In this document: positions 1 through 48,059 of the stretch, one piece after another
How positions within the stretch are numbered: the first letter of the stretch is position 1
Layout: every line of letters starts with the position of its first letter
Source of the DNA: an uncultured Halomicronema sp.
GTDB taxonomy: Bacteria; Cyanobacteriota; Cyanobacteriia; Phormidesmidales; Phormidesmidaceae
DNA length: 48,059 bases
NCBI GenBank assembly: GCA_937899725.1
Contig: CALCCA010000125.1
Span: 1 to 48,059, forward strand
Direction: 5' to 3'
Program-made: the position numbers and the translations under genes
Notes under the pieces: model-generated
What the model was told of the DNA's origin: nothing
Database searches by the model: none
What the model saw: the letters and a program-made list of their open reading frames with translations, nothing else

Positions 1-510
1 TAGGCCGCGATCGCCTCCTCATATCGGTCTAAGTTACCCAGCGCAATGCCTTTGTTGCAGAGTGCTACATCTTTGTCGGGTTTGACCGCTAAGGCCGCGT
101 CATAGGCCGCAATCTCTTCTTCATATCGACCTAAGTTACCCAGCGCAATGCCTTTGTTGTTGAGCGCTGCGTGGGCGTCCGGTTGGAGCGCGAGGGCCGC
201 GTCATAGGCCGCGATCGCTTCCTCATAGCAACCCAATTTATCTAGTACACAGCCTTTGTTGTTGAGCACTCCATAGTCGTCGGGGTTGAGCGCTAACGAC
301 GCATCATAGGCCGTGATCGCCTCCTCGTATCGCCCTAAGTTAGCCAGCACAAGCCCTTTGTTGTAGAGCGCTTCGTATTTGTCGAGGTTGAGCGCTAACG
401 ACGCATCATAGGCCGCGATCGCTTCCTTTTTGCGGTCTAAGGCCAATAGCGCCACACCTTTGTTGTAGAGCGCTTCGTGCTTGTCGGGTTTAATCGTTAA
501 GGCGGCGTCG
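1..510 (-). repeat. Tandem 102-bp repeats encoding TPR units
   Basis: The motif TAGGCCG recurs at positions 1, 103, 205, 307 and 409, an exact 102-bp period. Each unit codes for one 34-residue TPR. The DNA itself is highly similar between units, not only the protein, which suggests recent duplication or gene conversion within the coding sequence. Confidence 0.9.
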
Positions 511-2537
511 CAGCAAGCAACAGTCTCTTCAAGCAAGTTCGCAACATAAAAAGAGCTACCCAGCTTGTAAAGATAGATATCAGCGATCAAACCTGAGGGC
601 TCCCTCTCTTTCAGAGAGGTGACTTTGTTTTTGGCTGCTTGCAAACGGTCTTTTTTTTGATTAGCTGAACATCGTTTGCTCTGATAGTACGCAGCCACAA
701 ATTGAGCAAGTCCCTTAAAATCCTCACCATCATTTAAACATGCAGTAATCGCACGATCTATTTTAGGTTTGGTTAAATCGAAGTGGGTGGCATTGTAATC
801 GTAATCAATGGGGTCTTCCTCTAAAACAGCCCAACCGTATTCAATAGCAGGACGAATCGTGATCAGGAACTGACGAATGGGATATCTCAGGTGAGGATGC
901 TCAGCCAAGTCAGATTCTGCCATTACTGCTTGCAGAGGCAATTGCACCAACAGGGCTTGCCGGAGGTAAGTGGCTTCTAACAAATGGCTTAGCCAGGTAT
1001 TATGGGATGTCGGCTGTTGAGTGAATAGCAAATAATAAAGATACTCAGCTCGCAATTCTCGCCAGTCGGGATTTTCATATTTTTCCGAGGTGGCGGTGCT
1101 AGCAGGGACGACCTGATCAGATTTTGCTTTAAAGTATCGCGCCAGTAAATCGTGGGCACGTTCAAACATCGGCTGATTTTCCTGCCAGAGCGAGGCTCGG
1201 AAAACATCACGGGCAACATCATCCACCCGTAATCGCCCCTTTGCCGTCGGCTCTACAAAGGTTTGCTCTTTAAGCCAGGCAAAACAGGCCGTCTGAGTTT
1301 GCGCTGAGCGATTGCGAAAAGTAGGAGGCGAGATCTGCAGCTGCTGAGCGAGCGATTCAATCAGGGTGGCATCAAACCAACGGCAGCAAGCCGCTGTTTG
1401 AGCTAACTGTTTCGCCTTCTCCTGCATCTCAGGGGACAGATGATTTACCAAAAACGTCGCTAAATCTTGGGTCAGCGAATTCAAGGTGATCGCTTGGGGC
1501 GTCTCGCGAATTTTATTCAGGTAATACGGCCAGCCTTTGGTGACTTGATAGATCCGCTGTACCGTTGCGGGGTCTGTGATATCAATTTCTGCCAGGTATT
1601 CCTGAGTTTGTTCAGGCGTGAACTTCTCTGGCCCATAACACTTCACGCATGCTCGATTTTGTTGAAGGGTCGCCCATTCCTGACGTCTCAGCAGGTGATA
1701 GCGTCCGGCAACGACGACTCGAATAGGATATTGCTGCAGATTAGTATTACTCAGCAAACTTTGCCACAGCCAGGTATCGATGGTCGCGAGGTCGGCTTTT
1801 TCATAGGTATCCAACATTAAGATGATGGGCTTCTGCTCAGACCACTGGCCGAGGCTAGCGACAAACGCCTCCGTTAGTCGAGGCAAAGGGTTTAGCAAAA
1901 GTTCTTGCAGGTCACGTTTTTCACGAGTCGCCCGATGAGCTTGCACCAAACTCTGAATGCGGTCTTTTTCAGAAAGGGCTAAGGTCGCCCCATCCACAAC
2001 GGCATCAGTCCCTTTGCTGGCAGTCATTAAAGCTCCTCCAACTATCGGATTGCCGGTGGCAGTGGCAGCAGCCCCACCAACCTGTGCCAGCCCTTGAAGC
2101 AGCTGTTTCACAGTACCGAGCTGTTCCGGGCTGACACCGCCCTTGCCGTCAGGCGCTTCTCGCTGTAGTTGATGAATCGCATCAAAGTATTGGGTGTAGC
2201 GGTCTAAAAATGGGTCGCGCTGATTAGCAAATCCACGGCCAAAAAAAGATGGATTTAAGAACTGATTTTTTAGCAATCCATGCAGTTTTTGCATCAAGTC
2301 TACGGGCGTGTCGATGCCTTCAGTGAATCCAAAAGCGATTGGACTATCGGCGACGAGAGGAATCGCGGCTGTGGTGAAGTCTTGAACGATCTTTTTAAGT
2401 AACGTCGATTTCCCAACGCCACCAATGCCCCAGACATGAAATAAGACTGGACTTTCGACAGGCGTTGTCAAAGCAGCCTGGAGTTCCTTCAAAAAGTCTT
2501 CTGCTTCTGGGCGAGAAACGTAGGGTTGCTGAAGCAT
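1..2537 (-). CDS. STAND-type P-loop NTPase with C-terminal TPR array (3' end cut by window edge)
   Basis: The minus-strand frame is open from the ATG at 2537-2535 to the left edge, about 845 codons with no stop, so the protein continues outside the window. An in-frame TGA lies just upstream of this ATG, so it is the most upstream ATG available. A Walker A loop (GIGGVGKST, residues about 37-45) is followed by a Walker B-like strand ending in LMLDTYEKAD near residue 240. These are typical of NB-ARC/STAND ATPases. A helical middle region follows, and from about residue 680 there are 34-residue tetratricopeptide repeats with the pattern A-I-A-A-Y-D-A-A-L-A-L-P-D. STAND proteins usually carry an N-terminal effector domain; here the NTPase begins almost at residue 1. 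By family, it is a ligand-triggered ATPase scaffold in signalling or defence; the partner is unknown. Function beyond NTPase plus TPR is inference. Confidence 0.85.
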   Translation of the reverse strand, partial: MLQQPYVSRPEAEDFLKELQAALTTPVESPVLFHVWGIGGVGKSTLLKKIVQDFTTAAIPLVADSPIAFGFTEGIDTPVDLMQKLHGLLKNQFLNPSFFGRGFANQRDPFLDRYTQYFDAIHQLQREAPDGKGGVSPEQLGTVKQLLQGLAQVGGAAATATGNPIVGGALMTASKGTDAVVDGATLALSEKDRIQSLVQAHRATREKRDLQELLLNPLPRLTEAFVASLGQWSEQKPIILMLDTYEKADLATIDTWLWQSLLSNTNLQQYPIRVVVAGRYHLLRRQEWATLQQNRACVKCYGPEKFTPEQTQEYLAEIDITDPATVQRIYQVTKGWPYYLNKIRETPQAITLNSLTQDLATFLVNHLSPEMQEKAKQLAQTAACCRWFDATLIESLAQQLQISPPTFRNRSAQTQTACFAWLKEQTFVEPTAKGRLRVDDVARDVFRASLWQENQPMFERAHDLLARYFKAKSDQVVPASTATSEKYENPDWRELRAEYLYYLLFTQQPTSHNTWLSHLLEATYLRQALLVQLPLQAVMAESDLAEHPHLRYPIRQFLITIRPAIEYGWAVLEEDPIDYDYNATHFDLTKPKIDRAITACLNDGEDFKGLAQFVAAYYQSKRCSANQKKDRLQAAKNKVTSLKEREPSGLIADIYLYKLGSSFYVANLLEETVACCDAALTIKPDKHEALYNKGVALLALDRKKEAIAAYDASLALNLDKYEALYNKGLVLANLGRYEEAITAYDASLALNPDDYGVLNNKGCVLDKLGCYEEAIAAYDAALALQPDAHAALNNKGIALGNLGRYEEEIAAYDAALAVKPDKDVALCNKGIALGNLDRYEEAIAA

Positions 2538-2739
2538 TGCGTTGGGGGTAGGGGAATGTCCTCATAATTTTAGCCTTGGTCGTAAAACCGAACACTCAGT
2601 GATGACAAGAGAGTACGGATAGCTATGACATTGACAACAGCCTGATTTGCCAATCAAAAAAGTCGAGAGTAATCAAGCCAGCTTTCAACACGTTCATCAA
2701 CTTTGATGCTTCAATACGAAGGTTACGGTTACGGAATCC

Positions 2740-3549
2740 TTGTCTAAATTGATGCAGCCCACTATCGACTCACTCCCCCCTGTGCCCAAGCCCCGATCGC
2801 GCTTCCGCTGGGGCCGATATGTGGCATTAGCGGGGGCGATCGCAGCCTTAATCATCCTGTTTAGCAACACCCTGTGGCCCAATCGCTACCTCGCCTCTTG
2901 GATGTTTGGTGATGCTTTCTTTAAGGTGCAGACCACCGAAAAAGTCGTCGCTCTGACCTTTGATGATGGCCCCGACCCGCGCTACAGCGCTGCGATCGGC
3001 GAGATTCTGCAAGACGCCGGAGCCAAGGGCACCTTTTTTGTCATGGGCCGCCATGTGGAGCAGCATCCCGAAGTTGTGCAGACCCTCATGGCCCAAGGCC
3101 ACGAAATCGGCAACCACACCTGGAGCCATCCCAGCCTGCGGATGATGTCGCCTGCCGCCATTCGCGAAGAACTCGACTCCACCGATCGCCTACTGCGCGA
3201 CCTCAACTACACCGCGCCGATTCCCTTTCGTTCGCCCTACGGCCACAGCTTGTTTGTGTTACCCCACATCCTTAAACAGCAGCAGCGGGCCAACGTCTTG
3301 TGGACGGTGCAGATGAACGACTGGAAACCCGAAGAGCCCGACGTCATGATGGAGCTGCTAGCGCCCAAATTTGCCAACGGCGCGATTATTCTCATGCACG
3401 ACGGCGACGGCGAATCAGAGGGCGCCGATCGCAGCAACACCGTCATTTTGGTGCAGCAAATTTTAGATAAGTATCAGGCCGAGGGCTATCGGTTTGTCAC
3501 CGTATCCGAACTGCTTGACGTGGGACAGCCGATTCGTCATTGGTTCTAA
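2740..3549 (+). CDS. Polysaccharide deacetylase (NodB homology domain), membrane-anchored
   Basis: A 269-residue carbohydrate esterase family 4 protein that removes acetyl groups from N-acetylated sugars in cell wall or envelope polysaccharide. The motifs are in order: TFDDGPDP (73-80, catalytic base and metal Asp), NHTWSH (metal ligands H126 and H130), RSPYG (164-168), a WTVQMNDW segment (about 188-195), and LMHDG (218-222, catalytic His). One hydrophobic helix at about 27-46 acts as an uncleaved anchor or signal, placing the catalytic domain outside the cytoplasmic membrane. The annotated start is TTG; an in-frame ATG at 2752 is equally possible and neither has a strong ribosome binding site. 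It is divergent from the STAND gene and followed by an unrelated transketolase-like gene. Confidence 0.9.
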   Translation: MSKLMQPTIDSLPPVPKPRSRFRWGRYVALAGAIAALIILFSNTLWPNRYLASWMFGDAFFKVQTTEKVVALTFDDGPDPRYSAAIGEILQDAGAKGTFFVMGRHVEQHPEVVQTLMAQGHEIGNHTWSHPSLRMMSPAAIREELDSTDRLLRDLNYTAPIPFRSPYGHSLFVLPHILKQQQRANVLWTVQMNDWKPEEPDVMMELLAPKFANGAIILMHDGDGESEGADRSNTVILVQQILDKYQAEGYRFVTVSELLDVGQPIRHWF

Positions 3550-3726
3550 TTTGGCCCCCCTCGCGTTTTTTTAACCGGCTCTTGATGGACGGAGGGACGC
3601 GATCGCTCTAGATTAATACGGTAAATAGTAATGTTTTCTTAATAGACCGACTCGAATATGAAAGGATAAGGATCGCCTCACCCGCCCAGCAGACTTTTTT
3701 ACCGTAGTTCACCCAGGTTCGCCACC

Positions 3727-5628
3727 ATGACAAAATTCCCTATTGATCTCAGCGCTTATAAACGCCTTACCCTTGATCCCGCCGTGCCGACCCTGACCGA
3801 CGAGCAGCGTGCCGCCCTCCAAGCCAACGTCGAATTGTGCCGCGATGCGATCGTCTTTTTCACCGCGACCGGTGCCGCCCGAGGCGTCGGGGGTCACACG
3901 GGCGGCCCCTACGACACCGTGCCCGAAGTGATGATTTTGGACGCCCTGTTTCGGGGTAATGAAGCTGCGTTTGTCCCCACTTTCTTTGACGAAGCCGGAC
4001 ACCGCGTCGCCACGCAGTATTTGATGGCCACCTTGAACGGGGATCTGCCCGCCGAGAAACTGATGCTGTATCGGGCCGCCCATGAAGGGTTACCGGGGCA
4101 CCCCGAGTTGGGGCTGACGCCAGGCGTGAAGTTCAGTTCGGGTCGATTGGGGCACATGTGGCCCTATGCCAATGGTGTGGCGCTGGCGAATCCTGGTAAG
4201 ACGGTGTTTTGTCTCGGCTCTGATGGCGCTCAGCAAGAGGGCGACGATGCGGAGGCCGCGCGGCTGGCAGTCGCAAATCACATCAACATTAAGCTGCTGA
4301 TCGACGATAACGACGTCACCATCGCCGGTCACCCTTCGCAATACATGGGCGGCTACAGCGTCAAACAGACCCTCGAAGGTCACGGGCTCACCGTGCTTGA
4401 GGGCGATGGCGAAGACCTGGATGGCCTCTACGCCAATATCTGCAAGGCCATTAATACCCCTGGCCCGATCGCGATCGTCAACAAGCGGGCCATGGCTGTC
4501 GGCATCGACGGTATCGAAGGCAGCACCCACGGCCATGATGTGATCCCCGTTGATGCGGCCTTGAAGTACCTGGAAGCCAAAGGTCACAGTGAAGCTGTGG
4601 CGTTCCTCAAAGGCATCGAGAAGCCGAAAAACACCTACGAATTCTTGGGCTCCTCCGACAAACTGGGGTCGAACCGCAACGTCTTTGGTGACGCCGTCGT
4701 CGAAGTGCTGAGCGGCCTGGATGAAACGACGCGCAAAGAGAGCGTGCTCGTCGTCGATAGCGATCTGGAAGGCTCTTGTGGATTGGCCCAAATTCGCAAA
4801 GCCCACCCCGAAATCTTTATTAGTGGCGGCATTCAAGAGCGGGGCAACCTCTCAGCCGCTGCCGGTTTCGGCATGGAAAAAGGGAAGCAGGGCATTTTTG
4901 CCACCTTTAGCGCCTTCTTAGAAATGTGTATTTCTGAGATCACCATGGCCCGGCTGAATTACTCCAACCTGCTCTGTCACTTTTCCCATGCGGGCATTGA
5001 TGACATGGCCGACAACACCTGTCACTTTGGCATTAACAACATGTTTGCCGACAACGGGCTGGATGACAGCTACGAAACTCGTCTTTACTTCCCCGCTGAT
5101 GCCAATCAAATGAAGGCGGTGGTGAAAGCGGTGTTTAACGATTCGGGGATGCGGTTTATCTTCTCGACTCGCTCTAAAGTACCGATGGTGCTCGATACCG
5201 ATGGCAATGACCTATTTGGTGGCGACTACACCTTTACCCCTGGTAAAGACGAGGTGATTCGCGAAGGGTCGGCGGGCTATATTGTCACCTTTGGCGACTC
5301 GATTTATCGAGCGTTGGACGCCGTGGAACGCTTGAAGCAGGAAGGCATTGAAGTCGGCCTGATCAACAAGGCCACGCTAAACGTGATTGACGAAGACATG
5401 ATGGCGAAAGTGGGCAAAGCGCCCTTCGTGCTCGTCACGGAATCTTTTAACCGCCGCACCGGCCTAGGCAGCCGCTTTGGTTCCTGGCTGTTGGAGCGGG
5501 GCTACACGCCGAAGTTTGCCTTCCTCGGCACCCACGAAGAGGGCTGTGGGGGGCTATGGGAGCAGTTCCCCCATCAGGGCATTGATCCCAGCGGCATCAT
5601 GGCCAAAGTCAAAGAGCTGATGGCGTAA
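3727..5628 (+). CDS. Divergent transketolase-like, thiamine-diphosphate-dependent enzyme
   Basis: A 633-residue protein with transketolase architecture: an N-terminal ThDP-binding half, a central pyrimidine-binding domain and a C-terminal domain. The ThDP/metal motif runs from GSDG (164-167) to DNDV (194-197). The GGIQERGN segment supplies the expected catalytic Glu at about 371, and an HAGIDDMADNTCH segment resembles the substrate-binding region of transketolases. The amino-terminal signature GGHTGGPYDTVPE differs from the usual GHPG-type sequence, and the length is shorter than canonical cyanobacterial TktA (around 670 residues). It is therefore probably a paralogue, not the Calvin-cycle transketolase; the substrate is unknown. 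It stands alone with an inverted repeat downstream. Confidence 0.8.
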   Translation: MTKFPIDLSAYKRLTLDPAVPTLTDEQRAALQANVELCRDAIVFFTATGAARGVGGHTGGPYDTVPEVMILDALFRGNEAAFVPTFFDEAGHRVATQYLMATLNGDLPAEKLMLYRAAHEGLPGHPELGLTPGVKFSSGRLGHMWPYANGVALANPGKTVFCLGSDGAQQEGDDAEAARLAVANHINIKLLIDDNDVTIAGHPSQYMGGYSVKQTLEGHGLTVLEGDGEDLDGLYANICKAINTPGPIAIVNKRAMAVGIDGIEGSTHGHDVIPVDAALKYLEAKGHSEAVAFLKGIEKPKNTYEFLGSSDKLGSNRNVFGDAVVEVLSGLDETTRKESVLVVDSDLEGSCGLAQIRKAHPEIFISGGIQERGNLSAAAGFGMEKGKQGIFATFSAFLEMCISEITMARLNYSNLLCHFSHAGIDDMADNTCHFGINNMFADNGLDDSYETRLYFPADANQMKAVVKAVFNDSGMRFIFSTRSKVPMVLDTDGNDLFGGDYTFTPGKDEVIREGSAGYIVTFGDSIYRALDAVERLKQEGIEVGLINKATLNVIDEDMMAKVGKAPFVLVTESFNRRTGLGSRFGSWLLERGYTPKFAFLGTHEEGCGGLWEQFPHQGIDPSGIMAKVKELMA

Positions 5629-5702
5629 GGCTCCGCGATCGCCGCTGCCAGTCCCATCGATCATGTCGGTGCCGCAGGTGATCGCACCAAACATCCCATC
5701 AG

Positions 5703-5742
5703 AACACAGCCGGGATCGCTGAAACGCGGTTCCGGCTGTGTT
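5703..5742 (+). terminator. Perfect 11-bp hairpin after the transketolase-like gene
   Basis: Arms AACACAGCCGG (5703-5713) and CCGGCTGTGTT (5732-5742) are perfectly complementary around an 18-nt loop, 75 nt after the stop. There is no long T-run, so it may be a weak or factor-assisted terminator. Confidence 0.55.
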
Positions 5743-5843
5743 GTGTTGCGGCGTTTCAAGATTTGCAAGGGTCTATTGCGTTTTAAGGCGGTTCGTAATG
5801 AGCTGATGGAGACTAAAAAGATAGTCGCACTTTAAATTTACTG

Positions 5844-6134
5844 ATGTCTAAAGAAAAAGCGCTCGATTTCCTTAAGCAGGCTGCGGATAGTTCGGCCCTC
5901 TCTGAACAAGTCAAAGCGGCGGATCAAAAGGCGGAAGTGATCGATTTGGCCAAGCAACAGGGCTACGAATTTTCAGAAGACGATATGACCAAGGCGGTTC
6001 CAGTCATTCAGGAAAAGCCGGGCTTTTTTGGCGAGCTGGCGCAAGCAGTGTTAGAACTCTTTGCCCCCGCCCATGACGACTATCCGGCGACGGGGGTACA
6101 ACCCTATACCGGCATGCCCACTCGCAAAGGCTAG
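5844..6134 (+). CDS. Nif11-like leader peptide family protein
   Basis: A 96-residue protein. The N-terminal half (MSKEKALDFLKQAADSSAL, then the IDLAKQQGYEFSEDDM stretch at residues 33-48) matches the Nif11 domain found in nitrogen-fixation-associated proteins and in leaders of ribosomally made peptides. Past residue 60 comes a hydrophobic helix-like stretch (about 61-74) and then a Pro/Gly/Tyr-rich tail. There is no Gly-Gly cleavage motif after the leader-like domain, the tail has no Cys, Ser or lanthipeptide-like core, and no modification or export gene is adjacent. So it is more likely a stand-alone Nif11 protein than a RiPP precursor. It is a single gene, convergent with the protease gene that follows. 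Confidence 0.8.
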   Translation: MSKEKALDFLKQAADSSALSEQVKAADQKAEVIDLAKQQGYEFSEDDMTKAVPVIQEKPGFFGELAQAVLELFAPAHDDYPATGVQPYTGMPTRKG

Positions 6135-6161
6135 ATCGCGGTTACGCCGCGCTTGTTTCAG

Positions 6162-6188
6162 GAGTGATGTCTGATGTGGGCATCACTC
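6162..6188. terminator. Hairpin between convergent genes
   Basis: GAGTGATG (6162-6169) and CATCACTC (6181-6188) form a perfect 8-bp stem with an 11-nt loop in the gap between the Nif11 gene and the convergent protease gene. Possible bidirectional terminator; no T-run. Confidence 0.4.
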
Positions 6189-6250
6189 TCAAGGTTATAC
6201 AGCCAACGCAACCAGCTTAAGGATCAGGTGTTGGCCATGCCACCCCCCAA

Positions 6251-9136
6251 CTAGAGCCCCAACAGCGGCGCCGACAAAACTCGTGCAATGCGATCGCGGG
6301 TATCTTCGAGGTGCGCTTGGGTGGTGACTTCCATGCGGCCGCCATACTGCGAGAGCGTATCGGTCACATCCTGCTCCATTTGCCGCAGCTGATAGCGGGC
6401 CAAGACGCGGGCATCTTCTGGGGCACCTAGCGTCGAGAGCGTCGCCACAAACTCATTAAAGCTTTGGGATAACAGCGCATCGGCAAACGTGCGCCGTAGC
6501 ACCAGATTCGACAAGATATTCAGATGATGCCGCTGCAGCCCACGCCGCAGACTCGACACCGCTGGGGCATCCTCTGCCGTGGTGACTTCAGACCAGACGC
6601 TTTGATAGAGCGATTCGTAGAGTTCGGCCAGGGTGAGCACATCTTCGGCTTCAGTCTTAAACTCCACATCGCGCACGCGAGCTAGGCGATCAGATAAAAA
6701 GAGGTCGCTCAGAGCGAGGCTTTGAATGCCCAACACTCGCTCATAAATTGGATAGTCAAGCGGGTAGCGGGTCAGTGACACGCCCCAATGCCGCCAGCGA
6801 TCAGGGGCCAACTGGTTAATGAGCCGTGACGAAAACTCAAAGGCATCGGCAGCAAACACCTGTTCTTTGAGCGCCACCAACGCCTCGCGTTGTTTCGCCG
6901 CCGAGATCGGTTCAAAAGGGGTGCGATCGCGATTTTCCCACGGGTTTAATCGGCGGAAGCTCTGCCCGCCGATGTAGTCAGTCAGCGTGAGCGTATTGTT
7001 GAAAAAGTAGCCGAACACCAGGTCGACCCGACGGCGCAAACTGCCATAGCCTTCACCGGGGGCGACCGAGAGACGATTTAGACGATCCCAAACGGCCTGG
7101 GCGTTATCCAACTGCCATTTGGCATATTGCATCGGGTCATTGCTGAGATCCCAGGCGCGCGATTCCGGATCAATGAAGTCAAAGATGTCTTCATCAGTGG
7201 CGTAGATCAACGCGGGCTCGGTGCTGCGCCGCAGAATGCCACTGAGCATCTGCTGCTCTGCGCGTCGCAGGGGCGAGGGGGGCGCTTGACGATAGCCATA
7301 TTCGATCGCCCAGAGATCGTAGGGACCGAGCCGAGTCGGAAAATAGTCGCCTTGAGGCGTGCCCGCCGGGGCAATATTAGGCGGAAAGTAATCCATAACC
7401 GAACTCACCAGACCCTGCGTCTGAGTGATGGCGGGATCGTTTAGGTCACTCGGAGACAGCAGGCGGCTACCGGCAAAGTTGTGGCGCAGCCCCAGGGTAT
7501 GCCCAATCTCATGCGCTGTCAGCGCCACCAGATATTGCTGAATGTAGCTATCGAGCTGCTCGCTCGAAAAGTTAGCGCCCGACAAAGTCGCCAGCGCTAA
7601 GGCCCCAAAGGCATGCTGTTGACCGCTGAGATAGCCCGCACACTGATCATCGGTCAGGCGCTCTGACAGCGGCGGGGCTGTCATCGCTTGCGCCTGCTCG
7701 AGCCCAGCTTCGCCCCCGCGCTGTAGTGCCGCCCACTGTAGGTACCACGCTTGTGATCGCTGACCACAGAGCTGCATATAAAATTCGGCTTCGGGCAAAG
7801 CATCGAGCCCCTGTGACTGATACTGCTGCCGCAGCACGCGCACCACATTGGCATCCAAAATCACGTCGGCGTCTAAAATTTCCCCCGTCAGCGGATTCAC
7901 CCGCGAGGGGCCAAAGCCCAACGCCCACATATTGAGCGAGTCTGACCACCGCACCACGTTATAACGCACGTCAGACGCATCCCAATCCGCGTTGTCGGGC
8001 ATCTGCCGAGCTTCAATCGCATTTTCAAAGCCAGCAGCGGCGAAGGCCTCATTCCACAGCAAGATCCCTTTAGTCAGCGACTCGCGATATGCCGGAGGCA
8101 CGGTGTTTTCGACCCAAAAAACAATGGGCGCCTTCGGGGGCGACATCGCCGCGTGGGGATCTTGTTTCTCTAGGTGCCAGCGATTGATGTAGCGCACAAA
8201 CGAGTCGTTGCGTTCTGACTGCACCGGCGCGCGAAACACCGTGGGAAAATAGCCCACGCGCTCATCTGCCGGGCGGGGTTCAAAGCCATTGCTAGCCGGT
8301 AGCGCCGACAGCCCGTAATGCACGTCTAGCGAGAATCCGCGACTGTCGGGGATGCCATCTAGCACTAACCCAAACAGCCCCGCTAGCGGATCACCCGGAA
8401 TGCCCCCGCCGGAAAAGGCCACCATCGAGCCAATTTCCAAATTGTTGGGAAACATCGACAGGGCATCGAGGCGCGAGAGTTCGGGATTGCGGCTATAGCC
8501 CCCTAGCACCCAGCTCAAAGACTGCGTCAGGTTGGCCAAATCTCGATCCATGATCAGGTTAGACAGATCGATCAGCTGGGCCTGCGTGGTGGGATCGATG
8601 CTGACTACATCGATCGCAAAAATAATGGAATCGCTGAACGAACTATCCTGCAGGCGCTGCTGCCAGCCCTCACCGCCAGGATTGCGAATGTAGGTATTGG
8701 GCACGACGACTTGCAGGCGATCGCCCGCCATGGGGCGAAACTGGATAAGCAAATCGTTGATGGGCCAGCCGCGAAACAGACCGGCTTCGCCCACGCCTGA
8801 TTCCAACGTGGCGGTCAGCAAAAAGTTACGATTCAGCTGCGCTGGTGCGATCGCCAGATAAGCTTTACCTTTTTCGACATCGCTATACAGCGTGAAAAGT
8901 CCCGTTTGAACTTCGAGATTTTCCGTCAAGGTTTCAAAGGGCTGCAGTGATGCGGCCGCATCATCCTCCAGCGCTGTGGGGCCGTCCATCTCAACCGCTT
9001 CGATCGGAGCTTCCTCGCTCTGGGCATAGGCTCGATGGCTGATGCTTGTTCCGGTCGCCAAAGCCAACACAGCAGTGAGAAAGATTCCTAGCAGACATAG
9101 CGCTAAGAATTGAACGAAACGAATCTGACGAACCAT
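6251..9136 (-). CDS. Secreted zinc-dependent metalloprotease (DUF5117/DUF4953-like)
   Basis: A 961-residue protein using the ATG at 9136, which has GGCAGGAG just upstream; a TTG 21 nt earlier is less likely. A signal peptide is clear: a basic start, a hydrophobic core at about 9-28, and an AYA-Q cleavage site near 38/39. The metzincin zinc motif HEIGHTLGLRH (H542, E543, H546, H552) is followed by a Met-turn SSVMDY near 581. The family consists of large exported proteases of unknown substrate. The C-terminal 350 residues show no motif I recognise. It is single-gene, convergent with the Nif11 gene. The protease class is secure; the biological role is not known. Confidence 0.88.
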   Translation of the reverse strand: MVRQIRFVQFLALCLLGIFLTAVLALATGTSISHRAYAQSEEAPIEAVEMDGPTALEDDAAASLQPFETLTENLEVQTGLFTLYSDVEKGKAYLAIAPAQLNRNFLLTATLESGVGEAGLFRGWPINDLLIQFRPMAGDRLQVVVPNTYIRNPGGEGWQQRLQDSSFSDSIIFAIDVVSIDPTTQAQLIDLSNLIMDRDLANLTQSLSWVLGGYSRNPELSRLDALSMFPNNLEIGSMVAFSGGGIPGDPLAGLFGLVLDGIPDSRGFSLDVHYGLSALPASNGFEPRPADERVGYFPTVFRAPVQSERNDSFVRYINRWHLEKQDPHAAMSPPKAPIVFWVENTVPPAYRESLTKGILLWNEAFAAAGFENAIEARQMPDNADWDASDVRYNVVRWSDSLNMWALGFGPSRVNPLTGEILDADVILDANVVRVLRQQYQSQGLDALPEAEFYMQLCGQRSQAWYLQWAALQRGGEAGLEQAQAMTAPPLSERLTDDQCAGYLSGQQHAFGALALATLSGANFSSEQLDSYIQQYLVALTAHEIGHTLGLRHNFAGSRLLSPSDLNDPAITQTQGLVSSVMDYFPPNIAPAGTPQGDYFPTRLGPYDLWAIEYGYRQAPPSPLRRAEQQMLSGILRRSTEPALIYATDEDIFDFIDPESRAWDLSNDPMQYAKWQLDNAQAVWDRLNRLSVAPGEGYGSLRRRVDLVFGYFFNNTLTLTDYIGGQSFRRLNPWENRDRTPFEPISAAKQREALVALKEQVFAADAFEFSSRLINQLAPDRWRHWGVSLTRYPLDYPIYERVLGIQSLALSDLFLSDRLARVRDVEFKTEAEDVLTLAELYESLYQSVWSEVTTAEDAPAVSSLRRGLQRHHLNILSNLVLRRTFADALLSQSFNEFVATLSTLGAPEDARVLARYQLRQMEQDVTDTLSQYGGRMEVTTQAHLEDTRDRIARVLSAPLLGL

Positions 9137-9517
9137 GGAACTCCTGCCCAGGGGCAATAACTTTCCCTACAGTGTGACCGCCGCCGTCCGGTTTCGGGGC
9201 AACTTAATCAGAAGCTTCAGAAAATTTATGGGTTTAATCGCTCAGCTGGCCTGAGTTTCCGTGCTTACACTCTGCCCTGAGTGCCATGACCGCGCTGGCT
9301 CCTCAGCTGGTTTAACTCGCATCAAAGCTGATGATGTGAGCAGGAAAATAATGGTCATTCGCTGGGCGATCGCAGCACTCAACGAGCACGCGACATTCAA
9401 ACATTGAGCCCCGTTGTCTCCTGAGCGCTTTCAACCGGATTTTTGACCACTGAATACCGGCAAACCCGACTCGTCCTAGTTGCGAACGACATCGGCTCCC
9501 AACTTTTTACGAACTCC
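9137..9517. other. Non-coding gap between protease and FHA genes
   Basis: About 380 nt holding the promoter region of the protease gene and the 3' region of the FHA gene, both on the minus strand. I see no gene, strong hairpin or known RNA here. Confidence 0.5.
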
Positions 9518-9964
9518 CTACTCAGCAGAGCCGTCTTCGAGTTCTTCTTCCAGCTCATCAACCATATTGGGGCTGATTAGGGTGATATCAAATTCATCGG
9601 GCGGCATGGGTGATGTCGCATCGCGTCGCAGCTGATAGTAAATCGCCCGAGCTTGCGGCCCAAACACAATTTCATCCTCATTTTTGAGGTCATGGGCAGC
9701 GACTTTGCGGCCATTAATCAACATGCCATTAGCGCTGGGCTTACCTTTGAGGTTGCCGTCAACAATCCGATAATAAAAAGTGTTGTCGTCTTTGGGAAGC
9801 TGTACCAAGGTGGCATGATGACGAGACACAAACTGGGAAGACAGACGAATGTCACACTTAGGATCACGTCCGATGGAATACACAGAGCCATCGAGGATGA
9901 TTTCGCGTCGTCCTTTGCTGTCTTCAACAATAAAGATGTTACTGAGCTGAGATTCTGGAGACAT
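9518..9964 (-). CDS. FHA domain protein
   Basis: A 148-residue protein that is essentially a single forkhead-associated domain, which binds phosphothreonine peptides and links to Ser/Thr kinase signalling. Conserved positions are visible: IGRD (31-34), SRHH (47-50, the phosphopeptide-contacting loop), and NGMLINGRKV (about 79-88). An acidic tail (ELEEELEDG) ends the protein. A good SD (GGAAGAGG) precedes the ATG. There is no kinase or phosphatase gene adjacent in the window. Phosphothreonine binding is from family knowledge. Confidence 0.88.
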   Translation of the reverse strand: MSPESQLSNIFIVEDSKGRREIILDGSVYSIGRDPKCDIRLSSQFVSRHHATLVQLPKDDNTFYYRIVDGNLKGKPSANGMLINGRKVAAHDLKNEDEIVFGPQARAIYYQLRRDATSPMPPDEFDITLISPNMVDELEEELEDGSAE

Positions 9965-10464
9965 GCTCGACGCCTCTTCCTACCACGTGTGACAACCATC
10001 AATTCAATGCTTTAAACCTTGATGGCCGTGCCAATCAAGTCTTGTAACCTTACCATTACATCAAATTATCAGCCTACTCGGTAAACATTAAAGTTATGCT
10101 CACCCTATCGGCGATACCGCTCTTTTATGATTCCCCTGATTTAGCAGAACTCAGCTGATGAACAGCTATTCCACTGTGTCAACCAAATTCCGCAACAATT
10201 TCTAAATTTCTGGCTGATGCTGACTAGACCACCCCAGACGTTGACCGCCTACCTATCTATTCACAAAGGGGGCAGTGAATAGGTGAGTCAGATCACGTCA
10301 GCTTGAGGGCACGTCATCAATTAACGGCTAAAAACTAACAGTTCAAACATAACTACACCCGCTCTGTGCAAGCGGCTAGGGGCTGAAGTCATGCTGACCA
10401 ACATCCATAGAGCGTTCTGACCGCCGCAGGCTGTGGAGTCTTGTCCTTACCACAGGGTATGCCT
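9965..10464. other. 500-nt intergenic region with a small hairpin
   Basis: Contains a perfect inverted repeat CTATTCAC (10257-10264) / GTGAATAG (10275-10282), a possible terminator or leader structure, and a GCTAGGGGCTGAA stretch near 10374 that also occurs at 19369. No open reading frame worth calling. Confidence 0.45.
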
Positions 10465-11070
10465 CTAGGTATCCCAGGTTGGTACGTCAGTATCTCGTAG
10501 TCGCCGCATCAGCCAATCAAAGCGAATGCCGCCGAGTTTCATATTGTCGGCCATGTCGTCTGAAAAGAGATTTTGATTCAAGGTCGTGGGTTCCCAAAAT
10601 TCGGCCTCTAAATGTTCTACGGTGCCTCGCAGGCGAATCGATAGCAACGTCGCTAAAGCCTGATACCACCGTTTGGCAAACCCAACATCTTGCGCCAGTT
10701 TTTGCTCTAACAGGTCACGCCGAATCGCCAGCACCACTGAGGGTTCGACAGCAGTGACCGTGGCCGACGGTGGCAGATGATCGACAAAAGACATCTCACC
10801 GACGACTTCGCCACTCGACAGGCGGGCAATGGCGGTATCGTGCGATCGCTCAATCGAAACCACAAACTGCCCTGCCAGAATCAGGTAAATCGCCGCGATC
10901 GTACTCCCTTCCTGAATTAGCACCTCACCCCCGGCAAGCTCGTAGCGGTTGCCGGCGCTGACCAACCAATCGACATCTTCGTCTTCCAAAATGCCGAGGA
11001 TAAACAGGATGCGTTCCATACCTTTATGCGTCCTAAATGGTTCAGTTGCCAGCGTTTTGAGTGAGCCCAT
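10465..11070 (-). CDS. Cyclic-nucleotide-fold protein A, without HTH and with altered binding cassette
   Basis: A 201-residue protein with a CRP/PKA-type cyclic nucleotide-binding beta-barrel at about 20-130 and a helical C-terminus; no DNA-binding helix-turn-helix follows. In the phosphate-binding cassette the Gly-Glu is present (GEMSF, 91-95). However, the Arg that normally contacts the cyclic phosphate in the P-R-[ST]-A motif is replaced by Pro (LPPSATV, P101), so it probably does not bind cAMP or cGMP in the standard way. An ATG at 11019 (MERILF) is an alternative start with some SD support (AAAGG). It is divergent from the RMD1 gene across 75 nt, so the two may share control. Confidence 0.8.
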   Translation of the reverse strand: MGSLKTLATEPFRTHKGMERILFILGILEDEDVDWLVSAGNRYELAGGEVLIQEGSTIAAIYLILAGQFVVSIERSHDTAIARLSSGEVVGEMSFVDHLPPSATVTAVEPSVVLAIRRDLLEQKLAQDVGFAKRWYQALATLLSIRLRGTVEHLEAEFWEPTTLNQNLFSDDMADNMKLGGIRFDWLMRRLRDTDVPTWDT

Positions 11071-11145
11071 GAGTGTGTGTAGGAAACCGCCCTCGATCAG
11101 CCCCAGGGCTTATTATCCATACATATTTCACACCCTAAATTACAG

Positions 11146-11946
11146 ATGTCTGTTCTTTTTGCCGAGATTGACACGGTTCACGTCTGTGCCTATTTTGTGG
11201 GCCAAAAGATTGACCTCAAGCCGCTGACCCCAACCTCACCGCTGGCCTTAGAGCCGCTCACTGTCGCCAACGGTGATCACAGCTGCATCGTTCTATTTGA
11301 CTATGGTGTCGCCGTCTTATTTGGCTTATCCAACGCCGAAACCGGCCAATTTTTGACAGATCTGCAGGATTTGATTGTAAATCCCTTTGCGGAACCCGAG
11401 ACCGAAGAAGTCTTAATTCGTCTTGCTCCGATTAACGAAGGCAAGGTTGAGGACACTGTCATTTTGCTATCGCAGTTTACGGTGCCGATTTTGCAGTTGG
11501 TGGCCGATGTGCTGGCTAAAAGTGTGGTCTTAGCAGAGTACGAAGCCGAGTCAGCCCAAGTATTTGACCTGATAGAACCCTTTGCCACGAGCTTGCAAGA
11601 TCAAAAGTTTAACCGGCGCGGCGCCAAAATCCTGCTGAAGCAAATCGGCAACTGTTTGCTCATTCAACACAAGATTGTTGGTCGGGTAGAAATCGTCGAT
11701 AAGCCTGAACTATTGTGGGAGTATCCGGATCTAGATCGCTTTTACGCCCGCATTGAAGATGAGTACGAGATCCGCGAACGGCATTTGGCCTTAGAACGCA
11801 AGCTCGACTTGGTCTCACGCACGGCTGAAACGGCTCTCGATATTCAACAGCAAAACACCGGTCTCAGGCTAGAGTGGTATGTCGTGATCTTGATTGTGAT
11901 CGAGGTGCTGCTATCACTCTATGAGTTGTTCGTTATTGGCAAATAG
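11146..11946 (+). CDS. RMD1/DUF155 family membrane-anchored protein
   Basis: A 266-residue protein of the RMD1/YagE (DUF155) family, known from yeast mitochondria and widespread in bacteria, with no established biochemical activity. It has the characteristic soluble domain (about 1-235) and a single C-terminal transmembrane helix (about 242-262, WYVVILIVIEVLLSLY) that would leave the body in the cytoplasm as a tail-anchored protein. The next gene starts 17 nt after its stop, so the two are probably co-transcribed. Family assignment is by overall pattern. Confidence 0.82.
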   Translation: MSVLFAEIDTVHVCAYFVGQKIDLKPLTPTSPLALEPLTVANGDHSCIVLFDYGVAVLFGLSNAETGQFLTDLQDLIVNPFAEPETEEVLIRLAPINEGKVEDTVILLSQFTVPILQLVADVLAKSVVLAEYEAESAQVFDLIEPFATSLQDQKFNRRGAKILLKQIGNCLLIQHKIVGRVEIVDKPELLWEYPDLDRFYARIEDEYEIRERHLALERKLDLVSRTAETALDIQQQNTGLRLEWYVVILIVIEVLLSLYELFVIGK

Positions 11947-11963
11947 GCATCAGGAGCCAGACT

Positions 11964-12785
11964 ATGGGAGCCATCGTTGAAGTCACTAGCCCCACCTTCG
12001 AAGAAGAGGTGCTGGCCCGCTCCTATCAGACCCCAGTAGTGGTCGATTTTTTTGCGCAGTGGTGTGGGCCCTGCAAAATGCTCAAACCCGTTTTAGAAAA
12101 GCTGACGACCGAGTATGACTTTGTCTTAGCCGCCGTCGATATTGATCAAAATCCCGAACTAGCGCGGATCTATCAGGTCGAAGGCGTGCCCGATGTCAGA
12201 GTCGCCCTGCAGGGTCAGCTGTATAACGGCTTCGTCGGCATGTTAGAAGAGCCCCAAATCCGCACGTTGTTAGAGCAGCTCAATTTGAGTTCGGCGTTTG
12301 ACGAGGCCATGGCTCAATTAGAGACGATCCGCGCCTCGGGCGATCGCCAGCAGCTAGGCGCACAATACACCACCCTCCTGGCCCAATATCCCGATCGCCC
12401 GGCCCTGTTACTAGAAGCGGCTCAGTTCTATCTCAAGCAGGGCGAACTCACCACCGCCACCAGTCTGTTAGATCAAATCGATCCGCTGCAGCGTCCTCAC
12501 GGGGCCCAGGCAACGGCGGTGCGATCGCTAATGGATTTTCATCAGACGATCGCCGAACTCACGCCGACCACCCCCGCTGATCAGCAATATCTTGCTGGGG
12601 CCCAGGCGGCCATCGCCGAAGAGTATGAAACAGCGCTGGAACAATTCTTGGCGCTCGTGCAGAGCGATCGCAAATATCGCAATGACGGCGGTCGTAAGGC
12701 TCTGCTGACACTGTTTGGCCTCTTAGGTGACGAGCATCCCCTGACCCAAACCTATCGCAAGCGTCTGATGCAGGCGCTGTACTAA
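11964..12785 (+). CDS. Thioredoxin-TPR protein (YbbN/CnoX-like)
   Basis: A 273-residue protein: a thioredoxin fold at 1-105 with an intact WCGPC site (33-37) and the cis-Pro in GVPD (P76), then TPR-like helices to the end. This arrangement matches the co-chaperone YbbN/CnoX, which protects substrates under oxidative stress. E. coli YbbN has lost one active-site Cys, whereas here both are kept, so redox activity is plausible. An AGGAG sits 8 nt before the ATG. It lies 17 nt downstream of the RMD1 gene, suggesting an operon. Confidence 0.87.
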   Translation: MGAIVEVTSPTFEEEVLARSYQTPVVVDFFAQWCGPCKMLKPVLEKLTTEYDFVLAAVDIDQNPELARIYQVEGVPDVRVALQGQLYNGFVGMLEEPQIRTLLEQLNLSSAFDEAMAQLETIRASGDRQQLGAQYTTLLAQYPDRPALLLEAAQFYLKQGELTTATSLLDQIDPLQRPHGAQATAVRSLMDFHQTIAELTPTTPADQQYLAGAQAAIAEEYETALEQFLALVQSDRKYRNDGGRKALLTLFGLLGDEHPLTQTYRKRLMQALY

Positions 12786-12885
12786 GGCATAAGTCAATAA
12801 CCCTATTCTTGAGTAATCGAACCCTGGCTCCCCAGCATGACGAAACTCCCAATGGGAGTCGAGCAATCAGTCTGGGTATACGCCG

Positions 12886-13509
12886 CTACTCCCCTTGCCA
12901 AGCGGCCTCAAAAAAGTCGCGTTCGCAAAGCATGGCATAGCGAAACGTCTCCGCCACCAGGGGACTGTCAGTGCTGTGCCGATCAACCAGGGTTTCGAGC
13001 TGAGTCACCAACGGGGCAAAGTCGTCACCGCTGTAGGTGCGCACCCAGTCGCTGTAGGCATTCTCTAAAATGCCTCGACTGGCCAACGCCTGACCGATAT
13101 GGGCATACAGTCGCATACAGGGCGACATCGCCGCTGCTGTCACCCCCATCTCTTGCCCCCAGGCGATCGCCAGCAAAAAGTCGGTATACCGCCGGGTGGT
13201 GCTGCCGGGCTGCACGTCGCTCAACGAGACACCCCAAGTCTTGGCATAGGCTTGATGCAGCTTGAGTTCTTCGAGCACACCATTGGCCAACTCATGAAAA
13301 ACCGCAAACCCCTGCCAGTCAGGGGCCTTCGCTGCCGCAATGCTGTAGGCACGCGCAAAGGATTCTAAAAAGAAGGCGTCTTGCCCAACGTAGTAGGCAA
13401 ACTTTGCCTTCGGTAGGGTGCCGTCGTAGATGCCCTGCACAAAAGGATGTTCGAGGGAGGCACGGGCCAGATCTTGATTTTGTTGCCAGAGACGCTGAGA
13501 CAAATTCAT
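12886..13509 (-). CDS. tenA: TenA family aminopyrimidine aminohydrolase (thiaminase II)
   Basis: A 207-residue all-helical TenA protein. TenA enzymes hydrolyse aminomethyl-pyrimidine to HMP, salvaging the pyrimidine half of thiamine. Visible active-site candidates are D44 (GQDAFF), C131 in the SPCMRLY motif, and a Glu in the C-terminal ERDFFEA stretch. The Cys marks the TenA_C class rather than TenA_E. It is a single gene on the minus strand, convergent with the thioredoxin-TPR gene. I looked upstream for a thiamine-pyrophosphate riboswitch and did not see the conserved core. Confidence 0.88.
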   Translation of the reverse strand: MNLSQRLWQQNQDLARASLEHPFVQGIYDGTLPKAKFAYYVGQDAFFLESFARAYSIAAAKAPDWQGFAVFHELANGVLEELKLHQAYAKTWGVSLSDVQPGSTTRRYTDFLLAIAWGQEMGVTAAAMSPCMRLYAHIGQALASRGILENAYSDWVRTYSGDDFAPLVTQLETLVDRHSTDSPLVAETFRYAMLCERDFFEAAWQGE

Positions 13510-13624
13510 CGTGATTTAAACGTGAGGGATTGCTTTTCTTGTACTGGACTCAGGGCAGCGGTGAAAGTCGAGACGCTGGTAGCACAGGGAGATGAAGACG
13601 ATGCACACAGCCCTCCACCGGGCT

Positions 13625-13642
13625 CTTAATCCCAGGATTAAG
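13625..13642. repeat. Short palindrome CTTAATCC-CA-GGATTAAG
   Basis: A perfect 8-bp inverted repeat with a 2-nt centre, between tenA and the cNMP-fold gene B. The spacing suits a dimeric regulator site as well as a small hairpin. Role unknown. Confidence 0.4.
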
Positions 13643-13656
13643 GCAATTGCGGAGAA

Positions 13657-13683
13657 GAACCCCCGTTCCTGTCAGGCGGGTTC
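13657..13683 (-). terminator. GC-rich hairpin downstream of cNMP-fold gene B
   Basis: GAACCC (13657-13662) pairs with GGGTTC (13678-13683), extendable by one C-G pair past a bulge. It lies about 100 nt after the stop of the minus-strand gene. No clear T-run. Confidence 0.35.
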
Positions 13684-13776
13684 AGCAAGTCATCATCCGT
13701 TCGTCAGTATCGACATCGGTCACAACTATCCCTACGGGCATCGCCTTGATGAGCAATCTCCGCCAGCGCGATCGCC

Positions 13777-14367
13777 CTAATAAGGAAAACTGCCATAGGG
13801 GAAACTACCGTTTTCTTCGAGCGGGCCGGGGCTGCCGTCTTCCAGCGCTAAGCGTTGACGCGGTGTGGTCAGAGGCGATCGCTGCACATCGGCGGTGTAC
13901 GCCAAATTGTTTTGCCGAGACAGATCTTTGACCTCTTGCTGGCGTTCGTTGAGTTCATTATTGAGCTCACGAATGCGACGAGACAGCAGGCGAATAATAT
14001 TAATCGCAATCCCAGGCGTTTCGTCGATCGCCTCATACAACTGCTGTTGGGTCAGCATCAGGCAATCACAAGCATCTAGCGTAGTGACCGACGCTGAGCG
14101 AGGTTCAGCATCAAACAGCGACATCTCACCAAAGCAAGCGCCCTCTTCGAGTTGAGCGAGTTCTTGTTGCCGCAAGTGAACGCTGACTCGCCCCGACACT
14201 ACGATGTACAGGGCGCGACCTTCCTGACCTTCCGTAAAAATCGTGTGACGCTCAGGAAAGGACAGCTCATCCATAATGGAGGCGAGTCTGACCAAAAAGT
14301 CATCCCTGAGCTCCTTAAAGATCGGGACACCCCGCACAAACAATAATCGATCAACACTCGTCAGCAT
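13777..14367 (-). CDS. Cyclic-nucleotide-fold protein B with coiled-coil tail
   Basis: A 196-residue protein with a cyclic nucleotide-binding domain at about 10-125 and an intact phosphate-binding cassette: FGEMSLF (79-85) and PRSASV (89-94, R90 and S91 being the phosphate contacts). Binding of cAMP or a similar nucleotide is therefore plausible. No HTH follows. A helix rich in Arg, Glu, Leu and Asn (about 125-150) looks like a short coiled coil for dimerisation, and the end is low-complexity with a repeated SFPY. It probably acts by protein-protein contact. It is divergent from the ParA-like gene, with an unusually long 890-nt spacer between them. Confidence 0.82.
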   Translation of the reverse strand: MLTSVDRLLFVRGVPIFKELRDDFLVRLASIMDELSFPERHTIFTEGQEGRALYIVVSGRVSVHLRQQELAQLEEGACFGEMSLFDAEPRSASVTTLDACDCLMLTQQQLYEAIDETPGIAINIIRLLSRRIRELNNELNERQQEVKDLSRQNNLAYTADVQRSPLTTPRQRLALEDGSPGPLEENGSFPYGSFPY

Positions 14368-15258
14368 AAAGGTAGATAGTTAGCCAAAACTCGGGCAACC
14401 CAGTGTTAAACCTACAATGCCCAAAGAGTTGATTCCTGTTTTAGAGCACTCGCCATAAAGAATCAAGGATAGAGCAGAAACTGGCAGCTGCCTTCAAACT
14501 TGTGGCAAACGCAAGAAAGCATTGGCTGACGCAGGCCGAACAGTGACAGTCAAGCAATCATTCCAGCGGCTGAATGCCGTCACCATCCTCTTTTGTGAGT
14601 ATCAATCGCCCATGACGCTGTTGCGACAACCCCCAACGATGAAAATCCTGCTGAGATGGACTTTCGGAGTTCTGGTAACGCTATTTTCAGAGCAATCTTG
14701 AGCAGGCAACTGGCGGGCGTCTCGCCCTCTGGCAACCTCTGATGAGACACCCAGTCGTCACGCTAAAGCCGACGGGATTGCGGATTCCTGAGACTAATAA
14801 GTGTTTGAAAGCCCTTGCAAAGTATTGTGAATCCGTTCCGCCCGCATGACCGCAACACCCGGCAGGCAGCAGGCAGTTTCGCTATCGAGCCAGGCGTTAT
14901 GGCCTACAGCTAGTCACCGAGATAACGGGTGATTGGCCGCTGATATCGACATTAACCCTAAGCTTGGGGGACAACCGTGCTAAAAAAGGATATCAAGCTT
15001 TTGCGGCTTTTGCCGGGATAAGCAGGGGCTTTCTCATACACTTATCTCGTAAAAGTATTTCATTTGGGCTATCAGGTATCTGAGCCCAGCACCAGAATGC
15101 TTTGGCTCGGCTGATTGGCGCGATCGCGGCTAGCTCGATGATCGCCACTAGCCCAGCAGATAAATACGTCTAATCGCTGTTGAGAATCGTGAGTCGCTGT
15201 GTCATGAATAAATTAGCTGCGAAGTTACGGCGGCACGACTGCACTGGAAGGTAGAGAT
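14368..15258. other. 890-nt gap between divergent cNMP-fold and ParA-like genes
   Basis: No reading frame of note on either strand. The stretch must hold both promoters but is far longer than needed. It contains only short imperfect inverted repeats (for example around 14716-14732, GGCGGGCGTCTCGCCC). A non-coding RNA or a decayed gene is possible; nothing is recognisable by eye. Confidence 0.5.
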
Positions 15259-16020
15259 ATGGTCAAAGTGGTGTCTGTCCACTCCTTTCGAGGAGGCACC
15301 GGCAAATCGAATACAACGGCGAATTTAGCCGCGACGGTGGCCCGCCACGGCAAGCGCGTGGGCATCGTTGATACCGATATTCAGTCTCCAGGCATTCACG
15401 TGCTGTTTGGCTTCGATGAAAGCCATATGAATCTGGCCCTCAACGATTATCTGTGGGGTCGCTGTTCAGTAGAAGAAGCCGCCTATGACGTCAGCCATGT
15501 ACTCCATGAAACAGGTGCTGCAGGCAGCGCGATTTACCTCATTCCCTCCAGCCTAAAAGCCGGAGAAATCGCCCGCGTCCTGCGAGAAGGCTACGACGTC
15601 GGTCTACTCAACGATGGCTTTCAGGGATTGATCCAGCAGCTGAATCTAGACTTTTTGTTCATTGACACCCATCCTGGCCTGAACGAAGAGACGCTGCTAT
15701 CCATCACCATCTCCGACGTGCTGCTGCTGATTATGCGGCCCGATCGCCAAGACTTTCAAGGCACTGCGGTGACCGTTGATATTGCGCGCCGTCTAGAAGT
15801 ACCTAAGATGCTGCTGATGGTCAATAAGGCACTATCTTCCTTTGACTTCGCCGCCCTGAAATCTGAAGTCGAAGCCACCTATGGCGTCCCCGTGGCTTCG
15901 ATTTTGCCGCTGACCGAAGAAATGATTCAGCTCGGCAGCAGTGATATTTTTAGCCTGCGATTTCCCGACCACCCGCTGACGCAAATTTACGCCCACATTG
16001 CCAATCTGCTGTTGGATTAG
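15259..16020 (+). CDS. ParA/MinD-like ATPase with Arg at the signature-Lys position
   Basis: A 253-residue deviant-Walker-A ATPase. The P-loop reads SFRGGTGKSNTT (9-20). The catalytic Lys K16 is present, but the signature Lys at the start of the usual KGGxGK is Arg (R11). A VDTDIQSPG switch segment (37-45) follows. There is no C-terminal amphipathic membrane-targeting helix as in MinD, and no parB or minC/minE neighbour, so it is not an obvious chromosome-partition or division-site gene. A strong SD (GGAAGG) lies 7 nt before the ATG. Placement opposite a cNMP-fold protein suggests a signalling or positioning role; that is inference. Confidence 0.85.
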   Translation: MVKVVSVHSFRGGTGKSNTTANLAATVARHGKRVGIVDTDIQSPGIHVLFGFDESHMNLALNDYLWGRCSVEEAAYDVSHVLHETGAAGSAIYLIPSSLKAGEIARVLREGYDVGLLNDGFQGLIQQLNLDFLFIDTHPGLNEETLLSITISDVLLLIMRPDRQDFQGTAVTVDIARRLEVPKMLLMVNKALSSFDFAALKSEVEATYGVPVASILPLTEEMIQLGSSDIFSLRFPDHPLTQIYAHIANLLLD

Positions 16021-16493
16021 ATTTCAGGAAACGCTGCGGCCTCAATTTCACCCTCTGATTTGCAGTTGGAGTGCCAGGGAGCAGGCAAACATCAAGGGGG
16101 GTGTTATGCCAATTCTCTGAAACTGGGCTACAGATCTTCCTTTCGACTCCGCTCAAGGAACGTCGGCTGAGCGGAGTCGTTCGCATCGCGTCTCCCCGAG
16201 GGAGAAAGCCGACTTGTCTGTGTAGCTGTAATTCGTAGAACTGGTATTACATCCACCCCGAAGAACAGGTACGACCGGGCAGCAGTCTCTCGATCCTGAG
16301 ACGGTTGCCCACCCTGAACCCTCAACCCTGGGCCTTAAACCCTAGCTGCAGTTTAAGGGTGAATAATTTCGCCACCCTCGACCAGACACGCCGCCGTCGG
16401 TAGAAACTGGCACGACTCGTTGAGTCATTCGCAGGGGGTCGAGTAAGCTAAGCTGGCTAATGAAAAGTGCCCTAGCGAACATAAGGATCTGTC
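16021..16493. other. 470-nt intergenic region containing a REP-like element
   Basis: Apart from the inverted repeat listed at 16144-16179 and the SD/GTG start of the next gene, I see no gene or RNA here. Confidence 0.5.
16144..16179. repeat. REP-like palindromic element (CGACTCCGCTCA)
   Basis: CGACTCCGCTCA (16144-16155) and TGAGCGGAGTCG (16168-16179) form a perfect 12-bp stem around a 12-nt loop. Similar TTCGACT-CGCTCA palindromes are common dispersed intergenic repeats in cyanobacteria (established pattern, from memory). Only one copy is seen in this window. Confidence 0.7.
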
Positions 16494-17342
16494 GTGCTGA
16501 TTCGGACATCTTTACTCTCTGCCTTAACCGCAGTCGGATTGTGGACAATGGCTCCCCCCGTGATGGGCCAAGCCCTCTTGCCCTATGTCCTACCGTTAGA
16601 CGCAGAACGGCTAGAAGAACAGGGGTTGGTACTGGCTCAAGAGGCCGCTCAGTTCGCTCAGCTCCAGCAATATGACATCGCCCTGGCTCAGGCTCAGTTG
16701 GCCGCTCAGCTGGTGCCCGATAACGCTGCCGTCTGGGGGCTGCTCGGGACTCTCTACCTCCAGGTTGAAGAGTTTGACGACTCGATCGCGGCCCTCAACC
16801 GCGCCAAAGCTCTGGAAGCAGATAACTCATCGGTGTTGTTCGCCTTGGGCACGGCTCATTTTCGCAATGGTGAGTACCAAAAAGCGTCTGATTTTCTCGA
16901 GTCGGGCTTAACGCTAGAGCCGGATAATCCGGGGGCGCTCTTCGACTTGGGCAACACCTATTTCAAGCTCGACCAGTTTGAACCGGCGATCGCCCAGTAT
17001 CAAAAGTCGGTAGATATCGACCCGGAATTTTGGCCTTCGGTCAACAACATTGGCCTCGTACAGTATGAGCAGGGGGCCGTTGACGACGCGATTGCCCGCT
17101 GGGAAGAATCGCTAGCGATTGCCCCAATGGAGCCCGAACCCGAACTCGCGATCGCCGTTGCTCAATTTGCCAAGGGCAACGAAGCCGCCGCCTTAGAAAT
17201 TGGGATTCCCGCGTTAGAAAAAGACAGCCGCTATGCCGAAATCGAGTTTTTAATTGAGAACCTCTGGGGGCCTCGCTTAATCGCCGATACCCAAGCGTTC
17301 TTCCAGCATCCTGACGTGCAGGCGCTGCTACCGCAACTTTAA
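16494..17342 (+). CDS. Exported tetratricopeptide repeat protein
   Basis: A 282-residue protein starting at GTG with AAGGA 8 nt upstream. The first ~25 residues form a signal peptide ending at VMGQA, so it is probably periplasmic or thylakoid-lumenal. Five or so TPR units (about 40-215) follow with typical W-LG-Y and A-P positions, for example DNAAVWGLLGTLYLQ and DNPGALFDLGNTYFK. TPR proteins of this type scaffold protein complexes; no specific partner can be read from the sequence. The methyltransferase gene starts 29 nt downstream, so they may be co-transcribed. Confidence 0.85.
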   Translation: MLIRTSLLSALTAVGLWTMAPPVMGQALLPYVLPLDAERLEEQGLVLAQEAAQFAQLQQYDIALAQAQLAAQLVPDNAAVWGLLGTLYLQVEEFDDSIAALNRAKALEADNSSVLFALGTAHFRNGEYQKASDFLESGLTLEPDNPGALFDLGNTYFKLDQFEPAIAQYQKSVDIDPEFWPSVNNIGLVQYEQGAVDDAIARWEESLAIAPMEPEPELAIAVAQFAKGNEAAALEIGIPALEKDSRYAEIEFLIENLWGPRLIADTQAFFQHPDVQALLPQL

Positions 17343-17371
17343 AGCCAGCTGTAGGACACAGGATTTCGCCC

Positions 17372-18574
17372 ATGCAGGTACAAATCGGTGTTCCCGAACT
17401 GTGTGCGGTCATTCGCGATCGCATTGCCAGCGCCCCACACAGTCGGCTGCCCTTTGCCAACTTTATGGAACTGGCCCTCTATCACCCGCAGTTGGGCTAC
17501 TATGCCGCCCAAACGTCACAGCTTGGTCAGGCGGGCGACTTCGTCACATCCGCTCATCTGAGTGGTGATTTTGCCGAGCTGCTGGCTGACCAGTTTGTCG
17601 ATATGTGGCAGCGGCTGGGCAAACCGTGCCCCTGGCAGCTGGTAGAAGTTGGGCCAGGCCAAGGGCTGATGGCCGACAGCATCCTGCAACATCTGCACAC
17701 CCACCATCCCGATTGCCTATCAGCCCTGCATTACACCCTGATTGAGACCTCCCCGGCGCTCCGCGCGGCCCAGCAGCAGCGTCTAGACCGCTGGCAGTCA
17801 CACCTCTCCCTGCAGTGGCGGGCCCTGACCGATTTGCCCTCTGAATCAGTCACGGGCTGCATTTTTTCGAATGAGCTAGTGGATGCCCTGCCGGTACACC
17901 GCGTCACACTGACAGCCAGCGGCTTGCAAGAGCACTATGTCACCCTGGCTGCCGAACCACAGCGACCGTTCACAACCGTGCTGGCAGCCCTCTCGACGCC
18001 CGAGTTGGCCACCTATTTTGACGATGTGGGCATTCAGCTCACCGGTCCGCCCTATGCAGCGGGCTTCACCACGGAGGTCAATCTAGCGGCACGCCGGTGG
18101 CTGCAGCAAGTGGCCGCCAAGCTGCAGCGCGGCTACCTGCTGACGATTGACTATGGCTATGAGGCCGATCGCTACTACAGCCCAGCGCGATCGCAGGGCA
18201 CGCTACAGTGCTATACCCAGCACGCCCATCACAACGATCCGCTAGTCAACATTGGCCAGCAAGACATCACCGCCCACGTCGATTTCACCGCCTTGCAAAT
18301 CCAGGGCCAACAGTCCGGGTTAATCACCTTAGGTCAGGTGCCCCAAGCTCTATTTCTGATGGCGCTGGGGCTGGGCGATCGCCTCAACGCCTTAGCCCAA
18401 CTGCAGGCCACTGACCGGGATACCCTCAATCGAGCTTTACACCGCCGCGATGCGCTACATCAGCTGATCAGTCCCCTAGGGTTAGGACAGTTCAACGTGT
18501 TGGTGCAGGGCAAGGGGTTGACTACGGAGACTCAAAAGCAAATTCAAGGCCTCACCCAACCGGCTTTGAGCTGA
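17372..18574 (+). CDS. MidA/NDUFAF7-type SAM-dependent methyltransferase
   Basis: A 400-residue class I methyltransferase of the MidA (DUF185) family. The SAM-binding glycine motif is EVGPGQG (92-98), preceded by the family's FANFMELALYHPQLGYY segment (28-44). FSNELVDALPVHRV, in the middle, is also typical. In mitochondria the homologue NDUFAF7 methylates an arginine of complex I subunit NDUFS2. In cyanobacteria the substrate is unproven, although the NDH-1 complex is a natural candidate. It sits 29 nt after the exported TPR gene and is convergent with ilvH, the two stops being only 11 nt apart. Confidence 0.85.
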   Translation: MQVQIGVPELCAVIRDRIASAPHSRLPFANFMELALYHPQLGYYAAQTSQLGQAGDFVTSAHLSGDFAELLADQFVDMWQRLGKPCPWQLVEVGPGQGLMADSILQHLHTHHPDCLSALHYTLIETSPALRAAQQQRLDRWQSHLSLQWRALTDLPSESVTGCIFSNELVDALPVHRVTLTASGLQEHYVTLAAEPQRPFTTVLAALSTPELATYFDDVGIQLTGPPYAAGFTTEVNLAARRWLQQVAAKLQRGYLLTIDYGYEADRYYSPARSQGTLQCYTQHAHHNDPLVNIGQQDITAHVDFTALQIQGQQSGLITLGQVPQALFLMALGLGDRLNALAQLQATDRDTLNRALHRRDALHQLISPLGLGQFNVLVQGKGLTTETQKQIQGLTQPALS

Positions 18575-18585
18575 AATTCGCTCGA

Positions 18586-19107
18586 CTACTGCAGCTTGCT
18601 CTGTAGCGATTTGAGATATTCGGTGTTGACGCCCGACTCGCGGGTGAGGGCAATCTTGCCCGTACGAGCAATCTCTCGCAGGCCAAAGCGTCCCAGAACC
18701 TGAACGATCGCCACCATTTTGCCGGGGTCGCCCACGACTTCAATCGTCACAGAATCTTCCGAAACATCCACCACGCGCGCCCGAAAGATTTGTACCAGCT
18801 CCAAAATTTCTGACCGGTTGGCGCTCGTCGCATTCACCTTAATCAGCATCAGCTCGCGCTCAACACAGGGCACTTCGGTAATGTCCTGCACCTTTAAAAC
18901 GTTGATGAGCTTATAGAGCTGTTTCGTCAGCTGTTCAATCACCTGATCGTCTCCTGGCACCACCATCGTGATGCGAGAAACGCCCATCTGCTCAGCGGGT
19001 CCTACCGCCAAGCTCTCGATGTTAAAACCCCGACGGGCAAATAATCCAGCAATCCGCGTCAAAACGCCTGCTTCGTCTTCAACCAAAACCGACAGTGTGT
19101 GTTTCAT
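18586..19107 (-). CDS. ilvH: Acetolactate synthase small (regulatory) subunit
   Basis: A 173-residue protein. The ATG at 19107 gives the family start [16 protein letters not shown]; a TTG 51 nt upstream would add a non-conserved tail. It has an N-terminal ACT domain (about 2-75) with [20 protein letters not shown], and the family C-terminal domain with [13 protein letters not shown]. IlvH binds the catalytic subunit IlvB and gives valine feedback control of the first step in branched-chain amino acid synthesis. No ilvB is adjacent, as is usual in cyanobacteria where the genes are dispersed. Start-site support: GGGAGG lies 13 nt before the ATG. Confidence 0.95.
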
Positions 19108-19622
19108 AATCTCGGCAGCACCTCCCGTCCCGGCAGGGGTGGAGTTTTTGTAGGGCAAGACGTGATCGTAGCCTGACGCCAGGCTTTTGTTAAGCGTCTG
19201 GTGGGGTTTGCCAATGAGCTGCGCGGCAGCAATCAGGGGGGCGAGCAGGGGCCGTGATCTTGAGCGATCTGGAAACGCGGGAAACTGGGACGGTAGGGCG
19301 TTCGGCAGCCCTCAGTGCATTGCCCCTAGCTGATTGAGCCAGCATGATCGCCTCCGCGCCCCAACCAGCTAGGGGCTGAAACCGATGCGCTACAAATATT
19401 GCGCGGCTCACTGATGACAACCCCACGATCGGCTCATTCGGTTGGCGTATCGAGATGGCGGTCGCAGAGCACTGTCAGCCGGTCAAATGTAAACATTTTT
19501 TGCCCTTCGCAAAGATGCCATCTGCGGCTGCAATTCGCCTCCAACCTGGATGGCACCAGAGTCAGTGTCACAATCACGCTGCGTAGCCAGCGGCGGGCTG
19601 TTCCCCCCAGAGGAAAACGCAA
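19108..19622. other. Divergent ilvH/infC intergenic region
   Basis: About 515 nt carrying the ilvH leader on one side and the infC leader on the other. It contains a small hairpin AGCCTG-ACGC-CAGGCT (19170-19185) followed by T residues, and an 11-bp inverted repeat listed separately. Short open frames on both strands at 19399-19626 have no recognisable content. Confidence 0.5.
19322..19376. repeat. 11-bp inverted repeat with 33-nt loop
   Basis: GCCCCTAGCTG (19322-19332) and CAGCTAGGGGC (19366-19376) are perfectly complementary. The right arm shares GCTAGGGGCTGAA with a site near 10374. Might be a small dispersed repeat or a structured leader of infC or ilvH. Confidence 0.5.
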
Positions 19623-20213
19623 TTGACCGATTACGCCAAATCAAATTTCGAGCTTCTCGTTTGCCCTCACCTCTATTTCCTAGTTGAGCATGCGCAGTCG
19701 CAACCCGCGAAACGTTCCCCCATCAATGAGAACATTCGTTTTCCGGAGAGCCGTCTGATTGGCGATGACGGGGCTCAGCTCGGCATCATTTCACCCCGTG
19801 AAGCGCTACAAATCGCCGAAGCCAAAGACTTAGACCTCGTGTGAGTCAGCGATAAGGCTACGCCACCGGTATGCCGCATTATCAACTACGGCAAATACAA
19901 ATTCGAGCAGGAAAAGCGGGCTCGAGAGGCCCGCAAGCGACAGCACCACGTCGAAGTGAAGGAAGTCAAGATGCGCTACAAAATTGATGATCATGATGAC
20001 AACGTGCGCGTTAAGAATGCTCAGCGGTTCCTTAAATCTGGCGACAAAGTGAAAGCCACGGTCATGTTTCGAGGCCGCGAGATTCAACATTCTGACTTGG
20101 CAGAAAAACTATTGCGCCGTATGGCTCGTGATTTAGCAGAATTTGCCGAAATGCAACAGGCGCCAAAGCGGGAAGGGCGGAATATGATGATGCTGTTATC
20201 GCCGAAAAAATAG
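19623..20213 (+). pseudogene. infC: Translation initiation factor IF-3 interrupted by an in-frame TGA
   Basis: Reading one frame from TTG 19623 to 20213 gives a near-complete IF-3: [17 protein letters not shown], then the signature [14 protein letters not shown], the linker, and a C-domain ending [10 protein letters not shown]. The codon at 19842-19844 is TGA where the family has Leu (LDLV-stop-VSDKA), so the frame splits into 73 and 122 codons with no frameshift. The rest is well conserved. AGAGGA precedes the TTG; infC genes often use non-AUG starts. The first ~33 residues look unlike normal IF-3. An AAGGAA-ATG at 19959-19973 could in principle restart translation at the C-domain. Possibilities are a base-call error (TTA to TGA is one change), a decaying second copy, or recoding. 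Confidence 0.8.
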
Positions 20214-20221
20214 CCATCTCA

Positions 20222-23200
20222 ATGGTCACTAGGGCGATCGCTGCTCACAGTTCTCCCTCACCCATGAAATCGAGTCGGATTGCATCTCCCCTAATTCCTG
20301 CTTGGCAACAGCGGCTGCTGCGCATTATCAACCTGCGGCCCAACGAGGCCGAGCGCACCTTATTGATGTTTGCCTTCTACACCGCCACCTCCATGGGGAT
20401 CTTGTGGCTGGAAGTCAGCTCAGCAGCCCTCTTTTTGGATGAATATGGCGCCGCTTCGCTGCCATGGATCTATATTTTTAGCGCCGTCGTGGGGTTTGGC
20501 CTGAGCTTCGTCTACTCGTGGATGCAGCGATTTTTTCCCTTGCGCTGGGTGATTGTGCTCATCGCCGTGGTGATGGCCGTTCCAGTGCTCCTGTTTCGTT
20601 GGGGGCTCGATGTGGAAGCCTTGCTGCCCTTGACCGTGTTTGGCATGCGGTTGTGGATGGAGGCGATTTATGGGCTCAACGATCTCAACGTTTCGATTAC
20701 GGCCAATCAGCTCTTCAACATTCGCGAAATCAAACGCACCTTTCCCCTCATTAGCAGCGGCAATTTGGTGGCCGATGTCTTGAGTGGCTTCTCGGTCTTA
20801 CTGCTGGTTAACTTAGTTGGTCTGAAAAATGTGCTGCTGCTGTCATTTTTGATCATGCTGGTGGGGGCAGGCATTCTGCTAATCATCAGCCGCAACTACG
20901 AGCACGCGTTTCCCGATTCACTGAGGCGGCAGGCGGCAGCGGGGGAAGACGCCCACAAAGCCCAGCGATCGCGTGACAAAATCAGCCAGTACGTGGTGAT
21001 GCTGTTCAGCTTTTTTGTGCTGGCGCAAATTTTGATGTATCTCATCGAGTTTGAATATCTCACCCAGCTTGAGGCCACGTTAGAAATCGATGAAATCGCC
21101 GCTTTCCTCGGCATTTTTAGCGGTTTGCTCGGCCTGATCGAACTGTTGACCCAGTGGTTTACCTCCAGCCGCTTAATTGAGCGGCAGGGGGTGTTTGCGG
21201 TGCTGTCCATCTTGCCTCTAGTCATTGTGGGCATCAGCATCATGACGATTGTCGGCAGCTATCCCATCTTTTTGGGGGCGATCGCGCTGTTCTTTGGCCT
21301 GGTCATTCTCAAATTTTTCGACGAGTGGCTGCGCTATACGCTGGTGGCGAGTACCCGACCAGTCCTATTTCAACCGATTCCGGACAGTCAGCGCACCATC
21401 TTTCAATCCCTGGTGGGGGGCATTGCCGAGCCACTGTCCATGGGGGGTACGGGCATTTTTATTCTGTTGAGCATCGGCTGGGCCAACTGGTTGGGCTTCA
21501 CCAGTCAGCAGTTGCAGACCCAGTTTTTCTTAATTGTGATCGTCTTCTTGGCGGTCGTGTGGCTAGGGGCGATCCTGTTTTTGCGATCGCAGTATCTCGA
21601 ACTGTTGGTCAAAAGCGCCCAGCGCGGCCTGCTCAGCATGACGGATGCCAGCCTGCGGGTGCTGAAAAAAGCGTTCATCGAGCAGCTCGAAAAACCCGGT
21701 TCCGAAGCCGACAAGCGCTCCTGCATTGAGCTGCTGGGGCAGCTTGACCCCAAAGGCGTCGGTGAAGTGCTGGCGCCCCGCTTAACCGCCATACCCGCTC
21801 CGCTGCGACGGCAGAGCTTAGAGGCAATGCTGGCCTATCCGAATCGCGACCATACGCCCAATGTGCGCCAGCTGATTGAGACTGAACAGCCCCCAGAAAT
21901 TTTGGCCCTGTCGCTGCGTTATATCTGGCTCACCGACGATAGCCCCGACATCGATAAGCTGCAGGCCTATTTGAAGCCAGAGATTGACCCTGTCGTGCGG
22001 GGCACCGCCGCTTCGCTCATGCTGCGTCACGGCAACGCTCGCGAAAAAAACGAAGCCGTCAACACCCTGCGGCAGATGCTCACCCACGATCGTGAACGAG
22101 AGCGCGTGATGGGCTGTCGGGCCTTGGGTGAAGCCGACTATCTGCAGTCGCTGCGGCTCTACATTCCCAATCTGCTGCAGGATGAATCGCTGCGCGTGCG
22201 CCGCGCCTTGCTCGAAGCGATTGCCGCCACCCACCTGAAGGAGTATTACCCATCACTCCTCAAGGCTCTGCAGTACAAATCAACCCGTGAGGCCGCCAGT
22301 CAAGCCCTGACGCGGCTCGGCAACGATGCCCTGCCCCTGTTGGAGTCGGTCGCCCTCGACAGCTACAAGCCCGACAGTTTGCGTAATCAAGCCTGGCAGG
22401 CCATTGGCAATATTGGTACCGACCAGGCGATTGATTGTCTGCTGCAAAATCTGATGACCACGTGGGGCAGCACCCGCCGCACCCTGCTGCGCATCTTACT
22501 GCGGCTGGTGCAAGAGACGGGCCTCAAGCGATCGCAAGGCATTGACGCCGCCCTCGATCGCTTTGGTCGTGACGGCGTAGAAGAGCTGATCAACCAGGAA
22601 CTCACCTTTATCGGTCAGATTTATGGCGGGCTGGTTGATCTCTCTGACGACACGCTGGTGGGCCGAGAAATCGGCCTGCTACTGCGATCACTCGAAGAAC
22701 TGCAGGGCGACGCGATCGAACGCATTTTTATGCTGCTGCGCTTTATCTCACCCCCAGCGGCCATTCAAGCAGCTCAGGTGAGCTGGCAGGGAGGCACCGC
22801 CTCTAACCGGGCGCGGGGCATCGAGATTTTAGATAACACCCTCGACATTCCCAGCAAGCGGGCAATCTTGATCATTTTGGATCGCCGTTCCTGGCTGGAA
22901 AAAATTGAAGTTCTGGCGAGCAGTAACCTGTTTGTCTATCAGTCGCTATCGGCCAGCGATCGCCTGCGCTATCTGCTCGATCTGCGCTACTTCCTCTCCG
23001 ACTGGGGATTGGCCTGCTGCTTTCATCTCGCCCGTGCTCAACGCTGGAGCCTCAGCGCCGAAAACACTGTGGCCTGCCTCAAACATCCCACCGGGTTTGT
23101 GCGTGAGGCCGTACTGTCATATCTGCAGATTGCTTCGCCCCGCGTGCTGCGAGAACTCTTACCCTTGATGCGCCAAGACCCCAACGACCTCGTCATGAAT

Positions 23201-23239
23201 CAGGTCGAGCATTTGATGACCGAGCTGCAGATGATTTAG
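20222..23239 (+). CDS. MFS-type membrane protein fused to HEAT repeats
   Basis: A 1005-residue two-part protein. Residues about 40-480 hold some ten to twelve hydrophobic segments, resembling the major facilitator/NTP-exchange transporter group (the FGMRLWMEAIYGLND and FPLISSGNLVAD stretches). From about 500 to the end there is a soluble array of HEAT-like helical repeats (for example DPVVRGTAASLMLRHG and DESLRVRRALLEAIAATH). Such fusions occur across cyanobacteria; substrate and partners are unknown. The HEAT half would face the cytoplasm if the termini follow the MFS rule. The start lies 8 nt after the infC stop, so it may depend on infC transcription. An internal ATG at 20264 is an alternative start. 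Confidence 0.83.
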   Translation: MVTRAIAAHSSPSPMKSSRIASPLIPAWQQRLLRIINLRPNEAERTLLMFAFYTATSMGILWLEVSSAALFLDEYGAASLPWIYIFSAVVGFGLSFVYSWMQRFFPLRWVIVLIAVVMAVPVLLFRWGLDVEALLPLTVFGMRLWMEAIYGLNDLNVSITANQLFNIREIKRTFPLISSGNLVADVLSGFSVLLLVNLVGLKNVLLLSFLIMLVGAGILLIISRNYEHAFPDSLRRQAAAGEDAHKAQRSRDKISQYVVMLFSFFVLAQILMYLIEFEYLTQLEATLEIDEIAAFLGIFSGLLGLIELLTQWFTSSRLIERQGVFAVLSILPLVIVGISIMTIVGSYPIFLGAIALFFGLVILKFFDEWLRYTLVASTRPVLFQPIPDSQRTIFQSLVGGIAEPLSMGGTGIFILLSIGWANWLGFTSQQLQTQFFLIVIVFLAVVWLGAILFLRSQYLELLVKSAQRGLLSMTDASLRVLKKAFIEQLEKPGSEADKRSCIELLGQLDPKGVGEVLAPRLTAIPAPLRRQSLEAMLAYPNRDHTPNVRQLIETEQPPEILALSLRYIWLTDDSPDIDKLQAYLKPEIDPVVRGTAASLMLRHGNAREKNEAVNTLRQMLTHDRERERVMGCRALGEADYLQSLRLYIPNLLQDESLRVRRALLEAIAATHLKEYYPSLLKALQYKSTREAASQALTRLGNDALPLLESVALDSYKPDSLRNQAWQAIGNIGTDQAIDCLLQNLMTTWGSTRRTLLRILLRLVQETGLKRSQGIDAALDRFGRDGVEELINQELTFIGQIYGGLVDLSDDTLVGREIGLLLRSLEELQGDAIERIFMLLRFISPPAAIQAAQVSWQGGTASNRARGIEILDNTLDIPSKRAILIILDRRSWLEKIEVLASSNLFVYQSLSASDRLRYLLDLRYFLSDWGLACCFHLARAQRWSLSAENTVACLKHPTGFVREAVLSYLQIASPRVLRELLPLMRQDPNDLVMNQVEHLMTELQMI

Positions 23240-23545
23240 TCGAGTCGTCCTGGGGCGGCTGAACGCAGTTCATCAGTGGCCTCCCCCAAACTGCTGCCAG
23301 GACTCGCACTTATCCGACGGAGTGATCAAGGCTTCTCACTGCCAGCCCAGAGCCGCCCCCAATGATGCGTTGAACGCACTTCGGGAGTAGATCGAGAGCA
23401 GCATCGGTGGCGGCATGCTCTGACATGCCGCCAGAGAGAAAAGCGATCGGCCCGACCCTGCACTGACAGGGCCGTGAGTCAACTCTTGAGTACTCTGGAA
23501 CGGCTATGTCACAATGGACAGCATTACGCTTTAAGGAGCAAGGAC
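23240..23545. other. 306-nt gap before the helicase-like gene
   Basis: Contains a strong hairpin (listed separately) and the ribosome binding site AAGGAG at 23533-23538. No gene seen. Confidence 0.5.
23409..23432 (+). terminator. Strong 9-bp GC-rich hairpin
   Basis: GGCGGCATG (23409-23417) and CATGCCGCC (23424-23432) pair perfectly across a 6-nt loop, 170 nt after the MFS-HEAT stop and 114 nt before the next start. It is followed by an A/G-rich stretch, not a T-run, so it could be either an inefficient terminator or a leader structure. Confidence 0.45.
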
Positions 23546-25099
23546 GTGCTGGAAGCAAAGGTTCATGAACAGTTGCGGGCTTTCCTGCGACATCATGGCA
23601 ATGCCGACTGGCCTCACCATCTCACGATGGCCCGCCTTGCCGCTCGAGCTTTGCGCTTGGGGCGGAGTTCCTTAATGCAGGTAGGGACTTCAGCCCTGTT
23701 TCAGGGGCACTATCGGCTCAGCTATCTGATCTCGCTACTGCTGTGGCCCGATCCAGCCGTGCTCGTATTACCGGAAACGCTACGGCAGGCAGTGCTCTAC
23801 GGCGACATCCCCCGATTGCAGGAATGGATGCCCAGTCAAAAACCCGTGCACTGGGGGGACGCCTGGCCGGGCAAACATTTCCAGGGGTTATTAGTCACCA
23901 GTCCTGAAGCGTGGCTGAGCGATCGCCTCCACCAGCAAAATCGGTTTCCGGCCGGAGTGCCGGTATTTGTCGATGGGGCCGACGACCTCGAACATTGGAT
24001 TCGCGATCGCCTCACCATTACCCTTGATGCCGACACCTGGCAAAGCCTGATGCAGGCTTACCCCCAGCACCAGGCGCTGATTCGCGATGCCCGCGTACAG
24101 CTGACCCACAGTATTTTTCAGCATCCGCCCAATCCTTACCACTGTCACCTGATCGAAGCGACCGAGCGGCAAGCGCTCATGGCCATCCGTCAGGTGCTGT
24201 TAGACGATGATGCCGCGCAGATCGGCATGCCGCCCCGCTGGCAACAGTTTTGGGCGCAGGTCGACCGGGTAGAATCGTTGCAGTGGGCATGGCTCAACCG
24301 CGACACCGGTCAATGGACCTTAAACTGTGCGCCGATTGATGTGGCCCCCTTTATTGCGCCCTGCTGGACACAGCAGCCCCTAGTGCTCATGGGCGGCGCT
24401 TTAGATACGACCACCGAAGCCACTCATTTTCGGCAGCGGCTGGGGCTAGGCGATATGACCTGCCTCAAGTTCAACCCCGATCGCCAAACCGAAGAAATTC
24501 ATCTGTATTTGCCTGATCGCATTCCCTTTCCCAACACCGCTGAGTTTCAGCCGGTGCTGTTAGAAGAACTCGCCCACCTCGTCGTCGCTGGCACCAGCCG
24601 TGCCGGCCTCACCGTCGTCCTGGTCGATGACACCCCGTTGAAAAAGCAAGTCGCCACGGCGCTCGCAGCGCAGTTTGGGTCGCGCGTTCAGGTCGAAACC
24701 ACCCACCTTACTGACACTGGCGTACTGGTGTCAGGGTGGCGCTTTTGGCAAGCTCACCAAACCCAACTGCCGCGCCCCACGCTGCTCGCCATGGCCACCC
24801 TGCCCCTACCCTCTTTAGAAAATCCACTCGTAGCCGGACGCGTCGCCTACTACAAGCGATCGCGACAAGATTGGTTTCGCCTCTATCTGCTGCCTACGGC
24901 GCTCACGGAGCTACAGCGGGCGATCGCCCCGGTGCGAGCCAACCAGGGGATCGTGGCCATTCTAGATAATCGCGTCAACCACCGCAGCTATGGCCGCCAA
25001 ATTTTAGAGACCCTCAACCCCGCAATTCGCTTTCACCAACGTCAGCGACTGTGGCTGTCAGAACCCACCGCCTTACCCCCCAGTCAGCATCGCTTTTAG
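23546..25099 (+). CDS. DinG-like helicase homologue lacking a recognisable Walker A
   Basis: A 517-residue protein using GTG at 23546, placed 7 nt after AAGGAG; an upstream GTG at 23474 has no such support. The C-terminal half fits the DinG/XPD-type helicase C-terminal domain: LVSGWRFWQAHQ, KRSRQDWFRLYLLPTAL, and LDNRVNHRSYGRQIL near the end. Where a P-loop is expected the sequence is QVGTSALFQGHYRLSYL (45-61), with no GKT/S. The DEAH-box position reads DGADDLEH (143-150). ATP hydrolysis is therefore doubtful. It may be a cyanobacterial pseudo-helicase retaining a nucleic-acid or protein-binding role; an unusual P-loop cannot be excluded. Confidence 0.72.
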   Translation: MLEAKVHEQLRAFLRHHGNADWPHHLTMARLAARALRLGRSSLMQVGTSALFQGHYRLSYLISLLLWPDPAVLVLPETLRQAVLYGDIPRLQEWMPSQKPVHWGDAWPGKHFQGLLVTSPEAWLSDRLHQQNRFPAGVPVFVDGADDLEHWIRDRLTITLDADTWQSLMQAYPQHQALIRDARVQLTHSIFQHPPNPYHCHLIEATERQALMAIRQVLLDDDAAQIGMPPRWQQFWAQVDRVESLQWAWLNRDTGQWTLNCAPIDVAPFIAPCWTQQPLVLMGGALDTTTEATHFRQRLGLGDMTCLKFNPDRQTEEIHLYLPDRIPFPNTAEFQPVLLEELAHLVVAGTSRAGLTVVLVDDTPLKKQVATALAAQFGSRVQVETTHLTDTGVLVSGWRFWQAHQTQLPRPTLLAMATLPLPSLENPLVAGRVAYYKRSRQDWFRLYLLPTALTELQRAIAPVRANQGIVAILDNRVNHRSYGRQILETLNPAIRFHQRQRLWLSEPTALPPSQHRF

Positions 25100-25183
25100 A
25101 ACGGGGTATGATGCAAAATAACCGGCGTCGCCTCCGCTGATGGGACAAGACATCGGTTGCTGACATTGCTCATAGGGTCTGTC

Positions 25184-25399
25184 ATGGGAGAAGCCAAACG
25201 CCGCAAAGAACAGCTGGGAGACGATTACGGCAAGGATGAAAAAATCTTGCCCTGGATTCCACTGACGAAAGGGCAGAGTGAAAAATTCGTTGCCTGGACC
25301 ACCCAGGGAGCCTGGATTGGCATTTTTGCCATGGTGGCCCTCTGGCTCACCGTTCGATTTATCGGCCCCGGCTTTGGCTGGTGGGACGTTGAGTTCTAA
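25184..25399 (+). CDS. DUF2839 small membrane protein
   Basis: A 71-residue protein starting at the ATG of MGEAKRRKEQLGDDYG, the usual start of this cyanobacterial family; a TTG-type start 27 nt upstream is unlikely. A basic, soluble N-terminus is followed by one transmembrane helix (about 41-60, GAWIGIFAMVALWLTVRFI). Function unknown. It is convergent with the LapA-like gene, 13 nt between stops. Confidence 0.85.
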   Translation: MGEAKRRKEQLGDDYGKDEKILPWIPLTKGQSEKFVAWTTQGAWIGIFAMVALWLTVRFIGPGFGWWDVEF

Positions 25400-25412
25400 C
25401 TGGGCATCCGGG

Positions 25413-25628
25413 CTATCGCTGCGGCCGACGATCACGGGCCACTGTGATCAGTAATGCCGTCACCACGAGCCCCCCGGCGACACCAAAGCTGAGCACGACG
25501 CCCACCGGCAGTTCAACCGATCGCAGCCCCAAAAACTCAATCGCCACTGGGGTCGCATTCTGCACCGAGACGATCGCGATCACCATCACCCACAGCGCCA
25601 GTATCAAGGCTAAAAATAGTTGTTGCAT
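25413..25628 (-). CDS. LapA/DUF1049 domain small membrane protein
   Basis: A 71-residue protein with two hydrophobic helices (about 4-22 and 41-63) separated by a short loop that carries the family's QNATPVAIEFLG segment, and a basic tail RDRRPQR. This is the lipopolysaccharide assembly protein A domain (DUF1049). In E. coli LapA works with LapB in envelope biogenesis; in cyanobacteria the role is unproven. Single gene. Confidence 0.8.
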   Translation of the reverse strand: MQQLFLALILALWVMVIAIVSVQNATPVAIEFLGLRSVELPVGVVLSFGVAGGLVVTALLITVARDRRPQR

Positions 25629-25833
25629 GGTGCCATCTCTCTGAGCTATGGCTATTCTGCCACTGTTTGCGAGGGCGATTGTTCATTTCCGGGCACTAGT
25701 CGTCAGTCGGTGAACCAGTGCCACCGCTCAATTAGATCGTGGGGTCGATCGCGCTGACCAACATCGTGATTGAGGCTTGCCTTTCACGACTGCCATTGGG
25801 TAGAGTATTAGACCGGGCGTATGAAGGAAAATC

Positions 25834-26292
25834 ATGGCTAAACGAGTTCAAGTTGTCTTACAAGAAGACATTCGCAAATTAGGGATTTCGGGTGACTTGG
25901 TAGAAGTTGCCCCAGGCTATGCCCGCAACTACCTGTTTCCCAAGGGGTTAGCGGTGCGCACGACACCGGGCGTCCTCAAACAGGTGGAACGGCGACGGGA
26001 AGAGATTCGCCAGCGTCTAGAGCAAATCAAAGCCGATGCCGAGTCGATGAAGACCGCGCTAGAAACCATCGGCATGTTTGTGATTAAGAAGCCCGTCGGC
26101 GAAGAAGAGGCGATTTTCGGCACCGTCACTGCGGCTGATGTGGCTGAAGCCATTCAAGAAGCCACGCAAAAAGAAGTGGATCGTCGCGACATTACGGTTC
26201 CTGACATCAACAAACTGGGCGAATACCGCGCCACGATTAAGCTACACGCTGAAGTGACCTCAACCATCAACATTCGGGTCGCCGCCGACTAG
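25834..26292 (+). CDS. rplI: 50S ribosomal protein L9
   Basis: A 152-residue L9, which binds 23S rRNA near the L1 stalk base and helps keep reading frame. The N-terminal domain with GDLVEVAPGYARNYLFPKG (20-38) is followed by the long connecting helix (about 45-75) and the C-terminal domain. Usual length for cyanobacteria. AAGGA precedes the ATG. Monocistronic, with a clear terminator downstream; dnaB, a frequent neighbour, is not here. Confidence 0.97.
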   Translation: MAKRVQVVLQEDIRKLGISGDLVEVAPGYARNYLFPKGLAVRTTPGVLKQVERRREEIRQRLEQIKADAESMKTALETIGMFVIKKPVGEEEAIFGTVTAADVAEAIQEATQKEVDRRDITVPDINKLGEYRATIKLHAEVTSTINIRVAAD

Positions 26293-26640
26293 AGCCTGCT
26301 TCAGCGCCCAGCATACCTCAACAGGCTAGGTCAGCTTCAGCACCTAGCCTGTTTTGTTGTGTAAAGTTTATGCCGTCGCCAGGCACTGCCACCCGTGAGG
26401 GCGATCGCAGCAGTTGGGAAGTGCATTTTCGAGCGGGGCAGCCCATCGACAGCGCCGATCATGCCCTGCCCCAGGCCGCTTATCCAAGCCGCTGAAAGCC
26501 ACTCTATGAGGGGATAGAGCCTTGCGAGCTAGAGGCTGACACCCGGTTCTTCCTGGTTTCTCGTCATTTGATTCGGGCAACCTTTGCTAGTAGGATGCAA
26601 TGATGCATACCGCTTGTAAATCAATTTAGCTAAACGACCT
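26293..26640. other. rplI-tpiA intergenic region
   Basis: About 350 nt holding the rplI terminator at its left end and presumably the tpiA promoter. Nothing else recognised. Confidence 0.5.
26320..26358 (+). terminator. rplI terminator
   Basis: AACAGGCTAGGT (26320-26331) pairs perfectly with ACCTAGCCTGTT (26342-26353), then TTGTTGT. Twelve base pairs, 10-nt loop, 28 nt after the stop: a good intrinsic terminator. Confidence 0.85.
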
Positions 26641-27384
26641 GTGCGTAAGACTGTTATCGCCGGAAATTGGAAAATGCACAAAACCCAAGGGGACGCGCTG
26701 GCGTTTCTGCAAGGGTTTATGAGCCAAATCGCAGAGATACCTGACGATCGCGAAGTCATTCTCTGCGTCCCTTTCACCACGCTCGGAGCATTGTCTAAAA
26801 ACCTGCACGGCAGTCGAGTCATGCTAGGGGCTCAAAACGTCCATTGGGAAGATGACGGCGCTTATACCGGCGAGATCTCAGGCGACATGCTGGCCGAGAT
26901 CGGGGTGCGTTACGTCATTGTGGGCCACAGTGAGCGACGACAGTATTTTGGCGAAACCGATGAAACGGTGAACGAGCGGTTGCTAGCGGCGCAAAGGCAC
27001 GGCTTAAGCCCGATTTTGTGCGTCGGCGAAACGAAAGAGCAGCGCGATTGCGGTGACACCGAAACCATTATCAGCAAGCAACTAGCCCGAGATTTGGTAG
27101 GGGTGGATCAAAATAACTTAGTGATTGCCTACGAACCGATTTGGGCCATTGGCACAGGCGACGTTTGTCAGTCAAGCGATGCCAACCACGTGATTGGCAC
27201 GATGCGCCAGCAGCTCGATCAGCCTAACGTTCCGATTCAATATGGCGGCTCGGTCAAACCAGGCAACATTGATGAGATCATGGCGCAACCCGAAATCGAC
27301 GGGGTGCTGGTCGGCGGAGGGAGCTTAGAGCCCGAAAGTTTTGGTCGCATTGTCAACTTCACGCGATCGAAGCTCGCCGTTTGA
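26641..27384 (+). CDS. tpiA: Triosephosphate isomerase
   Basis: A 247-residue TIM-barrel enzyme interconverting dihydroxyacetone phosphate and glyceraldehyde 3-phosphate in glycolysis and the Calvin cycle. All catalytic residues are visible: K11 (GNWKMHK), H96 (VGHSERR) and E165 ([11 protein letters not shown]), plus the phosphate-binding GGSVKPGN loop. Translation starts at GTG, giving the family N-terminus [12 protein letters not shown]; no strong SD is seen. Single gene, convergent with the hydrolase gene. Confidence 0.97.
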
Positions 27385-27449
27385 GGGTGATCATCGCCTG
27401 GCAAGATCTCACCGGTCAGCCGGAGAGCAAAGCGACCCAACGGCCGACT

Positions 27450-28394
27450 TCACGCGATAGCAGCGGTTTCCAAAGTTTCCGCTGCCGGTGCTGTCAGCAC
27501 ACCGCGTAAAAAAGCCCGCAACAACCCGACGACGACCGCTGGGGCTTCCACGTGGGGCAGCACGCCGACCTCAGGCACCACATGCACCGCTCGAATCGCC
27601 TGTCGATTGAGCGCCGCCAGTCGCTTGGTTTGGCTGGGACGGTTAAACCGCGCTGATTCACCCACAACCAAGGTCGTCGGCACCGTCAGCTGACCGATAT
27701 AACGGGTCAGATCAAAACAGACATCGCCTTTGAGAGAAGATAATGCCGAATAATCCGCGTTGAGCTGCTGCGTGCAAGTTGTGTAGGCATTCACGATTTC
27801 CGCCGTGATGCGATCAGGATAGGCAAACAAAAAGTTGACGAGAAACTGGGTGACCGCCGCTTCGTTCGCGGCCCCCAACTGATAAACGAGGCGATCGATG
27901 ACCGGCGTTCCGGCCAAGACAGCGGGCAAACTGTAGGCATAATCAGCGCCAAAATCATCGTTGCCTGACGGCGACACGAGGAATAGGGCTTGCAACAGCT
28001 CGGGTCGCTTGATGGCTAGCTGCACCACGACACCCGCCGTCAAAGACGTAGCGGCTACCACCGCCGGCGCCCCCGCGATCGCTTCAATCAGGTAGGCAAT
28101 CATCTCGCAATAATCTTCGACACTGTAGCTGCGTGGCGGATGCGCCGATTGCCCCCACCCCACCAAATCTGGCGCGATGATGCGATAGTCAGCAGCTAAC
28201 GCGCCGTACACCTTTGACCACTCATAGGCTGACGACCCGCCGCCCAAACTATGCAGGCAAATCAGCGTCCCTCGGTCAGGCGAACCAGGGGGGATATCCC
28301 ACAGCCCGTCAACGGCTTGGGTGTAATAGGCCATGATGCCGAGAGGCGTCTCGATGACCTTTTGCGCAAATCCGGGCGGTTGAAATGTCAGCAT
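27450..28394 (-). CDS. Alpha/beta-fold hydrolase
   Basis: A 314-residue protein. The ATG at 28394 (MLTFQPPGF) is preferred because the upstream 29 codons are Cys-rich and unlike the family. Landmarks of the fold are an oxyanion-side HSLGGG (48-53), the DLVGWGQS strand-turn (76-83), the nucleophile S117 in AATSLTAG, and a C-terminal LPHVEAP that supplies the catalytic His. The substrate is unknown; similar cyanobacterial proteins are annotated only as hydrolases. The nucleophile elbow is A-T-S-L-T-A rather than the common G-x-S-x-G. Confidence 0.85.
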   Translation of the reverse strand: MLTFQPPGFAQKVIETPLGIMAYYTQAVDGLWDIPPGSPDRGTLICLHSLGGGSSAYEWSKVYGALAADYRIIAPDLVGWGQSAHPPRSYSVEDYCEMIAYLIEAIAGAPAVVAATSLTAGVVVQLAIKRPELLQALFLVSPSGNDDFGADYAYSLPAVLAGTPVIDRLVYQLGAANEAAVTQFLVNFLFAYPDRITAEIVNAYTTCTQQLNADYSALSSLKGDVCFDLTRYIGQLTVPTTLVVGESARFNRPSQTKRLAALNRQAIRAVHVVPEVGVLPHVEAPAVVVGLLRAFLRGVLTAPAAETLETAAIA

Positions 28395-28790
28395 GTTGCA
28401 GGGTAAAAGGCAGCCTTTTTTAGGCAATTGGACATAATTTTCAAACTTGCAGCAGCAGCTTGTCGCTGACTGCTGCCCCATTTCTTCTGTTAATGGCCTA
28501 GCACTGGGGTCGCGTCAAATAGTCGATCAGGCATCTTCAGGCCAGCAACCTGGGGTCCACAGCCACAGTCTCAACTTTCGCCGAGGTGCAGAGTCAATCC
28601 GTGGCGTCTCAACAAACAGCCTTTTTGACGGGACTGAGCGCTGGGTCATTCACCAACCGGTCGTATTGTCTCACCCTTTAATCCAGATTTTCTACAGGGC
28701 TGCGACTCCAGCAAAAGTTTTACGACTCATCTCACCATATTTTCGGAGCGATCGCCGAAGATATTCCATCCCCCTGACCCCAAACCACTC
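28395..28790. other. Gap between hydrolase and DCC genes
   Basis: About 395 nt between two minus-strand genes. A small GCC-TTTTTTA-GGC stem at about 28413 lies just upstream of the hydrolase start. No gene seen; a frame on the plus strand here is antisense noise. Confidence 0.45.
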
Positions 28791-29267
28791 CTAAAGCCGA
28801 CAGCGCTCTTCACTATTGCAAGCCGCTAAACGAGCCTGACGCTCAGCCATCAGCGTTTGCAGATCAGCCCGACCGGTCACCTGGAGCCGCCAATCAGCCC
28901 AGATATCATAGAGCCAGTCAACCAGTGGCCCCACGATTGGCCAGCGGGTCGGAGCATACATCCAGCCAATGCCCAGCAAGCTGTAAATTTGCCGAAAAAC
29001 TTCGACGTTTTTGATCGCGGTACCGTCGGGCAAAATCGCGTGAATACGCCCCATTGCGGTTTCAAAATCAATGCCACCGTGGTCAGCGGACTGGTAGGCA
29101 TCGTCGGCAATATCGACAAATTTGACCAGCCCCCGACCGGCGTCTTTTTTCTGCAAAAAGTTAACTTCTCGGACACAAAGCGGGCAGTCACCGTCGTAGA
29201 GCAGTTCAATTTGCCAAGCCTGGTCGGGCGTGGCAGCGGCGCGATCGCGGGCAGGAGCAGACGTCAT
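28791..29267 (-). CDS. DCC family (DUF393) thiol-disulfide oxidoreductase-like protein
   Basis: A 158-residue protein with the defining DGDCPLC motif (25-31, Cys 28 and 31) near the N-terminus of a thioredoxin-like fold. The rest of the family pattern follows: FVDIADDAY, then IHAILPDGT and WPIVGPLVDWLYDIWADWR. By family, it is a predicted redox protein with no assigned substrate. Single gene, divergent from the inositol-phosphatase-family gene across about 200 nt. Confidence 0.88.
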   Translation of the reverse strand: MTSAPARDRAAATPDQAWQIELLYDGDCPLCVREVNFLQKKDAGRGLVKFVDIADDAYQSADHGGIDFETAMGRIHAILPDGTAIKNVEVFRQIYSLLGIGWMYAPTRWPIVGPLVDWLYDIWADWRLQVTGRADLQTLMAERQARLAACNSEERCRL

Positions 29268-29471
29268 AGTTGAGAGTCAGGGCAATCAGCACCCTGGAAA
29301 GTGACAGCTATTGTTTAGTTTAAGAAATATTTCCATCTACTGGGGCTGTCGCCCCGAATCAGTTAACCGGCTGCTGGCTCCGGCTCGGCCCCTGGGCGAA
29401 TTGCCGCCAACCAAGGGCCGCAGCGTGGGACACTGTCACTATTCGGCTCCAACTGTGATCTGACGACTGCC

Positions 29472-30359
29472 ATGCCCATTCTCACTGCAGAAGAAAACGC
29501 CGTAATTTTGCAAGCCGTTTTACAAGGGGGCCAGCAGGCTCGCCAAGCCGCCGCCGAAACGTTTGAGGTGTTCGAAAAAGGTTGTGAAGACTATGTAACG
29601 ACCGTAGATCAAGCGTTAGATCGCTTTTTTGCCAACCTCTTTGCCACCCAGTTTCCGGCCGACGGTGTAGTAACCGAAGAAAATCAAGCCTCAGCAGCAG
29701 CCTTTCTGAGTGGCTGCGATCGCACCTGGTTTATTGACCCGATTGATGGCACTGAAGATTTCATCAACCACGGTCAGCATTATTCCGTGATGGTGGGGCT
29801 ATTGGCTCACCATCGCCCTCGCGCTGGGTGGGTTTATGCCCCGGCCCAACACCGGCTGTATTGGGGCGGGCATCAGTGGGGGCTGTTTCAACAAGATGGC
29901 CAGGGGCAAACCGTGCCGCTAGAGCCGCAGCCACAAATGCTGGGCGAGAACCCCACTCTGCTGCTGGGTGATCGCGACCAGCGTCACTTTGGGGCCGCGA
30001 TCGCTCAACGTTTACCCCACCTCGGTTTTAACTCTCTGGGGAGTTTTGGCCTCAAAGTTTTAGAGGTCATCAAGGGGCAGGCGGGCCTCTACGTCTATCT
30101 CAATGGCCGCGTCAAGCTGTGGGACACCACCGGGCCGTTAGCCCTAGCAGAGGCCGCCGGGCTCGTTTGCTGCGATCTCGACGGCCAGCCGATTCGCTTT
30201 GACCCCAACGGGATTTATCCACAAAGCCTGATTCACCGTCAACCGATGATCATTGGCTGGCCGGCCTACGTCGAGCAGTATCGGCCGGCCCTGCGGGAGG
30301 CCGTGGTCGCCGTGCGATCGCAAGAGTTGGGGTTGGGTTTTCCGCCGCTAGCGCCGTAG
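29472..30359 (+). CDS. Inositol monophosphatase / 3'(2'),5'-bisphosphate nucleotidase family enzyme
   Basis: A 295-residue Mg2+-dependent, Li+-sensitive-type phosphatase fold. Metal ligands are visible: E69/E70 (VVTEEN), the DPIDGTEDF motif (89-97), and W217-D218 in the KLWDTTGPLALAEAAG motif. Members hydrolyse inositol monophosphate, PAP (CysQ/HAL2) or sugar phosphates; sequence alone does not settle which. PAP removal in sulfate assimilation is one plausible role. Single gene; the next gene is an independently transcribed Crp-type regulator. Confidence 0.88.
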   Translation: MPILTAEENAVILQAVLQGGQQARQAAAETFEVFEKGCEDYVTTVDQALDRFFANLFATQFPADGVVTEENQASAAAFLSGCDRTWFIDPIDGTEDFINHGQHYSVMVGLLAHHRPRAGWVYAPAQHRLYWGGHQWGLFQQDGQGQTVPLEPQPQMLGENPTLLLGDRDQRHFGAAIAQRLPHLGFNSLGSFGLKVLEVIKGQAGLYVYLNGRVKLWDTTGPLALAEAAGLVCCDLDGQPIRFDPNGIYPQSLIHRQPMIIGWPAYVEQYRPALREAVVAVRSQELGLGFPPLAP

Positions 30360-30537
30360 GCTAAAACGTCGGCGCTGCCGTTATCTCTGCCTGGTTTGTG
30401 CAGAAATGATGGATATTGACAAAGGTTTGTGGGTAGTATGAGTTCAGATTTTCAACCGTTAATCGGCAATTGCCGCAGGTTGAACAGCGTCCGCAACCGC
30501 TCTCATTTTTGCTCCTAGCCCCATCCCTGAAATTCCT

Positions 30538-31221
30538 ATGCAGACAGCAGCCTTTAGTGAGCTTTTTCCGCTTTTTGACGTGGCCAATCCTGAAACGGTG
30601 GAATGGCTCTTGTCTGTTTCAACTGAGCATGAATATCCGGCTGACCGAGCGGTTTTGATGGAAGATGCCTGGGGCAACGCCGTCTATTTTATCGAGTCAG
30701 GCTGGGTCAAGGTGCGTCGCCACGCTGGCGATAGTGCCGTTACCCTGGCGGTGCTAGGGCCTGGCGATTTCTTCGGCGAGATGGCCATCTTAGACGAATC
30801 GCCGCGATCGACAGATGTCGTTGCGCTCGCCCCCGTCAAGCTATTAAGCGTTTCAGCCCAGCGCTTCATTCAAACGTTGTTTAAAGACTCCCAGTTACAC
30901 CACCGCATGCTGCAGTTGATGGTGCAGCGGCTACGCCAGACCAACTTTCGGTTTCAGCTGCGCAACCAACCTCCAGCGGTCAAGTTGGCCAACACCCTCG
31001 CTAGCCTCAGTGAATCCTACGGTCAGCAGAGCGATCACGGGGTCGCCATTTTCAACATTCCGCCCCATGACTTGGCTGACGTCGCTGACATTTCTGAAGA
31101 AGAAACCAGCAAAATCATGGAGAAGCTCATCGAGAAAGGCTGGATCAAAATCGATGAAGCCCGCGACGCCATTTTACTCACGAATACTAAGCAGTTGAGT
31201 CAGCTCGCTGGCAAGGGCTAA
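30538..31221 (+). CDS. Crp/Fnr family transcriptional regulator
   Basis: A 227-residue regulator with a cNMP-binding barrel (about 10-125) and a C-terminal winged HTH (about 165-220; DLADVADISEEETSKIMEKL is the recognition region). The cassette FGEMAILDESPRS keeps Arg and Ser (R90, S91), compatible with cyclic nucleotide binding. Target genes are unknown. No perfect Crp-type TGTGA-N6-TCACA site was noticed beside it. It is the only one of the three cNMP-fold proteins in the window that also carries a DNA-binding domain. Confidence 0.9.
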   Translation: MQTAAFSELFPLFDVANPETVEWLLSVSTEHEYPADRAVLMEDAWGNAVYFIESGWVKVRRHAGDSAVTLAVLGPGDFFGEMAILDESPRSTDVVALAPVKLLSVSAQRFIQTLFKDSQLHHRMLQLMVQRLRQTNFRFQLRNQPPAVKLANTLASLSESYGQQSDHGVAIFNIPPHDLADVADISEEETSKIMEKLIEKGWIKIDEARDAILLTNTKQLSQLAGKG

Positions 31222-31848
31222 GGGCGACGTTTAAAGCGTGTAGCGGTCAAGTCTTCCGTCCCTTGAACTGGGCTGGAAGGGTTGCTGCACCACCGCCTCT
31301 AGCGAGTGAGGTCAATTGCACGATAGGTCGTCCTCGATGATTCCCGGATGCAGGCCAGTGATGTTGACGATGTGGCGCTTGGTAGCCCAGCCGATTTGCC
31401 AACTCGCGATCGCGTTCTGACTAGCGTTGGGAGCGTAACGCTAGCAAATCGGCCACAAATTCCGATCACCAACTGAAACCGTCTCATTTCCGTTTGCAGA
31501 CATTTGTAACGGCCTCTGTAGAGATCAGTTACGAGACTGGCAGACGGCTTTGAAACCCGTGATAGCGTGAGCTTTAATGCATCTTTTTCAGTTTTATAAC
31601 AGTCGCCAGTCCAGTTAGGATAAGACTGTGGAGTCACTGTGCTCAGGCGCTCAGGAGCCGAACGTTCCTAAATGTCTGCCGCAAAGTGGCCAAGGCGATA
31701 TCAACGCCATCCAGACCGGTCGGAAGCGCTTTCGCCGGGTGGGTCATCGCTCGCTCTGCGTGACGCATCAAAGCTGGGTCACAGGTGCGTCGGGCGATGC
31801 CCTAAAGCTGAATCAAGGATGCTTTGCTGCAATTTGTAGGAGTTTGCG
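31222..31848. other. 627-nt intergenic region with nested inverted repeats
   Basis: Contains the structured element at 31390-31453 (listed separately) and a good SD (AGGAG) just before the TerB-like gene. Small open frames on both strands have no recognisable protein character. Confidence 0.5.
31390..31453. repeat. Nested inverted repeats forming a 64-nt structured element
   Basis: The outer arms GCCGATTTGC (31390-31399) and GCAAATCGGC (31444-31453) are perfect. Inside, CTAGCGTT (31421-31428) and AACGCTAG (31437-31444) form a second perfect stem, and CGCGATCGCG (31405-31414) is a palindrome. It could be a repeat element or a structured RNA; no known family recognised. Confidence 0.6.
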
Positions 31849-32334
31849 ATGACGCTCCAGGTTCCCCCACCCCCTTCGATTTCACCTCGTCAGTTAGCAC
31901 TGATGCGTATTGTTGCCTCGATGGCTTGGAGCGATGGCAACCTCGCTCAAGAGGAAGTTGATTTGATGCTCCAGCGGTTTAGTGGCCTATTTGCCCAAGA
32001 TCCTGAGCAGCAAGCCGTTTTGCAAAAAGAGCTCCGCGACTACCTGATGCAAAACATTCCCCTCGAAGAGTCTGTCCCCAAACTCCAGACTCAAGAAGAA
32101 CGGGAATTTGTGCTGCGGCTAGGCTACGAAGTCATTAGTAGTAGTGCTCGCACTCCCGAAGAAGCCCTCATCAATGCGGAAGAAGCCGATGCCTATCAGC
32201 GACTAGTCGGGCTGCTCAATCTCGATGCCGCCACGGTGCAGCGCTTAGAAACCGAGGCTCAAGCCGCCCCCTCAACTGATTCAGTCATCGACAATATGAC
32301 CGCGCATCTGCAGCAGTTTTTTGCTCAAAGCTAG
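31849..32334 (+). CDS. TerB-like family protein
   Basis: A 161-residue all-helical protein. Residues about 13-130 follow the TerB/DjlA-N pattern: ALMRIVASMAWSDGNLAQEE, where the acidic WSDGNLAQEE turn is the metal-site region of the fold. The family is named from tellurite resistance but most members have no such role. No other ter genes are nearby. AGGAG precedes the ATG by 7 nt. Likely cytoplasmic; function unknown. Confidence 0.78.
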   Translation: MTLQVPPPPSISPRQLALMRIVASMAWSDGNLAQEEVDLMLQRFSGLFAQDPEQQAVLQKELRDYLMQNIPLEESVPKLQTQEEREFVLRLGYEVISSSARTPEEALINAEEADAYQRLVGLLNLDAATVQRLETEAQAAPSTDSVIDNMTAHLQQFFAQS

Positions 32335-32472
32335 CGCTGAGCTGCCATCAGAGCAGCGATCGCCCCAGCAAAATTTTCCTTGCTAGGGCACAGAGATCGA
32401 TCTTCTGAGAGGTCTCTGCTTTTCGCTGGCAAGTGTGGCTGACTCCCCTGACACAGCAGTCTCACCTGCAGC

Positions 32473-33267
32473 CTAAGGCAGCGCCACCACTTGGTCATGG
32501 GTCTTAGGGCGGTAAGACTTCGCGACATAGTGATCAACATGGCGGAAGATCGCGATCGGGTGAGCCATCCGATAAGAGAAAAATTCCACTAAGACAGTGT
32601 TGTTGTCTTGAATTTGCACTTTTGGAGACATCTCTGCCAAGGGTTGTTTAGTTCGCCATTGCCAATTTTTATCGGTTGGGGCGGTGTCAATCAGCTTGTG
32701 ATAGAACCAACGACGGTTGAGGCCGCTGCGACCAAATTCTTTCAGCTCACGCAAGAGAATAGACGCAGCCAGATAAGACCCTGCGGTGCGATCGCCCGCT
32801 ATGCCATCCATGACATTACCTAATGCACCGTTCGGATGAGGTGGAATCGTGCCCGCTGAAGAGCTGGTGAGCGCATCTTCGAGAACGGCCGTAGTGCTCA
32901 TTAGCTCGGGCAACGCCCAAGTGACCCCCATGCCCCCCTTGGGCTGACGCTGCAAATAGGTAATGAGCCGCACCTTCGGTTTGAGCGACAGGCCCGGTAG
33001 CTTGTAAATGGCGGCGGCGGGATTAGCCGTGCTGATAAACCAGCGACCCTCTGGATTCGGAGCCGTTTCATCTTCGTCGTCGAACCCGCCGACGCGAAAC
33101 AAATCGCCCAAAGTGTCCAGCGAAGTCGGTTCGAATTTGGCGATCGCCTGCTCGCGTTCACTACTGTCCGCGACCGGGTTCTGCTCTGACACCGGTAGCA
33201 CCAGCTGCGATTGCACATGCTGGCGAACCTTTTGCAGAAGCACTATCGAAAATTTTTGCAAGGCCAT
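32473..33267 (-). CDS. Conserved hypothetical protein, family not recognised
   Basis: A 264-residue soluble protein with no signal peptide, transmembrane segment or motif that I recognise. The N-terminus is helical (LQKVRQHVQSQL), the middle is rich in Gly/Pro with GRWFISTANPAAAIYKLPGL, and the C-terminal third has alternating beta-like segments (VQIQDNNTVLVEFFSYRM). Codon use and base composition match its neighbours, and a 264-codon frame here is unlikely by chance. It lies convergent with the TerB-like gene and no operon partner is seen. No function is proposed. Confidence 0.7.
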   Translation of the reverse strand: MALQKFSIVLLQKVRQHVQSQLVLPVSEQNPVADSSEREQAIAKFEPTSLDTLGDLFRVGGFDDEDETAPNPEGRWFISTANPAAAIYKLPGLSLKPKVRLITYLQRQPKGGMGVTWALPELMSTTAVLEDALTSSSAGTIPPHPNGALGNVMDGIAGDRTAGSYLAASILLRELKEFGRSGLNRRWFYHKLIDTAPTDKNWQWRTKQPLAEMSPKVQIQDNNTVLVEFFSYRMAHPIAIFRHVDHYVAKSYRPKTHDQVVALP

Positions 33268-33494
33268 AGCGTAGCTTGCGGAAGGGTCTCTTGGTTAGTT
33301 ATCCCGAAAGGTAAAGAAAAGCATTCAACACTACATTCAAGCTAAAGGGTTTTGCTTGTGCTTGCCGTCAAGAGGCTTAAACCTGGCGGCGGGATGGGGT
33401 TAGCAAAGCGCTTACTTTAAATGAGCCACAGCTTCTCTTTAGAGGGCTCTGAACAAACCATCATGACCAATACAAAAGAGTCTGGTCATAGCGG

Positions 33495-34592
33495 TTAGTG
33501 GTGGGGTTGGGGAACGTTAACCCAGGTTCGCTGTTGGTGTGCGGTATGGGCCAAATCCATCATTAGCTGAGAGTATACCCCCTCAGTGATCGAAGGCGCG
33601 TGATTCATGCCCTGATCGATATTACTAACCCAGTGATCGACCACTCGAATGAACGGCGCTAAACGACCATCGTCGTAAGTTTTGGGAAACGCCAACTGTG
33701 CGGGAATCGGCAATTCTTGCAGGGCCTCTCCGGCAGCGGCCCCAAATAGTTTGAAACCGTGGACGTAATCTTTGAGATTGTCGCTGCCCAGCAGGAGGGT
33801 ACCGCGATCGCCATACACCTCTAGCCAGTGGCCCCGCCCGCTATACGTCACCGAACTAATCGTGACCTGCCCCGGCACGCCCCCGGCCAGCTCTAGCATG
33901 AGCGTACAGGTGTCATCGGCATCCACCGGCTTCAGGACACCAGTGACCGGGTCGGGGCGCTGAGGAATGGCTGTCGTCAGGTTGGCGCACAGCCGCTGCG
34001 CGGGGCCAAACAGCCAGGCCAGATAGTCGAACGTGTGAGAGGCAAAGGCTCCCAAGGCCCCGCCCCCTTGCTCTTGACGGGCATACCAGCTCCAAGCGCG
34101 ATCAGGGTTCGCCCGTCCCGGCACCATCCAGTCCACCTTGACCAAGCGCAAGTCGCCTACATAGCCTGCGGCCAGCAACGCCTTCAGCTGCTGCCAGGCA
34201 GGCACGAAGCGAAATTCAAAATCCATTATCGCAACTCGCTGACGCTGCTGCGCTAAGGTGGCAATCTGCTGGGCCTCTTGTACTGAGAGCGCCGTGGGCT
34301 TTTCGATCAGAATGTGTTTATCAGCGGTCAGCGCGGCGATCGCCATCTCTAAATGCAAAAAGGGCGGCGTGGCAATGCTGACGGCATCGACCTCTGGCAG
34401 TGCCAGGACTTGGGCCAGCGTATCGCAGGCGTGAGGAATCTGGTGTTGAGCCGAGATCGCCTTGGCCTTAGCCCGATCGCGATGGTAAACCGCAACCAGC
34501 TGTGTGCGGTGGTGCGCTTGCAATCCGGGGATATGGATTTTTTGCCCAAACCCTGTGCCCACAACGGCCACCCCAATACGTTCCCCGGTCAT
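33495..34592 (-). CDS. Gfo/Idh/MocA family oxidoreductase
   Basis: A 365-residue NAD(P)-dependent sugar-type dehydrogenase. The ATG at 34592 is chosen because GAGGAG lies 6 nt before it; the ATG 18 nt upstream lacks one. The N-terminal Rossmann fold has VVGTGFG (10-16) and the family's EKP motif (97-99), where Lys acts in catalysis. The C-terminal alpha/beta domain includes GGGALGAFASHTFDYLAWLFG with the His of the active site. Substrate unknown; cyanobacterial relatives act on sugars or cyclitols, and bilin reductase BvdR is a distant member. Single gene, divergent from cysS. Confidence 0.9.
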   Translation of the reverse strand: MTGERIGVAVVGTGFGQKIHIPGLQAHHRTQLVAVYHRDRAKAKAISAQHQIPHACDTLAQVLALPEVDAVSIATPPFLHLEMAIAALTADKHILIEKPTALSVQEAQQIATLAQQRQRVAIMDFEFRFVPAWQQLKALLAAGYVGDLRLVKVDWMVPGRANPDRAWSWYARQEQGGGALGAFASHTFDYLAWLFGPAQRLCANLTTAIPQRPDPVTGVLKPVDADDTCTLMLELAGGVPGQVTISSVTYSGRGHWLEVYGDRGTLLLGSDNLKDYVHGFKLFGAAAGEALQELPIPAQLAFPKTYDDGRLAPFIRVVDHWVSNIDQGMNHAPSITEGVYSQLMMDLAHTAHQQRTWVNVPQPHH

Positions 34593-34702
34593 GTTATGCT
34601 CCTCAGTCATTTTTCAAAATATTGAAATCAGATAGAAAGGTAGAAATTAGACATGAGCAATTAGACAGCAGCAGTCAGAATCCGAAAAAGCGATCTCTAT
34701 CG

Positions 34703-34812
34703 CCCCTCTGCCCCCAGATCCTCTGCGCCCCAGCTCCTCTGCTCCTCTGCCCCCAGCTCCTCTGCCCCCCAGCCCCTCTACCCTACTACCCATCTTGCCC
34801 CCGCCCCCTATT
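34703..34812 (+). repeat. C/T-rich imperfect tandem repeat upstream of cysS
   Basis: About 110 nt of near-pure pyrimidine with a recurring CTCCTCTGCCCCCAG unit. Such C/T-rich degenerate repeats are common between cyanobacterial genes. A shorter stretch of the same flavour occurs at about 36411-36436. Confidence 0.75.
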
Positions 34813-34852
34813 CAGTGTTGAATCGATCTATGTCCTTGTCAGCAGCAACGCC

Positions 34853-36361
34853 ATGAGTCTCGTTCTCTACAACACGTTGACCCGTCAAAAAGCGCCCCTC
34901 GAAACCTTAGAACCGGGCAAGGTCACGATGTACTGCTGTGGCGTCACCGTTTACGACCATTCGCACTTGGGGCACGCGCGCTGCTATATCACGTGGGACA
35001 CCGTGCGCCGCTATCTGATGTGGCGGGGCTACAACGTCCATTACGTGCAAAATTTCACCGATATTGACGACAAGATTCTCAATCGCGCCAAGGCCGAAGA
35101 GTCTTCAATGAAAACGGTTGCAGAAACCTATACAGCCGCCTATTTCGAAGACATGGCCCGGTTCAACGTGCTAGAGGCCGACGAATATACCTATGCCACC
35201 CAAACCCTAGACGGCATTCAGCGACTGATTGATGAACTGGAGCAAAAAGGCTACGCCTATGCCGCTGCGGGCGACGTCTACTACGCGGTGCGCAAGTTTG
35301 ACGGCTATGGCAAGCTATCAGGCCGCAAACTCGAAGACATGCAGGCCGGGGCGGGAGGCCGTGTGTCTGCTGAAACGACAATCAAGCAAGACCCGGCTGA
35401 CTTTGCTCTGTGGAAGGGGGCCAAGCCCGGTGAACCGTTTTGGGAGTCGCCCTGGGGGCCGGGACGACCGGGCTGGCACATTGAATGCTCGGCAATGATT
35501 CGCGATCGCCTGGGTGACTCCATCGACATTCACATGGGCGGCAGCGACCTGGTGTTTCCCCACCACGAAAACGAGATCGCCCAGTCAGAGGCCGCAACGG
35601 GTCATCCCCTGGCCCGCTATTGGCTGCACAATGGCATGGTGAATGTCGGCGGCGAGAAGATGTCTAAATCCTTGGGCAACTTCACCACCATTCGCCAACT
35701 GTTGGATGCGCCCGATGCGCCTGAGCCAATGGCGGTGCGGCTGTTTTTGATGCAGGGCCAATATCGCAAACCGGTAGACTTTACCGACGCGGCGATCGCG
35801 GCAGTGAAAAACGGCTGGCAAACGCTTTCTGAGGGCCTGCTGTTTGGCCCGGACTACGGCGCGAAGCTAGGTTGGGCCGATGTGGACGATCCCGACTTCA
35901 ACAATCCGGCGGCGATGCGCATTGATCGCGAGAGTCCAGCGGTGCAGCAGTTTCAAACCGCGATGGATGACGACTTTAATACGTCAGAAGCCCTCGCCGT
36001 GCTATTTGGCTTAGCCAAGGAGCTGCGGCGAGCAGGCAATCTCATTACTCACACCGGGGCCGCTGATACAACCGCTGAGCAGCTGCGACAGCGCTGGCAA
36101 GCCCTAGTGTGTCTGGCTCAGGTATTAGGTTTAGAAGCCCGACCGGCAGATCTGGGATTGGGGCAAGAAGCCGGATCGGCAGGGCCTGACCCAACCTTAG
36201 GAGGCATCACCGATGCAGACGTGGAAGCTCTGATTGCCCAGCGAACAGCAGCCCGAGCCGCCAAGGACTTTGCTGAGAGCGATCGCCTGCGCGACGAACT
36301 GCAGGCTCAGGGCATCACGCTGATCGACAAACCCGGCGGCGTCACCGAATGGCACCGTTAG
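34853..36361 (+). CDS. cysS: Cysteinyl-tRNA synthetase
   Basis: A 502-residue class I aminoacyl-tRNA synthetase. The ATG at 34853 gives the expected start ([13 protein letters not shown]); the frame is open far upstream but that part is the C/T-rich repeat. Motifs are the zinc Cys in YCCGVTVYD (27-35), HIGH-type HLGHAR (38-43), zinc ligands in ECSAM and HHENE, and KMSKS at about 269-273. The C-terminal tRNA anticodon-binding region includes [20 protein letters not shown]. No SD is evident. Single gene, convergent with the methyltransferase gene. Confidence 0.96.
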
Positions 36362-36466
36362 GCAACTGTTAATTTAGAACGCTGCTCTCAAGTCTATTGA
36401 CGCACTCTAGCTCCCCCGCCCCCGCTCTCCCCTGCATCTTCAGAACCTCAAAAGCGCGCCTCAGCA

Positions 36467-37192
36467 TTACTTCCGTCCGCCAAACAGGGCCAGCTCAAAG
36501 GTTTTGAAAAAACAATCGACATCGCGAAAGCCAATATCGCGCAGCCACTGACACTGTTGGTCTACGGGAGCGAGAATATTCTCAACTTTGTCATCTCGCC
36601 GGTAATATTTGTCGGCGATCGCCTCGCGCTCAACGGTTGGATTCGTCTGAGCGTGAAAGGCGTACAGATCATCGATAAAAAATTCGTCAAACAGAACTTC
36701 CCCGGCAGGGGTCGCAGACGCCACATGCTCCAAATTAAGAAAGACGCCGTCAGGGGCGAGGCGATCGTAAATCTCGGCATACAGGGCCTGTTTGCGATCG
36801 TCGGGCTGATGGTGAATGGCAAAGCCGGAAATCACCACGTCGATCGCCCCCTGATCAGCAACGGCCTCAACCCACTCGGCCGTGCCAAAATCCGCAACTC
36901 GCACCTGGGCCTGGGGTAAATGACTGACCTGGTGACGCACCGCCGCCAGCATCGGCTCTGAAAAATCGACAAAAATTCCTTGCGCGGTAGGAAAGCGATC
37001 TAGCAGGTATCGCCCCAGTACACCATCGCCACAGCCCAGATCGAGAATCGTGAACGGCGGGCGACACCATTGCTCAACAATTTTGCTCATGATCGCCATC
37101 TGCAAATCAGCGCCTGGAATCGCGCTACGCACCCCTTCTAAAAAGGACAGCGCGACTTCTGGCGTTTGCCACTGGCTTTTGGGGGCGGTCAT
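36467..37192 (-). CDS. Class I SAM-dependent methyltransferase
   Basis: A 241-residue Rossmann-fold methyltransferase with motif I ILDLGCGDG (49-57) and an acidic residue ending the next strand (GIFVDFS). FAIHHQPDDRKQALYAEIYDRLAPDG is the post-motif III region. The substrate cannot be inferred; related sequences are annotated only as methyltransferases. AGAGG precedes the ATG. Single gene. Confidence 0.87.
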   Translation of the reverse strand: MTAPKSQWQTPEVALSFLEGVRSAIPGADLQMAIMSKIVEQWCRPPFTILDLGCGDGVLGRYLLDRFPTAQGIFVDFSEPMLAAVRHQVSHLPQAQVRVADFGTAEWVEAVADQGAIDVVISGFAIHHQPDDRKQALYAEIYDRLAPDGVFLNLEHVASATPAGEVLFDEFFIDDLYAFHAQTNPTVEREAIADKYYRRDDKVENILAPVDQQCQWLRDIGFRDVDCFFKTFELALFGGRK

Positions 37193-37325
37193 CGGGGCCT
37201 CTTGGCGAGCATTTTCCCCATCCTACCCGGCGCTTTGCCGCCAAGCGTGATAGCTGACACCAGACCCATCAACAGGGGCGATAAATCTTGACGCTATCCG
37301 CAACTGGAGATTCCCAGAAATTCAT

Positions 37326-37811
37326 CTAAATGAAGGGCAACAGATCGAAATCTTGGCGAATATCGATCAGCGATCGATCAAGCAGGGGCTCAAATTCTAG
37401 AAACGGTAACAGTTTTTGGCGGTTGCGAGTTTTGAACCAGATTGGAATCAGCTCTAAAATCACCCCAGGGAGTACCCGCAAAACTGCTCTATAAAGCCAA
37501 AGAGCTCCCTTTTCTTTGATCAGATCTTTATACATCACATCAACGGCAGGGGAATCTTTCATTCTTAGATACGTTTGGAACGTGCATTCACTCGTCCACC
37601 AAAATAGGGGCAAAATTTTCAGCTCGTCGTACATGCCTGTGTCACAACCGTAAATTACATGGCCAGCATCGTGGGCTCGCAAAATATCGGCAAACTCTGA
37701 GGGCTGTGTTGCGGGCTTAGTTACATGGGGATTGAGAGCATAATACTCTGCCAGTCTCTCTCGTAAGGTTTGAGTACTCCGTTTATCTAAATAACGAGGA
37801 TGCTCATTCAT
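37326..37811 (-). CDS. Coq4-like protein
   Basis: A 161-residue protein using the ATG at 37811 (MNEHPRYLDKRS). The open frame extends 148 codons further upstream, but that part is antisense to the TetR gene. The sequence carries the Coq4 metal motif exactly: H47-D48-x-x-H51 followed after 11 residues by E63. Coq4 in mitochondria is needed for ubiquinone synthesis and was recently linked to ring C1 modification. Cyanobacteria make plastoquinone, so the substrate here is open. A C-terminal hydrophobic segment (about 108-125) could associate with membrane. It is divergent from a TetR gene across 42 nt, so that regulator is a good candidate to control it. Confidence 0.72.
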   Translation of the reverse strand: MNEHPRYLDKRSTQTLRERLAEYYALNPHVTKPATQPSEFADILRAHDAGHVIYGCDTGMYDELKILPLFWWTSECTFQTYLRMKDSPAVDVMYKDLIKEKGALWLYRAVLRVLPGVILELIPIWFKTRNRQKLLPFLEFEPLLDRSLIDIRQDFDLLPFI

Positions 37812-37853
37812 AATTAAGTTCCGAAACTGTATCGTATCGAAATAATAGCATTC
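37812..37853. promoter_or_regulatory. Shared divergent promoter region of Coq4-like and TetR genes
   Basis: Only 42 nt separate the two start codons, so promoter and operator elements must overlap. A direct repeat GTATC-GTATC is visible (37831-37840), with no long palindrome. A TetR operator here is inferred from gene layout alone. Confidence 0.45.
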
Positions 37854-38432
37854 ATGAATGACTCCGAGAAAAAGTCGCCAGGTAGGCCTCGCAGCACCGC
37901 ATCTCATCAAGCGATATTGCGAGCCACGCTGGAATTGTTGGCAGAAGTTGGCTTTGAAGCGATGAGTATTGAGGCCGTTGCCGTCCGTGGCAAGGTTGGC
38001 AAGACAACTATCTATCGGCGCTACCGCAGTAAAGAAGAACTGGTGGCTGATGCTATCGAGAGTGTGCGAGAAGAAATCGCAGTGCCTGACACCGGTAATC
38101 TTTGGGCTGATATCGATGCGCTGATTGAAGATGCTGCGAGCAATACACTCACGCCACTGGGGAGACAAACTGTCGCCATGATCATCAGCAGTGCGGCTAG
38201 TAATTCTGGCTTTGCTCAAATTTATTGGGACAAATACCTGCACCCGCGGCGACAATCTTTTGCCATTGTGATTGAACGGGCACAGGCCAGAAATGAAGTT
38301 CCAAAGGATTTAGATCCAGGGTTGGTATTTGACACCATGAGTGGAATCATGCTTTATGCATTGATTTTTCCACCGACATCGGAATCTTGGTCAGCGTATG
38401 TGCGCCGTGCCCTGGGCCTGCTCTTAAGCTGA
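37854..38432 (+). CDS. TetR/AcrR family transcriptional regulator
   Basis: A 192-residue regulator: an N-terminal helix-turn-helix (about 15-62; the VGKTTIYRRYRSKEELVADAI stretch is the family signature region) and a helical ligand/dimer domain to the end. TetR proteins usually repress themselves and a divergent neighbour, released by a small ligand. Here the neighbour is the Coq4-like gene 42 nt away. No SD before the ATG, possibly a leaderless or weak start. Ligand unknown. Confidence 0.92.
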   Translation: MNDSEKKSPGRPRSTASHQAILRATLELLAEVGFEAMSIEAVAVRGKVGKTTIYRRYRSKEELVADAIESVREEIAVPDTGNLWADIDALIEDAASNTLTPLGRQTVAMIISSAASNSGFAQIYWDKYLHPRRQSFAIVIERAQARNEVPKDLDPGLVFDTMSGIMLYALIFPPTSESWSAYVRRALGLLLS

Positions 38433-38494
38433 GTTGCGAGTTAGCCGAGCTGGAAATAACATCAGCTAACTCCAGGTTGGCACCATCACCGATC

Positions 38495-38521
38495 AAAAAA
38501 AGACAGCCTCGCAAGGCTGCC
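38495..38521 (-). terminator. Intrinsic terminator of the Deg/HtrA gene
   Basis: Read on the minus strand, GGCAGCC-TTGCGA-GGCTGTC (arms at 38515-38521 and 38502-38508) is followed by seven T residues (38501-38495). A standard Rho-independent terminator, 45 nt beyond the protease stop. Confidence 0.9.
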
Positions 38522-38565
38522 TTGAACTGTCGGTTGGTGTGAGGAAGAAGGTGTAAGCGTGAACT

Positions 38566-39810
38566 TTAGAGCGATTCGGTGGGAATCGCTTCGGGCTGCA
38601 CGGCGATCGCCTGCAGGCTGCCGTCACGACTAACTTGTAGAGTCAAATCGGTTCCGATCGCAGTTTCCTCGACCTTTTGCTGCACATCGGCCGCAGCGGT
38701 GATCGACTCACCATCGACCGAGATCAATACATCACCGGGCTGTAGACCGGCTTTAGCCGCCGGTGAGTTACCCACGACATCGACGATCACCACGCCTTCA
38801 TCGGCGTCGATGTTGAAGTTCGTGTCTTCATTGAGCGCCGCCTTGGTCTGCTCGTTGAGCTCAACCATGCGAGTCCCCAAATAGGGATGCTCAACTCGCC
38901 CGGTGGTGACCAGCTGGTTGGCAATGCGATCGACCGCATTGATCGGAATCGCAAAGCCGATGCCCTGGGCATTTTGAATGATGGCCGTATTCATGCCAAT
39001 CACTTCGCCGCGCTCATTGAGCAACGGGCCACCCGAGTTACCGGGGTTAATCGCCGCGTCGGTTTGAATGAAGTCAACCCGTTTATCGGCCACACCGATT
39101 TGCCCGCTAGTGCGACCGGTGGCGCTGACAATGCCGACAGTAACGGTGTTATCCAAGCCGAGGGGATTACCGATCGCGATCGCCCATTCCCCTGGCTGCA
39201 GCTGGTTAGAGTCGCTCAAGGCAACGGTAGGCAGGTTGTCGGCATCAATGTCAATCACTGCCACATCCGTCAGCGGATCCGTGCCTACCACGCGACCGTC
39301 TACCGTTCGGCCATCCTTCAGCGTGACCTGCACGGTGTCAGAGCCTTCCACTACGTGAGCATTGGTAAAAATCGTGCCGTCTTCAGAAACAATGAAGCCT
39401 GAACCCACGCCCTGCTCCACCCGTTCGCGTGATTCCGGCAGGTCGCCAAAAAACTCGCGGAAGAAAGGATTATTTTGCAAAGCGTCCGGCACTTGACTGG
39501 TCACCGTGCGCGACGCATCAATGCGCACTACCGCTTGACCGGCCTCTTGCACGATCGCGGCGACGAAACTAGAGGTGCCCAAGGCCGCGGGACTGGCCGG
39601 GGCAGCCGTGATCGCAGGGGCGGCGGCAGGCTGTTCAGTCTCCGATTGTTGTACCTCGAATCGAGGCTGCATCGCCTGCAGGGCACCCGTCCCAGCGGTG
39701 GCCAGTCCAGCGCCCACCAACATCAAGAGAAAAGCCTGCCCGGTGCGCTGAGCCCACCGAGCCGACTGGTGTGAAGGGAACGTCGATTGCTTGTTCAAAG
39801 GGTCTTTCAT
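38566..39810 (-). CDS. Deg/HtrA-type serine protease (HhoA/HhoB/HtrA group)
   Basis: A 414-residue periplasmic or lumen-side quality-control protease, starting at the ATG at 39810 with GGGGTG upstream. A basic N-terminus plus hydrophobic segment (about 25-47) serves as signal or anchor. The trypsin-like catalytic triad is visible: H152 (TNAHVV), D182 (DPLTDVAV) and S259 (NPGNSGGP). One PDZ domain follows (about 300-400, [19 protein letters not shown]). Cyanobacteria usually have three such paralogues; which one this is cannot be decided by eye. Single gene with its own terminator. Confidence 0.93.
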
Positions 39811-40174
39811 GAATATCACCCCGTTGGGTTGTAGGGGCTTTGCTGTCTAACATCCCTACTGTAGATAGGGGATATGACAGGGCTGTTGCAGCGGTGTGAT
39901 AGTGCTGTGAAAGTTTGTGCGCTGCCGATGCTGCTCAGGAGAAATGCTCTATCCACAATCGACTAGCGACAAGAATCGAGTCGCCAAGTAGGTAGTCATC
40001 AATAAACATGGCTATAGGGGGGGCAACAGCCCAACGCATCGCCAGTTGGCTTGGGTGCGTCACGCCAAGCGATGACACACCCGACGATAATTAGGGTTTT
40101 CTACTTATCAAGCCCCGGCGTGATCGCGAATTCGTATCCTGGATAGCGTTCTTGACCGTACGGACTCTCATAGG
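39811..40174. other. Divergent protease/K+ channel intergenic region
   Basis: About 364 nt with both promoters. It holds a stem GGGTGCGTCA (40053-40062) / TGACACACCC (40073-40082) with one mismatch, and a smaller CCAAC/GTTGG stem just before it (40031-40049). A leader structure for the channel gene is possible. Confidence 0.45.
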
Positions 40175-41251
40175 ATGGGCAGAGTTTCCATCGCGACTAT
40201 GCAGACTCCCTTTCAACGCATCGTTATCGGCATTTCTACCTTTGTCCTCACGGTCATTGTCGCGGTCAGTGGCTACGTCTTAGCAGGCTGGACCCTACTC
40301 GATTCGATTTATATGGTGGTCATCACCATTTTTGGTGTCGGCTACGGCGAAGTGCAGCCGCTCACCTCAACCACGCTCAAGGTTTTTACCATTTTGGTGA
40401 TTATTGCCGGGGTGTTATCGGTGGCTTACACCGTTTCCGGCTTTGTGCAGCTCATCACCGAAGGCGAAATTCGTAAGATTATCGACGTAAAACGCATGAA
40501 TAAAGACATCGAGCTGCTAGAAGATCACGTCATCATCTGCGGGTTTGGCCGCATTGGTCAAATGGTGGCCCGCCAGCTCAAGGCGGCTCATCAGCCCTTT
40601 GTCGTGGTAGATAATGCCCCTGAACGCATTGCCATGGCCCGTGAAGAGGGGTATTTAATGCATTTGGGCAACGCTACCGACGAAACCAACCTAGAGGCCG
40701 TGCAAATTCACAAAGCGCGCACCCTGGCCACCGTTTTGCCCAACGATGCGGCCAACGTTTTTATTACGCTCACGGCCCGCGAGCTCAACCCCAACCTCAC
40801 GATTTTGGCGCGGGGGGAAATTCCCTCGACTGAAAAAAAGCTGCGTCTCGCCGGGGCAAATCATGTAGTGCTGCCAGCCACCATTAGTGCTTCTCGGGTA
40901 GCCCATCTGATTACCAATCCCTCAGCGGTGGACTTTTTATCGCAAAGTGACGGCCAAGTCAGTTTGAATGAACTCTTAGCCGAACTAGATATTCAAATTC
41001 AGGAAATGCCCGTTGATCAGGCTCTGATCGGAGGGACCATCGGCGATGTCGAAATGCGCGGCAAAGGCACGTTTATCATCGTGGCCCTCCGGCGAGCCGA
41101 TGGGGAAGTCATTGTGCATCCCGGCAACAACATCTATCTGGCCAAGGAAGATACCCTCATGCTGATGGGCCACCAGGGAGACATGCCAAATTTTGCCCAA
41201 AAAGCCGCGATCAAGCGGGAGATGCGCTATCGCGGGGCGCGTCTGCGATAG
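40175..41251 (+). CDS. Potassium channel with RCK (TrkA-N/TrkA-C) domains
   Basis: A 358-residue two-transmembrane-helix channel: TM1 about 15-37, pore helix and selectivity filter TIFGVGYGE (51-59), TM2 about 68-92. The cytoplasmic RCK domain follows, with the Rossmann GFGRIG motif (123-128) that binds NAD or ligand, then a TrkA-C domain (about 265-345). It resembles MthK-type gated K+ channels used for ion homeostasis and turgor control. An ATG at 40199 is an alternative start, since the first eight residues are not conserved-looking. Single gene. Confidence 0.93.
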   Translation: MGRVSIATMQTPFQRIVIGISTFVLTVIVAVSGYVLAGWTLLDSIYMVVITIFGVGYGEVQPLTSTTLKVFTILVIIAGVLSVAYTVSGFVQLITEGEIRKIIDVKRMNKDIELLEDHVIICGFGRIGQMVARQLKAAHQPFVVVDNAPERIAMAREEGYLMHLGNATDETNLEAVQIHKARTLATVLPNDAANVFITLTARELNPNLTILARGEIPSTEKKLRLAGANHVVLPATISASRVAHLITNPSAVDFLSQSDGQVSLNELLAELDIQIQEMPVDQALIGGTIGDVEMRGKGTFIIVALRRADGEVIVHPGNNIYLAKEDTLMLMGHQGDMPNFAQKAAIKREMRYRGARLR

Positions 41252-41269
41252 TCAGGGTGAGCGGAGGCG

Positions 41270-41656
41270 CTACGGTTCGCTCACGGCGGGAGTTTGCGAA
41301 ACGACATCAATCAGCGTCCACCGCAGTGCAGCCCCATCAGCAGGCGGATTGGTGACCGGCGTTATCTGCACCAGCAGTTCGTAATCGTAGCCCGGTGCGT
41401 AAGTAAACCCTTCAATCGCACTGTAGAACAGCTGATAGTTCTCTTCTGAGGCATATCGCACCTGCAAGCAGTCGTGCGGAGCCACTCCCACACATGCCGC
41501 TGTCTCTGGCCCCACGTATAGTGTGACGACTTCCTTCTCCAGCATGGTTTCAGCCGGTTCTTCTGGAGAGGGCGTACAGCTTGCGATCGCGCTGCCCACA
41601 CCGAGCACGCCCACGAGCTTCCAGGCAGAAAGACGAGAACCGATCTGAGCTGACAT
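41270..41656 (-). CDS. DUF4377 lipoprotein
   Basis: A 128-residue protein, with the ATG at 41656 preceded by AAGGGG. A lipoprotein signal is clear: a basic start, a hydrophobic stretch, and the lipobox IASC with Cys27 as the lipid-bearing residue. The mature part has the DUF4377 pattern: CVGVAPHDCLQVRY and FYSAIEGFTYAPGYDYELLV. Relatives include heat-shock-associated outer-envelope lipoproteins; function unknown. It is convergent with the K+ channel gene, 18 nt between stops. Confidence 0.82.
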   Translation of the reverse strand: MSAQIGSRLSAWKLVGVLGVGSAIASCTPSPEEPAETMLEKEVVTLYVGPETAACVGVAPHDCLQVRYASEENYQLFYSAIEGFTYAPGYDYELLVQITPVTNPPADGAALRWTLIDVVSQTPAVSEP

Positions 41657-41910
41657 GGCCGACCCCTTGCCCGGTGGCAACGATAGGGCAGTGTTTCAAT
41701 ACTGCCAGGTTTTACTCAGGTCGAGACTGCATCATGGCCTCTCTGAGATCCAGGCAATGTGGGGCAGCGGAGGAACAGGGGGGCTAGATTCCTGATCTGG
41801 TTTGAGGGAATCGGGATTGATCATGGCCAATCGGCAGGAGCATGCTCCTGCGTCTCTCAGCAAATTCGGGCGTTTGGCGTCATCATAAAATTAAATGTTT
41901 ACCCAAAGTG

Positions 41911-42069
41911 ATGGCGCGTCAACGTTCAAAATCGGATTTACCCACCAAGGTCTGTCCCGTCTGTCAGCGGCCCTTTGCCTGGCGCAAAAAGTGGGCTGAC
42001 TGCTGGGATGAGGTGAAATATTGTTCAGAGCGCTGCCGCCGTCGGCGATCGCAGGCGGCGAGCGAATGA
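41911..42069 (+). CDS. DUF2256 zinc-ribbon small protein
   Basis: A 52-residue protein; the ATG at 41911 ([19 protein letters not shown]) fits the family, whereas the frame open upstream does not. Four Cys (15, 18, 38, 42) in CPVC and CSERC form a likely zinc site, with a [15 protein letters not shown] core typical of DUF2256. A small soluble protein of unknown role. Single gene. Confidence 0.85.
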
Positions 42070-42201
42070 ACTGCAGGTGTGCAACTTTTGCCCATTGCTA
42101 GAGAGCAAAGCGGGCATGGTCGAGTCACTACTGCCGTAGAGTCCTGATCGCTGAGTGCAGCCAACCGGCAGCGCCCCAGTTGTCCTCTATTGCTAGCCCG
42201 A

Positions 42202-43863
42202 TCAATCCGTGAACGCTCCTTGACGCGCAGACTTAGCGGCAGCTGGTAAGAACAGTTGCGCCAGCACCACCGCTTGCCCCTCCGGCGTTTGGCTATAGGT
42301 AAAACCATAGGGGACGGTTGCCAGCAGTTGTGCCATGAGCGGCTCAAACACATAGGGACTGCCATAGACAATCAGCCCAGCCAGCAGTTGGCGGGCATTG
42401 AGCTGCTCAAAGCACTGCCGGGCGTAGTCACTGAGTCCGGCGCAACCGCGAAAAGGATTGCCTCGGCTAAAAAGTTGGAGTACTGTCGGCTGATCAGATT
42501 GAACCAGTTGCTCAAACGACACCGAGCAGACCTGCGCATCGACCAACCGAGCTTGATAACCGCTTTGGGCGGGGCGGGCGATCGCCGGCGCGTGAGGACT
42601 GAGCCAGTCGGTATTCAACACATCGTCAACGATCACCAAAGATTGTCCCTTCGTCGCAGCGGGAAGTGACACAATCTGCCCCCGGCGTTGCGTAGACGCC
42701 TGCAGAATCTGGGCTAGAGTCTGTCGCGCTGGGGGCGTCGCCAAGCCCTCTAGTTGCACGGGCGGCAGCGGCACATGCTCCCAGGCGTGGCAGGCTGCAG
42801 GGGGAATCGTGAGGCCACTGCTCACTTTTTGCTTGGCGCGCCACACCCGTTCGACTGACGTCAGCAGGCGCTCAGGAGCCACTCGCCGCGTGCGCACTGC
42901 TTCGCACACCGCCTCAATCGTGCCAGCCGGATCGGCGGGCATCAGCAAGATATCAGCGCCGGCTTCGATCGCCAGCACTGCCGCTTCGTAGGGGCCATAC
43001 TGGTTGGCGATCGCCCCCATAATCAGCGCGTCGGTCACCACCAAGCCGTCAAACCCCATGTCTTGTCGCAGCAGTCGCGTCAAAATGGCCGGTGACAGCG
43101 TCGCTGGCAGCTGGGGATCAACAACGGGCACCTGCAGATGAGCGGTCATCACCGCATCGACACCGCTCGCGATCGCGGTGCGAAACGGCGCGAGTTCCAC
43201 CTGGTCAAGCCGCTGATAATCGTGAGGAATCACGGGCAACTGCAGATGCGAATCAACAGCAGTGTCGCCATGTCCTGGAAAATGTTTGGCCGTTGTCAGC
43301 AGCGGCCACTGCTGTGCCCCTTGAATAAAGGCCTGACTGAGCTGGCCGACCACATCAGGCGTCTCACCAAACGCCCGCACGTTAATCACTGGGTTGTCAG
43401 CATTATTGTTAACATCCACCACTGGCGCGAGTATCCAGTTGAGCCCGATGGCGGTGGCCTCTTGGGCCGTGAAGGCCCCCATTTGCTGCGCGTACTCACA
43501 GGCTAAGGCCAAGTCATGCTGAGCGATCGCCGCCAACGCCATCGGCGGGGGAAAATGGGTGGCTCCCGCAAACCGTTGACCTACGCCTTCTTCAATATCC
43601 GCCGCGAGCAAGAGAGAAATCTCAGCCCAAGATTGCAATTGCTGCGATCGCACTCCTACTTCAGCCGCACTGCCTCCCAACAAAATCACGCCGCCGATGC
43701 CCAAATCTTCAACACAGTGGCGCAAGTCAGCCGTGCTCAGCTCCCATTGGGGATAGCGGCGCTGATGATCAAATAAAAATCCCGAAGCGCGAACGGTAAT
43801 GAGTTGGGCGACCTGAGCGGCCAGGGAGAGGGTCTCAGGATCCGGCAAACCGAGTCGCGTCAC
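42202..43863 (-). CDS. nagZ: Glycoside hydrolase family 3, NagZ-like beta-N-acetylhexosaminidase
   Basis: A 553-residue enzyme: a TIM-barrel GH3 domain at about 10-345 with the NagZ motif KHFPGHGDT (193-201) and DSH (204-206; the His-Asp pair is the acid/base of NagZ-type enzymes). The nucleophile is D278 in VVTDALIMGA. A second domain of about 190 residues is present, which bacterial NagZ of the short type lacks. It cleaves N-acetylglucosamine from cell-wall fragments in peptidoglycan recycling. The GTG start shares one base with the rbfA stop (TAGTG), so translation is probably coupled to rbfA. Confidence 0.9.
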   Translation of the reverse strand: MTRLGLPDPETLSLAAQVAQLITVRASGFLFDHQRRYPQWELSTADLRHCVEDLGIGGVILLGGSAAEVGVRSQQLQSWAEISLLLAADIEEGVGQRFAGATHFPPPMALAAIAQHDLALACEYAQQMGAFTAQEATAIGLNWILAPVVDVNNNADNPVINVRAFGETPDVVGQLSQAFIQGAQQWPLLTTAKHFPGHGDTAVDSHLQLPVIPHDYQRLDQVELAPFRTAIASGVDAVMTAHLQVPVVDPQLPATLSPAILTRLLRQDMGFDGLVVTDALIMGAIANQYGPYEAAVLAIEAGADILLMPADPAGTIEAVCEAVRTRRVAPERLLTSVERVWRAKQKVSSGLTIPPAACHAWEHVPLPPVQLEGLATPPARQTLAQILQASTQRRGQIVSLPAATKGQSLVIVDDVLNTDWLSPHAPAIARPAQSGYQARLVDAQVCSVSFEQLVQSDQPTVLQLFSRGNPFRGCAGLSDYARQCFEQLNARQLLAGLIVYGSPYVFEPLMAQLLATVPYGFTYSQTPEGQAVVLAQLFLPAAAKSARQGAFTD

Positions 43864-44309
43864 TACCGTTCCTCAGTGGCCGCCGGAATATCAGCACCGT
43901 AACTTTCGTCTCCGAGTTCTCCGGCGTCGTCTGCCAACTCATTAGCCGGAGTTTCACTGTCAACGTTCAGCTGATTAAGTAATGACAACACCCGAGTGCC
44001 GCGCTCCACGGCCAGATCTTCGCGAAACAAAATCTCCGGCGTGCGGCGGAGGCGAATGCGCTGCCCCAACTCTCGGCGAATGTAGCCAGTCGCCGCCTGC
44101 AACCCAGACATCGTTTCCACCTTGGCTTCGTCAGTGCCATAAATGCTGACAAATATTTTGGCGTGCTGCAAGTCGCCAGATACGACCACATCCGTCACGC
44201 TGGCCATGCCGGCCCCGACGCGATCGTCCTTGATCTCTGACATAAGCATTTGGCTCACCTCGCGCTTGATCAGAGATGCGACTCGGGCAACTCGTCGATC
44301 ATTAGCCAT
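43863..44309 (-). CDS. rbfA: 30S ribosome-binding factor A
   Basis: A 148-residue protein. The RbfA KH-like fold occupies about 1-110, with [18 protein letters not shown] at the start and the [17 protein letters not shown] segment near 85-101. The last ~35 residues are an acidic, low-complexity extension, longer than in E. coli. RbfA helps 16S rRNA 5'-end maturation and cold adaptation. GAGAGGA precedes the ATG. It forms a minus-strand cluster: ycf33 upstream (104 nt) and nagZ overlapping by one base downstream. Confidence 0.95.
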
Positions 44310-44413
44310 GACACAGTCCTCTCACAAAAATTATTGACCGGCTGCCCGGCACTGAACCGTCGCTTGACTCAGTGCTCGACGCTCCTCTTACCAGCCGATT
44401 GGCACCTACTGAC

Positions 44414-44617
44414 CTATGCCACAGATAGGCCTAGCATGGCTCTCAACGTCACGGACAGAAACACAAAAGCCGCAATCACCAAGCCGACTAGGGCGATCGC
44501 GGTAGTCGGGCGCTTGAGCAACGGCACGATGGGTTCAATGGCGTTGAAAAAGATTCCCAGGGAAAAAGAAATCAAAAATCTGGGATATCGTGAAACATTC
44601 TTAAAAAACTCTTGCAT
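44414..44617 (-). CDS. ycf33: Ycf33/DUF751 small membrane protein
   Basis: A 67-residue protein with the Ycf33 pattern: NVSRYPRFLISFSLGIFF (6-23) followed by a second hydrophobic helix (about 40-60), so probably two membrane helices. It is conserved in cyanobacteria and red-lineage plastids, with function unresolved. It lies immediately upstream of rbfA on the same strand, a recurrent arrangement. Confidence 0.85.
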   Translation of the reverse strand: MQEFFKNVSRYPRFLISFSLGIFFNAIEPIVPLLKRPTTAIALVGLVIAAFVFLSVTLRAMLGLSVA

Positions 44618-44837
44618 AATTCAACCCAGCGCAACTTCAAATTGAGTGGCAGCGCGATTGTTGGCGATAAATCACTGCGGTTTAATCCTATCGCAGTTCA
44701 GGAGTGAATGAATTGACCAGACAAATTGTCCGCAGCCTTTACAATGAGTACATTCGTTCGCAGAGGGGAGCTAGCAACTTCTCCGCGGTGAATGGCAGCG
44801 TTCATTCATTCATTGCCAATCACGGGTTGCTAATGCC

Positions 44838-45689
44838 ATGACGGCTGCCCTTAAACCCCAGATCACGCCTCGTCCCTTCCTAAAATGGGCGGGCGGCAAA
44901 GGGCGGCTCATTGAGCAATATCACGCTTATTTCCCCCCCCAAATTAGTCGCTATCACGAACCTTTTTTGGGCGGCGGGGCGGTGTTCTTTCACCTATCTG
45001 CTCGCTGTCATCAAGCCGTTTTAGCGGATCTGAATGCAGAACTGGTCAACGTCTATTGCTGTGTGCGCGATGATGTGGAAACCCTGATTGACCTCCTACA
45101 AGTCCATCAAGACCGTCACTGCCACGACTATTACTACGATATGCGGGCTCAGGGAGAATTGCGATCGCCAACCCAGCGGGCCGCGCGTCTGGTCTATCTC
45201 AACAAAACCTGTTTCAACGGTCTCTATCGCGAAAACTCCAAAGGCCATTTCAACGTGCCGATGGGGCGCTATCAAAAGCCCAAGGTTTGTGATGCCGAGA
45301 CGTTGCGTCACGCCTCAGCAGCCTTGCAACAGACGGACTTAACCTGCGCTCAATTTCCCAGCATTTTAGAGCGAGCCCAGAGTCCCGCAGACTTTGTCTA
45401 CTTTGACCCGCCCTATCACCCTATTAGCGCAACAAGTAGCTTTACCCGCTATAACCGGTACGGCTTTCAAGCCGCCGACCAGCAGCGGCTACACCAGACG
45501 TTTGCGCAGCTGGCTCACCGGGGCGTCCAAGTCATGCTGTCTAATTCTGACTGTCCGTTTATCCAAGACCTCTATCGAGACTTCTATATTCATCAAATTC
45601 AGGCCTCACGGGCGATTAACTGTAAAGCCAAACGGCGCGGCAAAATCTCAGAGTTAGTGATTACGTCTTATCCAGTGTTGAAGGCTTAG
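44838..45689 (+). CDS. DNA adenine methylase (Dam/D12 class)
   Basis: A 283-residue N6-adenine methyltransferase of the D12 (alpha) class: the SAM-binding motif FLKWAGGKG (14-22) followed by EPFLGGGAVFFHL, and the catalytic DPPY (190-193) in VYFDPPYHP. No restriction endonuclease gene is adjacent, so it is an orphan methylase. Dam-like enzymes of this type in cyanobacteria methylate GATC, the centre of HIP1 GCGATCGC, which is dense in this window; GATC specificity is inference from family. Single gene. Confidence 0.9.
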   Translation: MTAALKPQITPRPFLKWAGGKGRLIEQYHAYFPPQISRYHEPFLGGGAVFFHLSARCHQAVLADLNAELVNVYCCVRDDVETLIDLLQVHQDRHCHDYYYDMRAQGELRSPTQRAARLVYLNKTCFNGLYRENSKGHFNVPMGRYQKPKVCDAETLRHASAALQQTDLTCAQFPSILERAQSPADFVYFDPPYHPISATSSFTRYNRYGFQAADQQRLHQTFAQLAHRGVQVMLSNSDCPFIQDLYRDFYIHQIQASRAINCKAKRRGKISELVITSYPVLKA

Positions 45690-46239
45690 ACGAGCTTGCG
45701 AGCATACCCTTATTCCTAACAGGTGGACAAGGGAGATGCGGGCAGGCCCCAGGCTGCGCAGTCCACCATAGACCGGCGTCATTCTCAAACCCATTGATTA
45801 GAAACCAGCCGGCGATCGCGGTCAGATCACTGGTCAACCAGTCTGCCGGTGCTCCCAAACAGCGCAGCGCAACCTTGCTTTCTTGCTCCTTCAGGCTGAT
45901 GAATGACCGCATTCCCTGGAGAAGTCCTGTCACCCCCAACGGCGATCGCGCCCCTCAGCATCTCTCAGTATTTAGCGGTAATCTGCTGAAGATGAATGAA
46001 GCACAGCTTTCATGACAGAGTCTGGTAGGGTATAAAACTTGTGGCCTCAATGTAAACATATATTGCTGATCGTCTGGCCTCGCCAACGGCTCAGCCGCTG
46101 GCCCGCCCATGCCGCCTTGAAGTGAAGACTGCCATCTGGCTTGACACAGCAGCAGCTCCACAGCAACGAGAGTCTGTCTCAGCCTGGGCAACCGATTAGG
46201 CTGCCGCTCAGTTGATCAGTGCATAACAAGGGTGAAAGA
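45690..46239. other. 550-nt gap before panC-cmk
   Basis: No confident gene. A 92-codon minus-strand frame at 45661-45939 overlaps the methylase end and looks protein-like in places but is not recognised. TATAAAACTT and TGTAAACATATATT stretches around 46030-46064 are AT-rich and could be promoter material. Confidence 0.45.
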
Positions 46240-47820
46240 TTGGTGAAAGTCCTCAAGACGATTGAAGGCTTAAAGAGTTGTTTGGCGATCTGGCGGCAGC
46301 CCTCTGCCGCAACTTATCCGGAGATTGCTTCGGTGGGTTTGGTGCCGACCATGGGGGCACTGCATCCGGGACACATCAGTTTAATTCGACGCGCCCGCCA
46401 AGAAAACGATCGCGTCGTCGTCAGTATTTTTGTCAACCCCCTGCAGTTTGGCCCCACTGAAGATTTGGATGCCTATCCGCGCACCCTAGAGCAAGATGTG
46501 GCCACGTGCGAAGCGGCACAGGTCGATGCGATTTTCTGCCCCCATCCCCGTACGCTCTACACCGCAGGAACGTCGACGCCTGAACTATTGACTCAGGTTG
46601 TACCGCCTGAAACCTTGACTCAGCACCTGTGTGGTTCTCGCCGACCAGGACATTTTGCCGGTGTGACCACGGTCGTCGCCAAACTGTTCAACCTGGTGAC
46701 GCCAAACCGCGCCTACTTTGGCCGCAAAGATGCGCAACAGCTAGCGATCATCAAACAAATGGTGGCGGACTTAAATTGGCCCGTCAAAGTCATTGGCTGT
46801 GACATCGTCCGCGAATCTGACGGACTGGCCTACAGCTCGCGAAACCAATATCTCACCGCCACTCAGCGCCATCAGGCCGCAACACTTTACGCTAGTCTGC
46901 AGGCCGCCAAAACGGCATTTACCGAGGGTGAACGCCAAGCTCAGAGCCTGATCGCGGCAGCGGAGGCGAAGCTCAATCCAGTTTCAAGCATCCGGGTGGA
47001 ATATCTGGAGCTGGTGCATCCGGAAACGCTACAGCCAATGGCCCAGGTAGAGACAGTCGGACTCTTAGCGATCGCGGCTCATCTGGGCAATACGCGACTA
47101 CTTGACAATGTACTATTGCGATCGCGGCGACCGATTGTGGCGATCGATGGGCCAGCGGGAGCAGGCAAATCAACGGTGGCGCGGTTGGTCGCCGATCAAA
47201 TTGGCTTGATGTATTTAGACAGCGGCGCGATGTACCGAGCCGTTACCTGGCGGGTGCTGCAGCTGGGTATTGAGCCAACCGATGAGGTGGCGGTGGCGGA
47301 GATTTTGGCTGATTGCCATATTCGCCTAGCATCAGAGCCGGCCCCTGCCGGACAGGTCGGACTGACTCGGGTTTGGGTCAACGAGCAAGAAGTGACTCAA
47401 ATCATTCGCAGTACTCACATCACGGCCAACGTTTCGACCGTGGCCGCTCAGCCCGCTGTCCGCGAAGTGCTGCTCACCCAACAGCAGGCCTATGGCGACC
47501 AGGGCGGAGTCGTGATGGAAGGACGAGACATTGGCACGCAGGTGTTTCCCTTTGCGGAACTGAAGGTGTTTTTGACGGCCTCGGTGCAGGAGCGAGCTCG
47601 CCGTCGCCAGCGCGATATGGCAGCGCAAAATCAGCCACCGATGAGTTTAGAAGCGCTTGAACGCGCCATTGATGACCGCGATCGCCAAGACAGCACGCGC
47701 CGAGTTGCGCCACTGCGTCAAGCTGAAGACGCGATCGAACTATGTTCTGATGGGCTCTCGATTCCTCAAGTGGTGGAGAAAATCGTTGCCCTGTATCGCG
47801 ATCGGCTCGATGCAGAGTAG
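46240..47820 (+). CDS. panC-cmk: Bifunctional pantothenate synthetase / cytidylate kinase
   Basis: A 526-residue fusion, a known cyanobacterial arrangement. The start chosen is TTG 46240, with AAGGG 7 nt upstream giving M-VKVLKTIEGLK; GTG 46243 or 46219 are alternatives. The N-terminal PanC (1-about 275) joins pantoate and beta-alanine to pantothenate for coenzyme A: PTMGALHPGH with the HxGH motif (42-45) and SSRNQYL. The C-terminal Cmk (from about 298) phosphorylates CMP/dCMP: P-loop GPAGAGKST (about 304-312), SGAMYRAVTW, and GRDIGTQVFP. Convergent with psbD. Confidence 0.95.
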   Translation: MVKVLKTIEGLKSCLAIWRQPSAATYPEIASVGLVPTMGALHPGHISLIRRARQENDRVVVSIFVNPLQFGPTEDLDAYPRTLEQDVATCEAAQVDAIFCPHPRTLYTAGTSTPELLTQVVPPETLTQHLCGSRRPGHFAGVTTVVAKLFNLVTPNRAYFGRKDAQQLAIIKQMVADLNWPVKVIGCDIVRESDGLAYSSRNQYLTATQRHQAATLYASLQAAKTAFTEGERQAQSLIAAAEAKLNPVSSIRVEYLELVHPETLQPMAQVETVGLLAIAAHLGNTRLLDNVLLRSRRPIVAIDGPAGAGKSTVARLVADQIGLMYLDSGAMYRAVTWRVLQLGIEPTDEVAVAEILADCHIRLASEPAPAGQVGLTRVWVNEQEVTQIIRSTHITANVSTVAAQPAVREVLLTQQQAYGDQGGVVMEGRDIGTQVFPFAELKVFLTASVQERARRRQRDMAAQNQPPMSLEALERAIDDRDRQDSTRRVAPLRQAEDAIELCSDGLSIPQVVEKIVALYRDRLDAE

Positions 47821-47920
47821 GGCGATCAGGTCATATTCAGCTTAATCCTCGTATGAATGGTCGTTCTGAGCATCACGGGGTAGAGCACGGAAGATCGTCA
47901 GCCCCTAATCCAGCACCAGC

Positions 47921-47951
47921 AAAAAAAAAGACGCCCGCTAAGCAGACGCCC
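47921..47951 (-). terminator. psbD terminator
   Basis: On the minus strand a 9-bp stem (GGCGTCTGC-TTA-GCGGGCGTC with G-U pairs, 47951-47930) is followed by nine T residues. It lies 25 nt after the psbD stop, indicating that transcription ends here. Confidence 0.9.
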
Positions 47952-47976
47952 TTTCAAGTTAGTTACCCAGTAGGTT

Positions 47977-48059
47977 TTACAGCGCGTTACCGCGAGGTAG
48001 AACTTCCTCAGGGAATACAAACTTCTCGTGGGGCTGGTCGGTCGGAGCCATCCATGCCC
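47977..48059 (-). CDS. psbD: Photosystem II D2 protein, C-terminal end (5' part outside window)
   Basis: The last 27 codons of D2 on the minus strand, ending WMAPTDQPHEKFVFPEEV then LPRGNAL and TAA; this is the highly conserved D2 C-terminus (D2, not D1, which ends differently). D2 binds the PSII reaction centre cofactors with D1. In the usual operon psbC begins inside the psbD end and continues past it. Here a terminator follows 25 nt after the stop and no psbC frame is present. So this is most likely the monocistronic second copy (psbD2), often light- or stress-induced. That identity is inference. Confidence 0.93.
   Translation of the reverse strand, partial: AWMAPTDQPHEKFVFPEEVLPRGNAL

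Follow-up and report, generated by a model that had tools for sequence, protein, structure and literature searches.

In an uncultured Halomicronema sp., the gene infC, which encodes initiation factor IF-3, is interrupted by an in-frame stop codon. It lies on a stretch of 48,059 nucleotides that is called the window in the following. IF-3 is described as essential in the accessible parts of two papers (PMC5472188; PMC8266586). The locus raises the question whether the gene is really dead and, if so, which protein does its work. The answer that we hold with considerable confidence has three parts: the standard infC of this strain has died recently; a second, divergent IF-3, for which we coin the name InfC2, would carry the essential function of the factor and would keep its own production in check; and the standard gene would have been lost about six times.

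The interrupted infC locus

An earlier, sequence-only reading of this DNA had noticed a TGA at 19842-19844 within an otherwise open IF-3 frame, in place of a leucine codon. Both points are borne out by our analysis. The Pfam domains match on the two sides of the stop, with IF3_N positions 1-40 before it and the remaining IF3_N plus the complete IF3_C after it, and the codon alignment with relatives that the reading had proposed as a check shows Leu in the congener G002 and in seven other relatives. The features of the locus are as follows.

18589-19101, minus strand: ilvN, acetolactate synthase small subunit, the usual left neighbour
19690-20213, plus strand: infC pseudogene, standard cyanobacterial IF-3 (congener alignment; Pfam IF3_N/IF3_C on the pieces; NCBIfam TIGR00168 on the 3' piece)
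19690-19692, plus strand: infC start codon ATG, out of frame with the remainder (homology)
19717-19721, plus strand: frameshift, a run of five C against CCACCC in the congener, one base lost after 19718 (alignment)
19749-19751, plus strand: I21S, with Ile in 7/8 relatives and Val in 1/8 (relatives' alignment)
19842-19844, plus strand: in-frame TGA at codon 52 (alignment)
19956-20213, plus strand: open reading frame after the stop, with GTG 19956 and ATG 19971 inside; possible C-domain-only product, unsupported
19998-20000, plus strand: Y104D, with Tyr in 8/8 relatives compared (relatives' alignment)
20222-23239, plus strand: gene of a HEAT-repeat protein, the usual right neighbour

G002 is the nearest intact relative, syntenic across the region and with 91-94% DNA identity over the main matching pieces. 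The alignment with this congener places the deletion in codon 10, which puts ATG 19690 out of frame, and identifies the TTG-started frame upstream of about 19720 as something other than infC coding sequence. TTG 19623 was rejected as the infC start: relatives start at ATG 19690, and that frame has no earlier infC homology. The TTG start and the unusual first ~33 residues, which the earlier reading counted as an oddity, are thus by-products of the frameshift, the residues coming from outside the gene or from the wrong frame. Among relatives, the standard infC has an in-frame ATG at 22 and a GTG without ATG at 5 of the 27 loci that could be read (29 loci were taken, L032 and L009 being unread; an in-frame ATG means one located 8-18 codons before the domain).

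No single reading frame runs from the start codon through IF3_N and IF3_C, for it is shifted at codon 10 and stopped at codon 52; place and sequence are homologous to infC, the lesions are disabling, and relatives are intact. Judged from its sequence, the window infC is a young pseudogene with two disabling lesions and, in addition, Y104D, and a full-length protein would not be expected. Between window and G002 we count 18 silent codons, 7 replacements, 1 stop and 1 codon with the deletion, at 92.9% identity over 169 aa. One of the 7 replacements, at codon 173, arose on the G002 side, because the other relatives share the residue of the window. The impression that both halves of the gene are conserved is true only because of the youth of the lesions, and the second lesion had been overlooked. 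The E. coli IF-3 counterpart of the residue at position 104 is Tyr107 (alignment transferred by eye via infC2), and Y104D suggests relaxed constraint on infC.

Could the gene be a normal infC with assembly or base-calling errors? The genome is a draft of 216 contigs that was judged from the assembled sequence, the lost base sits in a C-rich run, and the two-contig assembly of the congener G005 has a broken rpoB that resembles such errors. Against this stand two independent disabling changes together with Y104D and I21S within one 525-nt gene, the absence of such changes from the compared annotatable neighbours, and the recurrent loss of the standard infC across the family. The annotatable neighbours common to window and G002 show no break over ~14.5 kb, with infC as the exception (scan of G002 open reading frames of at least 100 aa, in matches above 75% identity). 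Two independent lesions in one gene amid unbroken neighbours make the base-call error envisaged by the earlier reading unlikely. Besides infC, stops occur in four matches to frames of 103-115 aa, each overlapping a larger intact gene in another frame or on the other strand. An intergenic 107-aa frame of G002 is both stopped and frameshifted at window positions 14805-15111; it has 74% protein versus ~93% DNA identity and is probably a chance frame. The remaining low-identity matches, frames of 110-114 aa at 13417-13725 and 19437-19721 (the latter antisense, upstream of infC), are likewise taken for chance frames. A contaminant contig was considered and rejected on a partial test, in which the contig's ilvN matches once in the genome and IF-3 twice, once per type.

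Some further observations concern the surroundings. Positions 16103-16250 hold a ~150-bp repeat that looks like a small dispersed element: it has at least 42 matches in the genome, the majority of them 92-99% identical, and G002 contains many as well. Positions 19342-19431, upstream of infC, weakly match two other G002 contigs and are possibly another dispersed repeat. The rpoB match of G005 (G005:C1:5038709-5039903) consists of two pieces with internal TGA codons, probably assembly errors of that record.

The frame after the stop is open and IF-3-like, as would be expected if stop readthrough and a frameshift bypass together yielded full-length IF-3. Readthrough, which the sequence-only reading had offered by itself, would also need the bypass upstream, so that two recoding events would be required in one short gene; a stop or shift at those sites is found in 0/8 relatives compared, and Y104D points to relaxed constraint. 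We find such recoding scarcely credible.

A working C-domain made by reinitiation at GTG 19956 or ATG 19971 is improbable as well. An isolated IF-3 C-domain retains much of the activity of IF-3, the frame after the stop encodes 85 aa that span IF3_C, and dN/dS is 0.07 for codons 90-174 against 0.17 for codons 1-80, a difference based on tiny counts of 3 and 5 replacements. However, the AAGGAA before ATG 19971, from which the earlier reading had derived an internal restart, is non-specific, because the congener's intact gene uses the same DNA simply as part of its coding sequence, and a C-domain product would carry Y104D.

A second, divergent IF-3 gene

Both IF-3 domains were searched in the whole assembly (6,994,590 bases, 99.98% complete), and they occur at two places only, the window infC and infC2; an intact standard infC was not found elsewhere in the assembly.

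Contig C40, 100985-101506: infC2, an intact divergent IF-3 of 173 aa (profile searches)

Among the explanations listed in the sequence-only reading, a decaying extra copy is thus the best supported, with the correction that infC did not arise here as one of two duplicates: its counterpart in the genome is a divergent IF-3. The genome-wide search for an intact infC that it had suggested does return an intact IF-3, but not a standard copy.

InfC2 scores 89.4 and 76.7 bits with Pfam IF3_N and IF3_C, above their cut-offs, and 154 bits with NCBIfam TIGR00168 (cut-off 60). Its IF3_C match covers only positions 3-70 of 86, and the standard C-terminal EGRNM stretch is absent; if InfC2 has displaced the standard factor, start-codon proofreading may therefore have been re-tuned in the lineages concerned. 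An AlphaFold model, calculated for the identical protein of G002, predicts both IF-3 domains (mean pLDDT 76.8, pTM 0.46). Foldseek matches this model domain-wise to the N and C domains of solved IF-3 structures, while the placement of the domains relative to each other is unreliable. In a search of solved structures with query A2, known IF-3 chains are the sole matches.

The infC2 genes of window strain and G002 differ by 12 silent and 0 replacement codons. The ratio of replacement to silent changes is 8:18 for infC versus 0:12 for infC2 (Fisher p = 0.039), a small contrast that points the way expected for a decaying gene. Compared with four pooled neighbours (43.5:254.5, p = 0.048), the contrast for infC is modest, and it is weakened by the neighbouring methyltransferase, whose dN/dS resembles that of infC (0.11 vs 0.10).

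In the IF-3 tree, the infC2 genes form one clade (SH-aLRT 100) on a long branch (2.1), and the standard genes stand apart with support 92; the outgroups are 14 non-cyanobacterial finds. Among named contigs, the nearest infC2 genes belong to uncultured Halomicronema, Oscillatoria sp. CS-180, Halomicronema sp. CCY15110 and Leptolyngbya sp. SIOISBB, which suggests a filamentous source cyanobacterium of the Halomicronema/Leptolyngbya kind. Two infC2-type matches are present in 20 genomes of the family, all without standard infC, and the second copies of g2, g4, g12 and g14 form a subclade with support 97. Seen by locus, infC2 pairs occur at L112-L125 and L137-L151 (e.g. L114, L122, L125) in several genera without standard infC, and many second copies there fall in a separate subclade.

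The start codon assigned to infC2 is ATC in 46, ATT in 13 and ATA in 7 genes. Together these account for 66 of the 68 non-identical 5' ends, the other 2 being unreadable. Identical 5' ends were collapsed, and the 14 non-cyanobacterial IF-3s were excluded. The rule takes the candidate codon (ATG, GTG, TTG, CTG, ATT, ATC or ATA) that lies nearest to the domain among those with a Shine-Dalgarno-like motif at a prescribed spacing; ATG, GTG, TTG and CTG were thus permitted and were picked 0 times. For L094 and L082, none of the candidate codons had a Shine-Dalgarno motif, L045 was unanchored (it fits by eye), and some accepted motifs are weak (GGGG, AGGA and GAGAG, one each). In 38/64 infC2 genes, the stretch from the upstream stop to the IF-3 domain contains zero in-frame ATG, GTG or TTG. 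The infC2 of the window's own genome starts with ATC after GGAGG. infC2 thus has the kind of start codon (AUU, AUC or AUA) known from infC genes under E. coli-type self-regulation. In E. coli (ATT) and Streptomyces (ATC), IF-3 represses its own synthesis in this way, according to the accessible part of PMC5472188, and by analogy with these two genes of the same start class infC2 is probably self-regulated through its non-AUG start.

The mechanism that we propose is as follows. InfC2 would take on the essential work of IF-3, namely 30S binding and the proofreading of start codon and initiator tRNA, and would restrain its own synthesis via the non-AUG start, in the manner of the E. coli factor. 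Next to infC2, the ATG-started standard infC would turn redundant; it would just have been inactivated in the window strain and have decayed or vanished in relatives. We infer the essential role of InfC2 because near-complete genomes show no other IF-3 match. On this basis it would suffice as sole IF-3; full equivalence of the divergent infC2 with standard IF-3 is assumed.

Loss of standard infC across the family

The window's family was surveyed in 63 genomes, and 15 of them contain a standard-scoring IF-3 (121-129 bits). The window's copy is broken; the other 14 show no stop in the matched frame, including that of G009, which is cut by the contig end. Of the 48 genomes without standard infC, 46 have only low-scoring infC2-type matches (called from the sequence in 26 and from the score alone in the others), G025 (78% complete) is left with a mere remnant that contains a TAG, and G059 (75% complete) has no IF-3 match. 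If the count is restricted to family genomes with a completeness of 95% or more, infC2-type matches without standard infC are present in 34 of 44. Outside the family, a standard-scoring IF-3 occurs in 131 of 131 genomes sampled from the class, again at 95% completeness or more. Of 23 genomes from other families that had been sampled before, five carry an infC2-type gene plus a standard one, and G045 (93% complete) gave no match.

Five congeners that were examined possess both infC and infC2 without stops; the presence of infC2 need therefore not make infC dispensable, and the two genes may be somewhat specialised there. The retention of both genes, whose roles may differ, would also fit a merely accessory infC2 beside another, undetected standard IF-3 that does the work. 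Yet either IF-3 domain is found at only two places in the genome of the window, and the 34 near-complete genomes just mentioned offer no standard match. We give this alternative very little credence and continue with InfC2 as the probable working IF-3.

Two side observations emerged from the survey. At G047:C1:1861605-1861859 and G093:C1:1707464-1707718, both in one family, IF3_C lies in a 685-aa open frame, which is either a fusion or a long chance frame. At G194:C421:23286-24137, two standard-scoring IF-3 genes adjoin in one genome.

The place of the missing gene can be followed. In the congeners and several other genera, standard infC sits between ilvN and the HEAT-repeat gene, and among the 30 ilvN loci first examined, the 24 with both neighbours in the fetched stretch have them in divergent order in 24/24 cases. 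The gap measures 972-1228 bases at the 9 loci with infC (1160 in the window) versus 219-477 bases at the 15 loci without standard infC (g4, g10, g12, g14). Within these 15, G025 retains a 68-codon infC remnant with TAG in a gap of 457 bases, and G018, of the same genus, about 30 recognisable infC codons (E 2e-5) in a gap of 408 bases; in the other 13, the best infC match has an E of 0.009 or weaker or is lacking altogether, so that none of them holds a convincing remnant. A further 20 ilvN loci were read in addition. They include G021 (g7), with 227 bases from ilvN to the HEAT gene and no infC, while its genus-mates G011 and G031 retain infC, as well as G016 and G063 (g12), whose gaps of 460 and 435 bases likewise lack infC. 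In six of seven g2 loci, 1513-1842 bases separate the neighbours and an infC remnant is absent; at six g13 loci, the surroundings of ilvN did not yield the HEAT gene. The site was thus rearranged or filled with other DNA in g2 and g13, which provide no empty-site evidence. In G012, infC is still beside the HEAT gene, with ilvN elsewhere; in G027, G060, G078 and G079, the locus does not include both neighbours, and infC was not seen there. Decay of infC is graded over g1, g4, g7, g10, g12 and g14, with the stages intact, broken (window), remnant and gone, and the window is the earliest stage of decay at this site.

The losses were counted on an RpoB tree of 46 rows, 40 of them from the family and 6 serving as outgroups, with G009 represented by only 602 aa. 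The genomes without intact standard infC fall into the groups g10; g13; g2; g4+g14+g12; G021 within g7; and the window within an otherwise intact genus. Group g2 is placed beside the intact g5 with support 88. At least 5 changes are needed if G021 is left uncoded, and at least 6 if it is coded as lost, a coding that follows from its empty ilvN-HEAT site. With G021 left out, a single clade of all these genomes is rejected (p-AU 2e-43), and so is such a clade without the window (p-AU 3.4e-4). The tree is based on one marker, a quick search and SH-aLRT support only, with some relevant forks weak, such as that of g2 and g5, and for this reason we put the number at "about six". That a probably self-limiting InfC2, started at AUC, AUU or AUA, displaced the standard IF-3 on about six occasions, with the window as the newest loss, is the model towards which we lean.

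Relation to known systems

If this model holds, the family is one in which the standard infC looks dispensable and vanishes, with living stages of the loss; infC2 is the candidate replacement, its start codon suggests a built-in feedback, and the swap of an essential initiation factor becomes a directly testable question. Marker pipelines may mix two non-orthologous IF-3s in these cyanobacteria. In the accessible parts of the respective papers, infC serves as a universal phylogenetic marker (PMC5987646), the IF-3 C-terminal domain as a single-copy marker (PMC7368068), and a survey notes infC as lacking in one cyanobacterial genome (PMC10812107). The literature we searched, largely papers available without subscription, contains no description of infC2 or of standard infC loss in the window's family, and a second IF-3 in cyanobacteria is unmentioned there.

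With respect to the standard cyanobacterial infC (TIGR00168; PF05198 + PF00707), the window gene is a direct descendant at the same place between ilvN and the HEAT-repeat gene as in the congeners, but it is frameshifted and stopped. InfC2 shares the start-codon class, the Shine-Dalgarno motif and the IF-3 domains with infC of E. coli (ATT) and Streptomyces (ATC), as far as these are described in the material available to us; in contrast to them, it is a second, highly divergent IF-3 beside an ATG- or GTG-started one, and its C-terminal stretch differs.

It is a general pattern that a homologue replaces an essential gene and that the original then decays. The present case resembles this pattern in its redundant second factor and in the subsequent stepwise loss at a fixed site. 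It differs in that the gene concerned encodes IF-3, which the sources accessible to us employ as a universal or single-copy marker, and in that the loss recurs inside a single family of bacteria.
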